Source of the DNA: Planctomycetota bacterium
GTDB lineage: Bacteria > Planctomycetota > Brocadiia > Brocadiales > Brocadiaceae
Direction of reading: 5' to 3'
DNA: 64,000 nucleotides
NCBI GenBank assembly: GCA_023261485.1
Contig: JAHFOY010000005.1
Location: forward strand, 1-64,000
Below are positions 1 through 64,000 of this stretch, piece by piece; the first letter of the stretch is position 1, and every line of letters begins with the position of its first letter. Position numbers and translations under genes: made by a program. The notes under the pieces are model-generated. The model made no database searches. It was not told the origin of the DNA and was given only the letters and a program-made list of their open reading frames with translations.

Positions 1-3
1 AGT

Positions 4-72
4 CCCCTCTTGGGAGGGGATTTAGGGGTGGGTAAAAAAGTAGTTGGGTTTTTGTCTTTTAAAACCCAACCT
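4..72. repeat. Two adjacent palindromic intergenic repeats
   Basis: The first hairpin has arms CCCCTC and GAGGGG (4-19) followed by a GGGGTGGGT tail. The second has 10-bp perfect arms GTTGGGTTTT (43-52) and AAAACCCAAC (61-70). They lie just upstream of the CoaB-like gene. They look like dispersed REP-type palindromes rather than a regulatory site, but copy number elsewhere in the genome cannot be judged here. Confidence 0.5.
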
Positions 73-100
73 AATTTAAGGTCAGAAAGGTGTACGAGTC

Positions 101-781
101 GTGGGGAGTCTAGAAGGTAAAAGTATTTTAATAACCTCCGGACCAACGAGAGGCTATATAGACGCCGTAAGGTATATTAGTAATAAATCCACGGGAAAAT
201 TGGGTGTTACGATTGCAACTGAAGCCCTTAAAAGAGACGCCTGTGTAACCTTTATTTATGGAACGGGAAGCAGTACCCCCGACGTTCCCTCATTAGGTAA
301 AGACTGCGCCCGCCGGCTTACGCTTATTGAGATAGAGACGATTAATGACCTCATGATGGCGATTCAGGAAAAACTGAAAGGTAAGGCATTCGATGCAATT
401 GTGCATGCTATGGCGGTGCTGGATTATTCCCCGGAAAAACAGAGCGAGGGCAAAATAGCCTCGAATAAAGATACGTTGACGATAACTTTGCGAAGAACCC
501 CCAAGGTTATAAAGCAAATACGGGCTTTGTGGCCGCATGCTTTTTTAATAGGTTTTAAATTAGAGGTGGGGTTATCAAAAAATGAGCTTATTGAAAGGGC
601 GTATGCATCCATGATTGAAAGCAGGGCGGATTTAGTCGTAGCCAATAATCAAAATGAAATTGCAGGGGATAAACACCGCGCCTACCTTATTAATTCACAC
701 AAAGAGGTAGAATCGGGATGCGAGACCAGGCAGGACATAGCGAGCAATCTGATGGACTTAATAGGACAACAGAATGCATGA
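101..781 (+). CDS. CoaB-like phosphopantothenoylcysteine synthetase domain protein
   Basis: This 226-aa protein matches the DNA/pantothenate metabolism flavoprotein C-terminal (CoaB) domain only. The N-terminal nucleotide-binding loop ITSGPTRGYIDAVRYISN, the STGKLG segment and the downstream SNKDTLTITLRRTPKVI stretch follow the CoaB pattern of CTP-dependent joining of phosphopantothenate and cysteine. The CoaC flavoprotein decarboxylase half is absent, so it is either a stand-alone CoaB or a paralogue of a bifunctional CoaBC coded elsewhere. The start is GTG, with an AGAAAGG purine stretch about 11 nt upstream. It converges on the cyclase gene with only 5 bp between stops. The domain call is firm; the physiological role is inferred. 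Confidence 0.75.
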   Translation: MGSLEGKSILITSGPTRGYIDAVRYISNKSTGKLGVTIATEALKRDACVTFIYGTGSSTPDVPSLGKDCARRLTLIEIETINDLMMAIQEKLKGKAFDAIVHAMAVLDYSPEKQSEGKIASNKDTLTITLRRTPKVIKQIRALWPHAFLIGFKLEVGLSKNELIERAYASMIESRADLVVANNQNEIAGDKHRAYLINSHKEVESGCETRQDIASNLMDLIGQQNA

Positions 782-786
782 TTCCA

Positions 787-1932
787 TTACGTGGCGTACC
801 GCAGCACATTATAGACATTGGTGGGTTTATTAACGCCCTTTAGTTTCACATTTTTAATTTCTTCAGTTTCCAGTTTTATATTTTTCATTTCGTTCAATGT
901 CCGAGGGGTAATCAAAATCTGGCCTGCCTTTGCCTCCAGTTGTAATCTATGGGCAATGTTTACCTGATGTCCTATGACAGTGTAACTTAACTGGGTTGCA
1001 GAGCCAATGTTTCCTACCGTAGCGTATCCGGTATTTATGCCAAAACATATATCGATATTACAGCCGTGTTCGAGCCAATGGTTTCGGAGTTCCTGTGTTT
1101 TATTCCGCATGTTTATTGCCATCCTTACTGCCCTCTCGGCATGATCGTCAAAATAGATGGGATCGCCAAAAAAGACGAGGATACCGTCCCCAATAAATTT
1201 GTCAAGGGTGCCTTCGTAGGTGAAAATAATTTTGGTCATTTCCGTGAAATATTCGTTTAATAAATTTATGGTGTCTTCCGGCTCCATACTTTCAGATGCC
1301 TCCGTAAAGCCTTTCAGGTCGGCAAAGCATATGGTCATTAATTTTCTGGCATTAATCAGGTATTTATCGCTTCCGTTGGAGACGATGCTTTCGGCAATTT
1401 GCGGAGAGACGTACCTTTTCAAACGGCTTGTCCTTTGAATTTCTTCTACCTGCTTTGTTACCTTGTCTTCCAGGGAGTGATTGAATTCTTCGATTAGTTT
1501 ATTTCGTTCCTTGAGGGTTTCGTTGAGTTTAACGTTTTCTACAATATTCCTGTATGATTCTGCTGCGCCTGCAACCGTATCGAGGAGTTGCTCAGGATCG
1601 CTCCCCTTAACCACGTAGGCGTGTGGCCGAAAGTGCTTGCGGATATCGATCCTCTTTTCCCTTTCATCATAGCCCGTGTGAAAGATGATGGGGATGTACT
1701 GATTTTTGGATTTGAGAATCTCAAAGACATCCAGCCCGGACATGTCTGGCATATTAATATCCAGAATAACGCAAAAGATAGTGTCGTTAAATTTATCAAC
1801 CGCCTCTTTTCCCCCACTGCAAGACAGGACGTCGTATCCTTCCTCTTCCAGTATCGTGGCTGTAGTTTGTAAGATTGAGGTATCGTCATCTACCAGCATG
1901 ATACGGATTTTACTTGGTATTTCAGGTGTCAT
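787..1932 (-). CDS. Response regulator with class III adenylate/guanylate cyclase output domain
   Basis: This 381-aa protein has a receiver domain (about 9-125) with acidic pocket D15-D17, phospho-acceptor D58 in VILDINMPD and a conserved lysine in YVVKG. A predicted coiled-coil linker (about 130-165) follows, then a CHD cyclase domain (about 190-375). The cyclase keeps both metal aspartates (CFADLKGFT and FIGDGILVFFG), a lysine just before the second (DKFIGD), a threonine in SYTVIG and the N/R pair in VNIAHRL. That set fits an active adenylate cyclase: phosphorylation should alter cyclic nucleotide output. It is the last gene of a minus-strand operon, 9 bp after the sensor kinase, which is its probable partner. 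Substrate (ATP versus GTP) is inferred from residues only. Confidence 0.88.
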   Translation of the reverse strand: MTPEIPSKIRIMLVDDDTSILQTTATILEEEGYDVLSCSGGKEAVDKFNDTIFCVILDINMPDMSGLDVFEILKSKNQYIPIIFHTGYDEREKRIDIRKHFRPHAYVVKGSDPEQLLDTVAGAAESYRNIVENVKLNETLKERNKLIEEFNHSLEDKVTKQVEEIQRTSRLKRYVSPQIAESIVSNGSDKYLINARKLMTICFADLKGFTEASESMEPEDTINLLNEYFTEMTKIIFTYEGTLDKFIGDGILVFFGDPIYFDDHAERAVRMAINMRNKTQELRNHWLEHGCNIDICFGINTGYATVGNIGSATQLSYTVIGHQVNIAHRLQLEAKAGQILITPRTLNEMKNIKLETEEIKNVKLKGVNKPTNVYNVLRYAT

Positions 1933-1941
1933 TTTTATCCT

Positions 1942-3534
1942 CTACGTTTTGGTGACGGGTAATTTAATGATAAAGCTGGCGCCCTCTCCTTCTTTGCTCT
2001 TCAAATCAATAGACCCTTCGTGCCTTTGAATGATGTTGGAACTGATGGCCAGTCCCAGCCCAATCCCTTTGGGTTTTGTGGTGAACAGCGGGTCAAATAT
2101 TTTATTTTTGATAGTATCTGGTATGCCGCACCCTGTGTCTGTTATCGTAACCGCCAAAAAGTTATTTTCCTTTTGCGCCTGGATAGTTAACCAACCGCCC
2201 TTGGGCATGGCATCCATGGCATTTTGAATAAGATTGATGAATACCTGTTCGATTTGACTTGCATCGACGGGCACCAATGGCAGGGCATCTTCCACTTGAA
2301 CGACTTTATTAATTTTATCGGGTATTTTAAGCCTTGAAAGAGAAGCTTCGATAATAGAACGAATATTTGTAGGAGATACTGCAGGTTTTGCTGTCCTTGA
2401 GAACCCCAAAAGGTCATTCACAATTTTTACACTCCTGTCTGTTTCTTTCTCGAGGATTTCTACTAATTGATTAAACTTCTGATCGTCGTTTAATCCACCG
2501 GTATTTGAGGTTTTCTTTTTTATGATAAAAAGTGCGTTCCTGATGGCCCCTAGCGGGTTTCTCAATTCATGTCCCACGCCCGACGCCAGTTTACCAACGA
2601 CGGCCAATTTCTCCGTACGCACAAGGCGTTCTTGCGCCTCGTTCAATTGTTCATTTATTTTGACCAATTCTTTATTTGCGTCGGACAGGTTGTTCACATT
2701 TTCCCGTAACTGTGCCATAATTTTTTCTTTCTCGTCATAAGACGCCTTGAGTGCCTGGGTCATTTGGTTGAAACTTAAAGACAACTGCCCAATTTCGTCC
2801 CGGGAGTGGATATCTATCGTGCGTGTAAGGTTTCCCCTGGCAATATCGAGGGTGATACCCGCCATGTGCCGTATGGGAGAAACGAAGTATTTGGTGAAAA
2901 AGAATGTAATACATATTCCCCCCAACACAATACCCAATCCCATGGGTATAATGCTTCGCAGAATAATCCTGTGAATTCTTTCATTTAATTTATGCGGGGA
3001 CAAACCTATCTGTACGAACCCCAAAATCTTTTGCTCTGCTTTAGCAGGCATTTCGCCCAAAAGCTGTGCTGCGAATGCTTCTTCAGAAAAGGTCTGCTTT
3101 TCAACAACAGGAATTGAAAAATCATAAAAGGTCTCGCCTGAAGAGGTGATCCTGCGATGGGTAAGTCGTACGTCCGGATTTTGGTAGTCATGTCTCATTG
3201 GAATTTCTTTCATCCGGGCGCTTATCCAGGGGGCTTTTTCCTCGATTATAACCGATTTAATATTTGATATACGACAGTAACCAATTTCCTCTTCCATGTC
3301 GAGCGCCTGGACTCTTTTGATTGGAGCATCAAGAAATGCCGGTTGTGTAAAGTTCAGCGCATGTTTGACTTCGCTGTCCTGAGCAAGTTGCATGACAAGG
3401 GACGTGCCTAATTTTTTCAGCGCCTCTTCCTGTTGACTTTTTGAATGAATTAAAAAGAAGAGGCAACTAAGGAGTCCGATAAAGATCGTCAGCATACCCA
3501 TAAAGAGTATGAGTTTGGTACGAATGCTAAACAT
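1942..3534 (-). CDS. Membrane sensor histidine kinase (HAMP, HisKA, HATPase)
   Basis: This 530-aa sensor kinase has a first membrane helix at about 7-30, a periplasmic sensor region of about 160 residues, a second helix at about 190-217, HAMP, a coiled coil, then HisKA with the phospho-accepting histidine in VGHELRNPLG. The HATPase carries the N-box (NLIQNAMDAM), G1 (DTGCGIPD) and G2 (GIGLGLAISS). It lies between a periplasmic binding-protein gene and a receiver-cyclase gene in one operon, with about 20 bp and 9 bp spacers. The simplest reading is ligand, binding protein, kinase, cyclase. The ligand cannot be read from the sequence. Confidence 0.9.
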   Translation of the reverse strand: MFSIRTKLILFMGMLTIFIGLLSCLFFLIHSKSQQEEALKKLGTSLVMQLAQDSEVKHALNFTQPAFLDAPIKRVQALDMEEEIGYCRISNIKSVIIEEKAPWISARMKEIPMRHDYQNPDVRLTHRRITSSGETFYDFSIPVVEKQTFSEEAFAAQLLGEMPAKAEQKILGFVQIGLSPHKLNERIHRIILRSIIPMGLGIVLGGICITFFFTKYFVSPIRHMAGITLDIARGNLTRTIDIHSRDEIGQLSLSFNQMTQALKASYDEKEKIMAQLRENVNNLSDANKELVKINEQLNEAQERLVRTEKLAVVGKLASGVGHELRNPLGAIRNALFIIKKKTSNTGGLNDDQKFNQLVEILEKETDRSVKIVNDLLGFSRTAKPAVSPTNIRSIIEASLSRLKIPDKINKVVQVEDALPLVPVDASQIEQVFINLIQNAMDAMPKGGWLTIQAQKENNFLAVTITDTGCGIPDTIKNKIFDPLFTTKPKGIGLGLAISSNIIQRHEGSIDLKSKEGEGASFIIKLPVTKT

Positions 3535-3555
3535 ATAAATATCCGACCAAAAATA

Positions 3556-4530
3556 CTATGGATATAAAACCACATCCGGATGGGTTTGAAAGGATGCCAG
3601 ATTTACCCCGATTATTTCCGCCGTTTGGGTGTTTAAAGTCAATTTCAATTTGTCGGGCTGCTTAATACCGAGTGAAGTTGTCGTGGGGTTGTTCAATAAG
3701 GTTTGGGCCATTCGCGCTGCCTGAAGTCCCGTGTACGTATAATCCGCTGAAACGGAAGCCAACGCCCCTGCCTTCACAATAGCATCGGAGGTACAAAACG
3801 TCGGCAGGTGATGCTCCAGTACCGTTTTTGAGATGACAGTGAGTGCGTTTTTTGTAATCACCGTGCTGTCCGGGATCATCCATAGTGCGTCGATTTTACC
3901 GATCATATTTTTCAGTGCAGATGCAACTTCGTTTTCTGACGCGATTTTTGTCTTAATGAGATTGAATTCCAGTCTTTTTGCTACTACGTCTGCTTCCGAG
4001 ACAATTTTACCGGTCTTCATTGGGTCATAAATGACCCCCACATTCTTGTGTGCGCCAAGAAGCTCTTTTAGAATAGCGAATTGGTCTTCTACCGAGACTT
4101 CCGAAGAAATACCCGTTATATTGGCGCCCTGTAAGTTAAAACGATTATGGTTGATAACCATACAGAAGATAATGGGAATATCGGTGAATTGGTCTTTTAC
4201 AAGGGTTGCAGCAAGTACGCCTACGGCCAGGATGAGATCGGGTTTGAGTTTTTTGTCTTTGATATTTTGGATGATTCTTTTGCCTTCGTCCGCATCCCCG
4301 TTCAGGTCATAGATTGACTTTATGGAGATGTTTTTCCCCTTGCATCCTTCTTCAAATCCCTTAATTGCCTCGTTATAGGCTGCAATTTGTTGGCTTTGAA
4401 TAATGACGACCGTGTTTTCCCTGGCAAAAATTTGAGGAGAAAGGAATGAGATTTGGGAAAGAAAGGCGAGGATAAACCAAAAAACGGTGGGAGTTTTTAA
4501 ACTACGCTGATTGAGGTATTTTTCCATCAT
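3556..4530 (-). CDS. ABC transporter substrate-binding protein (ABC_sub_bind family)
   Basis: This 324-aa protein has an N-terminal signal peptide (basic start, hydrophobic core at about 16-35, cleavage near ARE). The rest fits the ABC_sub_bind (DUF534, TrpX-like) periplasmic binding fold, with landmarks such as PDLILAVG, DIPIIFCMV and NITGISSEVSVEDQF. No ABC permease or ATPase gene is adjacent; instead the next genes are a sensor kinase and a receiver-cyclase. That context suggests it presents a ligand to the kinase rather than feeding a transporter. It is the first gene of the operon. Confidence 0.85.
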   Translation of the reverse strand: MMEKYLNQRSLKTPTVFWFILAFLSQISFLSPQIFARENTVVIIQSQQIAAYNEAIKGFEEGCKGKNISIKSIYDLNGDADEGKRIIQNIKDKKLKPDLILAVGVLAATLVKDQFTDIPIIFCMVINHNRFNLQGANITGISSEVSVEDQFAILKELLGAHKNVGVIYDPMKTGKIVSEADVVAKRLEFNLIKTKIASENEVASALKNMIGKIDALWMIPDSTVITKNALTVISKTVLEHHLPTFCTSDAIVKAGALASVSADYTYTGLQAARMAQTLLNNPTTTSLGIKQPDKLKLTLNTQTAEIIGVNLASFQTHPDVVLYP

Positions 4531-4899
4531 GCTTAAAAGATAAGTTTGATGAATCTAAATTACTATCTTAGTTGTTTTGAAAATACCTGGAAAATAGCAT
4601 CGTGTTATTTCAAGGGGAAGTCAAAATTTTCCACATTTCTTTCTGCATTCAAAAAGGTCAATTTAGTATTATCAAAAAATATGCCATATTCAAATATCAC
4701 ACGAACTTCTTTACAGTATCCTTGATTCATCTTAATAATTATTGAATATTCTGTCAATAGTAGAAAAATGGTATTTGCGAATCCAAATAAATTCGCTTCA
4801 GAATTTTTATTGGAAAATAGAAAATAGTTCAAATATGCGCAAAAATATCAATAATGTGCTATTGTCGCTCTGTGATTCTCTAATAAAAATAAATTTTTT
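4531..4899. other. AT-rich divergent intergenic region
   Basis: This stretch separates the minus-strand signalling operon from the plus-strand amidase-rhomboid pair and should hold promoters for both. It is very AT-rich. A 75-codon minus-strand ORF at 4605-4832 has low-complexity composition and no recognisable domain, so it is not called as a gene. Nothing else is recognised here. Confidence 0.5.
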
Positions 4900-4927
4900 T
4901 TGACAAAGAACACGCTTATGGTATACT
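4900..4927 (+). promoter_or_regulatory. Near-consensus sigma70-type promoter
   Basis: TTGACA (4900-4905) and TATACT (4922-4927) are separated by 16 bp. The promoter lies about 65 bp upstream of the preferred amidase start and should drive the amidase-rhomboid pair. Confidence 0.7.
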
Positions 4928-4994
4928 TCCCCGGTGTAGATAGGACTTATTAGGTTTGCATGAAAAAATCGAACATCGTTTCAGGAGGTTGCCC

Positions 4995-5588
4995 GTGCAC
5001 TTTCGGTGGAAATACTGTGTTTCCCTGTCTTTCCTTGCCATTTTTTATTTATGCGGTTGTTATGCCCCGCCGGCATTTAAACCAATCACTTACGTGAAGC
5101 CTCCCAAAAAAGAAGAACCCTACATTATCAGACAATTGGACCGTTATTTCGTAAGGGACTGGAAATACGTTGTTATTCATCACAGCGCATCGCCGTCCGG
5201 CTGCGCTGCTGAATTTGATAAATATCACCGGGAAAAAAGGGGATGGGAAAATGGACTGGGATATCATTTTGTGATAGGGAATGGTCATGGTTCTGGGGAC
5301 GGGGAGATTGAGATCGGCAATAGGTGGATAAATCAGATAGACGGAGCGCATGCTGGCGTTCAGGAATACAATCATTACGGCATTGGGATATGTCTTGTAG
5401 GAAACTTCAACGAAAGCTACCCAACAGCGGCCCAGATGGCTTCACTTTCGGCATTAGTAGGGTATCTCCAGGACAGGTGTCATATCCCTTCGGAAAATGT
5501 AATCATGCACAGACATTTCAGAGAGACAGAATGCCCTGGAAGGAATTTTCCTTATTATAAGGTGCTTGCAAAAACCGTTCGATGGTAG
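4995..5588 (+). CDS. Lipoprotein N-acetylmuramoyl-L-alanine amidase / PGRP-like
   Basis: This is an Amidase_2 (peptidoglycan-recognition-protein fold) zinc amidase that cleaves the amide bond between muramic acid and the stem peptide. Zinc ligands are visible: a histidine in VVIHHSASP and the histidine and cysteine of MHRHFRETECPG. I chose the GTG at 4995 because AGGAGG lies 6 nt upstream. The product (197 aa) then begins with a short basic stretch, a hydrophobic core and the lipobox LCGC, giving a periplasmic lipoprotein. A TTG at 4956 would extend it by 13 residues without a good ribosome site. The rhomboid gene follows after 16 bp. Confidence 0.85.
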   Translation: MHFRWKYCVSLSFLAIFYLCGCYAPPAFKPITYVKPPKKEEPYIIRQLDRYFVRDWKYVVIHHSASPSGCAAEFDKYHREKRGWENGLGYHFVIGNGHGSGDGEIEIGNRWINQIDGAHAGVQEYNHYGIGICLVGNFNESYPTAAQMASLSALVGYLQDRCHIPSENVIMHRHFRETECPGRNFPYYKVLAKTVRW

Positions 5589-5604
5589 TTTTTGTATAAA
5601 TTAA

Positions 5605-6276
5605 ATGATACCTCTCCGCGACCGAAATCCGTCGGGTACCTTCCCTTTTGTTACCGTTAGCATTATTCTTTTAAACGTCCTCGTCTTTCTTTTTGAACTT
5701 TCATTAGGGCGGCGCCAACTGGATTCCTTCTTATTTCAATTCGGCGTTATTCCAGTCAAGGTATACTATTCCGCAGATATCCCCGGTTCTACTTTTGTAA
5801 ATACTTACTTCCCGTTTCTCAGTTCCATGTTTCTCCACGGTGGATTCATTCATCTGCTGGGAAACATGTGGTATTTATGGATTTTTGGCGATAATATCGA
5901 GGACAGGCTCGGTCGCCCCAAATTCATCCTGTTTTATCTCATCTGTGGAATTGGGTCTGCCGTTGTGCATGTTTATTTTAATAGTCAATCCGGAGTCCCC
6001 TGTGTCGGGGCAAGCGGGGCAATAGCCGGGGTGCTGGGCGCTTATATGGTTACCTTCCCAAGGGCGCGGGTGCTTGTTCTTATTCCCCTGTTTATTGTCT
6101 GGGAGATGATCGAATTGCCGGCAATCATCGTGCTGGGTTTTTGGTTTCTTATCCAGTTCTTTAGCGGGGCTGCATCTATTTCTTCCGCTCACGGCGGGGG
6201 TGTGGCGTGGTGGGCGCATATCGGGGGGTTTGTTTTAGGTGTCATCCTTATAAAAATATTTCCAAAATCACGGTAG
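5605..6276 (+). CDS. Rhomboid family intramembrane serine protease
   Basis: This 223-aa polytopic membrane protein has the rhomboid catalytic dyad: serine 137 in the GASG motif (VGASGAIAGVLGAY) and histidine 205 in AHIGGFVLG. Asparagine 87 in HLLGNMWYLWIFG and the loop-1 region FLHGGFIHLLGN are also family hallmarks. Six or more hydrophobic segments fit the bacterial rhomboid fold, which cleaves transmembrane segments of substrate proteins. It follows the lipoprotein amidase with a 16-bp spacer and is probably co-transcribed. The substrate is unknown. Confidence 0.92.
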   Translation: MIPLRDRNPSGTFPFVTVSIILLNVLVFLFELSLGRRQLDSFLFQFGVIPVKVYYSADIPGSTFVNTYFPFLSSMFLHGGFIHLLGNMWYLWIFGDNIEDRLGRPKFILFYLICGIGSAVVHVYFNSQSGVPCVGASGAIAGVLGAYMVTFPRARVLVLIPLFIVWEMIELPAIIVLGFWFLIQFFSGAASISSAHGGGVAWWAHIGGFVLGVILIKIFPKSR

Positions 6277-6301
6277 CTATTATAAAGCCAGACAAACCAT
6301 T

Positions 6302-7408
6302 TTATTTTGTGTCTTCTTTTATCCCTTCCATTTCCTCCAGTTTCCCTTCGGCGATTTCTTCTTCCAGTTTGACTACATCACGGAAGGCAATTCCTTCCCG
6401 CCAGAGAAAGAAAAAACCCATAAGTGTGGAAGGGAGAATGCTGATGGCCCATAAGACAATGGCATAGCTTTGCGCTGCTGTAGTTTGTATTCCGAAGATA
6501 TCCAGTGACTTTAGGACTGCTATGTGGAATACGCCGATGTACCCGGGCGCCTGCGGCAAGGCAACTGCCAGCGACAAACAAATGGCAACGAGACATGCGC
6601 CCACAAGAGGGAGGTTCATGTGGAAAGAGAACCCGAGGAGGTATATTTCCGCCCCGCCGAGAACCCAGATTACGAGAGAAAGCACTAGCATCCATACCGT
6701 TTGTGTCTTGTTTTCCAGAATCTTTAGGCCATGAACGAAGGAGTCGTAAAGGCCGTAAATTTTATCTTTGAGTTTATGCGGCAGGAAGAAGCACAGTTTG
6801 GAGAGTACTTTTTTGAAGAAATCGGGTTTAATAACGATCAAAAAGAGGGAGACTATGGTAAGTACCCCTACCGCAGCGAATACCTCTGTCCATTTTTTCA
6901 GAGAAGGAATAATTGATTCTTTAATGGTGTGCGCCTCATTTGCTGAGAGCGGGACAACGGAGTCGTGATGAGCAGGATGAGGCAGCAGGGCAATAACGGC
7001 CACCGTAAATATGATAAGTCCCAGCATGTCAAATATCCGCTCTACGATTACGGTTGCAAAGGAGGTAGAGAATTTTACACCTTCCTTCTTATACAGGATA
7101 AAAGGCCTCAAGACCTCTCCCACACGGGCAGGAAGAATATTGTTTGCCATGAAACCGATGCAGGTGATAGACAGCAAATTCAATACGGATACTCGTTTGA
7201 TATGAGATATTAACCCCTGCCACCGAAGCGCCCTCACAATGTAAACCAGAAGGGTTAAAATGAGCGTAGGTATGACGTACCAGTAATTTGCATCCCGTAA
7301 GGCATTTTTAAGGAGCGACCACTCGATCTTTCTCACAAATAACCATGAGCAGATAATACTGACAATAATGCTTATAATGAATATAATATTTTTTTTGTTA
7401 AATTTCAT
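6302..7408 (-). CDS. Flippase-like membrane protein (UPF0104 / LPG synthase TM domain family)
   Basis: This 368-aa integral membrane protein has about eight hydrophobic helices and motifs typical of the lysylphosphatidylglycerol synthase transmembrane (UPF0104, AglD-like) family: LRALRWQ-like VRALRWQGLI near residue 60, NNILPARVGEVLRPFIL near 90, VERIFDMLGL near 125 and ALPQAPGYIGVFHIAVL near 285. There is no soluble aminoacyl-transferase domain, so lipid aminoacylation is not expected; a role in lipid or polyprenol-linked transport is an inference. Its ATG lies inside the 3' end of uvrA (11-bp overlap), which suggests translational coupling. Confidence 0.8.
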   Translation of the reverse strand: MKFNKKNIIFIISIIVSIICSWLFVRKIEWSLLKNALRDANYWYVIPTLILTLLVYIVRALRWQGLISHIKRVSVLNLLSITCIGFMANNILPARVGEVLRPFILYKKEGVKFSTSFATVIVERIFDMLGLIIFTVAVIALLPHPAHHDSVVPLSANEAHTIKESIIPSLKKWTEVFAAVGVLTIVSLFLIVIKPDFFKKVLSKLCFFLPHKLKDKIYGLYDSFVHGLKILENKTQTVWMLVLSLVIWVLGGAEIYLLGFSFHMNLPLVGACLVAICLSLAVALPQAPGYIGVFHIAVLKSLDIFGIQTTAAQSYAIVLWAISILPSTLMGFFFLWREGIAFRDVVKLEEEIAEGKLEEMEGIKEDTK

Positions 7409-10274
7409 TGTGGCCTTTCGTAATTAGATTTGCACGTTGGTTCATGCTTCCATATAAATAGGGTTTCAGATATTGCCCGGTATAGCTTTTCTCTGTCCGT
7501 GCTATTTGTTCCGGCGTACCGCATCCAACAACATATCCTCCCGCATTGCCGCCTTCAGGTCCCAAGTCTATAATATAATCGGCAGACTTGATAATGTCCA
7601 GATTATGTTCCACGATGATTAAAGAATGTCCTGCCCCAACTAGTCTCTGAAAGCTGGTAAGCAATTTTTGTATGTCATCCATGTGAAGACCGATGGTGGG
7701 TTCATCAAAGATAAAGAGAGTCGTGTCGGTGTTTTCCTGCGCCATAAAAGATGCGATCTTGAGTCTTTGCGCCTCGCCTCCAGACAGGGTAGTGGCGGGC
7801 TGGCCTAACCGCAAATAACCCAATCCGGTATCCTGAAGAAATTTCAATCCCCTGGTAATCCTGGTTGATTCGCGGAAGAATATAATGGCCTCATCCACGG
7901 TCATTTCGAGGACCTGGTGGATATTTTTGTTTTTATATTTTACATCGAGCACCTTTTTATTGAACCGTTTTCCGTTGCATTTGTCACACGTGACGTAGAT
8001 GTCTGCAAGGAATTGCATGTCGACACGGATGTAGCCGGCGCCCTCGCATTGTTCACATCTGCCGCCGACCACGTTGAATGAAAAAGAACCAACGTTCAGA
8101 TTGTGCATCCTTGCGTCCCGCGTTGAAGAAAAGAGTTTTCGAATCTCATCAAATACCTTTACATATGTGATGGGATTTGAACGGGGAGTACGCCCAATTG
8201 GAGATTGGTCTACAAGAATAACATCATTGATAAGCTGTATGCCTTCGATACTTTCATACTTTCCGATAAATCCCGAGTATCCTTCCTTCTTCTTTTTGAT
8301 AGCGCCATAGAGGGTGTCTTGTACGAGTGTGCTTTTGCCTGACCCGGAAACTCCCGTTACACATATTAGCATATTAAGGGGAAATATGACATCTATGTCT
8401 TTTAGATTATTTTGCGATGCCCCTTTTAATACAATAGCATTGTCGGTTGGCTTTCTCCGTTTAGAAGGTGTTTTGATTGCCTTACTGCCTTTTAGATACT
8501 GTGCCGTGAGAGAGCCGTTGCGTGCGGGTAAATCCTTAAATGAACCATGATAAACAACAGTTCCCCCGTTTTCACCTGCGCCAGGTCCAAGATCAATAAC
8601 CTCATCAGCAGACTTGATGACCTCCTTATCGTGCTCCACAACAACAACGGTATTTCCAATGTCCCGTAATCGTTCGAGTATCTGAATCAACCTGTCCGTG
8701 TCCCTTGAGTGGAGTCCAATACTGGGCTCATCAAGGATGTATAGGGTATTTACCAGCGAAGAACCCAGCGACGTGGTAAGATTGACTCTCTGAGCCTCCC
8801 CTCCGGAAAGTGTGCGGGTCATCCTGTCCAGGGTGATGTATTCCAGGCCTACCTTGATCATATAGCCTAATCGCTTTTGGATTTCTTGCAAGAGCAAATG
8901 GGCAATGTTTTTTTCATAATCAGTCAGTTGGAGTTCCCCAAAAAATCGGTAGGCCACATCGATCGTCATGGTGCAGATATCCGAAATATCCTTGCCGCTA
9001 ATCAGGACGTTCAGCGCCTGAATTTTCAGCCGCTTTCCGTTGCAATTCTGGCATAGGGTGTATGCCCGGTATTTACTCAAAAACACACGGATATGCATCT
9101 TGTATTTCCGCTGTTCCAGCCATTGAAAGAAGTCATAGATGCCGCAGAAATCTTCCGTGCCTTCCAGGATCAATTTTACCTGTTCCTTTGTCAGCTTGCG
9201 GAATGGGACGTTTAAGGGAATATTGTATTTGGAGGATGCCTTTTTAAGCGATTCATACATCGAAGAGTACGTGGGCGTATTCCACATGGCAATAGCCCCA
9301 TCGCTCAAAGACTTCTCTTTATCAGGAATGACGGCGTCCATGTCAATATCAATCGTGTGACCAAAGCCCTGGCACTTGGGACATGCGCCAATCGGGTTAT
9401 TAAATGAAAATAATGCAGGGACAGGTTCCGGGTACTCAATCTTACAATAACTGCAAAAGAATAGTTTGCTATATTTGAGTTCAATCCACGGCGAACCTTG
9501 TATAGTGATAGGATTACCCTGTATAAGCACGTCTTTTTGAATAGTAGATTCCTGTGGGATATTGTATACAATACATAAATGCCCGGAGCCCAGACGATAC
9601 GCCGTTTCCAGGGCGTCCACGAGTCGTTCCTTGATGACATCCTTAACGACCAGACGATCGACAATCCCGGAAACAGACCTTGCAGAAAGGATATCTATAT
9701 TATTTTCGGATGTGATATCTACGATGTTTTCATCAACCAGTATTCTCACCAACCCGCGTTCTTTGATGAGATTGATTTGATTTTGACCCGAAACTTTCTG
9801 GCTGACGGTAATGGGGAATGTAACTAAAAATTTTGTGCCTTCAGGTAACGACAGGACGGTATCAACGATATGTGAAACCGTATCTATCTGCACATGTCGT
9901 TTGCAGGAGTTGCAATAGGTCTTGCCAATCCGGGCAAACAACAAACGCAGGTAATCGTTGATCTCTGTGGCAGTCCCAACGGTGGAACGCCGGTTTTTGA
10001 CAGGGTTTTTCTGCTGGATGGCTATTGCAGGAAGAATGCCCTCGATGTGGTCGACGTCCGGCTTATCCATCTTTTCCAGAAACTGGCGTGCATAGGCAGA
10101 AAAGGATTCTATATACCGTCTTTGCCCCTCTGCAAAGAGTGTATCGAATGCAAGGCTGGACTTGCCCGATCCGCTGACACCGGTAATCACCACCAGTTTT
10201 TTATGGGGGATTTCAATATCGATATTTTTTAAATTATGCACCCGTATGCCACGGGCAATAATAGACTTCTTCAT
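7398..10274 (-). CDS. uvrA: Excinuclease ABC subunit A
   Basis: UvrA is the damage-recognition ATPase of nucleotide excision repair. The 958-aa product has two ABC ATPase modules: Walker A GVSGSGKSSL and GVSGSGKSTL, two LSGGEAQR signatures, and Walker B regions LYILDEPSIGLH and LFIFDEPTIGLH. Two zinc-finger segments are present (CSYCKIEYP...CPKCQG and CEQCEGAG...CDKCNGK). I start it at the ATG at 10274 (MKKSIIARGIRVHNLKNI), where UvrA homology begins. An upstream in-frame start at 10430 would add 52 residues encoded by palindromic and dispersed repeat DNA. No clear Shine-Dalgarno precedes 10274. Confidence 0.96.
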   Translation of the reverse strand: MKKSIIARGIRVHNLKNIDIEIPHKKLVVITGVSGSGKSSLAFDTLFAEGQRRYIESFSAYARQFLEKMDKPDVDHIEGILPAIAIQQKNPVKNRRSTVGTATEINDYLRLLFARIGKTYCNSCKRHVQIDTVSHIVDTVLSLPEGTKFLVTFPITVSQKVSGQNQINLIKERGLVRILVDENIVDITSENNIDILSARSVSGIVDRLVVKDVIKERLVDALETAYRLGSGHLCIVYNIPQESTIQKDVLIQGNPITIQGSPWIELKYSKLFFCSYCKIEYPEPVPALFSFNNPIGACPKCQGFGHTIDIDMDAVIPDKEKSLSDGAIAMWNTPTYSSMYESLKKASSKYNIPLNVPFRKLTKEQVKLILEGTEDFCGIYDFFQWLEQRKYKMHIRVFLSKYRAYTLCQNCNGKRLKIQALNVLISGKDISDICTMTIDVAYRFFGELQLTDYEKNIAHLLLQEIQKRLGYMIKVGLEYITLDRMTRTLSGGEAQRVNLTTSLGSSLVNTLYILDEPSIGLHSRDTDRLIQILERLRDIGNTVVVVEHDKEVIKSADEVIDLGPGAGENGGTVVYHGSFKDLPARNGSLTAQYLKGSKAIKTPSKRRKPTDNAIVLKGASQNNLKDIDVIFPLNMLICVTGVSGSGKSTLVQDTLYGAIKKKKEGYSGFIGKYESIEGIQLINDVILVDQSPIGRTPRSNPITYVKVFDEIRKLFSSTRDARMHNLNVGSFSFNVVGGRCEQCEGAGYIRVDMQFLADIYVTCDKCNGKRFNKKVLDVKYKNKNIHQVLEMTVDEAIIFFRESTRITRGLKFLQDTGLGYLRLGQPATTLSGGEAQRLKIASFMAQENTDTTLFIFDEPTIGLHMDDIQKLLTSFQRLVGAGHSLIIVEHNLDIIKSADYIIDLGPEGGNAGGYVVGCGTPEQIARTEKSYTGQYLKPYLYGSMNQRANLITKGHNEI

Positions 10275-10568
10275 AATTTTATAAAATCTACCAGCCACAG
10301 AGGTCACAGATATTTTTTTCTCTGTGTTCCCTGTGGCTAATTTAGAATCGTTGTCTGTCATTCTGAGGGAGTGAAGCGACCGAAGAATCCCAATTATCGA
10401 ATTCCAAGACATTAAATATAAGATTTTCACACCCCATTCTCAAGATAATTCTATGACTGTCGCTGGACAAGGAAAGAAGCCCAAAACCCCAAAAATGGTT
10501 TGACAAATACAATGGGTTTATCAATAATGCTAATTGGAAAAGGCATGGTCTTTTATAGAGGAGTAGAT
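10275..10568. repeat. uvrA upstream region with palindrome and dispersed repeat
   Basis: An imperfect 18-bp inverted repeat lies at 10293-10310 and 10321-10338 (arms beginning AGCCACAG and ending CTGTGGCT). Next to it, a TGTCATTCTGAG unit (from 10356), followed by GTGAAG and GAAGAATCCC, resembles repeats near 46607 and 49377. The uvrA promoter must also lie here, but no convincing -35/-10 pair was found. Confidence 0.55.
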
Positions 10569-10754
10569 ATGCAGACAGCCAAACAAGAGGTGCACGAGAT
10601 TCTCAACCGTTTGCCAGAGGATTGTTCTTTAGAGGATATTCAGTATCACCTTTATGTCCTTCAAAAGATTGAATGTGGTCTAAAAGATGCAGAAGGGTGA
10701 GTTTATACGCAGGAAGAAGTTGAGAAGATGATGGCAAAATGGCTCGAAAAATAA
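10569..10754 (+). pseudogene. Antitoxin remnant interrupted by an in-frame TGA
   Basis: The ATG at 10569 follows a GAGGAG ribosome site. The frame reads MQTAKQEVHEILNRLPEDCS, then DIQYHLYVLQKIECGLKDAEG, the pattern of small RelE/ParE-partner antitoxins. A TGA at 10698-10700 stops it. The same frame then continues VYTQEEVEKMMAKWLEK to a TAA at 10752. The stop sits where this family usually has arginine, so a single CGA-to-TGA change explains it. Without it the product would be 61 aa. The adjacent toxin gene is also truncated, so the module is judged decayed. Confidence 0.7.
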
Positions 10755-10861
10755 TTTGGTCTCATGAAGCTGCTGCTGATCTCAAAGCACTTGCAAAATT
10801 TATTTATAAGTCAGTATATCCTGCACGATGTCTATACTTCAAAACAGAATTATGTATGTAA
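10739..10861 (+). pseudogene. Truncated RelE/ParE-type toxin remnant
   Basis: This frame overlaps the 3' end of the antitoxin remnant, as is usual for such pairs. It reads MARKIIWSHEAAADLKALAK and FIYKSVYPAR before losing similarity and stopping after 40 codons. Full-length toxins of this family are about 90-100 aa. The first ~28 residues match the N-terminal helix-strand pattern; the catalytic C-terminal part is missing. Confidence 0.6.
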
Positions 10862-10958
10862 TGCGGAAATAAACGAGTTGGCTATTGTTGTAAGGGAGAA
10901 GAAAACGAAACGCAGAACTATCCCATTAAATTTTCAACAATAAAGGAGTGTTAATGAA

Positions 10959-11489
10959 ATGAACACTACCGAAAAACTTTCACTGTTTACGGGTATTGCA
11001 ACAGGAATATTAGTTTGTATAACAGGATTTTATACTTTTTATACGTATCGTATGGTTTCCATTATGAAAGAAACTTTTCTGCTAGAAAGGCGTCCTTATA
11101 TCACATTGGAAAATATAAAAGTCGTACAAGGGAAAATCTAAGATTCTAGTGATACGGGAATTCAGATAGAGTTAATCTTTAAAAACGTAGGAAAAGTATT
11201 AACCAATTATACAGTAAAATCTATTTTAGTCATTATTGATGATAAAACGGTGACTAATCCGAATTTTAAAAATTTGGGAGGCAGCATTTTCCCTGAAATA
11301 TCTACAATATTTGGATACCCACCAATTAAAACTGACATACCAAAAATACCTCTAAAGGGAGTAATAGATTATACAATAGAATACAGTAGTGTTCCTGAAG
11401 ATACTTGTTATACTTCACATAAAAAGATTGAGATTTTAGTTGATAACGTACAAACAAAATGGACTTTTTTGGAAGAAAATGAAACTTAA
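10959..11489 (+). pseudogene. Membrane-anchored hypothetical protein gene with an internal TAA
   Basis: The frame from ATG 10959 to TAA 11487-11489 would encode about 176 residues: one membrane helix (about 8-31, LSLFTGIATGILVCITGFYT) and a soluble beta-rich domain containing LIFKNVGKVLTNYTVKS and IDYTIEYSSVPEDTC. A TAA at 11139-11141 (codon 61) interrupts it, yet the frame is open on both sides. This indicates a recent nonsense mutation, a sequencing error, or a decayed gene. An AAAGGAG site lies upstream of the ATG. No family was recognised. Confidence 0.6.
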
Positions 11490-11746
11490 GGCGAGGACGC
11501 GGGGTCAGTAGAGTGCATAGTGGCAGGTACTGTTCCTTGATTTTCAAAAGAAACGACGGCAACAGTAGATAACACAGGGTTTTGTGGCATCCTAGGATTT
11601 GCTTGGATTTCTTCAGAGGGGGTCTCTCCATGCTGCCCTTTCGATTCCCAATTCCATAGGTAGTGGCGGCACTGCGCAAAGCCTGGAACGTCATGTGAAA
11701 TCAGTCCCATTTAGAAAATAAAAGGCAAAGAAAGAGAGGTGTAAAA
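11490..11746. other. Intergenic region with an unexplained minus-strand open frame
   Basis: A 74-codon minus-strand frame (11486-11710) has normal-looking composition (CRHYLWNWESKGQHGETPSE) but no recognised domain. It overlaps the end of the preceding plus-strand remnant. It may be a fragment of a larger decayed gene. The ribosome site for the DUF433 gene lies at its right end. Confidence 0.3.
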
Positions 11747-12001
11747 ATGAATGAACGAATCGTCATAGATCCGGAAATACAACATGGCAAACCGGTAATT
11801 CGAGGGACTCGCGTTCCTATTGCTCGTATTGTCGGCGGACTTGCGGGTGGCATGACAAGGGAAGAGGTCATGCAAGAATACAAAGTAACATCGGAAGATA
11901 TTGATGCTGCTCTCGGCTACGCCGCAGAACTTATTGAAACAGAGGAATTCCATCCGCTGCCTATGCCCGCAGGAGAAGGTCATGCGCTTTCTGATAGATG
12001 A
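11747..12001 (+). CDS. DUF433 domain antitoxin
   Basis: This 84-aa protein has the typical DUF433 sequence: IVIDPEIQHGKPVIRGTRVP, then IVGGLAGGMTREEVMQEYKV and a helix-turn-helix-like C-terminal part (SEDIDAALGYAAELI). DUF433 proteins are antitoxins of type II modules (VapB45-like) and usually sit before a DUF5615 PIN-like toxin. Here the next gene starts inside this one with a 20-bp overlap, consistent with a coupled module. Both genes appear complete. Confidence 0.88.
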   Translation: MNERIVIDPEIQHGKPVIRGTRVPIARIVGGLAGGMTREEVMQEYKVTSEDIDAALGYAAELIETEEFHPLPMPAGEGHALSDR

Positions 12002-12344
12002 GGATTTGCCGCGCTCGATTCGAGATTTGTTTCATCGGTATGGACATGAAGCAGTGGATGTGCGGGACATAGGGTTTCGGGGAAGTAAAGACCACCGGAT
12101 TGCAGCTATGGTTCAAAGCAAAGGGTTATGTTTGGTGACCGGAGATTTCGATTTCTCGAATGTTCGCAATTATCCACCTGAAAAATACCCAGGAATAATC
12201 GTTCTCAAACTTCCGAGAACAGCAACAGCATCTTTCATCCTCAACTTATTAGAGAGCTTTTTGCAGCAAGAAGAACTCATAGTCAAGATGCCCGGCAAGC
12301 TGGCAATAGTGGAACCTGGTCGAATTAGAATACGAACCGCTTAA
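11982..12344 (+). CDS. DUF5615 PIN-like toxin
   Basis: This 120-aa protein starts at ATG 11982 after an AGGAGAAGG ribosome site inside the antitoxin gene. Its sequence MRFLIDEDLPRSI, HEAVDVRDIG, DHRIAAMVQSKGLCLVTGD and DFSNVRNYP matches the DUF5615 (Mut7-C-like, PIN fold) family. Acidic residues D6, E7, D8 and the later D residues would form the metal site of a ribonuclease. A longer frame from 11901 exists, but its first 27 residues are antitoxin shadow. RNA cleavage is inferred from the family. Confidence 0.87.
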   Translation: MRFLIDEDLPRSIRDLFHRYGHEAVDVRDIGFRGSKDHRIAAMVQSKGLCLVTGDFDFSNVRNYPPEKYPGIIVLKLPRTATASFILNLLESFLQQEELIVKMPGKLAIVEPGRIRIRTA

Positions 12345-12427
12345 ATGAGGAATATATTGAAAAAGCCAAAAAGGATGCAGATAAATTCTTTCGGACAATC
12401 TCGTCAAGTTAACGACTGTTTCTCTGT

Positions 12428-12892
12428 TTAAGGTAATACAAATTCGTGTTCAGGATGTTTGACGCATAGCACCGGGCAGGGGGCCTTTCTCACGACCTTT
12501 TCTGCCGTACTCCCCAGAAGCGCATGGGAAATTCCTGTCCGGCCATGTGTAGCAATGGTTATCAAATCTATGTCATATTTCTTTGCAGTCTTGATGATTT
12601 CCAGGAAAGGCGTTCCCCGCATGACGATGTTTTCAACCTTTATCTTCTCAAGAAAACGCTTGGGTATGAGGTGATGGATATTCTTTTTGGCGTCCCGTTC
12701 CATGTCTTCGTATATTTTTGATACCGGATAGGTCATTCCTCCCGTTCCTATGGGAATGTTCAGCTTTGGAATCACGTGCAGGACGTAAAGTTTCGCCCCG
12801 CGTTCCGCGGCAAAATCCAGGGCGTACTTTAAGGCATGTTTAGCATTGACTGAGAAGTCCGTGGGAAATAGAATTCTTTCAATTTTAATCAT
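12428..12892 (-). CDS. Universal stress protein (single UspA domain)
   Basis: This 154-aa UspA-fold protein begins MIKIERILFPTDFSVNAKHAL and ends with the ATP-binding signature ATHGRTGISHALLGSTAEKV, i.e. G-2x-G-9x-G-S/T, so it is of the ATP-binding subclass. It lies in a region rich in stress genes (Hsp20, a second Usp, the GH57 enzyme). It is transcribed alone with about 190 bp upstream. Confidence 0.92.
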   Translation of the reverse strand: MIKIERILFPTDFSVNAKHALKYALDFAAERGAKLYVLHVIPKLNIPIGTGGMTYPVSKIYEDMERDAKKNIHHLIPKRFLEKIKVENIVMRGTPFLEIIKTAKKYDIDLITIATHGRTGISHALLGSTAEKVVRKAPCPVLCVKHPEHEFVLP

Positions 12893-12989
12893 GACATCAA
12901 CTCCTCAAAAGGTGAATCGTAAATAGGGATTTTGGTTGGCAGTTCTGCTTACAGTTGAAAGCAATGAGATAACAGAAATCGAAGCTGAG

Positions 12990-13030
12990 GAGTTGAGAAG
13001 TTAAGTTTTCCTTCTTGGCTTCTCAACTTC
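12990..13030. repeat. Palindromic intergenic repeat
   Basis: Perfect 9-bp arms GTTGAGAAG (12992-13000) and CTTCTCAAC (13019-13027), with imperfect extension outward. It lies between two minus-strand genes. It may act as a terminator for the gene at 13083-13619 or be a dispersed palindrome; there is no strong T tract. Confidence 0.45.
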
Positions 13031-13082
13031 CCAACTTCCGTATAGTTTTTCCGGGCTTTCACGACACAGCGAATACGGTTTT

Positions 13083-13619
13083 TTAATCCGCTTGTGTATC
13101 ACGCCTCCACTCTACACGCATAAACTTTGCATTCTCGTGTTTTTTGTATTCCACTTTGCCGCTGTATGCCTTGAACAGAATAGACCCTATACGCTGAGCC
13201 AGTTTGGCTGAGGTGGTAAGTATCTCGATCTCGCCTTTCTTTTCGTTAATCTTCATAATCCTTTTTAAAGGGTTATATGTCTTCGAACGCGCATCCTCGT
13301 TGTGAATCAGATTCAAAATCTCCTGTTTGTGCTGTTTCAGGAAATCGCCCTTCAGCGTCACGACGCCGTTCGGGACGTTTTCCTTTGTCTTCTTACATGC
13401 CGGGCAAGTTACCCAGTTGATGTCTTTCAATTTCTTTTTCTGTTCGTAAAGTTTTGCATCGAGGAACCATTTTTTGTTGTGATAAACGGCCGTGCAATCC
13501 TTACAAATAGCAATCCCCGTAAGTCCCTTCCCCTTCGGTGGCATATATGGATCGTTCTCTGCATAAACTTTATCTCTTTTATGTGATGGTCCATACCCAA
13601 TTTCTCTTGGCACTTTCAT
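13083..13619 (-). CDS. BCAM0308-like / NMD3-like zinc-binding protein
   Basis: The 178-aa product has two CxxC knuckles, CKDC (AICKDCTAVYHNKKW) and CPACKK, resembling the zinc-binding segment of BCAM0308/NMD3-type proteins. A C-terminal part (EILTTSAKLAQRIGSILFKA, KFMRVEWRRD) looks like a small RNA- or protein-binding domain. I prefer ATG 13619, which has AAAGGAG upstream. A TTG seven codons earlier contains that ribosome site. The function is unknown; family members are often found near heat-shock genes, and here hsp20 is the upstream neighbour on the same strand. Confidence 0.65.
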   Translation of the reverse strand: MKVPREIGYGPSHKRDKVYAENDPYMPPKGKGLTGIAICKDCTAVYHNKKWFLDAKLYEQKKKLKDINWVTCPACKKTKENVPNGVVTLKGDFLKQHKQEILNLIHNEDARSKTYNPLKRIMKINEKKGEIEILTTSAKLAQRIGSILFKAYSGKVEYKKHENAKFMRVEWRRDTQAD

Positions 13620-13721
13620 TCTTCTAATTTCTCCTTTCAAAAGACACGATTAAAACTCCCCGCAGGTATTTACGGCGGATCATTCCGGGTTTTATAACCT
13701 GTTGGCGACATTCACAAATTT

Positions 13722-14162
13722 TCAACTTACCTTTACCGGAATTTTCTTCATTTTTGATTTTTCCGATTTTGGCAAGATAATCTCAAGTATCCCTTTCTTA
13801 TATTCAGCTTTCACCTGGTCGAATTTCACCGATGCAGGTAATCCAACGGACCTGGAAAAACTTCCGTAGCTCCTTTCTATAAAGTGATAATTCTTTCCCT
13901 TCTCTTCCTTTTCGGACTTCTTTTCACCTTTAATCGTTAAGGTGTCGCCGCTGATCGAGATGTCAATATCTTTCGGTTCAATTCCAGGCACTTCTACCTT
14001 TACAAGGATGTTTTCTTCTGTTTCTGAAACATCCAGAGGAGTCACCAAACCCATTTCTGCGGCGGCTCCCCTTCTCGTAAAACTCTCAAAGAGCTTGTTC
14101 ATCTCGTCCCTGAACGAACCCAAACCAGGTAAGTACGGCCATTTCATCATTTCGGATGACAT
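13722..14162 (-). CDS. Small heat-shock protein, Hsp20 / alpha-crystallin family
   Basis: The protein (146 aa from ATG 14162, behind GGGAGGG) has a helical N-terminal region, the alpha-crystallin domain with VTPLDVSETEENILVKVEVP and FSRSVGLPASVKFDQVKAEY, and the A-x-x-x-x-G-[IVL] signature YKKGILEIILPK. It is an ATP-independent holdase. A longer frame from 14207 adds 15 residues with no better start. It lies just downstream of the GH57 and DUF4912 genes on the same strand. Confidence 0.93.
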   Translation of the reverse strand: MSSEMMKWPYLPGLGSFRDEMNKLFESFTRRGAAAEMGLVTPLDVSETEENILVKVEVPGIEPKDIDISISGDTLTIKGEKKSEKEEKGKNYHFIERSYGSFSRSVGLPASVKFDQVKAEYKKGILEIILPKSEKSKMKKIPVKVS

Positions 14163-14209
14163 ATAGTTTCCCTCCCTTAAAAATACACGATAAAATATTT
14201 TTCCCATTG

Positions 14210-14236
14210 TAGAGACAGGTTTAAAACCTGTCTCTA
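14210..14236. repeat. Palindrome overlapping the GH57 stop codon
   Basis: Arms TAGAGACAGGTTT (14210-14222) and AAACCTGTCTCTA (14224-14236) form a 13-bp perfect stem. On the minus strand its first three bases are the TAG stop of the GH57 gene, so it may serve as its terminator. A near copy (TAGGGGCAGGTTT arms) is at 50483-50507. Confidence 0.65.
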
Positions 14237-15820
14237 CTGATAAACATGATAATCAATGTCCGGAAATATATTGTCTTTGCCTTCTATATCGGAAAGCCAT
14301 GAGGCGTCGATATTGTCGGTTTGGATATCGTCATACAGCCTGGTAAAACGGAAGAGGTGTTCTTTGGTCCTCTTTACTGCGTATTCTACCATGGTGCCGG
14401 TCTTCATAATAAATGCCCAGTCGCTGCTCTGTGCGAGCAGGAGTTCCCTTGCGGCCTGGTTGAGCGCCCGGTTTTTTAGAGCATTTCCGTTTGTATCCGA
14501 AAATTTTTGAGACAATTCTACCATACGTTCAGCCGCTTTGTGAAGGTGTCTGTAAATCCAATCGTTGCTGTCGTTCAGCCAATACTCATTATATCCTTTA
14601 TATCCCCAACTCGAAAGAGAGGGCGTAGAAACCTGATTAACGGGATACATTTCGAGGTATTCCATCGGGTTAATCAGCGATATGGTTTTCTGGTCAAAGG
14701 CAATCTTCCTGAACAGGAAATTGATCCAGTCAGGGCCTTCGAACCACCAGTGGCCGAAGAGTTCCGCATCGTAAGGCGCAACAACAATTGGTTTCCGATC
14801 CATGACCGAGGCAAGGTGTTCAACCTGTTTCTCACGGTTAAACATAAAATTTCCCGCATGTTCGGCGGCTTTATCCAGCGCCCTTTCCGGAGAGTAAGGT
14901 TCTTTGTGATCCGTCTTGCCGGTAATCCGGTAATATTTGATGCCGATGTTGGTACGCTTGCCGTCTCCATGGAGATACGGCCTGATGTAGTCATAATCAA
15001 GGTCGAATCCTACGTCGCGGTAAAAATCACGATAGGAAAAATCACCCGGATACCCTTCCTTTGAGCTCCAGACCTGCCTGGAAGATTCCATATCCCTGCC
15101 AAAGGCGGCTACGCCTGTCGGACAGTAGATGGGTGCATAAATGCCGTATTTCGGCCTCGGGGAGGCAAACAGAATCCCATGTGTTTCAGTAATAAAGAAA
15201 CGAATACCGGCATCCTTAAGCAGTTGGTCTACGCCAGGCTCATAGGCGCATTCGGGTAGCCATATTCCACGCGGCCTTCTGCCAAAATGTTTTTCATAAT
15301 GTGCTGCCGCAACATTGATCTGCGCGCGCATGGCATTCACATTGTTGTTCATAAGGGGCAAATAACCATGAGTAGCCCCGCAGGTTATCACCTCCAGCTT
15401 GCCCATATCCTGGAATTTCTTGAAGGCGTGGATGATATTTCGATGATATTTTTCTGCATAAACGTATCTGGCATTGGTAAAATGCTTATAATATACCTGC
15501 GCAAGGCGGTTGAATTCTGGTTGATGTTTTGTCCTTTCGATCTCTTTTTCCGAAAGCTGGATTCGCTTTTCAAGATAGCGAATATAGCGGGATTGTAAAA
15601 GTTCATCGGTAAGCATCGAAATCAGCGGCGGGGTCAGCGACATGGTTAGGCGGAAATCGATACCTTCGTCGGTCAGTTTGTCAAAGACGTCGATGAGCGG
15701 AATGTAGGTTTCGGTAATAGCCTCAAAGAGCCAGTCTTCTTCCAGAAACTCGCGGTATTCCGGATGACGGACAAACGGCAGGTGTGCATGCAAGATTAAT
15801 GACAGGTAGCCTTTTCCCAT
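14234..15820 (-). CDS. Glycoside hydrolase family 57 1,4-alpha-glucan branching enzyme (DUF1957)
   Basis: This 528-aa GH57 protein has the (beta/alpha)7 barrel markers: LILHAHLPFVRHPEY (motif 1), GATHGYLPLM, the nucleophile E190 in IWLPECAYEPGVD, and the acid/base D351 in APYDAELFGHWWFEGPDW. A DUF1957 helical domain follows, with SSWGYKGYNEYWLNDSNDWI and the C-terminal helices (about 410-500). This layout is that of bacterial GH57 branching enzymes, which make alpha-1,6 branches in glycogen. It overlaps no gene but starts 4 bp after the DUF4912 gene, so the two are co-transcribed. Confidence 0.9.
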   Translation of the reverse strand: MGKGYLSLILHAHLPFVRHPEYREFLEEDWLFEAITETYIPLIDVFDKLTDEGIDFRLTMSLTPPLISMLTDELLQSRYIRYLEKRIQLSEKEIERTKHQPEFNRLAQVYYKHFTNARYVYAEKYHRNIIHAFKKFQDMGKLEVITCGATHGYLPLMNNNVNAMRAQINVAAAHYEKHFGRRPRGIWLPECAYEPGVDQLLKDAGIRFFITETHGILFASPRPKYGIYAPIYCPTGVAAFGRDMESSRQVWSSKEGYPGDFSYRDFYRDVGFDLDYDYIRPYLHGDGKRTNIGIKYYRITGKTDHKEPYSPERALDKAAEHAGNFMFNREKQVEHLASVMDRKPIVVAPYDAELFGHWWFEGPDWINFLFRKIAFDQKTISLINPMEYLEMYPVNQVSTPSLSSWGYKGYNEYWLNDSNDWIYRHLHKAAERMVELSQKFSDTNGNALKNRALNQAARELLLAQSSDWAFIMKTGTMVEYAVKRTKEHLFRFTRLYDDIQTDNIDASWLSDIEGKDNIFPDIDYHVYQ

Positions 15821-15824
15821 ATGA

Positions 15825-16646
15825 TTACTTTTCCGAAACCGTTAAACCGCCTGAAGATTCAGGTGAAGACACGCCCTCTTTGAGTACTTCCTGCCAGTTC
15901 GCATGCGCCCTTTCGAAGACCGATTCGCTGATGCCGCGTCCCATAGGGATATACGCCTTTTCATAAAGCTCCTTAATGCTCATCCACTCTTCATCAACTA
16001 CCTCTGAAACGCTCATGCGCGGTGTTCTTACGGTATTCGATCTGGAGAGGATACGAAACGTCCCATCTGGCGCAAGGAACCCGATATCCACACAAAACGA
16101 CCTGTTTGGCTCGCCTGCGTGAATGTACCAACTCCGTGCGCCGTCAGTCACTTCAATATCAAAGTATTTGTGGGCATTGTAGCCATTGAAGATAATATCC
16201 GTTACGTCATAGACCCTCAAGATGGTTTTTGCATCCCCGGCCAGAGGTATCAGTGTATTCCGGGCGCTGTCGATAACGTCCTTTCTCAACTCCCAATACG
16301 TAAACAGCCATTCAGGATCCCTTACCATCAGGACAATTCGATTGTCTCCGTAAGAATCCGGAAGTTCCGGTGTTTTCTGGGCATATACAATTTCTTTTGT
16401 TTCGACCCTTTGTTGTGGTTCCTCCTGCTTGACGACCGGCACTTCAGGAGCGCTCGGCCATTCGTCTTCGCCGGTAACGCCCCACTCTTGATACGTAACC
16501 TGTTCTTTGGACACGTCTGCCAAGCCAAAAAACCTTTCCCATACTAAACTGAAGAGGTCTTTTATCTTCTTCCACACTATCTCACAGAGCGCCTTGATAA
16601 TCTCAATGATGAGCAGGAAGATTTCTTTAACAATATCCTTGTCCAT
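15825..16646 (-). CDS. DUF4912 domain protein
   Basis: This 273-aa protein has an N-terminal helical segment (about 1-45, VKEIFLLIIEIIKALCEIVW) and a DUF4912 domain starting at DNRIVLMVRDPEWLFTYWEL (about 100). DUF4912 proteins commonly sit beside GH57 DUF1957 enzymes, exactly as here with a 4-bp gap, and resemble carbohydrate-binding or starch-synthase-associated modules. A role in glucan metabolism is therefore inferred from context. It is the first gene of the pair. Confidence 0.8.
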   Translation of the reverse strand: MDKDIVKEIFLLIIEIIKALCEIVWKKIKDLFSLVWERFFGLADVSKEQVTYQEWGVTGEDEWPSAPEVPVVKQEEPQQRVETKEIVYAQKTPELPDSYGDNRIVLMVRDPEWLFTYWELRKDVIDSARNTLIPLAGDAKTILRVYDVTDIIFNGYNAHKYFDIEVTDGARSWYIHAGEPNRSFCVDIGFLAPDGTFRILSRSNTVRTPRMSVSEVVDEEWMSIKELYEKAYIPMGRGISESVFERAHANWQEVLKEGVSSPESSGGLTVSEK

Positions 16647-17008
16647 AAATCTCTAACTTTAAAAATGCTTAATATTTATAATTATTTAAATAATTGCAAA
16701 ATACAGACTTAACAAGCATAGGGGAATGAGTTAAAATTATACATGAAGTAACGGCAAACGGTCAACAAAATTCAGAAGGTTAAAACCGTACAGAAGATTT
16801 TTACACGTTCTAAATCTTATATTTGGCTTGACAAAATCTTTTTGTTAAGTAATAATCGCACAAGTTTTTAATCAATATATTTGATGCTGTAATTTCTCAT
16901 GTTGCGTAGTGTAGCGCGAGATTTATCTCGCCTGAAGCGCAAAAAGGCGACCAGCAGAAACAGACGACTTGAAAGTCGCGTTACAGCCAGACAGGAGACC
17001 TTGTATTT
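16647..17008. other. Divergent intergenic region with two small palindromes
   Basis: This region lies between the divergent DUF4912 and universal-stress genes. It is AT-rich on the left. On the right it carries GCGAGAT/ATCTCGC arms (16916-16931) and CGACTT/AAGTCG arms (16965-16978) inside a GC-richer stretch that looks like a dispersed repeat. Promoters for both flanking genes are expected; no clear consensus was identified. Confidence 0.45.
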
Positions 17009-17857
17009 ATGATAAAACAAATCCTTGTTCCTACCGACGGTTCTGAAAACAGCCTTACTGCAGCAGACTATGCCATAAATTTAGCACGCTTGTTTAATGC
17101 CGGTATTCGTGGACTATTTGTCAAAGACGTCAAGATATTGACTGGTCCGTTGATCCACGATATTGGAACGAGCATTGGCGGAATGGTTCCGTATGGAACA
17201 TTTAATCAAACCATTCGGGAGATATTGGAATCGCAGGCCGATGCAGCCTTGAATCAGGTAGAGGGAAAATGTACCCAGGCAAAGGTAGCATTTACCCGCG
17301 AAATACGGGAAGGGATCGTGAGCCGCGAGATCATTAAATCTGCCGATGACTGTGATCTGATTGCCATGGGTAAAATGGGGGCGCATGCCGAATGGCGTGA
17401 TGTGTTTCTCGGTACCAACGTCGAATTTGTGGTACGTCAGACGCATAAACCCGTACTCATTACGCCATCCGAATACAAGCCTTTTCGCAAGATGCTGATC
17501 GCTTATGACGGAAGTTCTTTTGCAGACAAGGCGCTGCGGAGTGGCGCCGAAATAGCGCAGGCCATGAAGTTACCCATAACGGTGGTTTGTGTGGCCGAGA
17601 AAAAAGACGAAGCCTTGCAAATACTGTCAAAGGCAAAGGCCTTCCTTGAAGATTATAAACTTGCTGTCGATACTATTGCAAAGGGGGGAAGCGACCATGC
17701 AGGCGGTATTCTTGAGGTATGTAATGACGAAGACAATAAATTTGATGTCCTGGTTATGGGCGCTTACGGACACTCCAGGCTTCAGGAGATGATTTTAGGT
17801 AGTACCACAGTAAGAGTCATGCGATCCACAAACTGCTCGATCCTCCTGTGCCGCTAA
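17009..17857 (+). CDS. Tandem-domain universal stress protein
   Basis: This 282-aa protein is two UspA domains in tandem. Domain 1 runs from MIKQILVPTDGSENSLTAA to MGKMGAHAEWRDVFLGTN; domain 2 begins RKMLIAYDGSSFADKALR (about 155) and ends with the ATP-binding motif MGAYGHSRLQEMILGSTTV. Domain 1 has a degenerate ATP motif (GAHAEWRDVFLGT), domain 2 an intact one. Such proteins are usually induced by energy or oxygen stress. An AGGAGA site precedes the ATG. Confidence 0.92.
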   Translation: MIKQILVPTDGSENSLTAADYAINLARLFNAGIRGLFVKDVKILTGPLIHDIGTSIGGMVPYGTFNQTIREILESQADAALNQVEGKCTQAKVAFTREIREGIVSREIIKSADDCDLIAMGKMGAHAEWRDVFLGTNVEFVVRQTHKPVLITPSEYKPFRKMLIAYDGSSFADKALRSGAEIAQAMKLPITVVCVAEKKDEALQILSKAKAFLEDYKLAVDTIAKGGSDHAGGILEVCNDEDNKFDVLVMGAYGHSRLQEMILGSTTVRVMRSTNCSILLCR

Positions 17858-18029
17858 ACTACGGTAACATAGAAGCGGTCGGTTACATACTTATTTTTAG
17901 TCTGGCGTAGTTTGTTTTTCTTGCAACAATACCATTTAATCAGCGCTTTATCCATGGGCGCTGAGAATTGCCTTTCAATTCAGTCCGTCCTGTATAATTT
18001 GATATACAGGAATTCAGGAATTTCAAAAT

Positions 18030-18087
18030 AGCCACAAAAGCAGGAATGTAGTTGGGACACGGTGTCCGTACCCTCGATATTGTGGCT
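18030..18087 (+). other. Paired-arm structure upstream of the GGDEF/EAL gene
   Basis: Arms AGCCACAA (18030-18037) and TTGTGGCT (18080-18087) enclose a tight palindrome GGACAC/GTGTCC (18055-18067). The structure ends about 70 bp before the start of the cyclic-di-GMP protein gene. It could be an RNA leader fold or an operator. It does not match the GEMM or cobalamin riboswitch consensus by eye. The rest of 17858-18155 shows nothing else clear. Confidence 0.4.
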
Positions 18088-18155
18088 GTCCAAAAAGTTC
18101 AATTTCCAACTGTTACAATATAAATTAATTCACAACTTATACCGCTAATGTAATT

Positions 18156-21100
18156 ATGAAGATATTGCTTGTAGATGACAACGGCGAAAATAGAGAGATT
18201 TTAAGACTTATCATCGAAAAACAGGGCAATGAAGTTATTGAGGCGGAAGACGGGCAGGATGGGCTTAACAAGGTGCTCGACCACAAGCCTGATCTGATTA
18301 TTTCAGACATCCTTATGCCCAATATGGACGGCTTCCAGTTTCTCAAGAACATGAAAAATAATGAATTGCTAAAATCTATTCCTTTTATTTTCTATTCAGC
18401 TGTTTACACGGGCAGTAAAGATAAAGAACTGGCTTGTTCCCTCGGAGCCCTCGCGTTTTTTGAAAAACCGAAAGATCCGGAAAAACTATGGAGGGAGATA
18501 AAAAATACGCTTGAAAGCACAAAAGCCAAAGAAATAGATGCTAAGAAAATACCTTTTACAGACGATGAAACATTTCTCAGTAATTACAATCATATTGTAG
18601 CCGCAAAACTCGAAGAGAAGGTAAAAGAACTCGAAAAAGAAATCAACAACCGCAAATTGATGGAATCCCGCCAGCTCGCCCAGTTTACCATTACCAATAT
18701 TTTAAATGAATCTGCCACGCTTAACGATGGTGCGCCAAAAATCCTCAAGACCATTTGCCACGGTTTCGGATGGGAATATGGAGAACTCTGGCGTGTGGAC
18801 ACGAATTCAAATCTTTTGCGGTTAAAAGACATCTGGCATCTGCAAATACCGGTATTTTATGAATTTAAAAAAATAAGCGAAGATTATACATTTTCAAAAG
18901 GAATAGGCTTGCCGGGCAGGGTGTGGGAAAGCGGTCAGCCGGCATGGATAACAGATGTTGTTGACGATAAAAATTTCCCCCGTGTGGCAATTGCCCAAAA
19001 ACTGGGGATACACGGAGCTATGGCATTCCCGATTACGAGATCAAATGAAGTGATTGGTGTCATGGGTTTCTTTACCAGAAATGTCCGTCAATCCGACAGT
19101 GAAGTGTTTGCCTTTATGGCTGATACTGGCAGGCGTGTAGGTGCCTTCATAAGTCGCAGATTAGCGGAAGAACTGCTGCGGAAAAGCGAGCGGAAACACC
19201 GGATGCTTCTGGAAAATCTTCCTCAAAAGATATTTCATAAGGATAGGAATTCAGTTTATGTATCCTGCAATGAGCATTATGCGCGTGACTTGAGGATTTC
19301 ACCGGATGAGATAGCGGGAAAAACAGATTATGATTTTTATCCAAAAGAATTGGCCGATAAATACCGGGCAGATGATAAAAGGATTATGGAATCAGGGCAA
19401 ACAGAAGAACTAGAGGAGGGATATATCAGGGATGGACAGGAATTTATTATACAAACAGTCAAAACCCCTCTACAGGATGACGAAGGCAACGTGACCGGTA
19501 TTTTAGGCGTTTTCTGGGACATAACCGAACGGAAGAACATAGAAAAAATGAGGACAAGGCTGTCTGCAATCCTCGAAACGACAACCGACTTTGTCGGAAC
19601 AGCCGACAGGGACGGTCATTTACTTTACATTAACAAAGCGGGACGAAATATGCTGGGAATAGCCGAAGATGAAGATATTTCAGACCTGAAAATTTCAGAC
19701 ATTCATCCTGTCATGGCGAATGTTTTGATTCAAGAGGAGGCGATATCATTCGCAACAAAAAATGGCGTCTGGTCAGGAGAAACCGCGCTTCTCGGCCGTG
19801 ATGGACGCGAAATTTCTGTTTCTCAGGTAATTATTGCGCATAAAAACACCGATGGAAATGTGGAGTACCTTTCCACCATAGCGCGTGATATTTCGGAACG
19901 CAAACGTTTTGAAAGTCAAATTATATATCTTGCAGACCGTGACCCCCTTACAGAGCTTTTTAATCGTCGCTTTTTTCAGGCAGAACTGGAGAGATGGCTT
20001 GTACAATCACGAAGGCATGGGATATACGGAGCTATATTGTTCCTCGACCTTGATAATTTTAAACGCGTCAATGATTCACTTGGTCATCATGTAGGTGACA
20101 AATTACTCAAGTTCATTGGCAGCTTCCTCAGGAAACGATTGCGCAATACCGATACCCTGGCAAGGGTGGGGGGAGATGAATTCGCCATTATCCTGCCTTA
20201 TGTCACTGCAAGCCAGGCGGAAATCACTGCAAAGCAATTAATGGAAATGATAGAATGCCACGATTTCACAGAAGAGGGGCATCCTGTCAGCATTACCTTC
20301 AGTATCGGCATCGCCATGTTCCCGGCTCACGGTGACACGGTGGAGGAGCTTCTTACCAATGCCGATCTTGCCATGTACCGTGCAAAGGAAAAAGGCCGCA
20401 ACCTGGCCTGTGTTTATACACCCGAACAAAAATCACAAATCGAATCACGGGTTCTGTGGGAAAAACGCATTCGCACTGCCCTGAAGCAAGACCAATTTGC
20501 TTTGTATTTACAGCCTATCCTGGACATACAACAAAACCGTATCGTTGGGCATGAAGCGCTATTACGAATGATGGATACTGACGGGAAGGCGATTTTACCG
20601 TCAAACTTCCTTGGAATTGCGGAACGTTTTGGACTAATCCATGATATAGACCGATGGGTGTCACATAAGGCGATATCTATCATTCAAAAATTACAACATG
20701 AGGGCAAACCCGCATATCTCGAAGTCAATCTTTCCGGCAGTTCTTTTTCAGATACCGAATTATTATCCACTATAAACAAAGAACTGTCAGCAACAAAGAT
20801 CGACACTAAAAACCTCACCTTTGAAATTACAGAATCCTCATTGGTCGAAAATATAGCCACAGCGCAGAATTTTATTGCTACCCTGAAGGCCAGCGGATGT
20901 AATTTTGCGCTGGACGATTTTGGCATCGGTTTTTCATCGTTCAATTACCTGCAGTATTTACCTTTGGATTATCTGAAAATAGACGGCAGTTTCATCCAGA
21001 ATTTACCCAATAACCGTTTTGACCAGCACATGGTCAAGGCAATTGTGGAGGTGGCGCGTGGTTTAGGGAATAAGACGATTGCAGAGTTTGTCAGCGATAA

Positions 21101-21188
21101 GGAATCAGTTCGTATGCTGCATGAATTTGGTGTAAACTATGCGCAGGGGTACTACATTGGCAAACCGCGTTCAATATCAGAAATATAA
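18156..21188 (+). CDS. Receiver-GAF-PAS-PAS-GGDEF-EAL cyclic-di-GMP signalling protein
   Basis: This 1010-aa cytoplasmic protein has a receiver domain (1-120; LLVDDNGENRE and phospho-acceptor aspartate in IISDILMPN), a coiled-coil linker, a GAF domain (about 180-335), two PAS domains (about 345-580), then GGDEF (about 590-755) and EAL (about 765-1005). The GGDEF signature is intact (ARVGGDEFAIIL). The EAL domain keeps GHEALLRM, VNLSGSSF, FEITESSL, DDFGIGFSSF and LKIDGSFI, so both cyclase and phosphodiesterase activities are plausible. No membrane helix is seen. The cognate kinase may be the hybrid kinase coded 130 bp downstream. Confidence 0.92.
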   Translation: MKILLVDDNGENREILRLIIEKQGNEVIEAEDGQDGLNKVLDHKPDLIISDILMPNMDGFQFLKNMKNNELLKSIPFIFYSAVYTGSKDKELACSLGALAFFEKPKDPEKLWREIKNTLESTKAKEIDAKKIPFTDDETFLSNYNHIVAAKLEEKVKELEKEINNRKLMESRQLAQFTITNILNESATLNDGAPKILKTICHGFGWEYGELWRVDTNSNLLRLKDIWHLQIPVFYEFKKISEDYTFSKGIGLPGRVWESGQPAWITDVVDDKNFPRVAIAQKLGIHGAMAFPITRSNEVIGVMGFFTRNVRQSDSEVFAFMADTGRRVGAFISRRLAEELLRKSERKHRMLLENLPQKIFHKDRNSVYVSCNEHYARDLRISPDEIAGKTDYDFYPKELADKYRADDKRIMESGQTEELEEGYIRDGQEFIIQTVKTPLQDDEGNVTGILGVFWDITERKNIEKMRTRLSAILETTTDFVGTADRDGHLLYINKAGRNMLGIAEDEDISDLKISDIHPVMANVLIQEEAISFATKNGVWSGETALLGRDGREISVSQVIIAHKNTDGNVEYLSTIARDISERKRFESQIIYLADRDPLTELFNRRFFQAELERWLVQSRRHGIYGAILFLDLDNFKRVNDSLGHHVGDKLLKFIGSFLRKRLRNTDTLARVGGDEFAIILPYVTASQAEITAKQLMEMIECHDFTEEGHPVSITFSIGIAMFPAHGDTVEELLTNADLAMYRAKEKGRNLACVYTPEQKSQIESRVLWEKRIRTALKQDQFALYLQPILDIQQNRIVGHEALLRMMDTDGKAILPSNFLGIAERFGLIHDIDRWVSHKAISIIQKLQHEGKPAYLEVNLSGSSFSDTELLSTINKELSATKIDTKNLTFEITESSLVENIATAQNFIATLKASGCNFALDDFGIGFSSFNYLQYLPLDYLKIDGSFIQNLPNNRFDQHMVKAIVEVARGLGNKTIAEFVSDKESVRMLHEFGVNYAQGYYIGKPRSISEI

Positions 21189-21346
21189 ATTTTAACGTAT
21201 CAGGTATTCCATATTTTAAAGTACGCCACATCTCGAAGCATTATATAAAAAGGTTAAAATGAAGAAAAGAAGCTTCCTGTTTGCCTTCCGGGTTTTATTG
21301 ATTATTTAAAACCTGAAACTTGTATGCAAAACAGCAGAGTGCATCC

Positions 21347-24300
21347 ATGAAAGAAGAGAAATCAAAACCAGGCAAGGTTGACGGCCTGCGACGCCGTACA
21401 GAAGAATTGCTGCGTAAGAAAAAAGCCCAGAAAGCACAAGATACGGCAGGCATGGAAACATTTGCTCTGGCGCATGAACAGCAGGTGCATCAAACCAAAC
21501 TCGAAATGCAGGATGAAGAACTGAAGCATGCGCACGCAGAAGCTGAAGACGCACTGAATAAGTACACCGAATTGTATGACTTTGCCCCTGCAGGCTATTT
21601 TACCCTTGACAAATATGGGATACTTATCGAGGTAAACCTGGCTGGAGCGTCGCTCCTTGGCGTAGAGAGAAGCAGTCTGATTAACAGATACTTCCACCTT
21701 TTCATCAAGCCCGAATATCTTCCCGCCTTCAATACGTTCTGCAATAAGATGATTGAAACCGATACAAAGCAAATGTGCGAAATAGAACTCGTGAAGACTA
21801 ACGCATCTACGGTCTGTGTACGGCTTGAGGGGATTGTAACGGCTGGTGGAAGGGAGAAACAGTTCCGCGTAGTGGCCATAGACATCACTGCGCAGAGACA
21901 CGCAAATGAGGAAATGTATCTGTTACAAACAATAACTTTTGCGCTCAACGTATCAGAGAATTTACACGATGCGCTGGTTATTGCACTCCATAAGATATGT
22001 AACTTTACCGGCTGGGTTTATGGGGAGGCGTGGAGACCCGGCTCCGATGGCGAGTTTTTAGAGCGAGACCGCGCTTACTATAGCGCCATTGAAGGTCTTG
22101 AGAAATTCAGCGCTTATACCGAAGGATTTACCTTTGCGAAAGGTTCCGGGTTGCCTGGCCGTGCCTGGGCAGAAAAACAGCCTGTATGGGTGCAGAATGT
22201 CACTCTTGAACCGACCTGTCTCTGTGCATCGATCGCCAGGGAAACAGGACTGAAGACCGGGATCGCCTTTCCCATTATTACCAATAATGAAGTAGTAGCT
22301 ATTATAGTATTCTACCATGTAAAGGTGGAGGAAAGGAATGAGCGGCTCATTAAACTCATTTTATCGGTGCTGTCACAGATAGGCTTGATCTTTAACCGTA
22401 TTAAGGCAGAAGAGACATTGCGGCGAAGCGAAACCTACCTTGCCGTTGCTCAACGAATTGCTCATCTGGGAAGCTGGGTATGGAATATAGGGAAAAACGA
22501 GCTGTGGTGGTCTGAAGAGATATATTGCATTTTTGGGGTGGAATGGAAGGGATTCATCCCAACGTTTGAAAAATTTTCAAATGCAATCCATCCTGACGAC
22601 AGGGAATTTGTGCAGTTATCCATTCATAAGGCAGTTCATGAGGGAATGCCCTACAACATTGAGTTCCGTGTCGTAAGACCAGACGGTTCTGAACGTGTTC
22701 TCCATTCACAGGGAGAGGTGACATACGATGCGGGTGGCAAGCCGACTCAAATGAGTGGAACAGTCCTGGATATCACCAACATCAGAAAGACAGAAAAATT
22801 ATTCAGGGAATCTGAGGAAAAATACAGAAGTCTTGTTGAATCTGTTCCTTGTGGGATTCAGGAAAACGATCTTTCTGGAACAATTACCTATAGCAATAAA
22901 GCGCACCATGCTATTTTAGGGTATTTGCAAGGTGAGTTGGTTGGTAAAAAGATTTGGGATTTACCTGCCTGTGATACGGATAAAGAAATGCTAAAGGCAT
23001 ATTTTATGCAGCTTGTAAATGATCAGCCAGAACCAACGCCTTATTTCGGAAAGAACCGGGCAAAAGACGGCAAGATTGTTGATGTGCAGGTAAATTGGGT
23101 ATATGAGCGGGATGCGCAGGGAAGGCTTATTGGATTCGTTTCTGTTATTACAGATATTACCGAACGTAAGCGGATGGAGGAGTTGATACAGAAAGAGAAG
23201 GATAAGTCGCAAAAGTATCTTGATATTGCAGCAGTTATATTTCTTGTACTTGATACAACGGGAAAGACAATGCTGATTAATAAAAAAGGTTGCGAAATAT
23301 TAGGCTATACAGAAAGAGAAATTATCGGTAAAAAATGGATTGATAGTTTTATATCACAAAAAAGCAGAGACAAGATAATAAAAGATTTTGTTAAGGTGAT
23401 GCAGGATGAAATCGAACCTTTTGAATACTATGAAACCTCAATGATAACAAAAAGCGGCGAGGAAAGGATTGTTGCCTGGCACAGTACTCTTTTAAGGGAC
23501 GAGAAGAGTAATATCATCGGTACGCTAAGTTCGGGTGTAGACATTACCAACCTCAAAAGGTTGGAAAAAGAGAGAGAAAAACTGAGAGAACAGCTTTATC
23601 ATGCCCAGAATTTGGCTTCTGTTGGAAAACTTGCAGGAGGTGTTGCCCATAACTTTAATAATCTCCTTACGGTCATCATAGGGTATGCGAGCATGTTACT
23701 GACGGAGATAAGGGAGAATGATCCATTAAGGTATTATCTACAAAAAATACTGAAGTCATCAAAGACTGCGGCCAGTCTAACCCAGGATCTCCTTGCATTC
23801 AGCAGGGAGCAGTCACTTTGTCCGGAGCCGGTAAATTTAAACGAGATTGTAAAAGAGTCCAAAGCCCTTCTGACAAAGCTTATTCGGGAAGATATTAAAC
23901 TCGAAGTCATGCTTTCCGCTAGAAATTGCATAGTAATGGTTGATAGCTACCAGATAGGAAATGTCCTGATGAACCTCGCAACCAATGCACGGGATGCCAT
24001 GCCTAAAGGAGGTCTTTTGACGATAAGTACAGATGTTGTGGAGATGGACAAGACGTTTGTAAGGGCGCATGGTTACGGTGAAATAGGGGAATATGCCCGT
24101 ATATCCGTTTCCGATACGGGTATGGGTATGGATGAAGATACGAAATCGAGGATATTTGAGCCGTTCTTTACCACGAAGGAGGTGGGAAAGGGCACGGGTC
24201 TTGGCCTTGCAAGTGTGTATGGGATAGTTAAACAGCACAATGGCTATATAGAAGTTGACAGTGCACCAGGCAAAGGAACGATATTTAAAATATACCTGCC

Positions 24301-24739
24301 ACTCATTGAATCAAAAGATGAGCAAGCAATAACAGAAGTAAATGCCGCAGCTTCCAGGGATGGCACAAAAACAATATTGTTGGCGGAAGATGACAGCGAT
24401 GTCAGAGAATTGACGAGAATAGTCCTGGAAAGAAATGGCTATGAGGTGATAGAAGCAACAGACGGAGAAGATGCGCTGGAGAAATTCAGAAAAAACAAGG
24501 ACGGTATCAATCTTCTCGTTTTTGATTTAATAATGCCTGGGAAAAGCGGGAAAGAGGCGTATGATGCAATAAAGAGGATACGGCCTGATATGAAAGTTCT
24601 TTTTATGAGCGGGTATAGTGATGATATTCTCTGCAAAAGGAATATCATCGATAGAGGATTGGACTATGTTTTAAAGCCGGTTTCACCGGCAGAAATACTG
24701 GAAAAGGTTAGGAATATACTGGATAAACCCAGGGCTTAA
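21347..24739 (+). CDS. Multi-PAS/GAF hybrid histidine kinase
   Basis: From ATG 21347 the product is 1130 aa; a TTG at 21320 would add nine residues. Order: N-terminal coiled coil, PAS (about 75-190), GAF (about 200-350), three more PAS domains (about 360-755, the first with PAC-like [12 protein letters not shown]), dimerisation/phospho-acceptor helix with histidine in [17 protein letters not shown], HATPase (N-box [33 protein letters not shown]), and a C-terminal receiver ([15 protein letters not shown], phospho-acceptor in VFDLIMPG). No transmembrane segment is evident, so it senses a cytoplasmic signal. It follows the GGDEF/EAL gene on the same strand. Confidence 0.92.
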
Positions 24740-24797
24740 TGTAATATTCCGGATTACACAAAGGGGGGGCACGGTGCGCCTACGGGCTATGTAAATT

Positions 24798-25268
24798 TTA
24801 GACAATGTCCCCTGTGGACATATCATACACCCACTGGATATCTGTTGGGTTGTACTCAAAAAGTTCCTCTTTCTTAAAAAAGATGCCGATTTCTTTTTCG
24901 GCAGAGGCGGAGGAATCTGAGCCGTGTATCAGGTTAAAACGGTTACTGACGGCATAATCACCCCGGATAGTGCCAGGTTCAGCCTTTGAGCCGAAGGTGG
25001 TACCCATCATCTTCCGGGCAATTTCTATGGCATTTTTACCTTTTAGTACCATGACGATTACGGGTGCTGAGGTTGTGTATCTGACCAGGGGTTCGAAAAA
25101 ATCCTTTCCTTCATGCACGCCGTAGTGTTTTCTTGCCAGGGAGTCTGAGATTTGGATCATTTTTAGGCCTATTATCCGGAACCCCTTTTCCTCAAATCTG
25201 GTGATGATCTTTCCCAGCAAACGGCGTTGAACGGCATCTGGTTTTAAAATAATTAAAGTTTTTTCCAT
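24798..25268 (-). CDS. ndk: Nucleoside diphosphate kinase
   Basis: This 156-aa enzyme transfers the gamma phosphate of ATP to other NDPs through a phosphohistidine. The active-site histidine is H115 in FNLIHGSDS, and the family features KPDAVQRRLLG, HYGVHEGKDFFEPLV and MMGTTFGSKAEPGTIRGDYA are intact. It is slightly longer than the usual ~140 aa because of a C-terminal extension. It is the last gene of a proS-DUF4416-ndk run. Confidence 0.96.
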   Translation of the reverse strand: MEKTLIILKPDAVQRRLLGKIITRFEEKGFRIIGLKMIQISDSLARKHYGVHEGKDFFEPLVRYTTSAPVIVMVLKGKNAIEIARKMMGTTFGSKAEPGTIRGDYAVSNRFNLIHGSDSSASAEKEIGIFFKKEELFEYNPTDIQWVYDMSTGDIV

Positions 25269-25274
25269 AAAATT

Positions 25275-25820
25275 TTATTCCTTTATTTTCTTAAGTTTCC
25301 TGACATAGAGTTCCCTTGCCATGAGCAAGAACTTGTGATAATCGGTAGATTTATAATCGGGAAACGTCCAGGGGAAGGATTCGTATCTTCCACCGCGATA
25401 ATTAAGGGTCACTTCGGCATATATGCCGTCACGTAAATAAATACGATGGGAAAAATCCTTCGTAGAGGCAAGGATTAATCTGCTTTCATTCATGTAACCG
25501 GGGTCAATATTGACAGGGCGTTTTACGGAGTATTTTTTTGAAGCGGCTAAAGATTCTTCTATATGATTGGTCTGTACTTTAATAGAAGCAATCTCATCGG
25601 GCATGATCAGTTTTTCAAAACTATAAAATTGCCTTAGAATGTCTTTACCCGTTTCCTCATTATAATAATCGGTAAAAGTAAAAGGCAGTACATCACTTCG
25701 AAGGTCTATAGAACCAAAATATTTTTCCAGGGTCTTATCAACCTGTTCTAGAATCTCAGGGATACTTGTTAATATGCCAGCAATCAAGTTTACAGGTTTT
25801 GGTTTGGAAATTTGACCCAC
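25275..25820 (-). CDS. DUF4416 family protein
   Basis: This 181-aa protein matches DUF4416 throughout: PKPVNLIAGILTS near the start, FGSIDLRSDVLPFTFTDYY, RPVNIDPGYMNESRLILAST and GRYESFPWTFPDYKSTDYHK. The function is unknown. It sits 6 bp upstream of ndk and 69 bp downstream of proS, so it is probably co-transcribed with these housekeeping genes. Confidence 0.88.
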   Translation of the reverse strand: MGQISKPKPVNLIAGILTSIPEILEQVDKTLEKYFGSIDLRSDVLPFTFTDYYNEETGKDILRQFYSFEKLIMPDEIASIKVQTNHIEESLAASKKYSVKRPVNIDPGYMNESRLILASTKDFSHRIYLRDGIYAEVTLNYRGGRYESFPWTFPDYKSTDYHKFLLMARELYVRKLKKIKE

Positions 25821-25889
25821 GATAGCTGCGATTTTTCTCTTTAAAAAATTTCACTTGTTTTGTTCGTTTGTGCGTATTTGCGGCTCATA

Positions 25890-27605
25890 TCAAGGTTTCG
25901 ATAACGTTTCAAACAGGCATTTTAGCCTTGCCATAACTTCTTCGGGTGGAGTCAGGAAAGTCTCACCGCTTTTCCTTAATTTTATCTCAAGTTCTTTTGT
26001 TTCCGTGAATTTTTTACCGATAATGATTTTTATGGGAATTCCAATCAGGTCGGCATCCTTGAATTTTACGCCTGGTCTCTGGTCTCTATCGTCCAGCAAT
26101 ACGTCAATGCCTTTGTTGTTGGTGAGGTCGTCATAGATGGAATTTGCCATTTTCATACTGTTCGTGTCGTTGACGTTGACGGGAATTATAATGACCTGGT
26201 ACGGCGTCAATGAAAGCGGCCATATAATGCCATTCTCATCATGCGATCTTTCAATAAGGGATGCAATGATACGGTTGACTCCAATCCCATAACACCCCAT
26301 GATTGTGGATTTTTCTTTGCCGTTGGCATCCAGAAACCTTGCCTTAAGGGCGTCACTGTATTTCGTCCCCAGCTTGAAGACGTGTCCAATTTCGATGCCT
26401 TGCGAGACGTCAAGTTCATGGTTACATTTGGGGCATTTGTCTCCCCTGGTTACGTAACGGATATTGGCAATCTGGTCAATCTTGAAATCCCTTTCCGGGT
26501 TTACATTTAATAAATGGGTATCCGACTTGTTGGCGCCGGCAACAAAATTACGAAGTATGGATACGGCCTGATCGGCAATGATTTTTATCTTCAACCCTAC
26601 AGGTCCGGCAAACCCCACATGCGCACCTGTGACGTGTTCTATAGTATTATGGTCTGCAAGTGCAACGGTTTCCTGTCCAAGCACCTTGGTTAACTTGGTC
26701 TCGTTGACCTCGTGGTCACCGCGGAGGAGGACGGCTACGGGTTGTCCTCCCGATATATAAATCATCGTTTTTACCATCTGGCGTGGATCTACCTTCAAAA
26801 AGCTGCCGACTTCCTGAATGGTATGTTTATTGGGCGTATGGACTTCTTTAATCGCCTGAAGGGTAATCTGATTTTCCTGTGAAATTGGAGCTGTTTCGGC
26901 CCGTTCACGATTGGCGCTGTAACCGCATTTCAAACATCGGATCAGGATATCTTCTCCCACAGGGCTTGGTACCATGAATTCATGGGAAACGTCGCCGCCC
27001 ATAGCGCCCGAGTCTGCCTCTACGACAATGTAGTCAAGACCGCATCGGTCAAATATGCGGCAGTAAGCGTCGTACATGGATTTATAACTCTTGTTTAGCC
27101 CGTCGTAATCCACGTCAAAGCTATAGGCATCTTTCATAATAAATTCCTTGCTGCGCAGGACGCCGAACCGGGGTCTGGTTTCATCCCGGAACTTAGTTTG
27201 TATCTGGTAAAGAGTGATCGGGAATTGCCTGTAGGAATTCATCTCATTTCTTACGATATCCGTAATAATTTCTTCGTGGGTAGGGCCTAATGCGGTGGTT
27301 TTGCCGTGTCTATCCTCGAACGTAATCAGGTCATCGCCAAATACCGCCAGGCGGCCACTCTCTTCCAGGAGGTCGAGCGGTTGGAGTGCGGGAAGGAACA
27401 CCTCGATAGCCCCCGCCCGATTCATTTCTTCACGCACAATACTAACGACTTTGTTCAAGACCAGTGTTCCAAGCGGTAAATAGGCGTAAGCGCCGGATGT
27501 AATTCTCCGAATAAGACCGGCGCGGATCATGAGTTTGTGACTATCGATTTCCGCCTCTGACGGACTCTCTTTCAGTGTGGGGATCAGCGTTTGTGACCAT
27601 TTCAT
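25890..27605 (-). CDS. proS: Prolyl-tRNA synthetase (bacterial type, with INS editing domain)
   Basis: This 571-aa class II aminoacyl-tRNA synthetase attaches proline to tRNA-Pro. The catalytic core shows RAGLIRRITSGAYAYLPLG, GPTHEEIITDIVRNE (motif 2 region), TKFRDETRPRFGVLRSKEF and the motif 3 segment MGCYGIGVNRIIASLIE. An insertion (about 225-400, including LLRGDHEVNETKL and DQAVSILRNFVAGANKSDTH) is the INS domain that edits Ala-tRNA-Pro. A C-terminal anticodon-binding domain follows. It is the first gene of the proS-DUF4416-ndk run. Confidence 0.97.
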   Translation of the reverse strand: MKWSQTLIPTLKESPSEAEIDSHKLMIRAGLIRRITSGAYAYLPLGTLVLNKVVSIVREEMNRAGAIEVFLPALQPLDLLEESGRLAVFGDDLITFEDRHGKTTALGPTHEEIITDIVRNEMNSYRQFPITLYQIQTKFRDETRPRFGVLRSKEFIMKDAYSFDVDYDGLNKSYKSMYDAYCRIFDRCGLDYIVVEADSGAMGGDVSHEFMVPSPVGEDILIRCLKCGYSANRERAETAPISQENQITLQAIKEVHTPNKHTIQEVGSFLKVDPRQMVKTMIYISGGQPVAVLLRGDHEVNETKLTKVLGQETVALADHNTIEHVTGAHVGFAGPVGLKIKIIADQAVSILRNFVAGANKSDTHLLNVNPERDFKIDQIANIRYVTRGDKCPKCNHELDVSQGIEIGHVFKLGTKYSDALKARFLDANGKEKSTIMGCYGIGVNRIIASLIERSHDENGIIWPLSLTPYQVIIIPVNVNDTNSMKMANSIYDDLTNNKGIDVLLDDRDQRPGVKFKDADLIGIPIKIIIGKKFTETKELEIKLRKSGETFLTPPEEVMARLKCLFETLSKP

Positions 27606-27992
27606 CTCTTGTATATTCCTTAAAAGAATTGCATGTGTATAATTTAGTTGAATGTTAATAATGACAAATTAAAGACATTATAATTTTTTATCATGTGCTT
27701 TCAAGGATTAAAATCATTTGTCAAAAAGTCCTTTTCTGAGTCTAAAGTTCGTAATATTTCACCCGAAATAAATATTTGACATGCTATATTTTTTATTTAT
27801 AATAATTCGCTCGTTGTTTTTTCTTTAGACTTATTGGCGAAGCGTCCTTGTTTTCTGGTTAGTTTAAAGTATTTTTCACTTAATAGAGGGTGTATCGTAG
27901 TTCCGTGTTAGATTGAATAATAAATATTTTGTCCCATTTTTAGAATGAGTTAGTATGGGGTTGATTTGATTCGTTGATGGAGGTGAAAGACA
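27606..27992. other. AT-rich divergent region, cytochrome promoter and leader
   Basis: This region separates proS (minus) from the cytochrome genes (plus). It contains a consensus promoter (annotated separately) and then about 190 bp of untranslated leader with no ORF. A GGAGGTGAAAG ribosome site (27979-27989) is at its right end. Confidence 0.5.
27776..27803 (+). promoter_or_regulatory. Consensus sigma70-type promoter for the first cytochrome gene
   Basis: TTGACA (27776-27781) and TATAAT (27798-27803) are 16 bp apart, both perfect hexamers. The start codon is about 190 bp downstream, so the mRNA would carry a long 5' leader. Confidence 0.7.
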
Positions 27993-28526
27993 TTGGTGAG
28001 AAGAACTATTTTAACAGGTTTGATCGTTGGTATATGCGGCATAATGACCTATGTGTTTGCAGATGAACCGCCGCCCAAGCAGGAAAAAGAGAAGAGTGAA
28101 TTGGCCAAGCTAATGAGTGAAATAGATAAAAGCTATAAGGCCGTTGAAGAAATATCAGGGTACTATAATTATAGCGACAATGACTGGAAGGTGATTGCCG
28201 AATCGAGTGCGAATATTGTGAAACTGACGAAGATAGTCATTAGTAAATTTTCACGTCCTGATGACCGGAAATACCAGGATCTGAATAAAACAATGATGAC
28301 GGAGGCCGAGAAGATGCATGAAATTGTTAACCACAAGGGGGAACAGGGTGCGCTGGAAGATGCCCAATGGCAGGTTCGAAGATTGAGGCAGACGTGCGCC
28401 GTATGTCACAAGCATTTAGGGATTACTATTTATCCTCAACTATATCCAGGTAAAAAAGAAGAATTAAAACCCGGACAGACGGAGATTCCGGCACCGAAAG
28501 AAACAAGTGTTCCAAAAGATTGGTAA
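27993..28526 (+). CDS. Exported monoheme c-type cytochrome (class II-like)
   Basis: This 177-aa protein has a signal peptide (MVRRTILTGLIVGICGIMTY, cleavage near FADE) and a single heme motif CAVCH at about 135-139, placed late, as in four-helix class II cytochromes (c', c-556). Predicted helix 1 carries a methionine (LAKLMSEIDKSY) at the place of the sixth heme ligand in c-556 types. A proline/lysine-rich tail of about 38 residues follows the heme motif. It is likely a periplasmic or anammoxosome-lumen electron carrier. The start is TTG 27993 (9 nt after GGAGG) or GTG 27996. Confidence 0.85.
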   Translation: MVRRTILTGLIVGICGIMTYVFADEPPPKQEKEKSELAKLMSEIDKSYKAVEEISGYYNYSDNDWKVIAESSANIVKLTKIVISKFSRPDDRKYQDLNKTMMTEAEKMHEIVNHKGEQGALEDAQWQVRRLRQTCAVCHKHLGITIYPQLYPGKKEELKPGQTEIPAPKETSVPKDW

Positions 28527-29007
28527 CAGATTTTTGCCGGGGATGTTAGAGTTTGCTTAGTGAGAAAGATAGCTTTTTTTTGAAGTTTTAGATGCAATTA
28601 TCCGGAAAATTTTTACTTGACTCATTTTGCTTTCAATGATATATTGGTCAACTCTGTCTCTTGAAGAGTGCTTCCTTTAGTTAGTATATTGTTTTGAAAT
28701 ATCTACTGGGAGTCATTTGTTATTGCAGGATTGTCTCGGTAATTCATGATATATTTAGGTTAGGTTGTGGCATGCAGTTCTATGCTATCGATTTTTGGTA
28801 TGAAGGGAGGTGAAGTGAAAGGTCTAAGGTTTGGGGGCGGATTTGAAAATTACAGAGATACTAATTTTAAGAATTGGTGCCCTCTCTACATCAAAATAAG
28901 TGGTTTAATGCTTAGGAAGAATTGTTGCATAGAAATTCAATAATTGTGAGAATAGTCGTGTAAGATTATTAAGGTATTTTTAAAAAAGGAAAGTGAGGAG
29001 GGGAAAA
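28527..29007. other. Long intergenic leader between cytochrome genes
   Basis: About 480 bp without a credible ORF. It holds a promoter-like pair at 28617-28645 and an AGGAGGGG ribosome site just before ATG 29008. The roughly 360-nt leader could contain a regulatory RNA; no known riboswitch fold was recognised. Confidence 0.45.
28617..28645 (+). promoter_or_regulatory. Promoter-like site for the second cytochrome gene
   Basis: TTGACT (28617-28622) and TATATT (28640-28645) are separated by 17 bp, one mismatch each from consensus. It implies a leader of about 350 nt before ATG 29008. Confidence 0.5.
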
Positions 29008-29418
29008 ATGAGCCTAAAAAAGGGTATAATCGCAGGGACAATCACATTGTTCATTGCTGCAGTGAGTTCAGTTAGTTATGGACAGGCCGGCCAGGGCGAA
29101 TTATGCAAAAAGATGTGGGATAATTTTCAGGGGATGAGGGCAATGACGGGGCTTTCAGCAGCTAGCGACGAACAATTTGGAAAATTTTCAGGTTTTGCAA
29201 AGTCAATCATTGCAGATACCAATACTTCATCAGAAAAATTTGCAAGCGATAAGAATTATAAAGTATTGAATGGAGAAGTTCTCTATCATTCAACCGAGAT
29301 TGACAAGGCAGCCGGAAACAAGGACCTGGAAGAAATTCAGGTGCAGTTCAGAAGGCTTACCATTGCCTGCAGAAATTGCCATAAGATTTATAAGTCAGAG
29401 TTGAAGCTTGTTCCGTAA
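29008..29418 (+). CDS. Class II-like c-type cytochrome with a candidate Cys sixth ligand (NaxLS-like)
   Basis: From ATG 29008 (behind GAGGAGGGG) the product is 136 aa: signal peptide to about residue 25 (VSYGQAG), then a small helical protein with its heme motif CRNCH at 121-125, twelve residues from the end. This is the class II (four-helix) arrangement. Cysteine 33 (GELCKKMWDNF) lies in helix 1, where class II proteins carry the distal ligand. The anammox NaxLS complex consists of small cytochromes with His/Cys coordinated heme; the size and the Cys position fit such a subunit, but this is inference. A start five codons upstream is possible but includes the ribosome site. Confidence 0.8.
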   Translation: MSLKKGIIAGTITLFIAAVSSVSYGQAGQGELCKKMWDNFQGMRAMTGLSAASDEQFGKFSGFAKSIIADTNTSSEKFASDKNYKVLNGEVLYHSTEIDKAAGNKDLEEIQVQFRRLTIACRNCHKIYKSELKLVP

Positions 29419-29463
29419 TCTAATAAATATCCTACATAAACATAAATGAGGGGAGGTTGAATT

Positions 29464-29844
29464 ATGAAAATATTCCGTTTATCTTACATATTACCAGTAA
29501 TTGCTGGTTTGGGGTTATCTTTAGGGAGTTCTGCTTGGGCTTTGACACATCACGAACCAGGTGATACCACAAAGAGTCCGTATACCATTTTTGCTGGTCT
29601 TGGTTTTGCTGTGCAGGAGAGCTGTTATTACTGCCACGGAAATGGTGGTAAAGGCACTGCTAAGGGACATGAATACGGTGTACCTGATTTTACTGATGCC
29701 GCTTTCCAATCTTCAAAAACAGATGATCAGCTTGTAAAGCATATCAATGCAGGCAAGGGAAAATGTCCTGGGTATCAGGGAAAAATGTCACCTGAAATGA
29801 TCGAGAAGATGGTTGAGATTGTAAGGAATTTTGCAGCAAAGTAG
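29464..29844 (+). CDS. Small class I c-type cytochrome
   Basis: This 126-aa protein has a signal peptide (hydrophobic core 9-24, cleavage near AWALT), an N-terminal heme motif CYYCH at 54-58 followed by GNGGKG, and a probable methionine ligand M108 in YQGKMSPEM. The C-terminal helix MIEKMVEIVRNFAAK completes the class I fold. It is preceded by GGGGAGG and lies 45 bp after the class II gene, so the two are probably co-transcribed. Two strong terminators follow. The likely role is soluble electron transfer. Confidence 0.9.
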   Translation: MKIFRLSYILPVIAGLGLSLGSSAWALTHHEPGDTTKSPYTIFAGLGFAVQESCYYCHGNGGKGTAKGHEYGVPDFTDAAFQSSKTDDQLVKHINAGKGKCPGYQGKMSPEMIEKMVEIVRNFAAK

Positions 29845-29891
29845 TTTGACAGTGGTTTGTATTTGCAATTTTAATACACCCATCTGAAAAT

Positions 29892-29932
29892 AAAAGGGCA
29901 TGTGAAGTATGAATTTCATATGCCCTTTTTTA
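29892..29932. terminator. Rho-independent terminator 1
   Basis: Stem AAAGGGCATGTGAA (29893-29906) with TTCATATGCCCTTT (29914-29927), one G-T pair, followed by a T tract. An A tract on the left makes it usable from both directions. It ends the cytochrome transcript. Confidence 0.85.
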
Positions 29933-29974
29933 ATATAAGCAATCGGCTCGGTTTGAGTCTGCTGATTTGAATAT

Positions 29975-30011
29975 AAGGCATATGAAATATCACGTTTCAT
30001 ATGCCTTTTTT
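29975..30011. terminator. Rho-independent terminator 2, sharing the stem of terminator 1
   Basis: Perfect 13-bp stem AAGGCATATGAAA (29975-29987) with TTTCATATGCCTT (29995-30007) and a T tract to 30011. It lies 10 bp outside attL, and before the insertion it would have been directly downstream of the isochorismatase-like gene now ending at 39129. Confidence 0.85.
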
Positions 30012-30020
30012 ATTCGTGTA

Positions 30021-30038
30021 AAATTTGAGAGTTAAACT
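30021..30038. repeat. attL core direct repeat
   Basis: AAATTTGAGAGTTAAACT, identical over 18 bp to 39118-39135. It lies about 108 bp beyond the 3' end of the integrase gene. Confidence 0.85.
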
Positions 30039-30117
30039 TATCCGTTTCACACTTATACACCTTGTAACCCTTATAAATACTGGCAATACAAGGATATTGA
30101 ATAACACACCAAAAAGT

Positions 30118-30141
30118 AATTGCCGTACTCCTGACCGTACC
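30118..30141. repeat. Paired CCGTAC arm-site-like repeat, left end
   Basis: CCGTACT (30123-30129) and CCGTACC (30135-30141), 12 bp apart, preceded by AATTG. The 24-bp block matches 38972-38995 at 20 of 24 positions, in the same orientation. A further CCGTACC is at 31802-31808 upstream of the integrase. These fit arm-type integrase binding sites. Confidence 0.6.
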
Positions 30142-30145
30142 TTTT

Positions 30146-31315
30146 TTATTGTGCTATGGCAAAACTGGTCTCAGGTTTTCTACTCAGGACATGATCTGTT
30201 AATGTCTGGATAGCTCGTGTCTTTGCATCTATACCGGTATGACTGTATTTCTGCAACATGCCTAAACTCGAATGTCCTGTCATCCCTTGTACCACTACCG
30301 CACCAATACCCAACTCACCCTGAAGTAAACTTGCAAATGTATGTCTCAGGTTATGGAAGGTAAAGTCTAAGATGCCTAAACCCTTAAAAAGCTGGCTAAA
30401 ATGGCTGCTGTATTCAGAAACAACAGCATTTATGATTTCTCTTGTCTCGAATACCCTGTCATTACTTGGATTGACTTCTTTCCACTGCAACAGTTCCCTT
30501 GATAGATAATCCGACATTGGTATTAATACCAGCTTCCCAGTCTTATGACTGGACGTTATTATCTTTCTGGTGAAGTCTATATCATGCCATGATAGCCCTA
30601 ACACCCCGCCAAGACGTAACCCTGTAAAGAGTCCTACCAACACCATAAGACGGTCTTTCCCTTGCAGCTTATCAAGCAATAAGGCTATTTCATCACCGCT
30701 CAATATACGGTCTTTGGTCTGTGTTATTTTTAACCGTTTTACCTCTTTGCCTGGGTTCTTGTCGATAATACCCGCCTTTATAGCAGTGATAAATACGTGC
30801 GACAATACGTCAACGTCTATATTGATACTGCTGTCTTTAACCCCGCTTGATTTACGGTCAATCCTGTACCGCTCTATAAGAAACGGTGTAATCTTATCAA
30901 GTGGATAATCCCCCAAGAATTTTACCAGCGCATTTATAGCCCTTTGCTTCATTGCAAGCGTGTTACCATTCGCCCCTTCACATAGGGACAGGTACGTCTT
31001 GGAATATACTGCCAAAGTGGGTATCTGTTTCTTTCTTGGCAATTGCAATTTTCCCCGCTCCCTGTCACCGATAAGCACCATTAATCTTTTCATGGCATCT
31101 TTACGGCTTCTAATATCCCTGAAGCTAACCGACACCCACCGCTTCCTATCATCAAAGAGTTCCACTAACCACCGCCCGCACCGTTTGACCTCTCCGGTAT
31201 CTTTTACAGGTAAATTCACCGGACAGTAATCCCCACGCTTACCGTCACAATTGATATTCTGTCCTTTGTCATCTCTGCATTGCTCTGGAAAATACTTTTT
31301 CCATCTTACCGCCAT
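30146..31315 (-). CDS. Tyrosine recombinase / phage integrase
   Basis: This 389-aa site-specific recombinase has a C-terminal catalytic domain with arginine in TGLRLGGVLGLSWHDID, the HxxR box in FHNLRHTFASLL, histidine in MTGHSSLGMLQKYSHTG and the nucleophile tyrosine in QKYSH. A core-binding SAM-like domain lies at about 115-200. The N-terminal ~100 residues contain a cysteine pattern (CRDDKGQNINCDGKRGDYCP) and arm-binding character. It is adjacent to attL, the usual position, and should catalyse integration and excision of the element. Confidence 0.95.
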   Translation of the reverse strand: MAVRWKKYFPEQCRDDKGQNINCDGKRGDYCPVNLPVKDTGEVKRCGRWLVELFDDRKRWVSVSFRDIRSRKDAMKRLMVLIGDRERGKLQLPRKKQIPTLAVYSKTYLSLCEGANGNTLAMKQRAINALVKFLGDYPLDKITPFLIERYRIDRKSSGVKDSSINIDVDVLSHVFITAIKAGIIDKNPGKEVKRLKITQTKDRILSGDEIALLLDKLQGKDRLMVLVGLFTGLRLGGVLGLSWHDIDFTRKIITSSHKTGKLVLIPMSDYLSRELLQWKEVNPSNDRVFETREIINAVVSEYSSHFSQLFKGLGILDFTFHNLRHTFASLLQGELGIGAVVVQGMTGHSSLGMLQKYSHTGIDAKTRAIQTLTDHVLSRKPETSFAIAQ

Positions 31316-31340
31316 GTGTTCACCGTCCTTTAAAAAAGGT

Positions 31341-31655
31341 TTAAGCCTCGTCTATTTTATCGCCAAAATATTGTTCTAATGCTTCCGTTCCTTCATGGTT
31401 TTCTAACCATTCCATGGCCTCGACTTCGGTTAAAACACGGATACCACTACCCCCACACGTGCTATTAGTTCCGCATGACCTGGCATATCCAGTCATAGCA
31501 CCGCCTTCGCCTGCTATAAAATACGCCCCTTTCTTGGTCTTATACAATGCTTCCGCACAATGACCAAAATCGCTTGTAAACTTGCCATTGCTCCACTCGT
31601 GCAATAATTCCGCCGTTTCTGTGTTGTATAATTTCCCGTCAATTACTTGTTTCAT
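31341..31655 (-). CDS. Hypothetical protein of integrative elements
   Basis: This 104-aa protein begins MKQVIDGKLYNTETAELLHE and has a pattern (ALYKTKKGAYFIAGEGGAMT, then a Cys/Ser/Gly segment and a C-terminal acidic helix LTEVEAMEWLENH) that I recall as recurring in small proteins of integrative elements and phages; the function is unknown. A GAAAGGGGCGGG ribosome site precedes the ATG. It is 25 bp upstream of the integrase and probably co-transcribed with it. A strong bidirectional hairpin lies just upstream (31675-31727). Confidence 0.65.
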   Translation of the reverse strand: MKQVIDGKLYNTETAELLHEWSNGKFTSDFGHCAEALYKTKKGAYFIAGEGGAMTGYARSCGTNSTCGGSGIRVLTEVEAMEWLENHEGTEALEQYFGDKIDEA

Positions 31656-31674
31656 TTCCCGCCCCTTTCAAACA

Positions 31675-31727
31675 AAAAAGGCAGTAAGCCAGGTATCGGA
31701 CGGGATACCTAACCACTGCCTTTTTTT
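31675..31727. terminator. Bidirectional two-armed terminator hairpin
   Basis: Nested perfect arms AGGCAGT/ACTGCCT (31679-31685 and 31715-31721) and AGGTATC/GATACCT (31691-31697 and 31704-31710), flanked by an A tract on the left and a T7 tract on the right. It lies only about 20 bp upstream of the 104-aa gene on the minus strand, so it may terminate the methylase operon or attenuate integrase transcription. Confidence 0.75.
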
Positions 31728-31882
31728 GCCCGGCATACACCAGGCATATATGATAAACGTTCCGTCCAACGTCTTGAAAGCCTTGATTTTCGTACGTACT
31801 ACCGTACCCTTAAACCATTGTCAAGTCTTTTTATGTATTTTTACCTTTTGTTTTTTATTGGTATTTGTTATATTGTTCATAC

Positions 31883-32074
31883 ATGACCAAGAAACAAAGA
31901 GAGAGTACCGCAAAGTATTTGTATGACATCAGCAAAGGTGTTGCGCTTCTTGCTATTGTTGGGAATTTATTAAAAGAAAAGTGGGATATTCCCGCTCTCT
32001 TCTTTGGTAGTATTACCGCACTTTTTACTTTCATAATTGCTTTCATTTTAGAAGGGAGTAATAACCATGAGTAA
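31883..32074 (+). CDS. Small membrane protein (DUF6722-like)
   Basis: This 63-aa product from ATG 31883 has a charged N-terminus (MTKKQRESTAKYLYDISKGV) and two hydrophobic segments (about 17-29 and 36-56, ALFFGSITALFTFIIAFILE). The pattern resembles DUF6722 proteins. It is transcribed opposite to the rest of the element, with a second small gene overlapping its end by 8 bp. Its role is unknown; the position next to the integrase is where satellites often carry cargo. Confidence 0.6.
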   Translation: MTKKQRESTAKYLYDISKGVALLAIVGNLLKEKWDIPALFFGSITALFTFIIAFILEGSNNHE

Positions 32075-32168
32075 TATGGCTATATTTTTTATGATCCTTT
32101 CCATTATTGCTTTAATCGGTCTTGTCTATACTTACTACACACAGAAGCATTCAAAGCATACCCATTGA
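32067..32168 (+). CDS. 33-aa single-helix membrane peptide
   Basis: ATG 32067 overlaps the stop of the preceding gene (ATGAGTAA arrangement) and is preceded by GAAGGGAG. The 33-aa product is one hydrophobic helix (MAIFFMILSIIALIGLVYTY) with a basic, histidine-containing tail (QKHSKHTH). The tight coupling and good ribosome site support it being real. Function unknown; a two-component small membrane system is possible. Confidence 0.5.
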   Translation: MSNMAIFFMILSIIALIGLVYTYYTQKHSKHTH

Positions 32169-32257
32169 CTACCACCGCAACCCCGTCCACAGCATCCAGC
32201 ATACCGCCCGTGTAAGCTCAAAGTAAAATACCCATGCCATAAAGTCCGTGTATGGAT

Positions 32258-33076
32258 TCATTGAAATAATCCCCCTGTCTCTGGTTCAAAATTGCAATAA
32301 AGGACTTCCACCGTCTTTGGCTTTTCCCCGCCGGTGGATTTACTACTGCCTTTGAAAGATTGATACTCAAACCGATTCCAGCCTTTGTATAAATCATCAT
32401 ACAGGCTATTAGCATAGTGTGAAACCATTGCATGACCTTTGATGCCGTGAAGTATCTCTGCAAGGGTACGGTGGTCATCGTACGTGAAATTTCCCTTGCC
32501 GTAATAGTTTTCGGTATCTATGTAAGGTGGATCGCAATAAAACAGGCTTTCCGGTGAATCATACCGCTTGATGCAATTGGAATAATCAAGGCATTCAATC
32601 GTTACACCCTTTAGCCTTTTAGCGATATGCTCTAAGGCATCAATACTATTCTGGTAGGTCATTGCAGGATTCCTGCCAGTTCCCTTTGAAGGACACGCAA
32701 AGCCGCCCCTTTCAACATCACCCGCAAATGATGTTTTGCATAAGAAGAAATACCGTCCAGCTTTCTCAATGTCATCCAATGTTGTTTTATTGCCATACTT
32801 CCAGGACTGAAAGACACTTCTCGAATAGGGTGTTTCATTAAGTAAATTTACGAGTTTTTGTCTCTTTTCACCGTTTTGAATTACTCTATACAAATTCACA
32901 AGACTATCATCCGAATCATTAAGAATTTCAATAGGTGACGGCTCTTTTGCAAAGAGTAACTTAGCACCGCCCGCAAACGGTTCGACATACGTTGTATGTT
33001 CTGGAATGTGTCCCAGTAGGAAATGTGTCAAATAGGCTTTGCCACCTATGCGGGAAATACAGCTTTTCAATAACAT
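32258..33076 (-). CDS. DNA adenine methylase (Dam / D12 class)
   Basis: This 272-aa N6-adenine methyltransferase has the SAM-binding motif I in YVEPFAGGAKLLF and catalytic motif IV DPPY in LFYCDPPYIDTENYY, in the alpha-group order. IGGKAYLTHFLLGHIP near the start matches the Dam-type N-terminus. No restriction endonuclease gene is adjacent, so it is an orphan methylase, probably protecting or regulating the element's DNA. The target site cannot be read from the sequence. Confidence 0.9.
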   Translation of the reverse strand: MLLKSCISRIGGKAYLTHFLLGHIPEHTTYVEPFAGGAKLLFAKEPSPIEILNDSDDSLVNLYRVIQNGEKRQKLVNLLNETPYSRSVFQSWKYGNKTTLDDIEKAGRYFFLCKTSFAGDVERGGFACPSKGTGRNPAMTYQNSIDALEHIAKRLKGVTIECLDYSNCIKRYDSPESLFYCDPPYIDTENYYGKGNFTYDDHRTLAEILHGIKGHAMVSHYANSLYDDLYKGWNRFEYQSFKGSSKSTGGEKPKTVEVLYCNFEPETGGLFQ

Positions 33077-33137
33077 TTTTTACTTTCTATGTATCTAAAC
33101 CTGTTTTTAGCATCGGAAACGTTTCTAACCGTCTAAA

Positions 33138-33446
33138 CTATACGATTACTGCGTGTTTTTTGGAAAATTTAAACCTGTCTAGATGTGAAGTGTCTCTGTT
33201 TGTTTCAGGGTTTTTCCCAAACCGGTAAGAATGCAGATAACAAAGCCTATTTTCAAAGAGTAATTTACCACTACAAACCTTAACCTCTTGTCTCGTTTCT
33301 ACACAATCAAGACAATGTGCTTTGATACGTTTTAATGGTGTCAAAGATTTATCGTTCAGCTTGCAAATATCGCTATCACATTTGAAGCTTCTAACACTAC
33401 CCCCACACCATTTACACTCTAATTTAATTGCCTTTGCCGGTGTCAT
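33138..33446 (-). CDS. Cysteine-rich hypothetical protein
   Basis: This 102-aa protein has eight cysteines in CxxC-like pairs (LECKWCGG, FKCDSDICKL, AHCLDCVE, KVCSGK, RLCYLH), suggesting two zinc-binding sites. No family was recognised. Its ATG overlaps the stop of the upstream excisionase-like gene by 4 bp, so the two are coupled. Confidence 0.65.
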   Translation of the reverse strand: MTPAKAIKLECKWCGGSVRSFKCDSDICKLNDKSLTPLKRIKAHCLDCVETRQEVKVCSGKLLFENRLCYLHSYRFGKNPETNRDTSHLDRFKFSKKHAVIV

Positions 33447-33640
33447 TGTTGCACCTCTGTTATGTTTTGGTTTATGAATGCGTCCAAATCACTTTTGCGA
33501 AAACGGTTCAGCCGCCCCAGCTTGCAAACAGGAAGCGTTCTTCTCATTGACCATTGGTAGATCGTGCTAAGTTTCACCTGTAAATAATCGGCTGCTTGCT
33601 GTGGTGTCAAAAGACTATCCACGATTTTTAGCTCTGGCAT
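33443..33640 (-). CDS. Helix-turn-helix excisionase-like protein (AlpA/MerR type)
   Basis: This 65-aa protein shows the helix_turn_helix_17 pattern LLTPQQAADYLQVKLSTIYQ followed by CKLGRLNRFRKSDLDAFINQ. Such proteins act as excisionases or element regulators. Its start overlaps the 3' end of the Nu1-like gene by 13 bp. Confidence 0.82.
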   Translation of the reverse strand: MPELKIVDSLLTPQQAADYLQVKLSTIYQWSMRRTLPVCKLGRLNRFRKSDLDAFINQNITEVQQ

Positions 33641-34089
33641 GCCTCTTCCCCCTTTCCTAGATTTTCCAATGCTTGCCTGATTTCGGTATCAAGCATCGTA
33701 TTGATTTTATGAACGTCTTTTTCGGCTGCAAGGATAGCAGAAAGCCTTCCCGGTATGTTCAATAAGCTGTCACGGACTAACCTTGCACACTTGAACGCCG
33801 CCGCTGTGACTTCTTTTGCCAGGACAAGCGTTCCGTCCATACGTTCGTAATTCAGTTTTGCCATTTTTGCCCGATAAACTTCCTTTTCTGTCCGGGCTGC
33901 CTCGAACTCACTACTTCCGACTGGAACATTTTTTAAAGATTCCTCACGCCAACGGATGACATCCGCCAACACAAATAAATGACCTCTAGACGTTCGCTCA
34001 TGTGGACACCCACGGTTAAGCCAATTCCGGCAGGTTGTTTGACTGACTGAAAAAGCCTTGCTGAGTTCTGTTAGATTCAATTTTTTCAT
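33628..34089 (-). CDS. Nu1/terminase small subunit-like protein
   Basis: This 153-aa protein begins with a winged-HTH (LNLTELSKAFSVSQTTCRNW, then GHLFVLADVIRWREE) and continues with a helical region (TEKEVYRAKMAKLNYERMDG, FKCARLVRDSLLNIPGRLSA), the layout of phage lambda Nu1-type small terminase subunits that recognise packaging sites. No large terminase is present in the element. In satellites an independent small terminase redirects helper-phage packaging; that role here is inference. Confidence 0.72.
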   Translation of the reverse strand: MKKLNLTELSKAFSVSQTTCRNWLNRGCPHERTSRGHLFVLADVIRWREESLKNVPVGSSEFEAARTEKEVYRAKMAKLNYERMDGTLVLAKEVTAAAFKCARLVRDSLLNIPGRLSAILAAEKDVHKINTMLDTEIRQALENLGKGEEACQS

Positions 34090-34206
34090 AGTTTTCTATC
34101 CTTAATAAAAATCCCCGAAATTGCCACTGTAACTAGCGAAATGCTGCGGTCGGATCGTCCCCGTACAAAATCACGATTTTGAAAGTACCTTCGATTTTAT
34201 ATAAGC

Positions 34207-34590
34207 CTATACACGACTACCGCTTAGGACTTTTACCCTGCCTGATTCAACAGCCTTTCTATATGCCTTGAAATTATCAAGATTGATGAACTCATTCCTA
34301 AGTTTCGGGTCGCTTTTCCAAAGTTCTTCATCTGTCATCGGCTTTACTGGTTCAGGCGGTTTGACGGTCTCGACGCTGGAAGCATTTGTCATTTTCCTGG
34401 CCTGGATCAAATTCCTGCCAAGGCAAAGCAAACGGTCTGCAACCTCTGGTGGTAATTCCGGTGTCGGTTCGCTGGTCTGTGTAGCTTTTAAACCAGGCCG
34501 CTCTCTTTGGATTTCCTCGTAAACTTCAGGGTATTTTTCTTTTATAAATTTTGCGTCAACTTTGTTCACTACAACCGTATTATTTTCCAT
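34207..34590 (-). CDS. Hypothetical element protein
   Basis: This roughly 127-aa protein from ATG 34590 (a start five codons upstream is possible) is hydrophilic, with a proline-rich middle (TSEPTPELPPEVADRL) and a C-terminal helix (NEFINLDNFKAYRKAVESG). No domain was recognised. It lies between the coiled-coil and Nu1-like genes in the same orientation. Confidence 0.55.
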   Translation of the reverse strand: MENNTVVVNKVDAKFIKEKYPEVYEEIQRERPGLKATQTSEPTPELPPEVADRLLCLGRNLIQARKMTNASSVETVKPPEPVKPMTDEELWKSDPKLRNEFINLDNFKAYRKAVESGRVKVLSGSRV

Positions 34591-34625
34591 AGTAAGTCCT
34601 TCCAATAAAAAGCTTACAAAGATAA

Positions 34626-34667
34626 GGGGTGTGGACGCTATTTAGGAGGTATATTCATCCACACCCC
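34626..34667 (-). terminator. Hairpin between element genes
   Basis: Perfect 10-bp arms GGGGTGTGGA (34626-34635) and TCCACACCCC (34658-34667). On the minus strand it follows the stop of the coiled-coil gene and is trailed by TTATCTTTG, so it may be a weak terminator or attenuator. Confidence 0.5.
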
Positions 34668-34682
34668 CGCCCGCCGGTGGGC

Positions 34683-35237
34683 TTATTCAATTTGATATTT
34701 TTTTACAAGTTCCGCACAAAGTCCTTGATGTTCCATTGATGCCGGATTCACAAACAATGAATCTAAAATCCATTGACGGGTTTGACCGCACTGGCTACCT
34801 ATGACTTGCAACCGCCTGACAGACTCGAAAACTTCGGAGGGGATTGCACTTTTGATTTCATCGAAAACCGCCTGCCAGCATTGCCGCTTTAACAGGTCAC
34901 AGGCTGCGTTCAACCGGACAAGTTCCGCTTCCTTTTTTTTCAAAGCCCGCCCGGTAGCTTCAATTAATTCGTTAGTTTCTGCTCTGGTTTTCAATTTTTC
35001 GTCATAGTTAACCCGTGCTTTTTTCAATTCGCTCTCTGTCAACCTGTCACCTTTAAGAGCGAAACTATCCAACGCCTCAAATTTAAGCTTTTCGGCCAAT
35101 TCAATTTCTCTGTTTATTTCGGGTAAGCACTCTTGCAAATCATCCGCTTTTTTCTGCAAATCGGATATTGCCTTTGTGCAATTTCCAACAGCCTTTTTCG
35201 CCTCAACATATCTTTGCCTCAATTCTTCAATCGACAT
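34683..35237 (-). CDS. Coiled-coil hypothetical protein
   Basis: This 184-aa protein is almost entirely helical, with heptad-like stretches at about 1-55 and 60-120 (KAISDLQKKADDLQECLPEI and ATGRALKKKEAELVRLNAAC). No enzymatic motif was seen. An AGGAGGTGG ribosome site precedes the ATG. It lies in the replication-gene operon of the element; function unknown. Confidence 0.6.
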   Translation of the reverse strand: MSIEELRQRYVEAKKAVGNCTKAISDLQKKADDLQECLPEINREIELAEKLKFEALDSFALKGDRLTESELKKARVNYDEKLKTRAETNELIEATGRALKKKEAELVRLNAACDLLKRQCWQAVFDEIKSAIPSEVFESVRRLQVIGSQCGQTRQWILDSLFVNPASMEHQGLCAELVKKYQIE

Positions 35238-35262
35238 CTTCCACCTCCTATAAAAAGTAAAA

Positions 35263-35415
35263 TTAGGTTAATAAGTCTTTAAGAGAATCTTCAATTTCTT
35301 TATCGCATGCAGGACACGGCATCAGGACTTCAAAGCCGACTTCTGGTTCAAAAACTTCAACCACGCTGTAACCATTGCATTTTTTACAAATAGGTTCTTT
35401 TGTGTTTCGATACAT
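35263..35415 (-). CDS. 50-aa zinc-ribbon protein
   Basis: This short gene encodes 50 residues with two CxxC knuckles (PICKKCNGY and MPCPACDKE) 23 residues apart, a rubredoxin/zinc-ribbon layout. It ends just before the coiled-coil gene. The clear paired knuckles and the tight fit in the operon support it as real. Confidence 0.6.
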   Translation of the reverse strand: MYRNTKEPICKKCNGYSVVEVFEPEVGFEVLMPCPACDKEIEDSLKDLLT

Positions 35416-35547
35416 TTTTGACAACCCTAAAATTTTAAAATTAGGTTAAATTTAGTACCATCAGTACCATGAGTACCGTTACTTTCTGGAAAGTCCTATA
35501 TGAGAGAGATATATAAAAAGTACCAGAATCTAATGGTACTAACGGTA

Positions 35548-36993
35548 CTAACGGTACTGTTCATGCAATCCGACACCAATCCAGAACCGTTTTCCGTTTG
35601 CTTGGCCACCCTGCAAGCCATGTTCTGCAAGCCTTTTCCCGAATTTGCGATTGTCCAAAGAAAATTCGCCGTTTTCAACGCACCATTTTTTATAAGCTTC
35701 ATATAAAATACCAGACATTGTTTTAACTGCCGAATCATTCGACATGACACAGCATTCGTTTAGAAATATCCCAACAGCGTCCATCTCGTTTTTGTATCCA
35801 ATTGTTGCACTCTTTACCTCTTCAGGTGTTTGCAGTCCGTTTTTTTGCCACGCTAGGCATCCCTGGACAGCCCAAGTCAGAATACCAGGCAGTTCGTTTT
35901 TAAAGTCTGATAAAAGTTTTGATTGCTGAATCCGCTTTTCCTCTGGAATTGTCACGTTAAACGGTATTAAGCGGATACGCCGCCAGATTGCATGATCAGT
36001 TCCTTTGATATTTGGTTTATGGTTCGCCGCCAGCCATATCTTGAATGTGGGTTTGAAGTCGAAGTATTCCCCGAACAAGAATCTTGCCGTAATGGTATCC
36101 CCGCCAGTTAGCTGCTTAACCAATACCTCAGCAAGCCTTCTTTCCCCCTCCGCTTCGATTGCAGAGATAAAACGCTTGCCAGTCATTCTTGCAATATCAT
36201 TACGGATACTCTCGTTCTTTTTTATAAGGAAGGTTTCAAAATCGGCTGATTGTGCATAAGCACCAAACAACAACGACACTCCATCTATAAACGTAGTTTT
36301 CCCATTACACCCGGAGCCGTGTAAAAGAAAAATGCACTGTTCTGAAATGTCGCCTGTCAAGCTATAGCCTGCCGCCCTTTGAATGAATAAAATAATGTCA
36401 TAATTCCAATTGAAAATGGTTTCTAGGAATCCAATCCACCGTGGACATCCAGCATCGGTGTTGTATTCAACAGGAACAATTTTAGTGATGAAATCCTTCG
36501 GATCGTGTGGTTTGAGTTTTCCCGTTTTCAGGTCAATCGTTCCGTTAAGACAATTTAGAAGGAATGGATTAACGTCAAGCTCTTGTGGTGAAATAGGAAC
36601 GCCCGGTTCACTTTGTGCAAGGGATACCATCGCATTTAATCGGTGTTCTGATTCGCTGGATACTGCCCATTTTGCAATACTTTGCCGTTGTTGTGTGTCG
36701 GCTATTGTTGCTGCTTCCTCGTAGATACGTTTAACCGTATCCTTTGCAAGCCTCAAAATCTGTCCGTCATTATCAACGTGCCAGGCCTTACCGTCCCAAA
36801 TTAGCCATTTTTTCCAGGCAAAGCAAAAACGGATTTTGTTACCGTGTTGCGCAACCAGCCGCTTGGCATTACCTAGATCGGTCGGATTGTAAACAGGTTC
36901 AACATTATGCTGTAGGGATGTTTGTTTATCACCCCGCAAACGGTTTTCCAGCTCTTCAAGCGAAACGTCCAAAACAAAATTAGTTTCTTCCAT
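35548..36993 (-). CDS. P4-family phage/plasmid primase-helicase (D5_N)
   Basis: From ATG 36993 the product is 481 aa. It has the D5_N region (about 120-200) and an SF3 helicase domain with Walker A LLHGSGCNGKTTFIDGV, Walker B FDFKPTFKIWLAANHKP region and the NHKPNIKGTDHAIWRRIRLI motif typical of P4-type replication helicases. It should unwind DNA at the element's origin. Its start overlaps the end of the CHC2 primase gene by 14 bp, so primase and helicase are coupled. A longer frame from 37035 is not preferred. Confidence 0.9.
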   Translation of the reverse strand: MEETNFVLDVSLEELENRLRGDKQTSLQHNVEPVYNPTDLGNAKRLVAQHGNKIRFCFAWKKWLIWDGKAWHVDNDGQILRLAKDTVKRIYEEAATIADTQQRQSIAKWAVSSESEHRLNAMVSLAQSEPGVPISPQELDVNPFLLNCLNGTIDLKTGKLKPHDPKDFITKIVPVEYNTDAGCPRWIGFLETIFNWNYDIILFIQRAAGYSLTGDISEQCIFLLHGSGCNGKTTFIDGVSLLFGAYAQSADFETFLIKKNESIRNDIARMTGKRFISAIEAEGERRLAEVLVKQLTGGDTITARFLFGEYFDFKPTFKIWLAANHKPNIKGTDHAIWRRIRLIPFNVTIPEEKRIQQSKLLSDFKNELPGILTWAVQGCLAWQKNGLQTPEEVKSATIGYKNEMDAVGIFLNECCVMSNDSAVKTMSGILYEAYKKWCVENGEFSLDNRKFGKRLAEHGLQGGQANGKRFWIGVGLHEQYR

Positions 36994-37519
36994 AAAAATT
37001 CCCGAACAATTTAAATTTAAGCAGATCATTCCCACTGCCCAATATAGATAGATGATATTGATGAATATCCCGCATCAAATACATATCCGACAGCCCCTCA
37101 ATTTCTAAATGTTGTGAAGATGTTACAAGCGCATCTATCCTGCCGCAAATTTCCAGCATCCGACAAAGCCATTTACTGTAATCGGCACACCACACGTTGA
37201 ATTTTTTGATAAGTGTTTGCCGCCGTGCTTCCTGTGAATCGGGTTTGATTTGTCTAGCGGCGACGTTTGAAATGTTCAAATATCTAAGAGCTTCCCGAAA
37301 AGAAAACCCCTTGTATGCTTGAATGAAATCAATACTATCGCCGTATTTTCCACAGCCATAGCATTTGAAGGATTGCTTTTCGACATTCACGAAAAAGGAT
37401 GCTGTCTTCTCTGAATGTAATGGACAACACGCCTGCAAATGCCGTCCCTTTTGCCGAAGCGCTACACCTTCTCTTTCAAGGATTGAAACGATGTTGGGCT
37501 TTTTAATTTTAGTTTTCAT
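36980..37519 (-). CDS. CHC2 zinc-finger primase (DnaG N-terminal-like)
   Basis: This 179-aa protein has the primase zinc motif (HLQACCPLHSEKTASFFVNV then FKCYGCGKYGDSIDFI), the CHC2 pattern that recognises priming sites. The TOPRIM catalytic domain is not evident, so primer synthesis would need another domain or protein. It overlaps the upstream HTH gene by 4 bp and the downstream helicase by 14 bp. Confidence 0.85.
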   Translation of the reverse strand: MKTKIKKPNIVSILEREGVALRQKGRHLQACCPLHSEKTASFFVNVEKQSFKCYGCGKYGDSIDFIQAYKGFSFREALRYLNISNVAARQIKPDSQEARRQTLIKKFNVWCADYSKWLCRMLEICGRIDALVTSSQHLEIEGLSDMYLMRDIHQYHLSILGSGNDLLKFKLFGNFYGRN

Positions 37520-37719
37520 TTTGCACCAACCGCAAATAATGCTTTTTTGATTTTTCCTAGATCGGATTGCCGGAACACAAAACGTCCATTCCCAAGTCTG
37601 GTAAACTCCTCTGATTTTAGTTTCCGGGTATCAAAAAGGTAGCTCAGTCGGTGTCTGGGAATGTTTAAAATTTGTATAACTTCGGAAGGACTCAAAAGCC
37701 TTTCTTGTGTTTCGCTCAT
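37516..37719 (-). CDS. Small HTH regulator
   Basis: This 67-aa protein has a MerR/excisionase-like winged helix (LLSPSEVIQILNIPRHRLSY then TRLGNGRFVFRQSDLGKIKK). It overlaps the primase start by 4 bp. It may be a replication or excision regulator. Confidence 0.7.
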   Translation of the reverse strand: MSETQERLLSPSEVIQILNIPRHRLSYLFDTRKLKSEEFTRLGNGRFVFRQSDLGKIKKALFAVGAK

Positions 37720-37889
37720 TCGACATTCTCCTACTAAATAAGGGTGAAAGTAAGACCGTATACCCCGTATTGCCGAAAAATCGCCGAAAAATTGAAATAT
37801 GATAGTTATAAGAATTGATGAAATGCTTGGGAATGGCTAAAATACAGGTGTTTGAAGGGAATAAAAATATTTGAAAAATCTGAAAATAA

Positions 37890-37930
37890 AAAAACCCCTG
37901 CCGCCGAAATTTCGGTAACAAGGGTTTTAT
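37890..37930 (-). terminator. Putative terminator after the 305-aa gene
   Basis: A CCGAAATTTCGG palindrome (37904-37915) sits inside imperfect outer arms (CCCTTG and CAGGGG on the minus strand), followed on that strand by a run of seven T. It separates the 305-aa gene from the replication operon. Confidence 0.6.
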
Positions 37931-37942
37931 GGGGGGTATTCT

Positions 37943-38860
37943 TTAATCGTTATCCGTTTCGTTAAGATGATCGCTATTTGAAAAAGCATGGACTGACCGA
38001 CTTTGTCCTTCATACTTTTGAATTTCGAAAACAGGTTTATATCCATTTTCAAAAACAATGGGGTCTCCTGGTATCTTATAATGAGCCTTTAAGCGTTTTC
38101 GTAAATCCTTAATAAGTTTTTCCATTTTCTCTTTCTGTGTTTGTGGAAATGTTAGCCGTTCTTTTTCGGCAAATGCCAAAAGTATTTGCCATGACTTTAC
38201 AGGTTTTCCGGTTCTTTTGTCTTTAAACCCCAGTTCAACAAATTTTTGGGGAGTCCCTGTCTTTCCGCAAAGTGTAGTTTTCACGGTCTCATTATCGCAA
38301 ACTGTTATTATTAAATCCGTCCACTTATCCCCCGACAGGCTTTTTTCCTCTTTAGATTTTGCCAACGACAAAAAGACACTGGCGCCATATACCTTTTCTT
38401 TTATACAGGGATCATCTTTTGGTTTCCCATGTGACATATCATTTAAAGCCTCGAATGCCTCGCATATCGCAAAAATAGCCAGTATTGCTTGGTATGGTAT
38501 TTCCTTTTCAATCGAAGGTCTAGCATACCGCCTGGCATCATTAACAGCGTCTTTTATCGGTTCTGCATACTCTTTGGATTTGAATTGAAATTTATTTATT
38601 AATCTCAGGTCGGATTTCCCATACCATGATTGAATTGATCGTGCTGAAGTTAGTTTCAACGTTGAATAAGGTGGAAACTTTTTTGGTACTTCTTTGTCGT
38701 CTACAATTTCGTAATACACCGATTGTTCTTTGGGTGAAAGGTATCCCCAAATATGACGTGCATCCTCAATGATTTCCTTACATTGTAGGGCTATAGGATT
38801 GCGTAATGAAGGAATTTTGCTACTTAAAGGACACGGACTGCATATAACTGGAATTGACAT
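37943..38860 (-). CDS. Hypothetical element protein, 305 aa
   Basis: This hydrophilic protein has no recognised domain. An N-terminal region with three cysteines (VICSPCPLSSKIP, LQCKEII) precedes a helical middle (AILAIFAICEAFEAL) and a basic C-terminal part (KLIKDLRKRLKAHYKIPGD). It is the gene nearest attR and the first in the transcription direction. It could be a regulator or a host-interaction protein; neither is shown. Confidence 0.6.
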   Translation of the reverse strand: MSIPVICSPCPLSSKIPSLRNPIALQCKEIIEDARHIWGYLSPKEQSVYYEIVDDKEVPKKFPPYSTLKLTSARSIQSWYGKSDLRLINKFQFKSKEYAEPIKDAVNDARRYARPSIEKEIPYQAILAIFAICEAFEALNDMSHGKPKDDPCIKEKVYGASVFLSLAKSKEEKSLSGDKWTDLIITVCDNETVKTTLCGKTGTPQKFVELGFKDKRTGKPVKSWQILLAFAEKERLTFPQTQKEKMEKLIKDLRKRLKAHYKIPGDPIVFENGYKPVFEIQKYEGQSRSVHAFSNSDHLNETDND

Positions 38861-38971
38861 GTTGTCATCTCCTGTAATGATCCTGAAAGAGAAGATTAAG
38901 GGAAAGTCACTCAGGAATGTGACCTTGTCGCTGATCAGGCTATCCCTTAAATTGTAGTATCACCTCAAACC

Positions 38972-38995
38972 AATTGCCGTACTTTTAGCCGTACC
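38972..38995. repeat. Paired CCGTAC arm-site-like repeat, right end
   Basis: CCGTACT (38977-38983) and CCGTACC (38989-38995), 12 bp apart, in the same orientation as the left-end copy (30118-30141). The AT-rich stretch from here to 39117 also repeats CTTGAAAGCCTTGA (39047-39060), seen upstream of the integrase at 31773-31786. Confidence 0.6.
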
Positions 38996-39117
38996 ATGTG
39001 CTAAATAATAACACAAATTGATAAAAACAGGCAAAAACAATATTTCCTTGAAAGCCTTGAAAACACTAACAGAACGGGCTTAATAAGAAAAAACAAAAAG
39101 AGATAAAAAAGGTCTTG

Positions 39118-39135
39118 AAATTTGAGAGTTAAACT
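39118..39135. repeat. attR core direct repeat, overlapping a gene's stop codon
   Basis: The same 18 bases as attL. On the minus strand it contains the last codon (GTT) and TAA stop of the isochorismatase-like gene, so insertion left the coding sequence intact. Confidence 0.85.
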
Positions 39136-39671
39136 ATCTCGGCATGGAAAATACACTTCATTTGTTGTAAGGCGAATTGATGTTCGTTCTTTGTGAGCGC
39201 CGCAACACATTTCTGTGGTATTGTGACCTTATATCCTCTCATATAAGCCTCTGCAGTGGTATATAAAATACAAATATTGGTTACAACTCCGGTAAGTATC
39301 AGGTGGGTTGTCCCTAATTTTTTTAGTAATTTATCCAGAGAGGTTTTATAAAAACAGGAATAATAAGTTTTCGATATCACATAATCATCTTCTTGAGGTT
39401 TGAGTTGTTCGATAACGTCTGCACCTGCCGTTCCTTTTACCGCATGTCTTGGCCACAACTTAAATTCGGGGTCATTATCTTTGTGCGCATCACAGCAATA
39501 AATAATGGGGATGTGCCTCTTTCTCGCCTTCTCTATTTCTTTTCGGATATGCTGAATTATTGCTCTTGCTGCGGGTACTTCAAGAGTGGCGCCTTTATTG
39601 ACAAAGTCATTCAACATGTCTGTAACAAGAAGTGCATACGATTCATTATCAGACTGATTTAATTTTTTCAT
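39129..39671 (-). CDS. Isochorismatase-like cysteine hydrolase
   Basis: This 180-aa alpha/beta hydrolase has the catalytic triad of the isochorismatase/nicotinamidase superfamily: D18 (LLVTDMLNDF), K101 (YVISKTYYSCF) and the nucleophile C134 (GVVTNICILYTTAEA). The cis-peptide segment GVVTN is intact. The substrate is not identifiable; nicotinamide, a ureido compound or another amide are possible. It is last in a four-gene operon, and its 3' end is the attachment site of the mobile element. Its former downstream terminator is now 9 kb away at 29975-30011. Confidence 0.88.
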   Translation of the reverse strand: MKKLNQSDNESYALLVTDMLNDFVNKGATLEVPAARAIIQHIRKEIEKARKRHIPIIYCCDAHKDNDPEFKLWPRHAVKGTAGADVIEQLKPQEDDYVISKTYYSCFYKTSLDKLLKKLGTTHLILTGVVTNICILYTTAEAYMRGYKVTIPQKCVAALTKNEHQFALQQMKCIFHAEIV

Positions 39672-39707
39672 AATCTTAATTTATTTTCAAAATATATACC
39701 GTTTTTA

Positions 39708-40478
39708 TTAAATCGTATATCTGGCAAAATCCTCCGCAAATATAATGGTGCCATTATAAATATTTTTAAGCTTTTTTAACAAGTCTTTATTATTTCCCTT
39801 CATGCTGGCATCGCATACAGGATAAAAGTGTGACAGAATTAATCTTTCACTCTGTGATTCATAGGCAATTCTGGCACACAGTTGCGGAGTCAGATGCCCT
39901 TCAACCTTTTGGTCGTCCGGAAAAGAACATTCAAGAATCAGGGTGTTAACTTTCCTGGCCAGACGGATAATGCCGTCACAATAGTCCGTATCACCGGAAT
40001 ACGTCAGTGTTTTACCATCGTGAGATTCTATGCGAAAGCCAATACTATGCGTTGAATGTTGTAATGGTTCTGTAATAATTTCCCAACTATCATAGGTTAG
40101 TTCTCCTCTGTCGATTTCCTTTAAATGGAGATCAAATGTCCTGGGCTTTATTACTTCTCCAAACGTTGATAACAAACCTTCGTAAAATGTCTTTAAACCC
40201 GTAGGCCCTGTAATAAACACCGGCCTGGTTCGTTTCGGTTCGTTATATCTCATCGCAAAGAGGATTGAAACGAGGTCAAGTGAGTGGTCCGGGTGAAAAT
40301 GTGAATAATATATGTAGTCAATATCCAAATAGGTAACACCCGCAAGGAATAGCTGCCGGAGGGAACCAGGACCTGTGTCGAAAACAAGGTGTTTGTCTTT
40401 TATATTTACCAGGGTACATGGATACGCCCTTGTTTTCGAGGGCATTCCCGTGCCTGAACCAATAATCGTTAGTTCCAT
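39708..40478 (-). CDS. Metallo-beta-lactamase fold hydrolase (RNase Z-like)
   Basis: This 256-aa protein begins MELTIIGSGTGMPSKTRAYP and has the metal-binding HxHxDH motif (YYSHFHPDHSLDLVSIL), an aspartate in TYSGDTDYCDGI and further ligands H (EGHLTPQLCARIA and LILSHFYP). It resembles RNase Z/ElaC and related phosphodiesterases, though the exosite of tRNase Z is not evident. It overlaps the upstream phosphatase-like gene by 10 bp, so the two are translationally coupled. The substrate is unknown. Confidence 0.85.
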   Translation of the reverse strand: MELTIIGSGTGMPSKTRAYPCTLVNIKDKHLVFDTGPGSLRQLFLAGVTYLDIDYIYYSHFHPDHSLDLVSILFAMRYNEPKRTRPVFITGPTGLKTFYEGLLSTFGEVIKPRTFDLHLKEIDRGELTYDSWEIITEPLQHSTHSIGFRIESHDGKTLTYSGDTDYCDGIIRLARKVNTLILECSFPDDQKVEGHLTPQLCARIAYESQSERLILSHFYPVCDASMKGNNKDLLKKLKNIYNGTIIFAEDFARYTI

Positions 40479-41809
40479 TTTATAAAATTAGTGCCATCCA
40501 TATCGTCGGGTACTGGGATATCAAGTGACGCTAAGATAGTTGCAGTAACATCGGTAATTTCTATAGGATGTTTGATAATGTTGTTGTGATTAATATACAC
40601 AAAGGCATCGTCGTAGGTATGCATACCGCTGAAAATGCCTTTACGCAGGAGTGTCTCATCATAGATAGCTCCTTTTAAATCGTAGCCGTGTTTGGGCTCG
40701 ATGACGAGGTCGGGCGCCCTGTCGAAATATTTTCCATGGTAAACTTCTTCCCGTTTGTGGATTCTATCAATGATATTTGATTGTGTAGCAGGGTCTTTGA
40801 GTTTTATAAGCCCGGATATAATCGTGTTCCTTAGTTCCTCGTAATCATTACCGGGTTCTACACACCCATTAGGTTCCCGCCCTTTGAGGTTGATGTAAAT
40901 CCTGCCCGGATCCATGCAGTAAGCCTTTGACCCGTCGCCTATGTGAAATAAGGATTTTGGTGGAGTGGTTTTGAAATTTAAAAGACCCTCTTTGTTTAAC
41001 CAGTGATTAATATATACCTCTTGTTTTAGTGTACAGAATCCATGGTCAGATAAAAGAATAAGGGTGGTGTTATCGTCTATATTTTCCAAAATCTTGCCAA
41101 TAGCGGTATCTATTTTTTTATAATAGTCCAGGAATAAAGGACTGTATTTTTGGTCGTTTTCCTCTATGCAATTCCAAAAAAAATGATGCAGTCTGTCTGT
41201 TTCTGTAAATATGCCGATAAAAAGATCAAAGACTTCGGTTTCCATAAAATGGAGGAATGCACGGGTTCTACTTTCCAAAGTCAGAAACAAGTCGTCAAAC
41301 AATTTGTCTTTAGATTCATGGATGAGTTCTGTATCGACATCGATTTTGTATCCCATTTCTTTTAACGCGGGGACAACTGAATTTGGGAACGTTGCGCGGG
41401 TGAGGTCTATTGCCACGAACCCCGCTATGAGGATGCCATTCATTTCCGAGGCTGGGTATGTAGAAGGCACATTAATCACGATGGATCGCTTGTTATAATT
41501 GCCCAGAATATTCCAGATCGGTGTGCTCATCACATGACCGGAATTGGGGTAGTACACATCGTAGGTGTGAGGAATTCTCTCTGAGAAGCCAAAGATACCG
41601 TGATTGGCAGGGTTCATGCCGGTCATAAAAGATGACCACGCCACAGAGGATACGGGCGGGTGTGTAGACTTCATTTCTCGGAGTGAACCCGTTGAAAGCA
41701 ATTTGGATAAATTCGGACACGTACCTTGTTGTGTTAACTTTTGAATTAGGCTGTATGGAGTGCCGTCCAGTCCAATGACAACCGCCTTTCTTCTCACGAG
41801 ATTACCCAT
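40469..41809 (-). CDS. Alkaline phosphatase superfamily phosphodiesterase/pyrophosphatase
   Basis: This 446-aa protein belongs to the type I phosphodiesterase/nucleotide pyrophosphatase group of the AP superfamily. Metal and catalytic features: D in VIGLDGTPYSLI, the nucleophile region PPVSSVAWSSFMTGMNPANHG, D/H in FTETDRLHHFFW, LLSDHGFCTL, and a final histidine in SGMHTYDDAF. It has no signal peptide and is probably cytoplasmic. Its gene follows the oxidoreductase gene by 1 bp and overlaps the MBL gene, forming an operon. Confidence 0.86.
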   Translation of the reverse strand: MGNLVRRKAVVIGLDGTPYSLIQKLTQQGTCPNLSKLLSTGSLREMKSTHPPVSSVAWSSFMTGMNPANHGIFGFSERIPHTYDVYYPNSGHVMSTPIWNILGNYNKRSIVINVPSTYPASEMNGILIAGFVAIDLTRATFPNSVVPALKEMGYKIDVDTELIHESKDKLFDDLFLTLESRTRAFLHFMETEVFDLFIGIFTETDRLHHFFWNCIEENDQKYSPLFLDYYKKIDTAIGKILENIDDNTTLILLSDHGFCTLKQEVYINHWLNKEGLLNFKTTPPKSLFHIGDGSKAYCMDPGRIYINLKGREPNGCVEPGNDYEELRNTIISGLIKLKDPATQSNIIDRIHKREEVYHGKYFDRAPDLVIEPKHGYDLKGAIYDETLLRKGIFSGMHTYDDAFVYINHNNIIKHPIEITDVTATILASLDIPVPDDMDGTNFIKWN

Positions 41810-41810
41810 T

Positions 41811-43739
41811 TCATAGCAATTTCATTCCAATCTCTGCACCATCGGCGATTGCCTCAAGCGCCGTACGGCCTTCCACCGCATCGCCAACCGTGTAAACTTC
41901 CGGAACAAAACCTTTAATGGATTCTGCCAGTGCATCGTTGGTTTGGTGGAGTGTGGGAATAACGATATTGTCAAAACCTTCGAGTTTTTGGTCTGCCTCC
42001 CTTCGACGGCTGACGACTATGTAATCGTGTCCGATTTCCGTTACCTTTGTATTAATGTGCAATTGAGCGCCCATTTTCTTTAGGCGTTCACAAATATGAT
42101 AGCGAGGGTGTGCCACCAATTCCAGTCCGAGGACTCTCCTCATCTCTATTAAGGTAATTTTCTTGCCCCTGGAAGCGAGGAAGTCAGCAAGTTCACAACC
42201 CTCAGGTCCTCCTCCGACAATTGCTATATTGTTTCCAAGTGAGTTTACAGATGAGAAGGCATTCCTGACGTTGAGTACACGGTTACTTTGTGTGCCATTG
42301 ATTTGAACAAGGACGTGTTTGGCTCCATGTGCAAGAACGACCGCATCGGCCGCAAACTGTTTGATGGATTCTTCCGTAGCCTCTTTATTGAGATGAATCG
42401 AGATGTTTGTTTTTTTAACCTGATGTATCAAATAATCGAGAAACTTCCTCATCGGCTCTTTCATGGGCGCCATGGAGGCATATCGGAAACTTCCTCCAAG
42501 CTGCGACTCATTTTCCCACAGAGCAACGTTATGTCCGTGACCCGATAATAAGTGAGCGGCGGACAATCCTGCCGGCCCGCCTCCAATTACCAATATTTTT
42601 CTGGATTTGCTGGTTTTTTGTAAGTGTGAAATACCTTCTTTTCCGATATATGGGTTGACCGTACACACAAGCTTTTTGTCAGAAATACTTTCGATACATC
42701 GGTTGCAGCTCAGACACGTTCGTATATCATCGAGCCGGCCTTCTTTTACCTTGTTGGGGAAGTGTGGATCTGCAATCAGTGTGCGACCGAACACAACGAG
42801 GTCGGCCTTGTTTTGTTGCAGTGCATTTTCAGCCATAACAGGATTGATAATCCTGCCCACCGTCAATACGGGTATCTTTACGACAGACTTGATACCCGCC
42901 GCAAGATGAATGAAACAGCCTTCTTCCAGATAATAGCACGGTATGTTAAAAAATGCGGATGCGTAATTGCATGCCGAAACGTGGATGGCGCTGGCGCCGG
43001 CTTTTTCGAGTATCTTCGCAATTTCCTTGCTTTCTTCCAGCTTGAGTCCTGTGTCGGTATACTCATCCGCGCTGATACGGCAGATTACAGGATAATCTTT
43101 GGACGCAACTTTTCTGATATTTTCGACAATTTCCCTGGCAAATCGTGAACGACGGGCCGTATCGCCGCCGTAGTCGTCCGTTCGTGTATTGGATTCAGGG
43201 GAAAAGAACTGATTGACAAGGTAGCCGTGCGCCATGTGGATTTCAACACCGTCGAATCCGGCCTTTACAGCACGGTTGGCGCCCTCGGTAAATTTGTTGA
43301 CTATCGCCTTGATTCCTTCAACGGTTAATTCCGTGGGCATTTCTTTCGTTAACGGGCTTGGAATGGCAGAAGCTGATACGGTTTTTGTCCCCGTAAAATA
43401 AGGCAGCGCTTCCTTTCCTGCATGGCTCAATTGCAGGACGATCTTTCCGCCAACCGCATGGATACTATCCGTTAACTTTTTGAATTTTGGGATAAATTTA
43501 TCGTCATGGATGCATAACATGCCGTCATTTACCCTGCCAACCGGGTCAACGGTCGTATTTTCTACGGTAATATAACCCACACCACCAAGGGCGCGTTCTT
43601 TGTAATAGGCGATAAGCTCGTCCGTGACAAAACCCTCTTTATCACACAAATGGGTTTCCATAGGTGACATCACCATACGGTTCTTTATGTCCAGTGAGCC
43701 AATCCTGAATGGGCTAAAAAGTTTTGTGAATGAAGTCAT
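41811..43739 (-). CDS. NADH:flavin oxidoreductase, old yellow enzyme / 2,4-dienoyl-CoA reductase type
   Basis: This 642-aa enzyme has the FadH-like layout: an FMN TIM barrel (1-340; LFSPFRIGSLDIKNRMVMSP, IHMAHGYLVNQFFSPESN), a 4Fe-4S cluster segment (CLSCNRCIESISDKKLVC), then an FAD/NAD(P)-binding domain (KILVIGGGPAGLSAAHLLSG at about 380 and NIAIVGGGPEGCELADFLAS at about 500). It would reduce an activated C=C or related bond using NAD(P)H via FAD, Fe-S and FMN. It leads a four-gene operon. Confidence 0.92.
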   Translation of the reverse strand: MTSFTKLFSPFRIGSLDIKNRMVMSPMETHLCDKEGFVTDELIAYYKERALGGVGYITVENTTVDPVGRVNDGMLCIHDDKFIPKFKKLTDSIHAVGGKIVLQLSHAGKEALPYFTGTKTVSASAIPSPLTKEMPTELTVEGIKAIVNKFTEGANRAVKAGFDGVEIHMAHGYLVNQFFSPESNTRTDDYGGDTARRSRFAREIVENIRKVASKDYPVICRISADEYTDTGLKLEESKEIAKILEKAGASAIHVSACNYASAFFNIPCYYLEEGCFIHLAAGIKSVVKIPVLTVGRIINPVMAENALQQNKADLVVFGRTLIADPHFPNKVKEGRLDDIRTCLSCNRCIESISDKKLVCTVNPYIGKEGISHLQKTSKSRKILVIGGGPAGLSAAHLLSGHGHNVALWENESQLGGSFRYASMAPMKEPMRKFLDYLIHQVKKTNISIHLNKEATEESIKQFAADAVVLAHGAKHVLVQINGTQSNRVLNVRNAFSSVNSLGNNIAIVGGGPEGCELADFLASRGKKITLIEMRRVLGLELVAHPRYHICERLKKMGAQLHINTKVTEIGHDYIVVSRRREADQKLEGFDNIVIPTLHQTNDALAESIKGFVPEVYTVGDAVEGRTALEAIADGAEIGMKLL

Positions 43740-43851
43740 TGATTATTAAAACCTCCTGATCTGGGCAAGCCAGAATAAATTTTAGATTTGCGATTTTGGA
43801 TTTGAGATTTAAAATCGTAATTTGTAATTCGTAAATATTTATAGAAAATGG

Positions 43852-44967
43852 TTATAGCGCCTGAACTAACACCTTTGTTCTTTTTACCGGATTATAGAGT
43901 GTATCCCGCTCCACGGGTTCACGTCCCGCCTCTTTGATGAGCCGGATGATTTCGTGGACGGATAATGCCTCCGGTGTTTCGGCGCCAGCAGCGTGGGTAA
44001 TTTTTTCTTCTTTTACCGTTCCGTCAATATCATCAACACCGAAGCTGAGAGAAACCTGTGACAGCTTGATTCCCAGCATAATCCAGAATGCCTTGATATG
44101 GTCAAAGTTGTCGAGCATCAATCGGCTGATTGAGATAATCTTCAAATCCAGCATAGCTGTAGTACCGGAACGGTTTGCTAGATCGGTATTTTTTGGGTGG
44201 AATGCCAATGGAATGAAAGACATAAATCCACCCGTTTCATCCTGAAGCTCCCTCAACTTGATGAGATGGTTAATTCTGTCTTCAGGAGTTTCCACGTGTC
44301 CGTACAGCATCGTTGCATTGCTGTGTAATCCCAGGTTATGTGCCTCACGCATTACCTGAAGCCATCCTTCGCCGCTGAGTTTTTCAGGACACAATTGTTC
44401 CCGGATTTTTGGGGAAAATACCTCAGCGCCGCCGCCGGGCAGGGAGCCAAGTCCAGCCTCTTTGAGTATTTTCAATGTTTGACGCACAGGAAGTTTCGCT
44501 ACTTGTGACAAGTGTTCGATTTCGACTGCGGTGAATGCCTGGATATGCACATCAGGGCAGCATTCGTGAATTTCGCCAATCATCTTTACATAAAAATCAA
44601 AAGGAAGGTCTGGATGGAGGCCGCCCACGATATGAAGTTCCGTTGCACCCTCTTCTATGGCAGCTACAGCCTTTTCCAGAATTTCTTCCATTGCCATAGC
44701 GTACGAACCTGCTTCTTCCTTGTCTCTGCTAAAGGCGCAGAACTTACACCGATTCTTGCAGATATTGGAGTAGTTGATGTGGCGGTTGGTAATATAGTAT
44801 GCCTTATTGCCGTTCTTTCTCTCACGGACGATATTTGCTATATGTCCAATGTGGAGGATGTCATTGGAACTGAAAAGCCGTATACCATCCTCAAAGCCTA
44901 GCCTTTCGCCTTGTTCGGCCTTTTTGAGGATGTCGTATATAGGAGATAATCTTAATAAATTTTCCAT
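43852..44967 (-). CDS. mqnE: Aminofutalosine synthase, radical SAM
   Basis: The radical SAM cysteines are in NICKNRCKFCAFSRDKEEAG (CxxxCxxC), followed by the MqnE-typical EGATELHIVGGLHPDLPFDF, GLGSLPGGGAEVFSP and the SNATMLYGHVETPEDR segment. MqnE makes aminofutalosine from 3-(1-carboxyvinyl)oxybenzoate, the second step of the futalosine route to menaquinone. I prefer ATG 44967 (371 aa); a GTG at 44988 adds seven residues, and neither has a strong ribosome site. It lies 112 bp upstream of the oxidoreductase operon. Other mqn genes are not in the window. Confidence 0.9.
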   Translation of the reverse strand: MENLLRLSPIYDILKKAEQGERLGFEDGIRLFSSNDILHIGHIANIVRERKNGNKAYYITNRHINYSNICKNRCKFCAFSRDKEEAGSYAMAMEEILEKAVAAIEEGATELHIVGGLHPDLPFDFYVKMIGEIHECCPDVHIQAFTAVEIEHLSQVAKLPVRQTLKILKEAGLGSLPGGGAEVFSPKIREQLCPEKLSGEGWLQVMREAHNLGLHSNATMLYGHVETPEDRINHLIKLRELQDETGGFMSFIPLAFHPKNTDLANRSGTTAMLDLKIISISRLMLDNFDHIKAFWIMLGIKLSQVSLSFGVDDIDGTVKEEKITHAAGAETPEALSVHEIIRLIKEAGREPVERDTLYNPVKRTKVLVQAL

Positions 44968-45002
44968 TCTATAAAATAAGTTCACCACAGTTTAAATATA
45001 TA

Positions 45003-46478
45003 ACATTACTTTGTTAAAAAGTGCTTGTAAAAAAATATTTTTAAGTCGTAAGTTGAATCGGACACAACTTATGACTTTTCAATGCTTTGCGACTAATATT
45101 TACTCTTGATTTATCACTTTATTCCTGCTATGAATTGCACTTGTGAACTTTTTGATCAACCAACAACAGGAGCAAAGGATTTGAGTATTTTTGGCGCAAA
45201 CATCCCTCTGTTAAATAAGTTTCTGAAAAATTTCGCCTCTTGTTTTAGCAAAAAACAAATGGCCATGTTTACCCTGGTCATCTATGCCTTGTTCAAAGAC
45301 TACAAAAGAACCTCCCTTGATGTAATGGCAAAAGCCACTCATACCGATTATCAGAAGTTTCAATACTTCTTCTCAGATTCAAAATGGGATATCCAGACCA
45401 TCAAACGCACAAGACTGGAAATCATTCAAAAACAAAGAACTACTGCTCCCACGAAAGACGGACTTCTCGCCATCGATGACACAAGCTGCCCGAAACCCTT
45501 TGCAAAGAAGACCGAGGGCGCAAAGTGGCAATATTGCGGACCACTCAAAAGGAAAGAGGTCTGCAATGTCGGTGTCGGCGCTGCTTTCGTCTCACCGTCG
45601 AAGCATTTTCCCGTCGACATAATTCCCTACCTTCCTGCCTGCCAGTGAGTTTCCCAGAGGAAAAAACAACCCTCTGTTCAAAGACAAAATACAAATCGCC
45701 CTGGAACTCTTTGCTGCCTGCTCAAAAACCATTGATTTCTCTGGCGTTGTCTTCGACTCATGGTATGCGACAACACGCTTCCTCACCCACATTCACAAGG
45801 AAGGCAAAATCTTCTATTCCGAAATAAAATCTAACAGAAACATCTTCATGCGCCATCCCGTAAAGAAAAAGAATTGTCTCGTCAAACCAGATGAGCTCGT
45901 GACCCTCATCAAAAAGCAGTATTGCGATAAAATCAAATACGTTCAACTCAAAACTACGGATGGCTCTGAAGTTTCCCATAAAACCTATTCGTTCGAGGCC
46001 AAGCTGAAAGATTGTGAAGTTCCCATCAAGTTTGTTGTCATTTTGGGTAAGTGGAATAAGGATGACGACAATAGCTACCACATCCTCATTACCAACAAAC
46101 TCAATTCCTCTGCCAAAATGGTTATTACCAACTATCTGCTTCGTTGGGGTATTGAACACTGTTTTAAGGAACTCAAAGATACCTTTTACTTTGACCACTA
46201 CCAGGTCAGACATATCAACAAGATTGATAGATACTGGAACCTCTGTCTTGTTGCATGGACTCTCACCTACTGGATCAAACAAAATGCCTATCTTACTAAA
46301 ATCCTTGAAACGAAACCCACCACCTTCAACGAAATCAAACAGACGGTCAATGCCATACTCGAATTCGCCTCTACCAACGCCTTATCAAAGAACGAGAATC
46401 TTGCTGATGGCTATTTTAAAATTAAATCTAAACGACTTAAGAAAAAATGCGCCGCTTAAATTTTTAACAAAGTAATGT
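45003..46478 (+). mobile_element. IS701-like insertion sequence, 1476 bp, frameshifted
   Basis: Perfect 18-bp terminal inverted repeats: ACATTACTTTGTTAAAAA (45003-45020) and its complement at 46461-46478. Both ends are flanked by ATATA (44998-45002 and 46479-46483), a possible 5-bp target duplication in AT-rich DNA. One transposase gene fills the element and is broken by a 4-bp duplication. Family assignment is by transposase sequence. Confidence 0.85.
45130..46459 (+). pseudogene. Transposase (DDE, IS701/IS4-like), frameshifted
   Basis: The reading frame starts MNCTCELFDQPTTGAKDLS and carries the first catalytic aspartate region LLAIDDTSCPKPFAKK. At 45636-45643 TGCC is repeated (TGCCTGCC); the extra four bases end the frame at 45648. 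In another frame it continues EFPRGKNNPLFKDKIQIALE, then the second aspartate GVVFDSWYATTRF and the glutamate WGIEHCFKELKD, ending KKKCAA. Removing one TGCC restores about 440 continuous residues, so the disruption is recent or a sequencing artefact. ATG 45130 is preferred over an upstream TTG. Confidence 0.85.
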
Positions 46479-46510
46479 ATATAAAATACTTCCAATTAGA
46501 CGCAGATAAA

Positions 46511-46689
46511 TAGTGTCTGAACGAAAACTATCCAAGATGTTATTTCGAGATCTTCGTTCTGTTCAGGGCAGATTCCGCGAGAAATCCTTGCTCCGATCGG
46601 CTTTCTTGTCATTCCGAACGGGGTGAGGAATCTTAAGATTTCTCCCTTCTGTCGAAAGGACAAAAGCTTGTGTTTTTGTTCAGACACTA
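46511..46689. mobile_element. MITE, 179 bp, Tc1/mariner-like ends
   Basis: Terminal inverted repeats of 18 bp with one mismatch: TAGTGTCTGAACGAAAAC (46511-46528) and, inverted, 46672-46689. The outermost TA on each side would fit a TA target duplication as in IS630/Tc1 elements. No coding capacity. The interior holds a TGTCATTCCGAACGGGGTGA repeat unit (from 46607). Confidence 0.7.
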
Positions 46690-47035
46690 AATACGGATAT
46701 TTTAAAATGTAGGTGTTTAAATTTTTAAATTCCTATTGCGCTGTGCATGTCTGTGAAAATCCGTGTCCTGATTTAAATCAGTTTTTTAGAAAATATCAGA
46801 ATTTGACTTCAAAATCAAGGAATATGTCCTGTCGCTTGAATGCCATAGAACACCAACTTCAAGGAAGTCTAAGGTGACCAAATGATAACGAAGATTTGTG
46901 AGAAGTCTAAGACGAAAAGTGGGAAATGTTAAAATGCCGCGAAGGTTTCCAAATGTGATTTTTAGTTTGAAAGGTTTTCTATAACCTCATACTCTGAACC
47001 GAAATTAACGGAATCAAATAGGCCTCTTTCCATAT
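46690..47035. other. Intergenic stretch with no gene
   Basis: No credible ORF or known RNA. It includes a fragment CTGTGAAAATCCGTGTC-like (about 46751) that resembles common intergenic repeats. If the attC site at 47036 marks a cassette array, this would be where a further cassette lay, but nothing cassette-like is seen. Confidence 0.4.
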
Positions 47036-47102
47036 GGGTAACGTTTCGCTTAACCGGCGACCCCCTTTAAGTGGGGCGTCCGTGTTGAAGCAGATGTTAG
47101 GT
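47036..47102 (-). other. Integron attC-like recombination site
   Basis: Read on the minus strand: R'' box ACCTAAC (47102-47096), spacer ATCT, L'' arm GCTTCAACACGGACG (47091-47077), an 18-nt hairpin stem-loop, L' arm CGCCGGTTAAGC (47059-47048), spacer GAAAC and R' core GTTACCC (47042-47036). L'' and L' pair with three extra bases (C, A, A) bulging from L'', the extrahelical-base signature of folded attC sites. The TAA stop of the adjacent gene lies in R'', as is usual for integron cassettes. R' deviates from GTTRRRY after GTTA. Confidence 0.7.
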
Positions 47103-47780
47103 TTCGAGCTTAATCTCACCGGTGACCTTGGTAATGCGAAGCGCGAGAGCAAAGGCTAGGAGCATCGGACTGAATATTATCAGCGCGTCTTTCGAGCCTT
47201 CGGGATTAGCACCTCTTTGTAACGTTTGCAAAATATCCAAACCAATCTTGTAGTTCTCTATATCCCTAGACAGCAGATGAAAATACTCGAGGAGCATCTC
47301 GTCGGTCACTTTTGACATGGCACTTGCGATGTCAATTACCAAGTCCGGAAATTCCGGACGCGGATCGTGAGGCAACTGAACCAGCCGTTCTCTGAACCAT
47401 GTGCATGCAAAGTCGTACTCCCTCTGGATTTCCTCTAAGTCAGCAGGCGAGTATTCAGAACGGATAAATTTTCGGCAGATTGCAGCCCCAGTGCCGAATT
47501 CAATGTCTTGTCGAACGGAAACATACATGCCGTACTGACGCTCGACGTGTTGCTGAAGAAGATTACGAGATAAGAGCGTCTTGGCGTCGATGGCCATCCC
47601 GATAAGTCCGAGGGTCGCAAAACCAAGCCATACATATTCCGTTTTCTTCCAAGCAACTTTGCTGAGCTTAAGCCACCTTACCAACAAAAGATCAAGCACA
47701 ATCAGAAAAATGACAAAAAACATGAATATTGCCCACGGGTGAAGCAATATCTTAAGGGGTAGAGACAGGCGATCCGTCAT
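47097..47780 (-). CDS. Hypothetical membrane protein, probable integron cassette gene
   Basis: From ATG 47780 (MTDRLSLPLKILLHPWAIFM) the product is 227 aa. It has two N-terminal membrane helices (about 14-36 and 50-68), a long helical soluble region (DIEFGTGAAICRKFIRSEYS, YFHLLSRDIENYKIGLDIL) and a final hydrophobic segment (DALIIFSPMLLAFALALRIT). No family was recognised. The stop codon is inside an attC-like site. A longer frame from 47837 lacks support. Upstream sequence to 47946 has no second attC. Confidence 0.65.
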   Translation of the reverse strand: MTDRLSLPLKILLHPWAIFMFFVIFLIVLDLLLVRWLKLSKVAWKKTEYVWLGFATLGLIGMAIDAKTLLSRNLLQQHVERQYGMYVSVRQDIEFGTGAAICRKFIRSEYSPADLEEIQREYDFACTWFRERLVQLPHDPRPEFPDLVIDIASAMSKVTDEMLLEYFHLLSRDIENYKIGLDILQTLQRGANPEGSKDALIIFSPMLLAFALALRITKVTGEIKLET

Positions 47781-47946
47781 GGTTTTGCAAGCCCAACAGG
47801 AAACCGAACTATTAAGTATACAGAAATAATTCCACAATAATTCTTGTATTTTACAAAAACTTCGCTTTTTATTTTATATCAAAATGCAATATAGACATCA
47901 AGTTGTTATCTATTTTTGTAAAAGGCTAACTTGTAAAAATATGCAT

Positions 47947-49293
47947 TTACGTTTTCAAAAAAATATATCTCACAATAAACGCCGCGGAGACCAGGTAGAA
48001 TGCCCAGTGTATCTGGCGTGCCTTGCCCGTAACGAGTTTTAATATGGAATACGAGATGAATCCAAATGCCAGACCTTCTGTAATGCTCAGCGAGAAAGGC
48101 ATGATAGCAAGGGTGAGAAATGAAGGGAGTGCTTCCGTAGGATCCTCCCAGTTTATTTTTCGTACATTAAAAATCATCATGCTCCCCACAACTATGAGGG
48201 CTGGGGCAATGACAGGATAGAGATAGTTCCCATGGGCAGTTTGATAACCACCGCCAATCATTTTTATCAGCGGATAAAATAATAAGGATAAAAGGAGGAG
48301 AAAGGCCGTGATAACATTGGATAATCCCGTCCTGCCGCCCGCCTGAATCCCCGCCGAGCTTTCGATATAACTGGTAATGGTAGAAGTCCCTAACAGCGCG
48401 CCCGCAACCGTACCAAGCGCATCCGAGAGCAGGATTTGTTTTACCCGAGGAATTTTGCCATTCTTGTAAAATCTCCCTTGTTCGCTGACTCCCACGACTG
48501 TGCCTACAGTATCAAAGACATCAAGGAAGAACAAAACAAATATAACTGAGATAAAACCCGGCTCTGTAAATATCTTGACTGGATCACATTTCAGCAGCGT
48601 TGGGTCAATCGAAGGAGGCGTACTAATAATACCGTGATACTTGACTATACCCAAGGGAATTCCAATAAGCGCTGTTGCAATAATTCCGTATAAAATAGCC
48701 CCTCGTATCTTTAAGGCAATCATCGCTCCGATAGCCATTGCACCAAATAAGGAAAGCCATACCTCGGGATACTTGGGATTCCCTAAACCAACGAGTGTTC
48801 CAGGTGTATCAATAATAATCCCACCATATTCAAACCCTACCAGTGCGATTAAAAGCCCAATCCCCACCGCAATCGCATTCTTTAATGAATCAGGTATAAT
48901 GGATATTATTAACTCGCGCAGCCCAAAAAATGATAATATGACGAACAAAGTGCCTGATATGAGATTTGCACCAAGGGCTACCTGCCACGGATAACCCATA
49001 CCACCAGCCGCAATGGGGCCACACACCGTAAAGGCAAAATAAAAGTTGTGCCCCATGGCGGGTCCCAAAGCAATAGGGTAATTGGCAAGAAAGGCCATGA
49101 AGAGGCATGCTACGGCGCTTGCAATGCAGGTGGCAACCATGACCGACCCAAAATCCATTCCGCAACTGGAAAGCACGGCGGGCTGGACAAAGATGATATA
49201 CGACATCGTCAGGAAGGTGGTTGTCCCTGCGATAGCTTCTGTGGCAATAGTGGTGTTGTTTTCCTTTAGTTTAAAGATTCTTTCGAGTATCAT
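47947..49293 (-). CDS. NCS2-family nucleobase permease (AzgA/GhxP-like)
   Basis: This 448-aa transporter has about 12-14 membrane helices. Family motifs: EAIAGTTTFLTMSYIIFVQP near the start, NYPIALGPAMGHNFYFAFTV (the helix-3 region of AzgA-type proteins), FLDVFDTVGTVVGVSEQGRF and SALLGTSTITSYIESSAGI-like GALLGTSTITSYIESSAGIQ. It likely takes up guanine, hypoxanthine or adenine by proton symport. It is a single-gene unit on the minus strand. Confidence 0.92.
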   Translation of the reverse strand: MILERIFKLKENNTTIATEAIAGTTTFLTMSYIIFVQPAVLSSCGMDFGSVMVATCIASAVACLFMAFLANYPIALGPAMGHNFYFAFTVCGPIAAGGMGYPWQVALGANLISGTLFVILSFFGLRELIISIIPDSLKNAIAVGIGLLIALVGFEYGGIIIDTPGTLVGLGNPKYPEVWLSLFGAMAIGAMIALKIRGAILYGIIATALIGIPLGIVKYHGIISTPPSIDPTLLKCDPVKIFTEPGFISVIFVLFFLDVFDTVGTVVGVSEQGRFYKNGKIPRVKQILLSDALGTVAGALLGTSTITSYIESSAGIQAGGRTGLSNVITAFLLLLSLLFYPLIKMIGGGYQTAHGNYLYPVIAPALIVVGSMMIFNVRKINWEDPTEALPSFLTLAIMPFSLSITEGLAFGFISYSILKLVTGKARQIHWAFYLVSAAFIVRYIFLKT

Positions 49294-49364
49294 AGTTGCC
49301 GTTGGCTATCAGCAGTTAGGAGATAGAAAATGGATGAAATTTTCACCTGTAATCGTCATTTCGA

Positions 49365-49499
49365 CCCCTTCGTATTTGTCATTCTGAACAAAGTGAAGAA
49401 TCTTTTTTACTCAGACCCTGTCCTGGGTGAAACGAAGGAGTAAACTCCGGGAGAAATCCTGAAGATTCCTCGCTTCGCTCGGAATGACAGCCAAAGGGG
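49365..49499. repeat. MITE-like imperfect palindromic repeat
   Basis: The ends are inversely related: CCCCTT...TGTCATTC (from 49365) and GAATGACAGCCAAAGGGG (to 49499). Inside are TGAAGAATC and GAAGATTCCTCGCTTCGCTC segments. It shares the TGTCATTCYGA unit with the repeats at 10356 and 46607. Confidence 0.6.
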
Positions 49500-49574
49500 A
49501 GACGACATCCCCCCTTTGTGACTGAAAGCCATAGATGTTTCATTCTTTTATTCTGGTTTCTGAAGTCTGACTTC

Positions 49575-50399
49575 TTACTTCTGGCTGCTTCTAACTTCTT
49601 GCTTCTGATTTGTTTTTACCTTATTCCAGACGACATCCATTTCTTCCAGGGTACATTTTTCAATGTCCTTTCCCATGGCTGCAAGTTCCGTTTCAACTCT
49701 TTTGAAACGGTCGACAAATTTATAGATGGTTTTATGAAGAACGTTCTCCGTATCCAGCTTCAAGAAGCGTGAGAGGTTGACGATAGAAAACAAGAGGTCT
49801 CCGACCTCTTCTTCGATATTTTCTGGTTTATTTTCCTGGATTGCCTCTTTGACCTCTGCCAGCTCTTCATCTACCTTGGCAATCACGCCGGTAATATCCG
49901 GCCAGTCAAAACCAACCTTTGCCACCTTCTTTTGCAGTTTTTGAGCCTTCTGGAGTGCCGGGAGATGCTTGGGCAGACCGTCCACAACAAACTTCCGTTC
50001 TTCGTTTCCCTTCTCCTGTTTTTTGATTTGTTCCCACTGATGGATTACCTCTTCGGGGGTGGCTGCTGTGGCATCTCCAAAAACGTGTGGATGGCGGCGA
50101 GTCATCTTATCAAGGCAGAGCGCAATCACTCCTCCGATATCAAACTCCCCCTTCTCCTTTGCGATCTGGCAGTGAAAGATGATATGGAAAAAGAGGTCTG
50201 CCAGCTCTTCCTTGATTTTGTCAGGGTTTCCTGTGTCTATGGCATCTATTAACTCATAAGCCTCTTCCACCAGATGAGGCTTCAAAGATGCATGGCTTTG
50301 TTCCTTGTCCCACGGGCATCCGTCTTTGCTGCGCAACTTCTGCATCAGTTCTACCAAATCCTGAAATGATGAAATAGATTTATCTTTGGATGTATTCAT
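49575..50399 (-). CDS. mazG: Nucleoside triphosphate pyrophosphohydrolase MazG
   Basis: This 274-aa protein has two MazG domains, each with the EExxE...ExxD metal pattern: first KPHLVEEAYELIDAIDTG with KEELADLFFHIIFH, second KVDEELAEVKEAIQENK with EEEVGDLLFSIVNL. The signature CPWDKEQSHASL (about 28-39) is intact. MazG hydrolyses NTPs to NMP and pyrophosphate, clearing abnormal nucleotides or lowering (p)ppGpp. It is a monocistronic minus-strand gene. Confidence 0.94.
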   Translation of the reverse strand: MNTSKDKSISSFQDLVELMQKLRSKDGCPWDKEQSHASLKPHLVEEAYELIDAIDTGNPDKIKEELADLFFHIIFHCQIAKEKGEFDIGGVIALCLDKMTRRHPHVFGDATAATPEEVIHQWEQIKKQEKGNEERKFVVDGLPKHLPALQKAQKLQKKVAKVGFDWPDITGVIAKVDEELAEVKEAIQENKPENIEEEVGDLLFSIVNLSRFLKLDTENVLHKTIYKFVDRFKRVETELAAMGKDIEKCTLEEMDVVWNKVKTNQKQEVRSSQK

Positions 50400-50482
50400 A
50401 ATGCGATTGTCCTGTTAAAACGATTGTAACAATTTAGTTTTTTGAAAAATCCCAACAACAATAACGTTGTACGTACTGTGTG

Positions 50483-50507
50483 TAGGGGCAGGTTTGAAAC
50501 CTGCCCC
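50483..50507. repeat. Palindromic repeat, second copy of the 14210 element
   Basis: Arms GGGGCAGGTTT (50485-50495) and AAACCTGCCCC (50497-50507). It has the same architecture as 14210-14236 with a GGGGC variant. A separate perfect hairpin CTCTGGCA/TGCCAGAG lies at 50531-50557. Both are between mazG and the NACHT gene. Confidence 0.6.
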
Positions 50508-50577
50508 TGCTGAGGTATTAACCCGAAAATCTCTGGCAAATCTTTATTATGCCAGAGAATTCTAGCAATTATTTTTA

Positions 50578-50605
50578 TTGAAGTCAAACACGTTGATGAT
50601 AATAT
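50578..50605 (+). promoter_or_regulatory. Possible promoter of the NACHT gene
   Basis: TTGAAG (50578-50583) and TAATAT (50600-50605) with a 16-bp spacer, about 85 bp upstream of ATG 50690. The match is moderate. Confidence 0.35.
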
Positions 50606-50689
50606 ATTGAAGTAAGGCCGAGGGGAAGGTAGCCAATTAACATTTCATGAAAGAGTCAGTTGTATTTTTATGAGAGGTTATTTCATCTC

Positions 50690-53662
50690 ATGACAAATAA
50701 AAAAGAGATAACGGTTTTTATTGCGTCACCAAGCGACGTTATAGAAGAACGTAACGATGTCCGTGAGGTCTGTGACGAGTTAAATAAAAGCAACCTGTTA
50801 AAGCCTTTTGGAGTCTATTTTCAAGCCACCGGATGGGAAGACGCATTTCCATCGCCAGGCCGTCCACAAGAAATCATAAACCGTCTTGTAGAGAAATGCG
50901 ATATTCTGGTTTGCATATTCCACAAAAGGTTTGGCTCTCCCACAGGAAAAGAGGAGTCAGGCACGTTAGAAGAATTCCTGAATGCCTATGATTCATGGAA
51001 GAAATGGAAGAAACCCCATATCATGTTTTATTTCAAAGAAGTAAAGATACGATCTAGAAAAGATATCGAAGATCCTCAATTACGAAAAGTTTTGGATTTG
51101 AAAGAAAAGATTCAATCGGAGAGAACACTACTTTTCTGTGAATTCTCTGATGACAAGTTTTGTGAAATGTTCAGAGACCACCTGGAGAAGTGGATAATTG
51201 ATGATACAAAAGGCCGGGAAGATATAGGGAGTAAAGTTGAAGAAGTATTTAAGGTTAATAAGAGTTTTAAGAATTACCTAAAGTCTGCCATTATTGAGCA
51301 TCGCTTTCTTCAAACGCAGGGATTTGAGACCAGTTTACGGATTCCCATTGAATTGGAAAATGTGTATGTCAATATGAAGACGGTGATACACAGCCATGAA
51401 TTTGATATTACCCACGAAGGCCGAAAAAAGATGGATGATAAGGTCAGAGAAGAAGGGTTATCTTCCATGGATATCAAGGCATCCTTTCATGCATCCGAAC
51501 GACGTAAAATAAAAGATATGGTCATTCTTGGCAAACCCGGTTCAGGTAAGACCACGTTATTAAAATATATTCTCATTATGCTTATCGAGGGTAAGGGCAT
51601 GGAGAGACTCGGTATCGAAGGTACGTTAATTCCCTTTTTTGCCCCTTTAAGGGAATTAAAAGACCCAGATAGGGAGGGTTTTACGGATTTTATCATGCGG
51701 GTCTGCAATCTCGAAGAATATGCTATTTCTAAAAAGTCACTTGAGAAACTTCTGGACGAGGGGAGGGGGATAATACTACTGGACGGTCTTGACGAGGTGG
51801 CAAATGAAGAGACAAGGATTAAGACCTGTCATTGGGTAGACAAGGCGAGAAGGCGATGTGCCAAGACGAGGTTTGTCATTACCTCCAGATACGCAGGTTA
51901 CCAAGGCAAGAGCAGGCTGGTGGACGCCGTAGTCGAACTCTCTATTCAGGACTTTACCCCTGAGGAGGTAATGGAATTTCTTGTCAAATGGTTCGAGACA
52001 GTAGGGGTGGCCATTCATCTTGGAGAAGACGAATCAAGATGGAAGAAGGAAGGCAGAGAGAAAGCCCTTGTGCTTGTTAAAACAATAAAAGAATCTGAAC
52101 ATTTAAAGAAGCTTGCCGTAAACCCCTTAATTTTGCAAATTATGGCGCTTGTCCACAGGGATCGTGGGAGATTGCCCCAGCGCAGGGTGGAACTATACGA
52201 GGAATGCACAAACGTCCTACTGGAGAAGTGGGATATGGCAAAAGGTCTTGATGTGCTCTTGTCAGCCCGTGAGGCAAGGCAGGTATTACAGCCCCTCGCA
52301 TTATGGCTTCACGAAAAAGACGAGAGACGGTCTGCTCCTATGAAAGAGATAAAAGAAGTGATAAAAGAACCCCTTGAGGCAATAGGGAAATCTCAGATTG
52401 ATCCGGAAAAACTATTACTTAATATCAGGGATAGAAGCGGTATCTTCATGGGTTACAGTGCTGAGGAATATGGGTTTACCCACCTCAGTTTTCAGGAATA
52501 CCTCTCAGCGGAACAGATCAGAAATAAGGGGTTAACTAAAAAGCTTCTTTCAAATTACGGAAAAAAATGGTGGAGTGAAATAATACTCCTCTGTCTTGCC
52601 CTTGATAACCCTTCGATAATTGAGGCATTTATGGATAAGCTTATCCCAACGGAAAAATTCTTAAATGAGGTAGCCTTGGTTATAGATGCAATTCATGATT
52701 CCATAGGTAAACCTTCAACGCCATTGATTAATGCAATTAATAATAGGGCATTAAAACCAAAGGCAAGATACAATGCGGTAAGGATCTTGAAAGAAATAGG
52801 CGGAGAAAAGGTCGTTCAAGCATTGAAGGAGGCGGTTGGTAATGAAGATAAAAAACTTGCCCTTTTAGCTTACGAGGTCCTTGCGTCACGCCGTATGGCC
52901 AAGGGAGTAAAAAAACCAGTAGTGGGAGAAAACCCTGATGAATTTATAAATCCTGTAGACGGATCAAAGATGGTGCTTATCCCTGCAGGTACATTTCTCT
53001 ATGGCAGTCGCGAAGACGACCCGATTGCAAGTAGTGATGAAAAACCACAAAGGGTGATTGACCTTCCTGCATTTTATATGGATGTCTTTCCTGTTACAAA
53101 TAGACAGTTCTGTAGATTTTTAAATTACATAATACCGGGTAGGGATAAATTAGATATCTGGATTAGTTTAGAAGGCAGTTTTATACATGGAGGGCGCAGG
53201 ATTGAAAAGAAGGGTAACAAATATACTGTCGAGGAAGGGTATGAGAGACATCCTGTCGTTTGTGTGAGCTGGTTTGGTGCTGATGCATATGCAAAATGGG
53301 CGGGAAAAAGACTGCCAACCGAAGAAGAATGGGAGAAGGCAGCTCGGGGACATGGTGGAAGGAAGTATCCCTGGGGGGATAAATTCGACTCGTCATTATG
53401 TAATTCAGACGAAGGTGGTATCGGTGGAACAACGGAGATAGACAAGTATCCAAAGGGGAAAAGCTGCTATGGTTGTTATGACATGGCGGGAAACCTAAGT
53501 GAGTGGACGGATAGCCGGTATGATGAAAGTAAAAATTTCAAGGTTTTGCGGGGCGGTTCCTATAACGATGTATTTGATAGCTGCCGCTGCGCCAGTCGCA
53601 GCCGTGCCGATCCAGATGACAGGGGCTACGGTGTTGGGTTTCGTTGTGCCAAGACTCTATAA
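50690..53662 (+). CDS. DUF4062-NACHT-FGE protein, candidate NLR-like antiphage sensor
   Basis: From ATG 50690 (GAGAGG upstream) the product is 990 aa; a start ten codons earlier is less likely. Domains: DUF4062 (about 5-125; ITVFIASPSDVIEERNDVRE), a linker, NACHT STAND NTPase (about 270-440; Walker A VILGKPGSGKTTLLK, Walker B IILLDGLDEV, sensor region FVITSRYAGY), helical and short repeat-like regions (to about 745), and a formylglycine-generating-enzyme/sulfatase-modifying-type domain (about 755-990; MVLIPAGTFLYGS, HPVVCVSWFGADAYAKWAG, RLPTEEEWEKAARG, DMAGNLSEWT, VLRGGSYN). Bacterial NACHT proteins act in phage defence; the TIR-like DUF4062 would be the effector and the FGE-type domain a ligand- or carbohydrate-binding sensor. 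Those roles are inferred. Confidence 0.85.
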   Translation: MTNKKEITVFIASPSDVIEERNDVREVCDELNKSNLLKPFGVYFQATGWEDAFPSPGRPQEIINRLVEKCDILVCIFHKRFGSPTGKEESGTLEEFLNAYDSWKKWKKPHIMFYFKEVKIRSRKDIEDPQLRKVLDLKEKIQSERTLLFCEFSDDKFCEMFRDHLEKWIIDDTKGREDIGSKVEEVFKVNKSFKNYLKSAIIEHRFLQTQGFETSLRIPIELENVYVNMKTVIHSHEFDITHEGRKKMDDKVREEGLSSMDIKASFHASERRKIKDMVILGKPGSGKTTLLKYILIMLIEGKGMERLGIEGTLIPFFAPLRELKDPDREGFTDFIMRVCNLEEYAISKKSLEKLLDEGRGIILLDGLDEVANEETRIKTCHWVDKARRRCAKTRFVITSRYAGYQGKSRLVDAVVELSIQDFTPEEVMEFLVKWFETVGVAIHLGEDESRWKKEGREKALVLVKTIKESEHLKKLAVNPLILQIMALVHRDRGRLPQRRVELYEECTNVLLEKWDMAKGLDVLLSAREARQVLQPLALWLHEKDERRSAPMKEIKEVIKEPLEAIGKSQIDPEKLLLNIRDRSGIFMGYSAEEYGFTHLSFQEYLSAEQIRNKGLTKKLLSNYGKKWWSEIILLCLALDNPSIIEAFMDKLIPTEKFLNEVALVIDAIHDSIGKPSTPLINAINNRALKPKARYNAVRILKEIGGEKVVQALKEAVGNEDKKLALLAYEVLASRRMAKGVKKPVVGENPDEFINPVDGSKMVLIPAGTFLYGSREDDPIASSDEKPQRVIDLPAFYMDVFPVTNRQFCRFLNYIIPGRDKLDIWISLEGSFIHGGRRIEKKGNKYTVEEGYERHPVVCVSWFGADAYAKWAGKRLPTEEEWEKAARGHGGRKYPWGDKFDSSLCNSDEGGIGGTTEIDKYPKGKSCYGCYDMAGNLSEWTDSRYDESKNFKVLRGGSYNDVFDSCRCASRSRADPDDRGYGVGFRCAKTL

Positions 53663-53754
53663 AACTTTACACTTTTACACTTTGTCGCCGAAGGCGGCCG
53701 GTAATTCTACAGTTAAACACGGGGATTAAGAAGGTATTATTTGAACGCGTTTTA

Positions 53755-53845
53755 TTTTAACACCCTGTCGTTTTACCCACAAAACACGTGGAAAGAAACG
53801 AATTGATTTTAGTTATTTTCGTGTCTTTCGTGGGCAAATTGAATT
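53755..53845. repeat. Imperfect inverted repeat upstream of hemB
   Basis: CCCACAAAACACG (about 53774) and the inverse CGTGTCTTTCGTGGG (about 53820) form an imperfect stem with a loop of about 35 nt. The sequence TTTCGTGTCTTTCGTGG is a common type of intergenic repeat. Function unclear. Confidence 0.4.
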
Positions 53846-53894
53846 TCTTAGACTTTAAAATAATTTTTCAAAACATTTTAGAAGGGAAGGTATT

Positions 53895-54890
53895 ATGGGA
53901 TTTCCGGAACAACGGCTACGCCGGTTACGTAAGAATGAAAATTTGAGAAGACTGGTTAGAGAAACGCATCTGTCCGTAGACAACCTGATTATGCCCCTCT
54001 TTGTCCGGCCTGGAAAGGGCATTAAACAGCCGATACCCTCTATGCCAGGAAATTACCAGATGTCCGTTGATAAACTGGCTGAAGAGGTAAAAATCCTTGA
54101 AGGGCTTGGAATTCCTGGAATTATTCTCTTCGGGATTCCTGACAAAAAGGACGAGATGGGTTCCGATGCCTATTCGGATGAAGGGATAATTCAAAAGGCC
54201 ATTATAGCAATTAAAAAAGAAGCGAAAAATATTCTGGTGATTACGGACGTCTGTATGTGTGAATATACCAGCCACGGGCATTGCGGATATATCAGGAGGG
54301 ATGACAGGACAGGTCATTTTGATGTGGATAATGACATGACACTGGAACTCCTGGTAAAAGAGTCCGTTTCTCATGCAAAGGCAGGTGCTGATATTATTGC
54401 CCCAAGCGATATGATGGACGGTCGTGTAGAGGCGATTCGTGACGGACTTGATGAAAACGGTTTTGAACATATCCCCATTATGGCATATTCTGCCAAATAT
54501 TCGTCGGGTTTCTATGGTCCATTCCGTGAGGCTGCCGAGTCTACTCCGGGATTTGGGGATCGCTCCTCATACCAGATGGATTCCCACAATGCCATCGAGG
54601 CGTTACGTGAGGTGGCTCTGGATATAGAAGAGGGGGCTGATATCGTGATGGTAAAGCCGGCGTTGGCCTATCTCGATATCATCCGGATTATAAAGGATAA
54701 ATTCAATCATCCTGTCGCAGCCTATAATGTAAGCGGAGAATTTTCTGTTGTGAAGGCTGCGGCAGAGAAGGGTTGGATTGATGAGAAACGCGTTGCCCTG
54801 GAAATTCTGACGGGCATCAAGCGCGCCGGTGCGGATATGATCCTTACGTACTGGGCAAAAGACGCTGCACAGTGGCTGGAAAATAAATAA
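53895..54890 (+). CDS. hemB: Porphobilinogen synthase (delta-aminolevulinic acid dehydratase)
   Basis: This 331-aa enzyme condenses two 5-aminolevulinate molecules to porphobilinogen for heme and corrinoid synthesis. The two active-site lysines are K201 ([15 protein letters not shown]) and K254 ([11 protein letters not shown]). The metal segment [15 protein letters not shown] has cysteines 120, 122 and 130, the zinc-dependent type. An AGAAGGGAAGG ribosome site lies upstream. Heme supply suits a cytochrome-rich organism, and the corrinoid protein of the downstream acetyl-CoA pathway draws on the same precursor. Confidence 0.97.
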
Positions 54891-54925
54891 CCACTATTTC
54901 TCAATTTGGAGAAAAGATAAGTTCT

Positions 54926-55381
54926 ATGAAGGAAAAAAGAAGACCGGACAGGTTGGATTTAGAGGCCATTAGAAACCAGATACTGGATTTTGCGTGTGCC
55001 AAACATGATTTTAAGTTGGAGTCAGAGGATTTTCCATTTGACGGTAATTGGAATGGGGTGTTTCTGGTAAAATTCAGGGATAATTCCGGGGAAGAAAGGC
55101 TGTATTGTGAGGCGCCGATGGGTGAGCATTTTGTCAGGTTCGGGCTTGATTTGGAGATCGATGAAGAGATTTGGCAGCGAGAACATGAAAACATCTTCCG
55201 TGAGGCGTCTGGGTACGATGTGGCAATTTACCCATCACTCACTAAAGAAGGTGGCAAGCGGCATTGCAGGTTATCCCTACGGACATGGATTCCTAATTTT
55301 GGACAGCGTATATTTGGCCTAACACTTTCCAATCTCATGGATTGCAAAAGGGCTGTTGTGGCGATGCTTTCAAAGGGATAG
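54926..55381 (+). CDS. Hypothetical protein, 151 aa
   Basis: This small soluble protein has an alpha/beta pattern (FDGNWNGVFLVKFRDNSGEE, EHFVRFGLDLEIDEEIWQRE, ILTLSNLMDCKRAVVAML-like end) without a recognised family; a CesT/YbjN-like fold is conceivable. It follows hemB by 35 bp and precedes cooC by 262 bp. No catalytic motif was found. Confidence 0.65.
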   Translation: MKEKRRPDRLDLEAIRNQILDFACAKHDFKLESEDFPFDGNWNGVFLVKFRDNSGEERLYCEAPMGEHFVRFGLDLEIDEEIWQREHENIFREASGYDVAIYPSLTKEGGKRHCRLSLRTWIPNFGQRIFGLTLSNLMDCKRAVVAMLSKG

Positions 55382-55643
55382 CCAGTTCATATATCAAAGG
55401 TGACCCCTGATATTGCCTGCCTTTAATAATCTCTCTTAAGTCCCATTTCCTAATCGTGGTTCACGGGGATTTTCACGGCATAGTTTGAAGATTTCTGTGC
55501 AAAACAAATAAACACTAAAAACAAAAATTATTTTTAAAAAATTTCGTGGTTTATCTTCTGGAACTTTGCTAAACTTTGATGTAATATTTATTGGTAAATA
55601 GTAATGATTACACAATTATTTTTGAATTCAAAAGGTAAAATTT
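55382..55643. other. Region upstream of the acetyl-CoA pathway cluster
   Basis: AT-rich, no ORF. It should carry the promoter of cooC. A fragment with TTCACGGGGATTTTCACGG resembles other intergenic repeats. No regulator site was identified. Confidence 0.4.
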
Positions 55644-56417
55644 ATGAAAATTGCGGTTTCTGGTAAGGGCGGTGTCGGAAAAACGACCTTTGTTGCTACG
55701 CTTGCAAAGGTTTTTACGGAGAACGGGAAAAAGGTTATTGCGATAGACGCTGACCCCGTATCCAATCTGGCAGTAACTATGGGTATTAAAAATGTATCGG
55801 AAATAGTGCCGATCAGTCAGATGAAGGATTTAATAAAGGAACGTACGGGAGCTTCAGATGAATTTGGGAAATTTTTTTCACTTAATCCCACAGTTTCTGA
55901 TTTGCCTGAAAAACTTTCACTGGAACACGAAGGAATGAAGCTTATGGTATTGGGTGCGATAAAACGTGGCGGCGGTGGATGCGCGTGTCCTGAAAGCGCT
56001 TTTTTAAGGGCGCTGTTGAGTCACCTTATCGTGCAAAGGGACGAGGTTGTTATTGTGGACATGGAGGCTGGGGTAGAGCATCTTGGTCGTGCCACAGTAA
56101 GGTCGGTGAATGCACTGATTGTGCTAGTGGAGCCTGGTTCCAAAAGTATCCAAACGGCCTTTCAGGTTAAAAAACTGGCCGACGATATAGGGCTCAAGGC
56201 GATTTATGCCGTGGGTAACAAAGTAGATTCTGATGGGCACAGGATGCTGATAGAAAAAGGGTTGAGTGGCATTCCGGTTTTAGGGTTTATTTCGTATAAC
56301 GATAAAATCCTCGAGTCAGACATTGTAGGACGGGCTGTCTTTGCTGAAAATAGCCAGTTGTTGTCGGAAGTGAGACAAATAAAAAACAGACTCGAAGATT
56401 GCACAAAAGGCAGGTAG
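55644..56417 (+). CDS. cooC: CO dehydrogenase maturation ATPase (CooC/AcsF type)
   Basis: This 257-aa P-loop ATPase has the deviant Walker A SGKGGVGKTTFVATL (residues 6-20), a Walker B-like region VVIVDMEAGVEHLG, and the CxC nickel-binding motif in GGGGCACPESAFL. CooC proteins dimerise, bind Ni and assist insertion of nickel into the C-cluster of CO dehydrogenase. It is followed by the CODH gene, whose preferred start is 160 bp downstream. It begins the Wood-Ljungdahl cluster. Confidence 0.93.
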   Translation: MKIAVSGKGGVGKTTFVATLAKVFTENGKKVIAIDADPVSNLAVTMGIKNVSEIVPISQMKDLIKERTGASDEFGKFFSLNPTVSDLPEKLSLEHEGMKLMVLGAIKRGGGGCACPESAFLRALLSHLIVQRDEVVIVDMEAGVEHLGRATVRSVNALIVLVEPGSKSIQTAFQVKKLADDIGLKAIYAVGNKVDSDGHRMLIEKGLSGIPVLGFISYNDKILESDIVGRAVFAENSQLLSEVRQIKNRLEDCTKGR

Positions 56418-56578
56418 AGGTTTGTATTTTCCCTTTTGTAATTTCCCTTGATTTCAATCTATTAATAATTATAATAAACCGTTCCAACTACCCTTGTCAG
56501 GATGGGTGGATACTCAGTGTAACTGTATGGTTAAATCCATCAGCCGACTGGTATCAGAAAAAGTTCAGGAGAATATTT

Positions 56579-58543
56579 ATGGAAGAAAAACAAAAAACAG
56601 TAGATCAGGTGATGCTTGATCATATGAAAGAAATTAAAGTAGAAACTATGTATGATAGATACGAGGCGCAGCTTCCACAGTGCGGATATGGCAGCCTTGC
56701 GTTGTGCTGCCGTCATTGTAATTATGGTCCTTGTAATATCGATCCATTCGGGAAAGGACCGAAAAAAGGTGTTTGTGGCGCGGATGCTAATACTTTTGCG
56801 GCCCGCCATTATTTGCGGATGAGCGGTGCAGGTACTGCGTGCCACTCAGACCACGCACGTGCTGCGGCTCATCTTTTGGTTGCTACTGCAAGGGGCGAAG
56901 CTCCGGGTTACAGGATAAAGGATGTAGAAAAGCTTATGATGGTTGCTGAGTGTTTCGGGGTAAAGACGAAGGATCGCAAGGTAAATGAGATCGCAGAAGA
57001 AGTCGGCGAGATGGCGCTGATGGAATTTGGTAAACCTTACGGGACGTTGTTGTTCCTTAAGAGGGCGCCGGAGGCGCGTCAAAAGATATGGGAAAAATTA
57101 GGTATTGCTCCCAGAGCCATTGATCGCGAGGTTACCGAGAGTATGCACCGAACCGGAATGGGCGGCGATCAGGACTATCGAAATCTCACGAAACAGTCCA
57201 TGCGTGTGTCACTGGCAGACGGCTGGGGTGGTTGCATGATAGCAACCGAATTGCAGGACATTATGTTTGGTACTCCAAAGCCTGTACAGGGAAGATCAAA
57301 TTTGGGTGTCTTGAAAAAGGATCATGTAAATATTGTTGTGCATGGACATGAACCTCAGCTTGCCGAAGCTATCGTCCTTGCATCCAGCGATCCAGACGTT
57401 GCAAAAGCTGCCAGCGCAGTAGGATCAAAGGGTGTTGTAATTGCCGGTCTTTGCTGCACGGCAAATGAACTGCTTGTCAGGCATGGGATTCCGATGGCTG
57501 GACATATGACCATGCAGGAAGGCGCTATAGCAACTGGTGCGGTTGAACTCATGGTCGTTGATATCCAGTGTGTAATGCAGGCGCTCTCCGAAACGTCAAA
57601 GCACTTCCACACGAAACTCGTTACGACCTTGTCAAAGGCAAAGATTACTGGTGCAGAGCACGTGGAGTTCGAAGATGAACATGCCCTTGAAGCGGCAAAG
57701 AAGATTATTATGATGGCTATCGAAAATTACAAAAACCGCGATAATAAAAAGGTATTTATACCCAGCAGCGCGGAGCCTAATCTTATCGCTGGTTTTAGCC
57801 ATGAAACGATTAAATATATGCTGGGTGGCAGGTATCGTGCGAGCTACCGGCCTTTAAACGACAATATAATAAATGGAAGAATCCGGGGTGTTGTCGGAAT
57901 TGCCGGTTGTACAAGTCCCAGGGCGGGTGCGTGTGATCAGAACTATGTAAATCTGGTAAAGGAACTCATCGCTAATAACATATTGGTTGTAGCGACAGGT
58001 TGTGCTGCGGGACAGTGTGCTTCTGGCGGGTTGATGATTCCGGAACTAAAAGACGAATGTGGTAAAGGGCTCCGGGAGGTTTGTGAAGCGGTTGGCATAC
58101 CGCCAGTTTTGCATTCCGGCGCCTGTGTAGATAACAGCCGTATTCTCATTGCCGTTTCTGAAATGGCAAAAGAAGGCGGTTTGGGAAATGATATTAGCGA
58201 TTTGCCTGTTGCCGGGGCGTGTCTGGAATGGATGAGTGAAAAGGCAATTGCTATTGGACAATACTTCGTGGCTTCCGGTATTTATATCGTATTCGGTATG
58301 AATTCGCCTGTGGCGGGTGCGCCTGATATGCAAAGGTTGCTGACCAAAGAGATGGAAGATTTAGTCGGTGCCAGGTGGGATTTCGAACGCGATCTCAAGA
58401 AGGTGGGCAGGATGTTGATGGATCACATAGAAAAGAAAAGGGACGCGCTTGGCATAAACGTCACAAAGGAGAGAAAGCTTTACGACATGGCTGAAAGAAG
58501 GGCGCTGGAGAGGGAGTGTAAACCTGTTCCGGGACATCATTAA
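56579..58543 (+). CDS. acsA: Ni-Fe carbon monoxide dehydrogenase, catalytic subunit
   Basis: From ATG 56579 (AGGAG upstream) the product is 654 aa; the open frame continues back to 56399 but that part is non-homologous. The B/D-cluster cysteines are in LPQCGYGSLALCCRHCNYGP and GVCGADANTFAARH. C-cluster ligand regions include GVVIAGLCCTANELLVRHG (H/C), VVATGCAAGQCASGG and VLHSGACVDNSR. It reduces CO2 to CO for acetyl-CoA synthase. The family name cooS also applies. It lies 26 bp before acsB. Confidence 0.96.
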   Translation: MEEKQKTVDQVMLDHMKEIKVETMYDRYEAQLPQCGYGSLALCCRHCNYGPCNIDPFGKGPKKGVCGADANTFAARHYLRMSGAGTACHSDHARAAAHLLVATARGEAPGYRIKDVEKLMMVAECFGVKTKDRKVNEIAEEVGEMALMEFGKPYGTLLFLKRAPEARQKIWEKLGIAPRAIDREVTESMHRTGMGGDQDYRNLTKQSMRVSLADGWGGCMIATELQDIMFGTPKPVQGRSNLGVLKKDHVNIVVHGHEPQLAEAIVLASSDPDVAKAASAVGSKGVVIAGLCCTANELLVRHGIPMAGHMTMQEGAIATGAVELMVVDIQCVMQALSETSKHFHTKLVTTLSKAKITGAEHVEFEDEHALEAAKKIIMMAIENYKNRDNKKVFIPSSAEPNLIAGFSHETIKYMLGGRYRASYRPLNDNIINGRIRGVVGIAGCTSPRAGACDQNYVNLVKELIANNILVVATGCAAGQCASGGLMIPELKDECGKGLREVCEAVGIPPVLHSGACVDNSRILIAVSEMAKEGGLGNDISDLPVAGACLEWMSEKAIAIGQYFVASGIYIVFGMNSPVAGAPDMQRLLTKEMEDLVGARWDFERDLKKVGRMLMDHIEKKRDALGINVTKERKLYDMAERRALERECKPVPGHH

Positions 58544-58569
58544 CAAAAAGATTTAAGGGGTACTTTTTT

Positions 58570-60753
58570 ATGTCGAAGATTATCTGTTCCGCCGCCATTC
58601 GCGGTGCATATCAAATTGTAGATAAAGCTGATAAAAAACTCTCTGAAGCAATTGCGCAGAAGGGTCGTGATTGCAAGGTAGAATTCCCCAATACAGCCTA
58701 TTATTTGCCTATTATTTATTCAATGACGGGCATACCGGTAAAAACCTTAGAGGATTGTGTACATGTGTTAGGTCTTGCAAGAAGCATGCTGCCTCCTTTG
58801 CCTGCCGAGAAACACTGGGTTCCATACCTTGGGCATACACTAGATGCCGGTATGGCAACACTTTTTGCAGAAGAGATTTACGAAGCCTGTAAATATCTTA
58901 TCGGACCTCATCCCGTAGATGGAATATGGTTAGGCGCTGCGGATGACGTGATCATGCGCGAACGCGGTATTGAATTTGTGGATGGTACAGCGCCTGGATT
59001 TGCTGCCATTGTAGGGTGTGCGCCTGACGCAGATACTGCCGTCAAGATTGCCAGGGAACTACAGCAAAAGAACCTTTATGTGTTTATTCAATCCGACAAC
59101 CTGGGTGTATCGTTTGCCGAGCAGTTAGCTGAAAAAGGGATACAGATGGGTTGGGATACCCGACTGGTTCCCTTTGGTAAAGAGACTTCTGCGGCTGTAT
59201 ATTCGCTGGGTTTTGCCAATAGGGCAGCCCTTTCCTTTGGAAACGTACCAGCAGGTGAAGCACGAAGGAATCTTCTGTACAATAAAAACCGTATATTTGC
59301 CTTTGTTTTGGCATTAGGTACGGAAGTTACCGATGAACAATATGCGAATGCCGCCGGTGCGATCAACTATGGCTTTCCAACGATTACCAATATTGATATT
59401 CCTGAAATATTACCTACAGGTGTTTGCACTTATGAGCATGTGGTTTCAAGGGTGCCGGTTGACAAGATCGTTGATAAGTGTGTCGAGGTGCGCGGTCTGA
59501 AAATATCAATTCACAAGCTGGATATTCCAGTTCCGTATGGTCCCGCCTTTGAGGGTGAACGTATCCGAAAAGAGGACATGCAAATTGAAATCGGTGGCCC
59601 TGGCGTGCCGGCCTTTGAGTACGTCTGTACAAAAGAAGGCACTGAGGTTGAGGATGGTAAAATAAAGGTTATAGGTCCTGATTTGGACGAAATTAAGCCT
59701 GGTCCCGGTATTTCCCTGGGTATTATGGTTGAGGTATATGGCCGAAAGATGCAGCCTGATTTTGAGCCTATTTTTGAACGGCAGATGCATCGGTTTTTAG
59801 GTGAAGCCCAGGGATTATTTCATATGGGACAGAGGGACATGATTCGCCATCGTATCAGTAAAGAAGCCTTTAAAGCAGGTTTCAGAATCAAGCACATAGG
59901 GAGTATTATTCATGCCAAGTTCCATGGAGAATTTGGCGCTATTTTAGACAAGGTTCAAGTGACCCTGTATACGAAAAAGGAAGATGTAGAAAAACTCTTG
60001 AAAGACGTGCGTGCCGCATATGTGGACCGCGATGCACGATTAAAGGGCATGACTGACGACTCGGTAAATCTGTTTTATAGTTGTACGCTCTGTCAGAGTT
60101 TTGCGCCCACTCATATCTGTGTTGTTACTCCTGAACGGTCAGGTTTGTGCGGTTCCGTAAGCTGGCTTGACGGAAAGGCAGGTTACGAGATCAATCCTAC
60201 GGGACCAAACCAACCGATTGAAAGAGGAAAAGTTGTTAATGATAATCTGGGGCAGTGGGAAGGCACAAATTCGTTTATATTTAATGGCTCGAACAGGTCG
60301 CTTGAGAAGGTGAGTTTGTATAGCATTATGACAGACCCCATGACAAGTTGCGGGTGTTTTGAGTGTATTTCAGCCATGTTGCCGATGACTAACGGTATCA
60401 TGGTGGTAGACCGCGACTTTACCGAAATGACCCCGTGCGGTATGAAATTTTCAACCCTTGCAGGAACGGTTGGCGGCGGGTTGCAAACCCCCGGGTTTAT
60501 GGGTCACAGCAAGTTCTATCTGAGCAGCAGAAAATTTATTTCAGCGGATGGCGGTCTTGCCCGTGTTGTGTGGATGCCTAAGGCGCTTAAAGAAGAATTG
60601 GGAGAAATGCTCGCCAAAACCGCAGAAAGCCTGGGTCTGGAAGATTTTCTCAATAAGATAGCCGATGAAACTGTTGCGCAGACCGAAGAAGAGGTTTTGA
60701 CATATATGCAGAAGGTCAATCATCCCGCATTAACCTTGGCGCCAATGTTCTAA
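58570..60753 (+). CDS. acsB: CO-methylating acetyl-CoA synthase, alpha subunit
   Basis: This 727-aa enzyme joins CO, a methyl group from the corrinoid protein and CoA. The A-cluster cysteines are in SCTLCQSFAPTHICVVTPER followed by GLCGSVSWLDG, and the proximal/distal nickel Cys-Gly-Cys is in TSCGCFECISAML. The N-terminal domain (about 1-310), which forms the CO tunnel and CODH contact in bacterial enzymes, is present, so it is the bacterial rather than the archaeal short form. It follows acsA by 26 bp. Confidence 0.97.
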   Translation: MSKIICSAAIRGAYQIVDKADKKLSEAIAQKGRDCKVEFPNTAYYLPIIYSMTGIPVKTLEDCVHVLGLARSMLPPLPAEKHWVPYLGHTLDAGMATLFAEEIYEACKYLIGPHPVDGIWLGAADDVIMRERGIEFVDGTAPGFAAIVGCAPDADTAVKIARELQQKNLYVFIQSDNLGVSFAEQLAEKGIQMGWDTRLVPFGKETSAAVYSLGFANRAALSFGNVPAGEARRNLLYNKNRIFAFVLALGTEVTDEQYANAAGAINYGFPTITNIDIPEILPTGVCTYEHVVSRVPVDKIVDKCVEVRGLKISIHKLDIPVPYGPAFEGERIRKEDMQIEIGGPGVPAFEYVCTKEGTEVEDGKIKVIGPDLDEIKPGPGISLGIMVEVYGRKMQPDFEPIFERQMHRFLGEAQGLFHMGQRDMIRHRISKEAFKAGFRIKHIGSIIHAKFHGEFGAILDKVQVTLYTKKEDVEKLLKDVRAAYVDRDARLKGMTDDSVNLFYSCTLCQSFAPTHICVVTPERSGLCGSVSWLDGKAGYEINPTGPNQPIERGKVVNDNLGQWEGTNSFIFNGSNRSLEKVSLYSIMTDPMTSCGCFECISAMLPMTNGIMVVDRDFTEMTPCGMKFSTLAGTVGGGLQTPGFMGHSKFYLSSRKFISADGGLARVVWMPKALKEELGEMLAKTAESLGLEDFLNKIADETVAQTEEEVLTYMQKVNHPALTLAPMF

Positions 60754-60853
60754 GGTTTGATGGTGTAGCGGTGAGTGATACGTATTGTTGGTGTGCCAGC
60801 GAAAAAGGCAATAAATATAGAGAAGTTCGTTTTTGAATATCAGGAATTTTTAA

Positions 60854-61132
<279 letters not shown>

Positions 61133-61191
61133 TAGAACATATTTAAAATTTTAAAAAATCAAATGTATATTTTTTATTCTGGAGTCTATTC

Positions 61192-61806
61192 ATGATCTTT
61201 GATATGCCGTTTGTAGAGAAACAGAATGAAGGTGCCGGGGAAGAGAAGGAAAAGCAACAAGGCGGTGATTTGATTGCAAAATTATTAAAAACGCGTACCG
61301 TTATGGTAACAGATGAAGTGACTAAGAAAATGGCGCAACAGATCATGACACAACTTTTGCTCCTCGAAGCAGAAAATAACGATGACATCAAAATGTACAT
61401 CAATTCTCCGGGAGGGGACGCCGACGCTGGTTTTGCAATCTTTGATATGATCCGATTTGTCAAGCCGAAGATAAAGACTATATGTGCGGGAGTTGCTGCC
61501 AGCGCTGCCGTGATCATTCTCCTTGGCGCAAAAAAGGGAAATCGGTTTAGCCTTCCTAATGCCCGCGTTCTTATTCATCAACCTTCAACCGGCATACATG
61601 GAACTGCCGCTGATATTCAAATCGAAGCCAGCGAGATACTCAAATGCCGGGAGAAGATTAATCGGTTGATTTCAGTGGAAACGGGACAGACTATGGAAAA
61701 AGTAGAATCGGATACCAAGAGAAATTTCTGGATGTCTGCCGAAGAAGCGCTTAAGTATGGATTGGTCAGTAAAATTATACAGACCAGTGATGATTTAAAA
61801 GTATAG
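61192..61806 (+). CDS. clpP: ATP-dependent Clp protease proteolytic subunit (ClpP paralogue)
   Basis: This 204-aa serine peptidase has catalytic S104 (CAGVAASAAVIILLGAKK), H129 (VLIHQPSTG) and D174 (ESDTKRNFWMS). NSPGGDADAGFAIFD is the oxyanion region. The segment around the serine (AASAAV) departs from the usual AASMGA. No Clp ATPase gene is adjacent. It sits inside the acetyl-CoA pathway cluster, 59 bp after DUF2442 and about 140 bp before acsC, and could act on pathway components, but that is speculation. Confidence 0.88.
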   Translation: MIFDMPFVEKQNEGAGEEKEKQQGGDLIAKLLKTRTVMVTDEVTKKMAQQIMTQLLLLEAENNDDIKMYINSPGGDADAGFAIFDMIRFVKPKIKTICAGVAASAAVIILLGAKKGNRFSLPNARVLIHQPSTGIHGTAADIQIEASEILKCREKINRLISVETGQTMEKVESDTKRNFWMSAEEALKYGLVSKIIQTSDDLKV

Positions 61807-61852
61807 TTTTATGGTAATTGCCCAATATCAACTGGAATGTTTTGCGTTTTAT

Positions 61853-61902
61853 GGCCACCCCTTTTCCCCCTTTTTGCAAAGGAAAAAGAATGGGTGGCTT
61901 TT
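61853..61902. terminator. Hairpin between clpP and acsC
   Basis: Arms GCCACCC (61854-61860) and GGGTGGC (61892-61898), with a further CCTTT...AAAGG pairing inside and TTTTC after. It may terminate or attenuate transcription before acsC, or be a copy of a TTTGCAAAGG-type palindrome. Confidence 0.5.
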
Positions 61903-61947
61903 CATTTGATGCTGTGCAAATTTATTTATGCGAAAGGATCGTAACGA

Positions 61948-63288
61948 ATGGCACTAACTGGACTAGATATTTATAAACTACTCCCCAAGACAAATTGTAA
62001 AAAGTGCGGGCGGCCCACATGCCTGGCGTTTGCCATGCAATTAGCCCAGAAAAAGGCAAACCTGTCCGATTGTCCCGATGTGAGCGAAGAGGCAAAGAAA
62101 GTGTTGGGAGCCGCCTCTGCGCCTCCCATCAAACTGGTAACGGTAGGTACAGGAGCTAAAAAAGTGGAGGTCGGCGAAGAGAACGTATTATTCAGGCACG
62201 AAGAGAAATTTTATCATCCGACAGGTGTTGCAGTTACCATCAGCGATGATTTAAGCGACACCGCCTTTAACGATCGTTTGAAAAAGATTAACAATCTGAA
62301 GCTCTCCAGGGTTGGTACGGAAATCGAGATTGATTTGGTAGCAGTTATCAATAAAAGTAATAATGCGAATACATTTGCCGAAGTGGCAAAGAAGGTCAGC
62401 AGTGGTTCTCATCTGAGTATTATTCTGAGCAGTTCATCTGTTGAAAACATGAAGGCTGCCCTGGCAAACTGTGCTGAAAAGAGGCCTTTAATTCACGGTG
62501 CAAATTCGCAGAACTGTGGGTCTATGGCTGCTTTGGCAAAGGAAAAGAACTGCCCGATGACGGTAACTGCTCCAACGCTTGAGGAACTTGCCGACCTGGC
62601 TGAATGTGCAAAGAAGGCAGGCGTTGAAGAAATTATGCTGGATGTAAGCGGTAACAATCCTAAAGAGGTACTGCAGAAACTGACAAAGATAAGACGCGCT
62701 GCGTTAAAGAAAAACTTTAGAACACTTGGGTTTCCCATGATTACCTTTGTTTGCGATGATGACCCATTCCAGGAAATTTCTCTGGCATCTACGTATCTGG
62801 TTAAATATGCGGGTATTGTTGCAGTTAATACCTGTGAACCCTGGGGGATTATGCCGTTGCTTACCACCAGGGCAAATATATTTACCGATCCTCAAAAACC
62901 AATCCAGGTTGAACCTAAATTGTATGCCGTGGGTGACGCCAAAGAAGATTCACCCGTCTTATTTACAACAAACTTTTCGCTTACCTATTATACCGTTGAA
63001 GGTGAGGTTGAGGGGAGCAGAATTCCTGCATATATATTGTCTGTTGATACTGGCGGGACGTCAGTGTTGACGGCTTATTCTGGCGATAAACTAAACGACA
63101 AGGTTGTTGCCAAGGCAATGGCAGATGCCCAGGTAGAAACGAAAGTGAAGCACAGAAAACTGATCATTCCGGGGCTTGTGGCTGTAATGTCTGGTAAGTT
63201 GCAAGAGACACTTGGCTGGGAGATACTGGTGGGGCCAAGAGAAGCATCCGGGCTTCCTTCTTATTTGAAGACCGTATGGCGAGCTTAA
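61948..63288 (+). CDS. acsC: Corrinoid/iron-sulfur protein, large (gamma) subunit
   Basis: This 446-aa protein (CdhE/AcsC) has an N-terminal 4Fe-4S domain with KTNCKKCGRPTCLAFAMQLA and a fourth cysteine in LSDCPDVS, then a TIM-barrel corrinoid-binding region (about 90-315). The C-terminal part (VLFTTNFSLTYYTVEGEVEG, ILSVDTGGTSVLTAYSGDKL) is the cap domain of this family. It carries the methyl group to acetyl-CoA synthase. The small subunit (acsD) is not seen in the window. Confidence 0.94.
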   Translation: MALTGLDIYKLLPKTNCKKCGRPTCLAFAMQLAQKKANLSDCPDVSEEAKKVLGAASAPPIKLVTVGTGAKKVEVGEENVLFRHEEKFYHPTGVAVTISDDLSDTAFNDRLKKINNLKLSRVGTEIEIDLVAVINKSNNANTFAEVAKKVSSGSHLSIILSSSSVENMKAALANCAEKRPLIHGANSQNCGSMAALAKEKNCPMTVTAPTLEELADLAECAKKAGVEEIMLDVSGNNPKEVLQKLTKIRRAALKKNFRTLGFPMITFVCDDDPFQEISLASTYLVKYAGIVAVNTCEPWGIMPLLTTRANIFTDPQKPIQVEPKLYAVGDAKEDSPVLFTTNFSLTYYTVEGEVEGSRIPAYILSVDTGGTSVLTAYSGDKLNDKVVAKAMADAQVETKVKHRKLIIPGLVAVMSGKLQETLGWEILVGPREASGLPSYLKTVWRA

Positions 63289-63348
63289 TAATAAGTTTTC
63301 AGTTGTCAGTTTTTAGTGATCGAAGGTAATCAAATCTTATAGATAATA

Positions 63349-64000
63349 ATGGAAAATTCACATTATAAAGTCCACTTTCTTCCAGGCGACGTTACTGTAG
63401 AAATCGAAAAAGGTAAAACCATCCTGAATGCATCAAGGATGGGAGATTTATTTATCAATGCCCTGTGTGGCGGCGATGGCACCTGCGGTAAATGTAAAGT
63501 AATTCTCAGCAACGGTAAGGTAGAAAGCCTGCCCACTACCCATATTACAGAAGCCGAGGCCAGACAAAGATACGTCCTTGCATGCAGGTCAAAGGTAATG
63601 GGCGATTTGGAGGTTTTGATCCCTGAGGAATCCAAACTTGATAAAAGCCAAATCCTTGTCGGTGATTTTCCACAATTCCCGGGTTCACAGGCAGCGGTAA
63701 GTTTAGGCGCAGAGCAGTTTGAACAGGATCCGCTGGTCTCCAGGATATATCTGGAGTTGTCGCCTCCAAACATGGATGACAGTATGGCAGATTATGAAAG
63801 ACTCTGCCAGAGCATAATGGTTAAGACCGGCATTCCGTTGGAAAAATTAACGACAAATTTTACCGCTTTAAAACATTTACCCGCTATTCTGAGAGACAGC
63901 AAGTGGAAGGTTACTGCGACCATTGGTTATCGTGGTTCTACGGTGGAAATCCTGGAAGTACAACCGGGGGATGTTAGTTCGAATAATTATGGTGTTGCGG
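63349..64000 (+). CDS. acsV: Corrinoid activation/regeneration protein AcsV, 5' part
   Basis: The gene begins at ATG 63349 and runs off the window; 217 codons are visible. An N-terminal 2Fe-2S ferredoxin domain has cysteines 40, 46, 49 (NALCGGDGTCGKCKV) and 79 (VLACRS). The following linker (about 115-150, SRIYLELSPPN) is that of the RACo/AcsV ASKHA-ATPase family, which reductively reactivates the corrinoid protein. The ATPase domain lies beyond the window, so the call rests on domain order and its place directly after acsC. Confidence 0.88.
   Translation, partial: MENSHYKVHFLPGDVTVEIEKGKTILNASRMGDLFINALCGGDGTCGKCKVILSNGKVESLPTTHITEAEARQRYVLACRSKVMGDLEVLIPEESKLDKSQILVGDFPQFPGSQAAVSLGAEQFEQDPLVSRIYLELSPPNMDDSMADYERLCQSIMVKTGIPLEKLTTNFTALKHLPAILRDSKWKVTATIGYRGSTVEILEVQPGDVSSNNYGVA

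Follow-up and report, generated by a model that had tools for sequence, protein, structure and literature searches.

Integrons are usually pictured as a single intI-attI platform followed by an array of cassettes. Departures from this plan have been described in several forms. Single or clustered attC sites without an integron integrase are classed by IntegronFinder as SALIN or CALIN (PMC12690207). Lone chromosomal cassettes away from an integrase have been attributed to insertion at attG sites (Loot et al. 2024, Nat Microbiol 9:228), which, as that work is related in PMC12690207 and PMC12901181, are degenerate genomic targets. In the delta-attI-type cassettes of class 1 and class 2 integrons, a partial attI replaces attC inside mobile arrays (PMC12901181). 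Planctomycete integrons and attC models are also known (PMC2426708, PMC8352920).

The locus described here lies in a 64-kb stretch of DNA (the window) from an uncultured groundwater bacterium. Its genome (G000; 2.79 Mb, 84% complete) belongs to the Brocadiaceae, the anammox family, and shares a genus with G002 and G003; the "anammox-like chromosome" of the first-pass annotation thus holds at the level of the family. Taken together, an attC site, a junction matching its R'' box and an adjoining attI-type remnant resolve the locus into an attI remnant, one cassette (47042-47808) and its attC, with no integrase. We read it, with a probability of about 0.82, as a single cassette carrying a small membrane-protein gene that was recombined by IntI into an attI-type site.

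In existing terms the feature is a SALIN, though one retaining an attI-type region. It resembles SALIN and CALIN elements in having an attC-bearing cassette without an integrase, in a genome with about 18 attC sites and only truncated intI, and differs in that an attI-type element, one that recurs at many loci, is still present next to the cassette. With sedentary chromosomal integrons, such as the array on G000 contig C32, it shares cassette order, attC anatomy and an attI at the 5' junction, but the window site has no intI and one cassette only, and its element and the region beside intI on C32 have different sequences. Like an attG insertion it is a lone chromosomal cassette away from an integrase, but the attI-like element that served as its target is conserved and dispersed. 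Delta-attI cassettes place additional attI copies inside arrays, and the tandem element-cassette units on G013 contigs C37 and C43 are a counterpart to this; here, however, attI copies of ~100 bp occupy separate chromosomal loci and the attC sites are normal. The attC-cassette call alone is ordinary. What is new is the dispersed attI-type element, and a non-exhaustive search of the open-access literature found no description of dispersed integrase-less attI regions in the anammox group. The first-pass annotation had missed the cassette's other junction, the adjoining attI-type element and the spread of that element through the family.

Table 1. Coordinates of the cassette, its recombination sites and the host locus within the window.
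Feature	Position	Strand	Basis or remark
attC, 67 bp	47036..47102	-	covariance model R1, template, fold
R'' box ACCTAAC, holds gene's TAA stop	47102-47096	-	
Spacer ATCT, between R'' and L''		-	direct reading
L'' arm GCTT[C]AAC[A]CGG[A]CG	47077-47091	-	extrahelical C47087, A47083, A47079 (gene strand)
L' arm CGCCGGTTAAGC, past loop	47059-47048	-	
Spacer GAAAC, between L' and R'		-	direct reading
R' box GTTACCC	47042-47036	-	
Cassette gene, 227 aa	47780-47097	-	stop codon inside R''
Integron cassette, 767 bp, crossover G|TTCGGT (T 47808) to crossover G of R' (47042)	47042..47808	-	
Junction box GTTCGGT, attI-side recombination point G|TT	47803..47809	-	conserved end of dispersed element
attI-like element remnant, positions 40-98 of ~100-bp model	47807..47865	-	R2 model E 3.3e-6
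Xanthine/uracil-type permease gene, insertion's host locus	47947..49293	-	Pfam PF00860 E 3.3e-33
208-bp tail beyond attC, missing from congeners too	46834..47041	.	

The attC site is genuine. Direct reading confirmed every part that the first-pass annotation had named, including the stop codon within R'', the unpaired spacers, the complementary L'' and L' arms and, within L'', the three extrahelical bases. R'' fits RYYYAAC at 4 of 4 positions; the present R' fits GTTRRRY at 2 of 4, because the cassette supplies none of its outer six bases, which are the neighbour's. A covariance model was trained on 19 other attC sites from the order, with the window site excluded. Its sole match in the window was 47036-47102 on the minus strand (42.3 bits, E 1.5e-7; these E-values are rough, from a short calibration, the ranking being unaffected). 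This is the check on which the earlier 67-bp call had been staked, a significant attC match being what it needed. Across G000 the model returned 18 sites at E < 0.1 on many contigs, among which the window site ranks best, so that the genome-wide look advised earlier yielded some 18 attC sites and intI only as truncated pieces. Crude stem-loop scoring discriminated poorly (14.5 for the window versus 14.0 for the best shuffle), and the template and covariance model were therefore used instead. The fixed R''/L''/L'/R' template, which requires the canonical extrahelical positions, gave the site 13.4, whereas the window shuffled 60 times by dinucleotides reached 12.34 at most and a further 525 kb of shuffled related loci held nothing scoring 11 or more. 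Folded as single-stranded DNA, the bottom strand forms a hairpin, one arm of which carries three bulges (z about -2.3). Rfam searches of the whole window at gathering thresholds gave no match.

A gene of the same orientation lies upstream of the attC, with a short leader, its ATG falling 28 nt past the crossover; as proposed earlier, it stands in cassette order, with the attC downstream on its own strand. The span first assigned, 47036-47780, stopped short of the far end of the cassette, which runs on to the crossover at 47808. The product has three likely membrane spans (by eye) and matches no Pfam family above threshold. Its sole type of homologue, on two Caballeronia plasmids, is distant (29% identity over 81%), but its existence supports the open reading frame as real; a template search found no attC within the 6.5-kb neighbourhood of that homologue. 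No homologues occur in 38 relatives or in 391 other sampled Planctomycetota genomes. Cassette genes commonly lack relatives in related genomes. The cassette has a GC content of 0.48, compared with 0.40-0.44 in the flanks.

When a cassette circularises, the R' box that pairs with R'' is completed by the six bases at the cassette's start. Here the cassette's own start, G+TTCGGT, fits GTTRRRY at 3 of 4 positions, and the junction box is complementary to R'' at six of seven positions, not all seven. The sequence immediately 5' of the gene (47807-47842) emerged from a joined-flank search as a repeat dispersed in the family. The window copy of this AT-rich element, which had been excluded from the training of the R2 element model, abuts the 5' side of the cassette gene and keeps 59 bp, of which 36 bp are 100% identical to a copy in G013 (C61). 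Its intI half is unrecognisable in the window, which counts against the preferred reading. GTTGGGC (47797-47791) had been considered as a cassette start at a chance secondary site; it was dropped because the flank is a dispersed element whose end, GTTCGGT (47809-47803), is the better Watson-Crick match to R''.

A trans-acting IntI could instead have put the cassette into a plain genomic secondary site (attG), the element next door being incidental. Single cassettes at non-attI sites are known, at least as Loot et al. 2024 is cited in PMC12690207, and the R' box now in place departs from the consensus. This account is nevertheless quite unlikely: the junction is the exact conserved end of a dispersed element at which cassettes are found elsewhere, and in G019 that element neighbours a divergent intI.

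The window itself contains no intI. Its tyrosine recombinase match (30485-30748) reached 25 bits against an IntI cut-off of 265, bearing out the first-pass statement that no integron integrase is present and supporting, with the real attC and the right orientation, its reading of a captured cassette or lone attC remnant. The intI with an IntI-specific domain that marks a complete integron is thus missing. Elsewhere in G000, too, nothing exceeded the TIGR02249 cut-off, the matches being fragments and Xer-like genes. One of the fragments belongs to a decayed integron on C32 (L009, 10599-12925), where an IntI N-terminus truncated after ~54 residues adjoins a small array. Two attC sites of this array measure 89 and 100 bp, 10599-10668 is a candidate for a third, and a predicted lipoprotein is encoded among its cassettes; a smaller intI scrap lies on C6. 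Among 39 related genomes, 10 carry an intI above the cut-off.

The element was placed relative to an integrase in G019. On contig C25 it is flanked on one side by a divergent truncated intI (68% identity over 50 aa, E 4e-17) and on the other by a cassette gene. After that gene comes AGCTAAC, a 7/7 match to the junction GTTAGCT; the contig stops before this attC is complete. This arrangement, an element at the intI end with G|TTRRRY, identifies the element as the probable attI/promoter region of a Brocadiaceae integron, although the window copy has no intI beside it. A weaker intI scrap holds the corresponding place on G013:C130 (E 0.38). Several observations weigh against the preferred reading of a cassette recombined into an attI-type site. 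A clear intI neighbour was seen at one element copy only, that in G019, and no copy was found beside the complete intI genes that other members of the family carry (nhmmer E < 0.01). The sequence model found none in G008, G009 and G014, whose intI is intact or nearly so. For the element-bearing congeners and G010, G013 and G019, the matches listed include no intact intI, only fragments or XerC/D-like genes. The compared genomes are fragmented metagenome-assembled genomes, so an intact intI could be absent from the assembly alone.

Searches with a sequence model that excluded the window revealed the element as a conserved, AT-rich sequence of ~100 bp present in 3-9 copies per genome in several Brocadiaceae. 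In the aligned copies its gene-side end reads ...TTATTTCTGTATAMTTAATAG|TTRG..., beyond which a diverging short leader runs to a start codon; TTTCTGTATAMT is near-invariant immediately before the junction. Around 25 strong copies (23 loci), the attC sites within 2 kb were on the element's strand in every case, 17 downstream and 3 upstream, with 0 on the opposite strand, some five of the sites near element copies having been template finds in the covariance-model training set. A downstream attC is present at 12 of the 23 loci; about half have no attC within 2 kb, some of these being cut by contig ends. The four variable bases of the junction match those predicted from the downstream R'' at 36 of 52 positions, compared with 26.5 for shuffled pairs (p 0.0011), and at 40 of 56 versus 28.8 (p 7e-5) when G019 is added and one GTT-less copy left out. 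The match is complete (7/7) in five cases. A junction box that matches the downstream R'' is the expected signature of a circular cassette.

An orthologous locus adjacent to gcvPB (a glycine dehydrogenase subunit gene, named by sequence similarity) is shared by G002, G005, G000 and G013, which have both flanks and the element in common but differ in cargo, over intervals of ~2.2, ~1.1, ~4.4 and ~1.7 kb, respectively. In G000 the cargo includes a SIR2-HerA pair (L112, G000:C123, 2541-5368), both genes of which have strong PADLOC matches; the pair lies directly downstream of a short-form element, and no attC was found after it. In G012 the same locus has a scrap of the IntI C-terminus along with four attC sites, and in G004 it is nearly empty and without the element.

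These data also bear on whether the element is a mere conserved promoter of a chromosomal regulon, with a real attC lying near it by coincidence. Its AT-richness, the near-invariant TTTCTGTATAMT ahead of the junction and the copies without attC would suit a promoter, as would the homologous cyclase-like genes that follow element copies in G013 and G010. A regulon, however, would hardly exchange its downstream genes between species at one orthologous locus, or have junction boxes that track R'' boxes (p 7e-5) and neighbouring attC sites all on one strand and mostly downstream; we regard this explanation as improbable. A third alternative, that an inverted repeat arising by chance or resembling a terminator has been mistaken for an attC, is highly improbable. 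Folding alone is only moderately unusual on either strand (z -2.3 to -2.4), which would suit it, but the covariance-model and template scores, the stop codon within R'' and an identical three-extrahelical-base arm (TCAACACGGAC) in an attC near a partial intI of a congener (G001:C154) all speak against it.

Under the preferred reading, IntI would have joined the folded attC bottom strand to the G|TT of the element. Cassette and attC would then have remained fixed, whether intI was afterwards lost or had worked from another part of the genome, and the cassette gene would be expressed from the promoter-like sequence of the element. Service as a promoter for the captured gene is proposed as the reason why the element has outlived intI at many loci. 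A broader and rather doubtful possibility is a distributed integron, in which many integrase-less attI/promoter elements dock cassettes via IntI supplied in trans, now or formerly; if so, cassettes, possibly including defence operons such as SIR2-HerA, would be captured and expressed at several loci and not in one array.

Brocadiaceae thus retain attI-type regions at many loci despite a decayed integrase, many with a cassette of their own, and at one orthologous locus the cargo differs in four species. Two questions become open to experiment: whether several attI sites can be populated by an IntI acting in trans, and whether an attI region survives as the promoter of the gene it captured. The anatomy of attC and attI is also extended to an uncultured lineage of the anammox family.

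The joined-flank search recovered no empty element at the window locus; the empty locus was found instead via the permease gene. Beside the permease orthologues of four congeners (G002, G003, G005 and G006) the element and cassette are missing. In G003 and G005 the permease stop runs directly into sequence homologous to window 46833 and leftwards, and G002 and G006 have another short sequence in between. On the simplest reading, the element, cassette, attC and 208-bp tail would have been gained in the window's lineage. They may have come as a whole integron that then lost intI, as an attI-cassette fragment, or through entry of a cassette into a pre-placed element.

Several minor features were seen among the element copies. 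Two contigs of G013, C37 (L119) and C43 (L123), each carry two tandem element-cassette-attC units, and the mutual similarity of the sequences upstream of their elements suggests local duplication. The short form of the element (L128 257-338, L112 5492-5545) lacks ~36 bp that are flanked by TTTCTGTA direct repeats, a loss that recombination between the two repeats might have caused. On the intI side, the alignment A3 consensus contains a palindrome, TACAGAA-N3-5-TTCTGTA, possibly an intI operator. An apparently rearranged copy on G000:C12 (L209, 3129-3373) is partial and faces away from an opposite-strand attC ~120 bp off. An exact-pattern match in the Bacillota MAG UR.bin48 was rejected as an element, consisting of a 24-mer with no extended element around it.

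Other repeats lie near the locus. Inverted repeats of 18 bp (TAGTGTCTGAACGAAAAC and GTTTTTGTTCAGACACTA), spaced 143 bp apart, give window 46511-46689 a MITE-like appearance; related sequence occurs in L219, and the repeats adjoin a DDE transposase gene broken across two frames (45106-46459). Upstream of the permease gene, 49337-49400 is a second dispersed repeat, with congener copies 92-97% identical.
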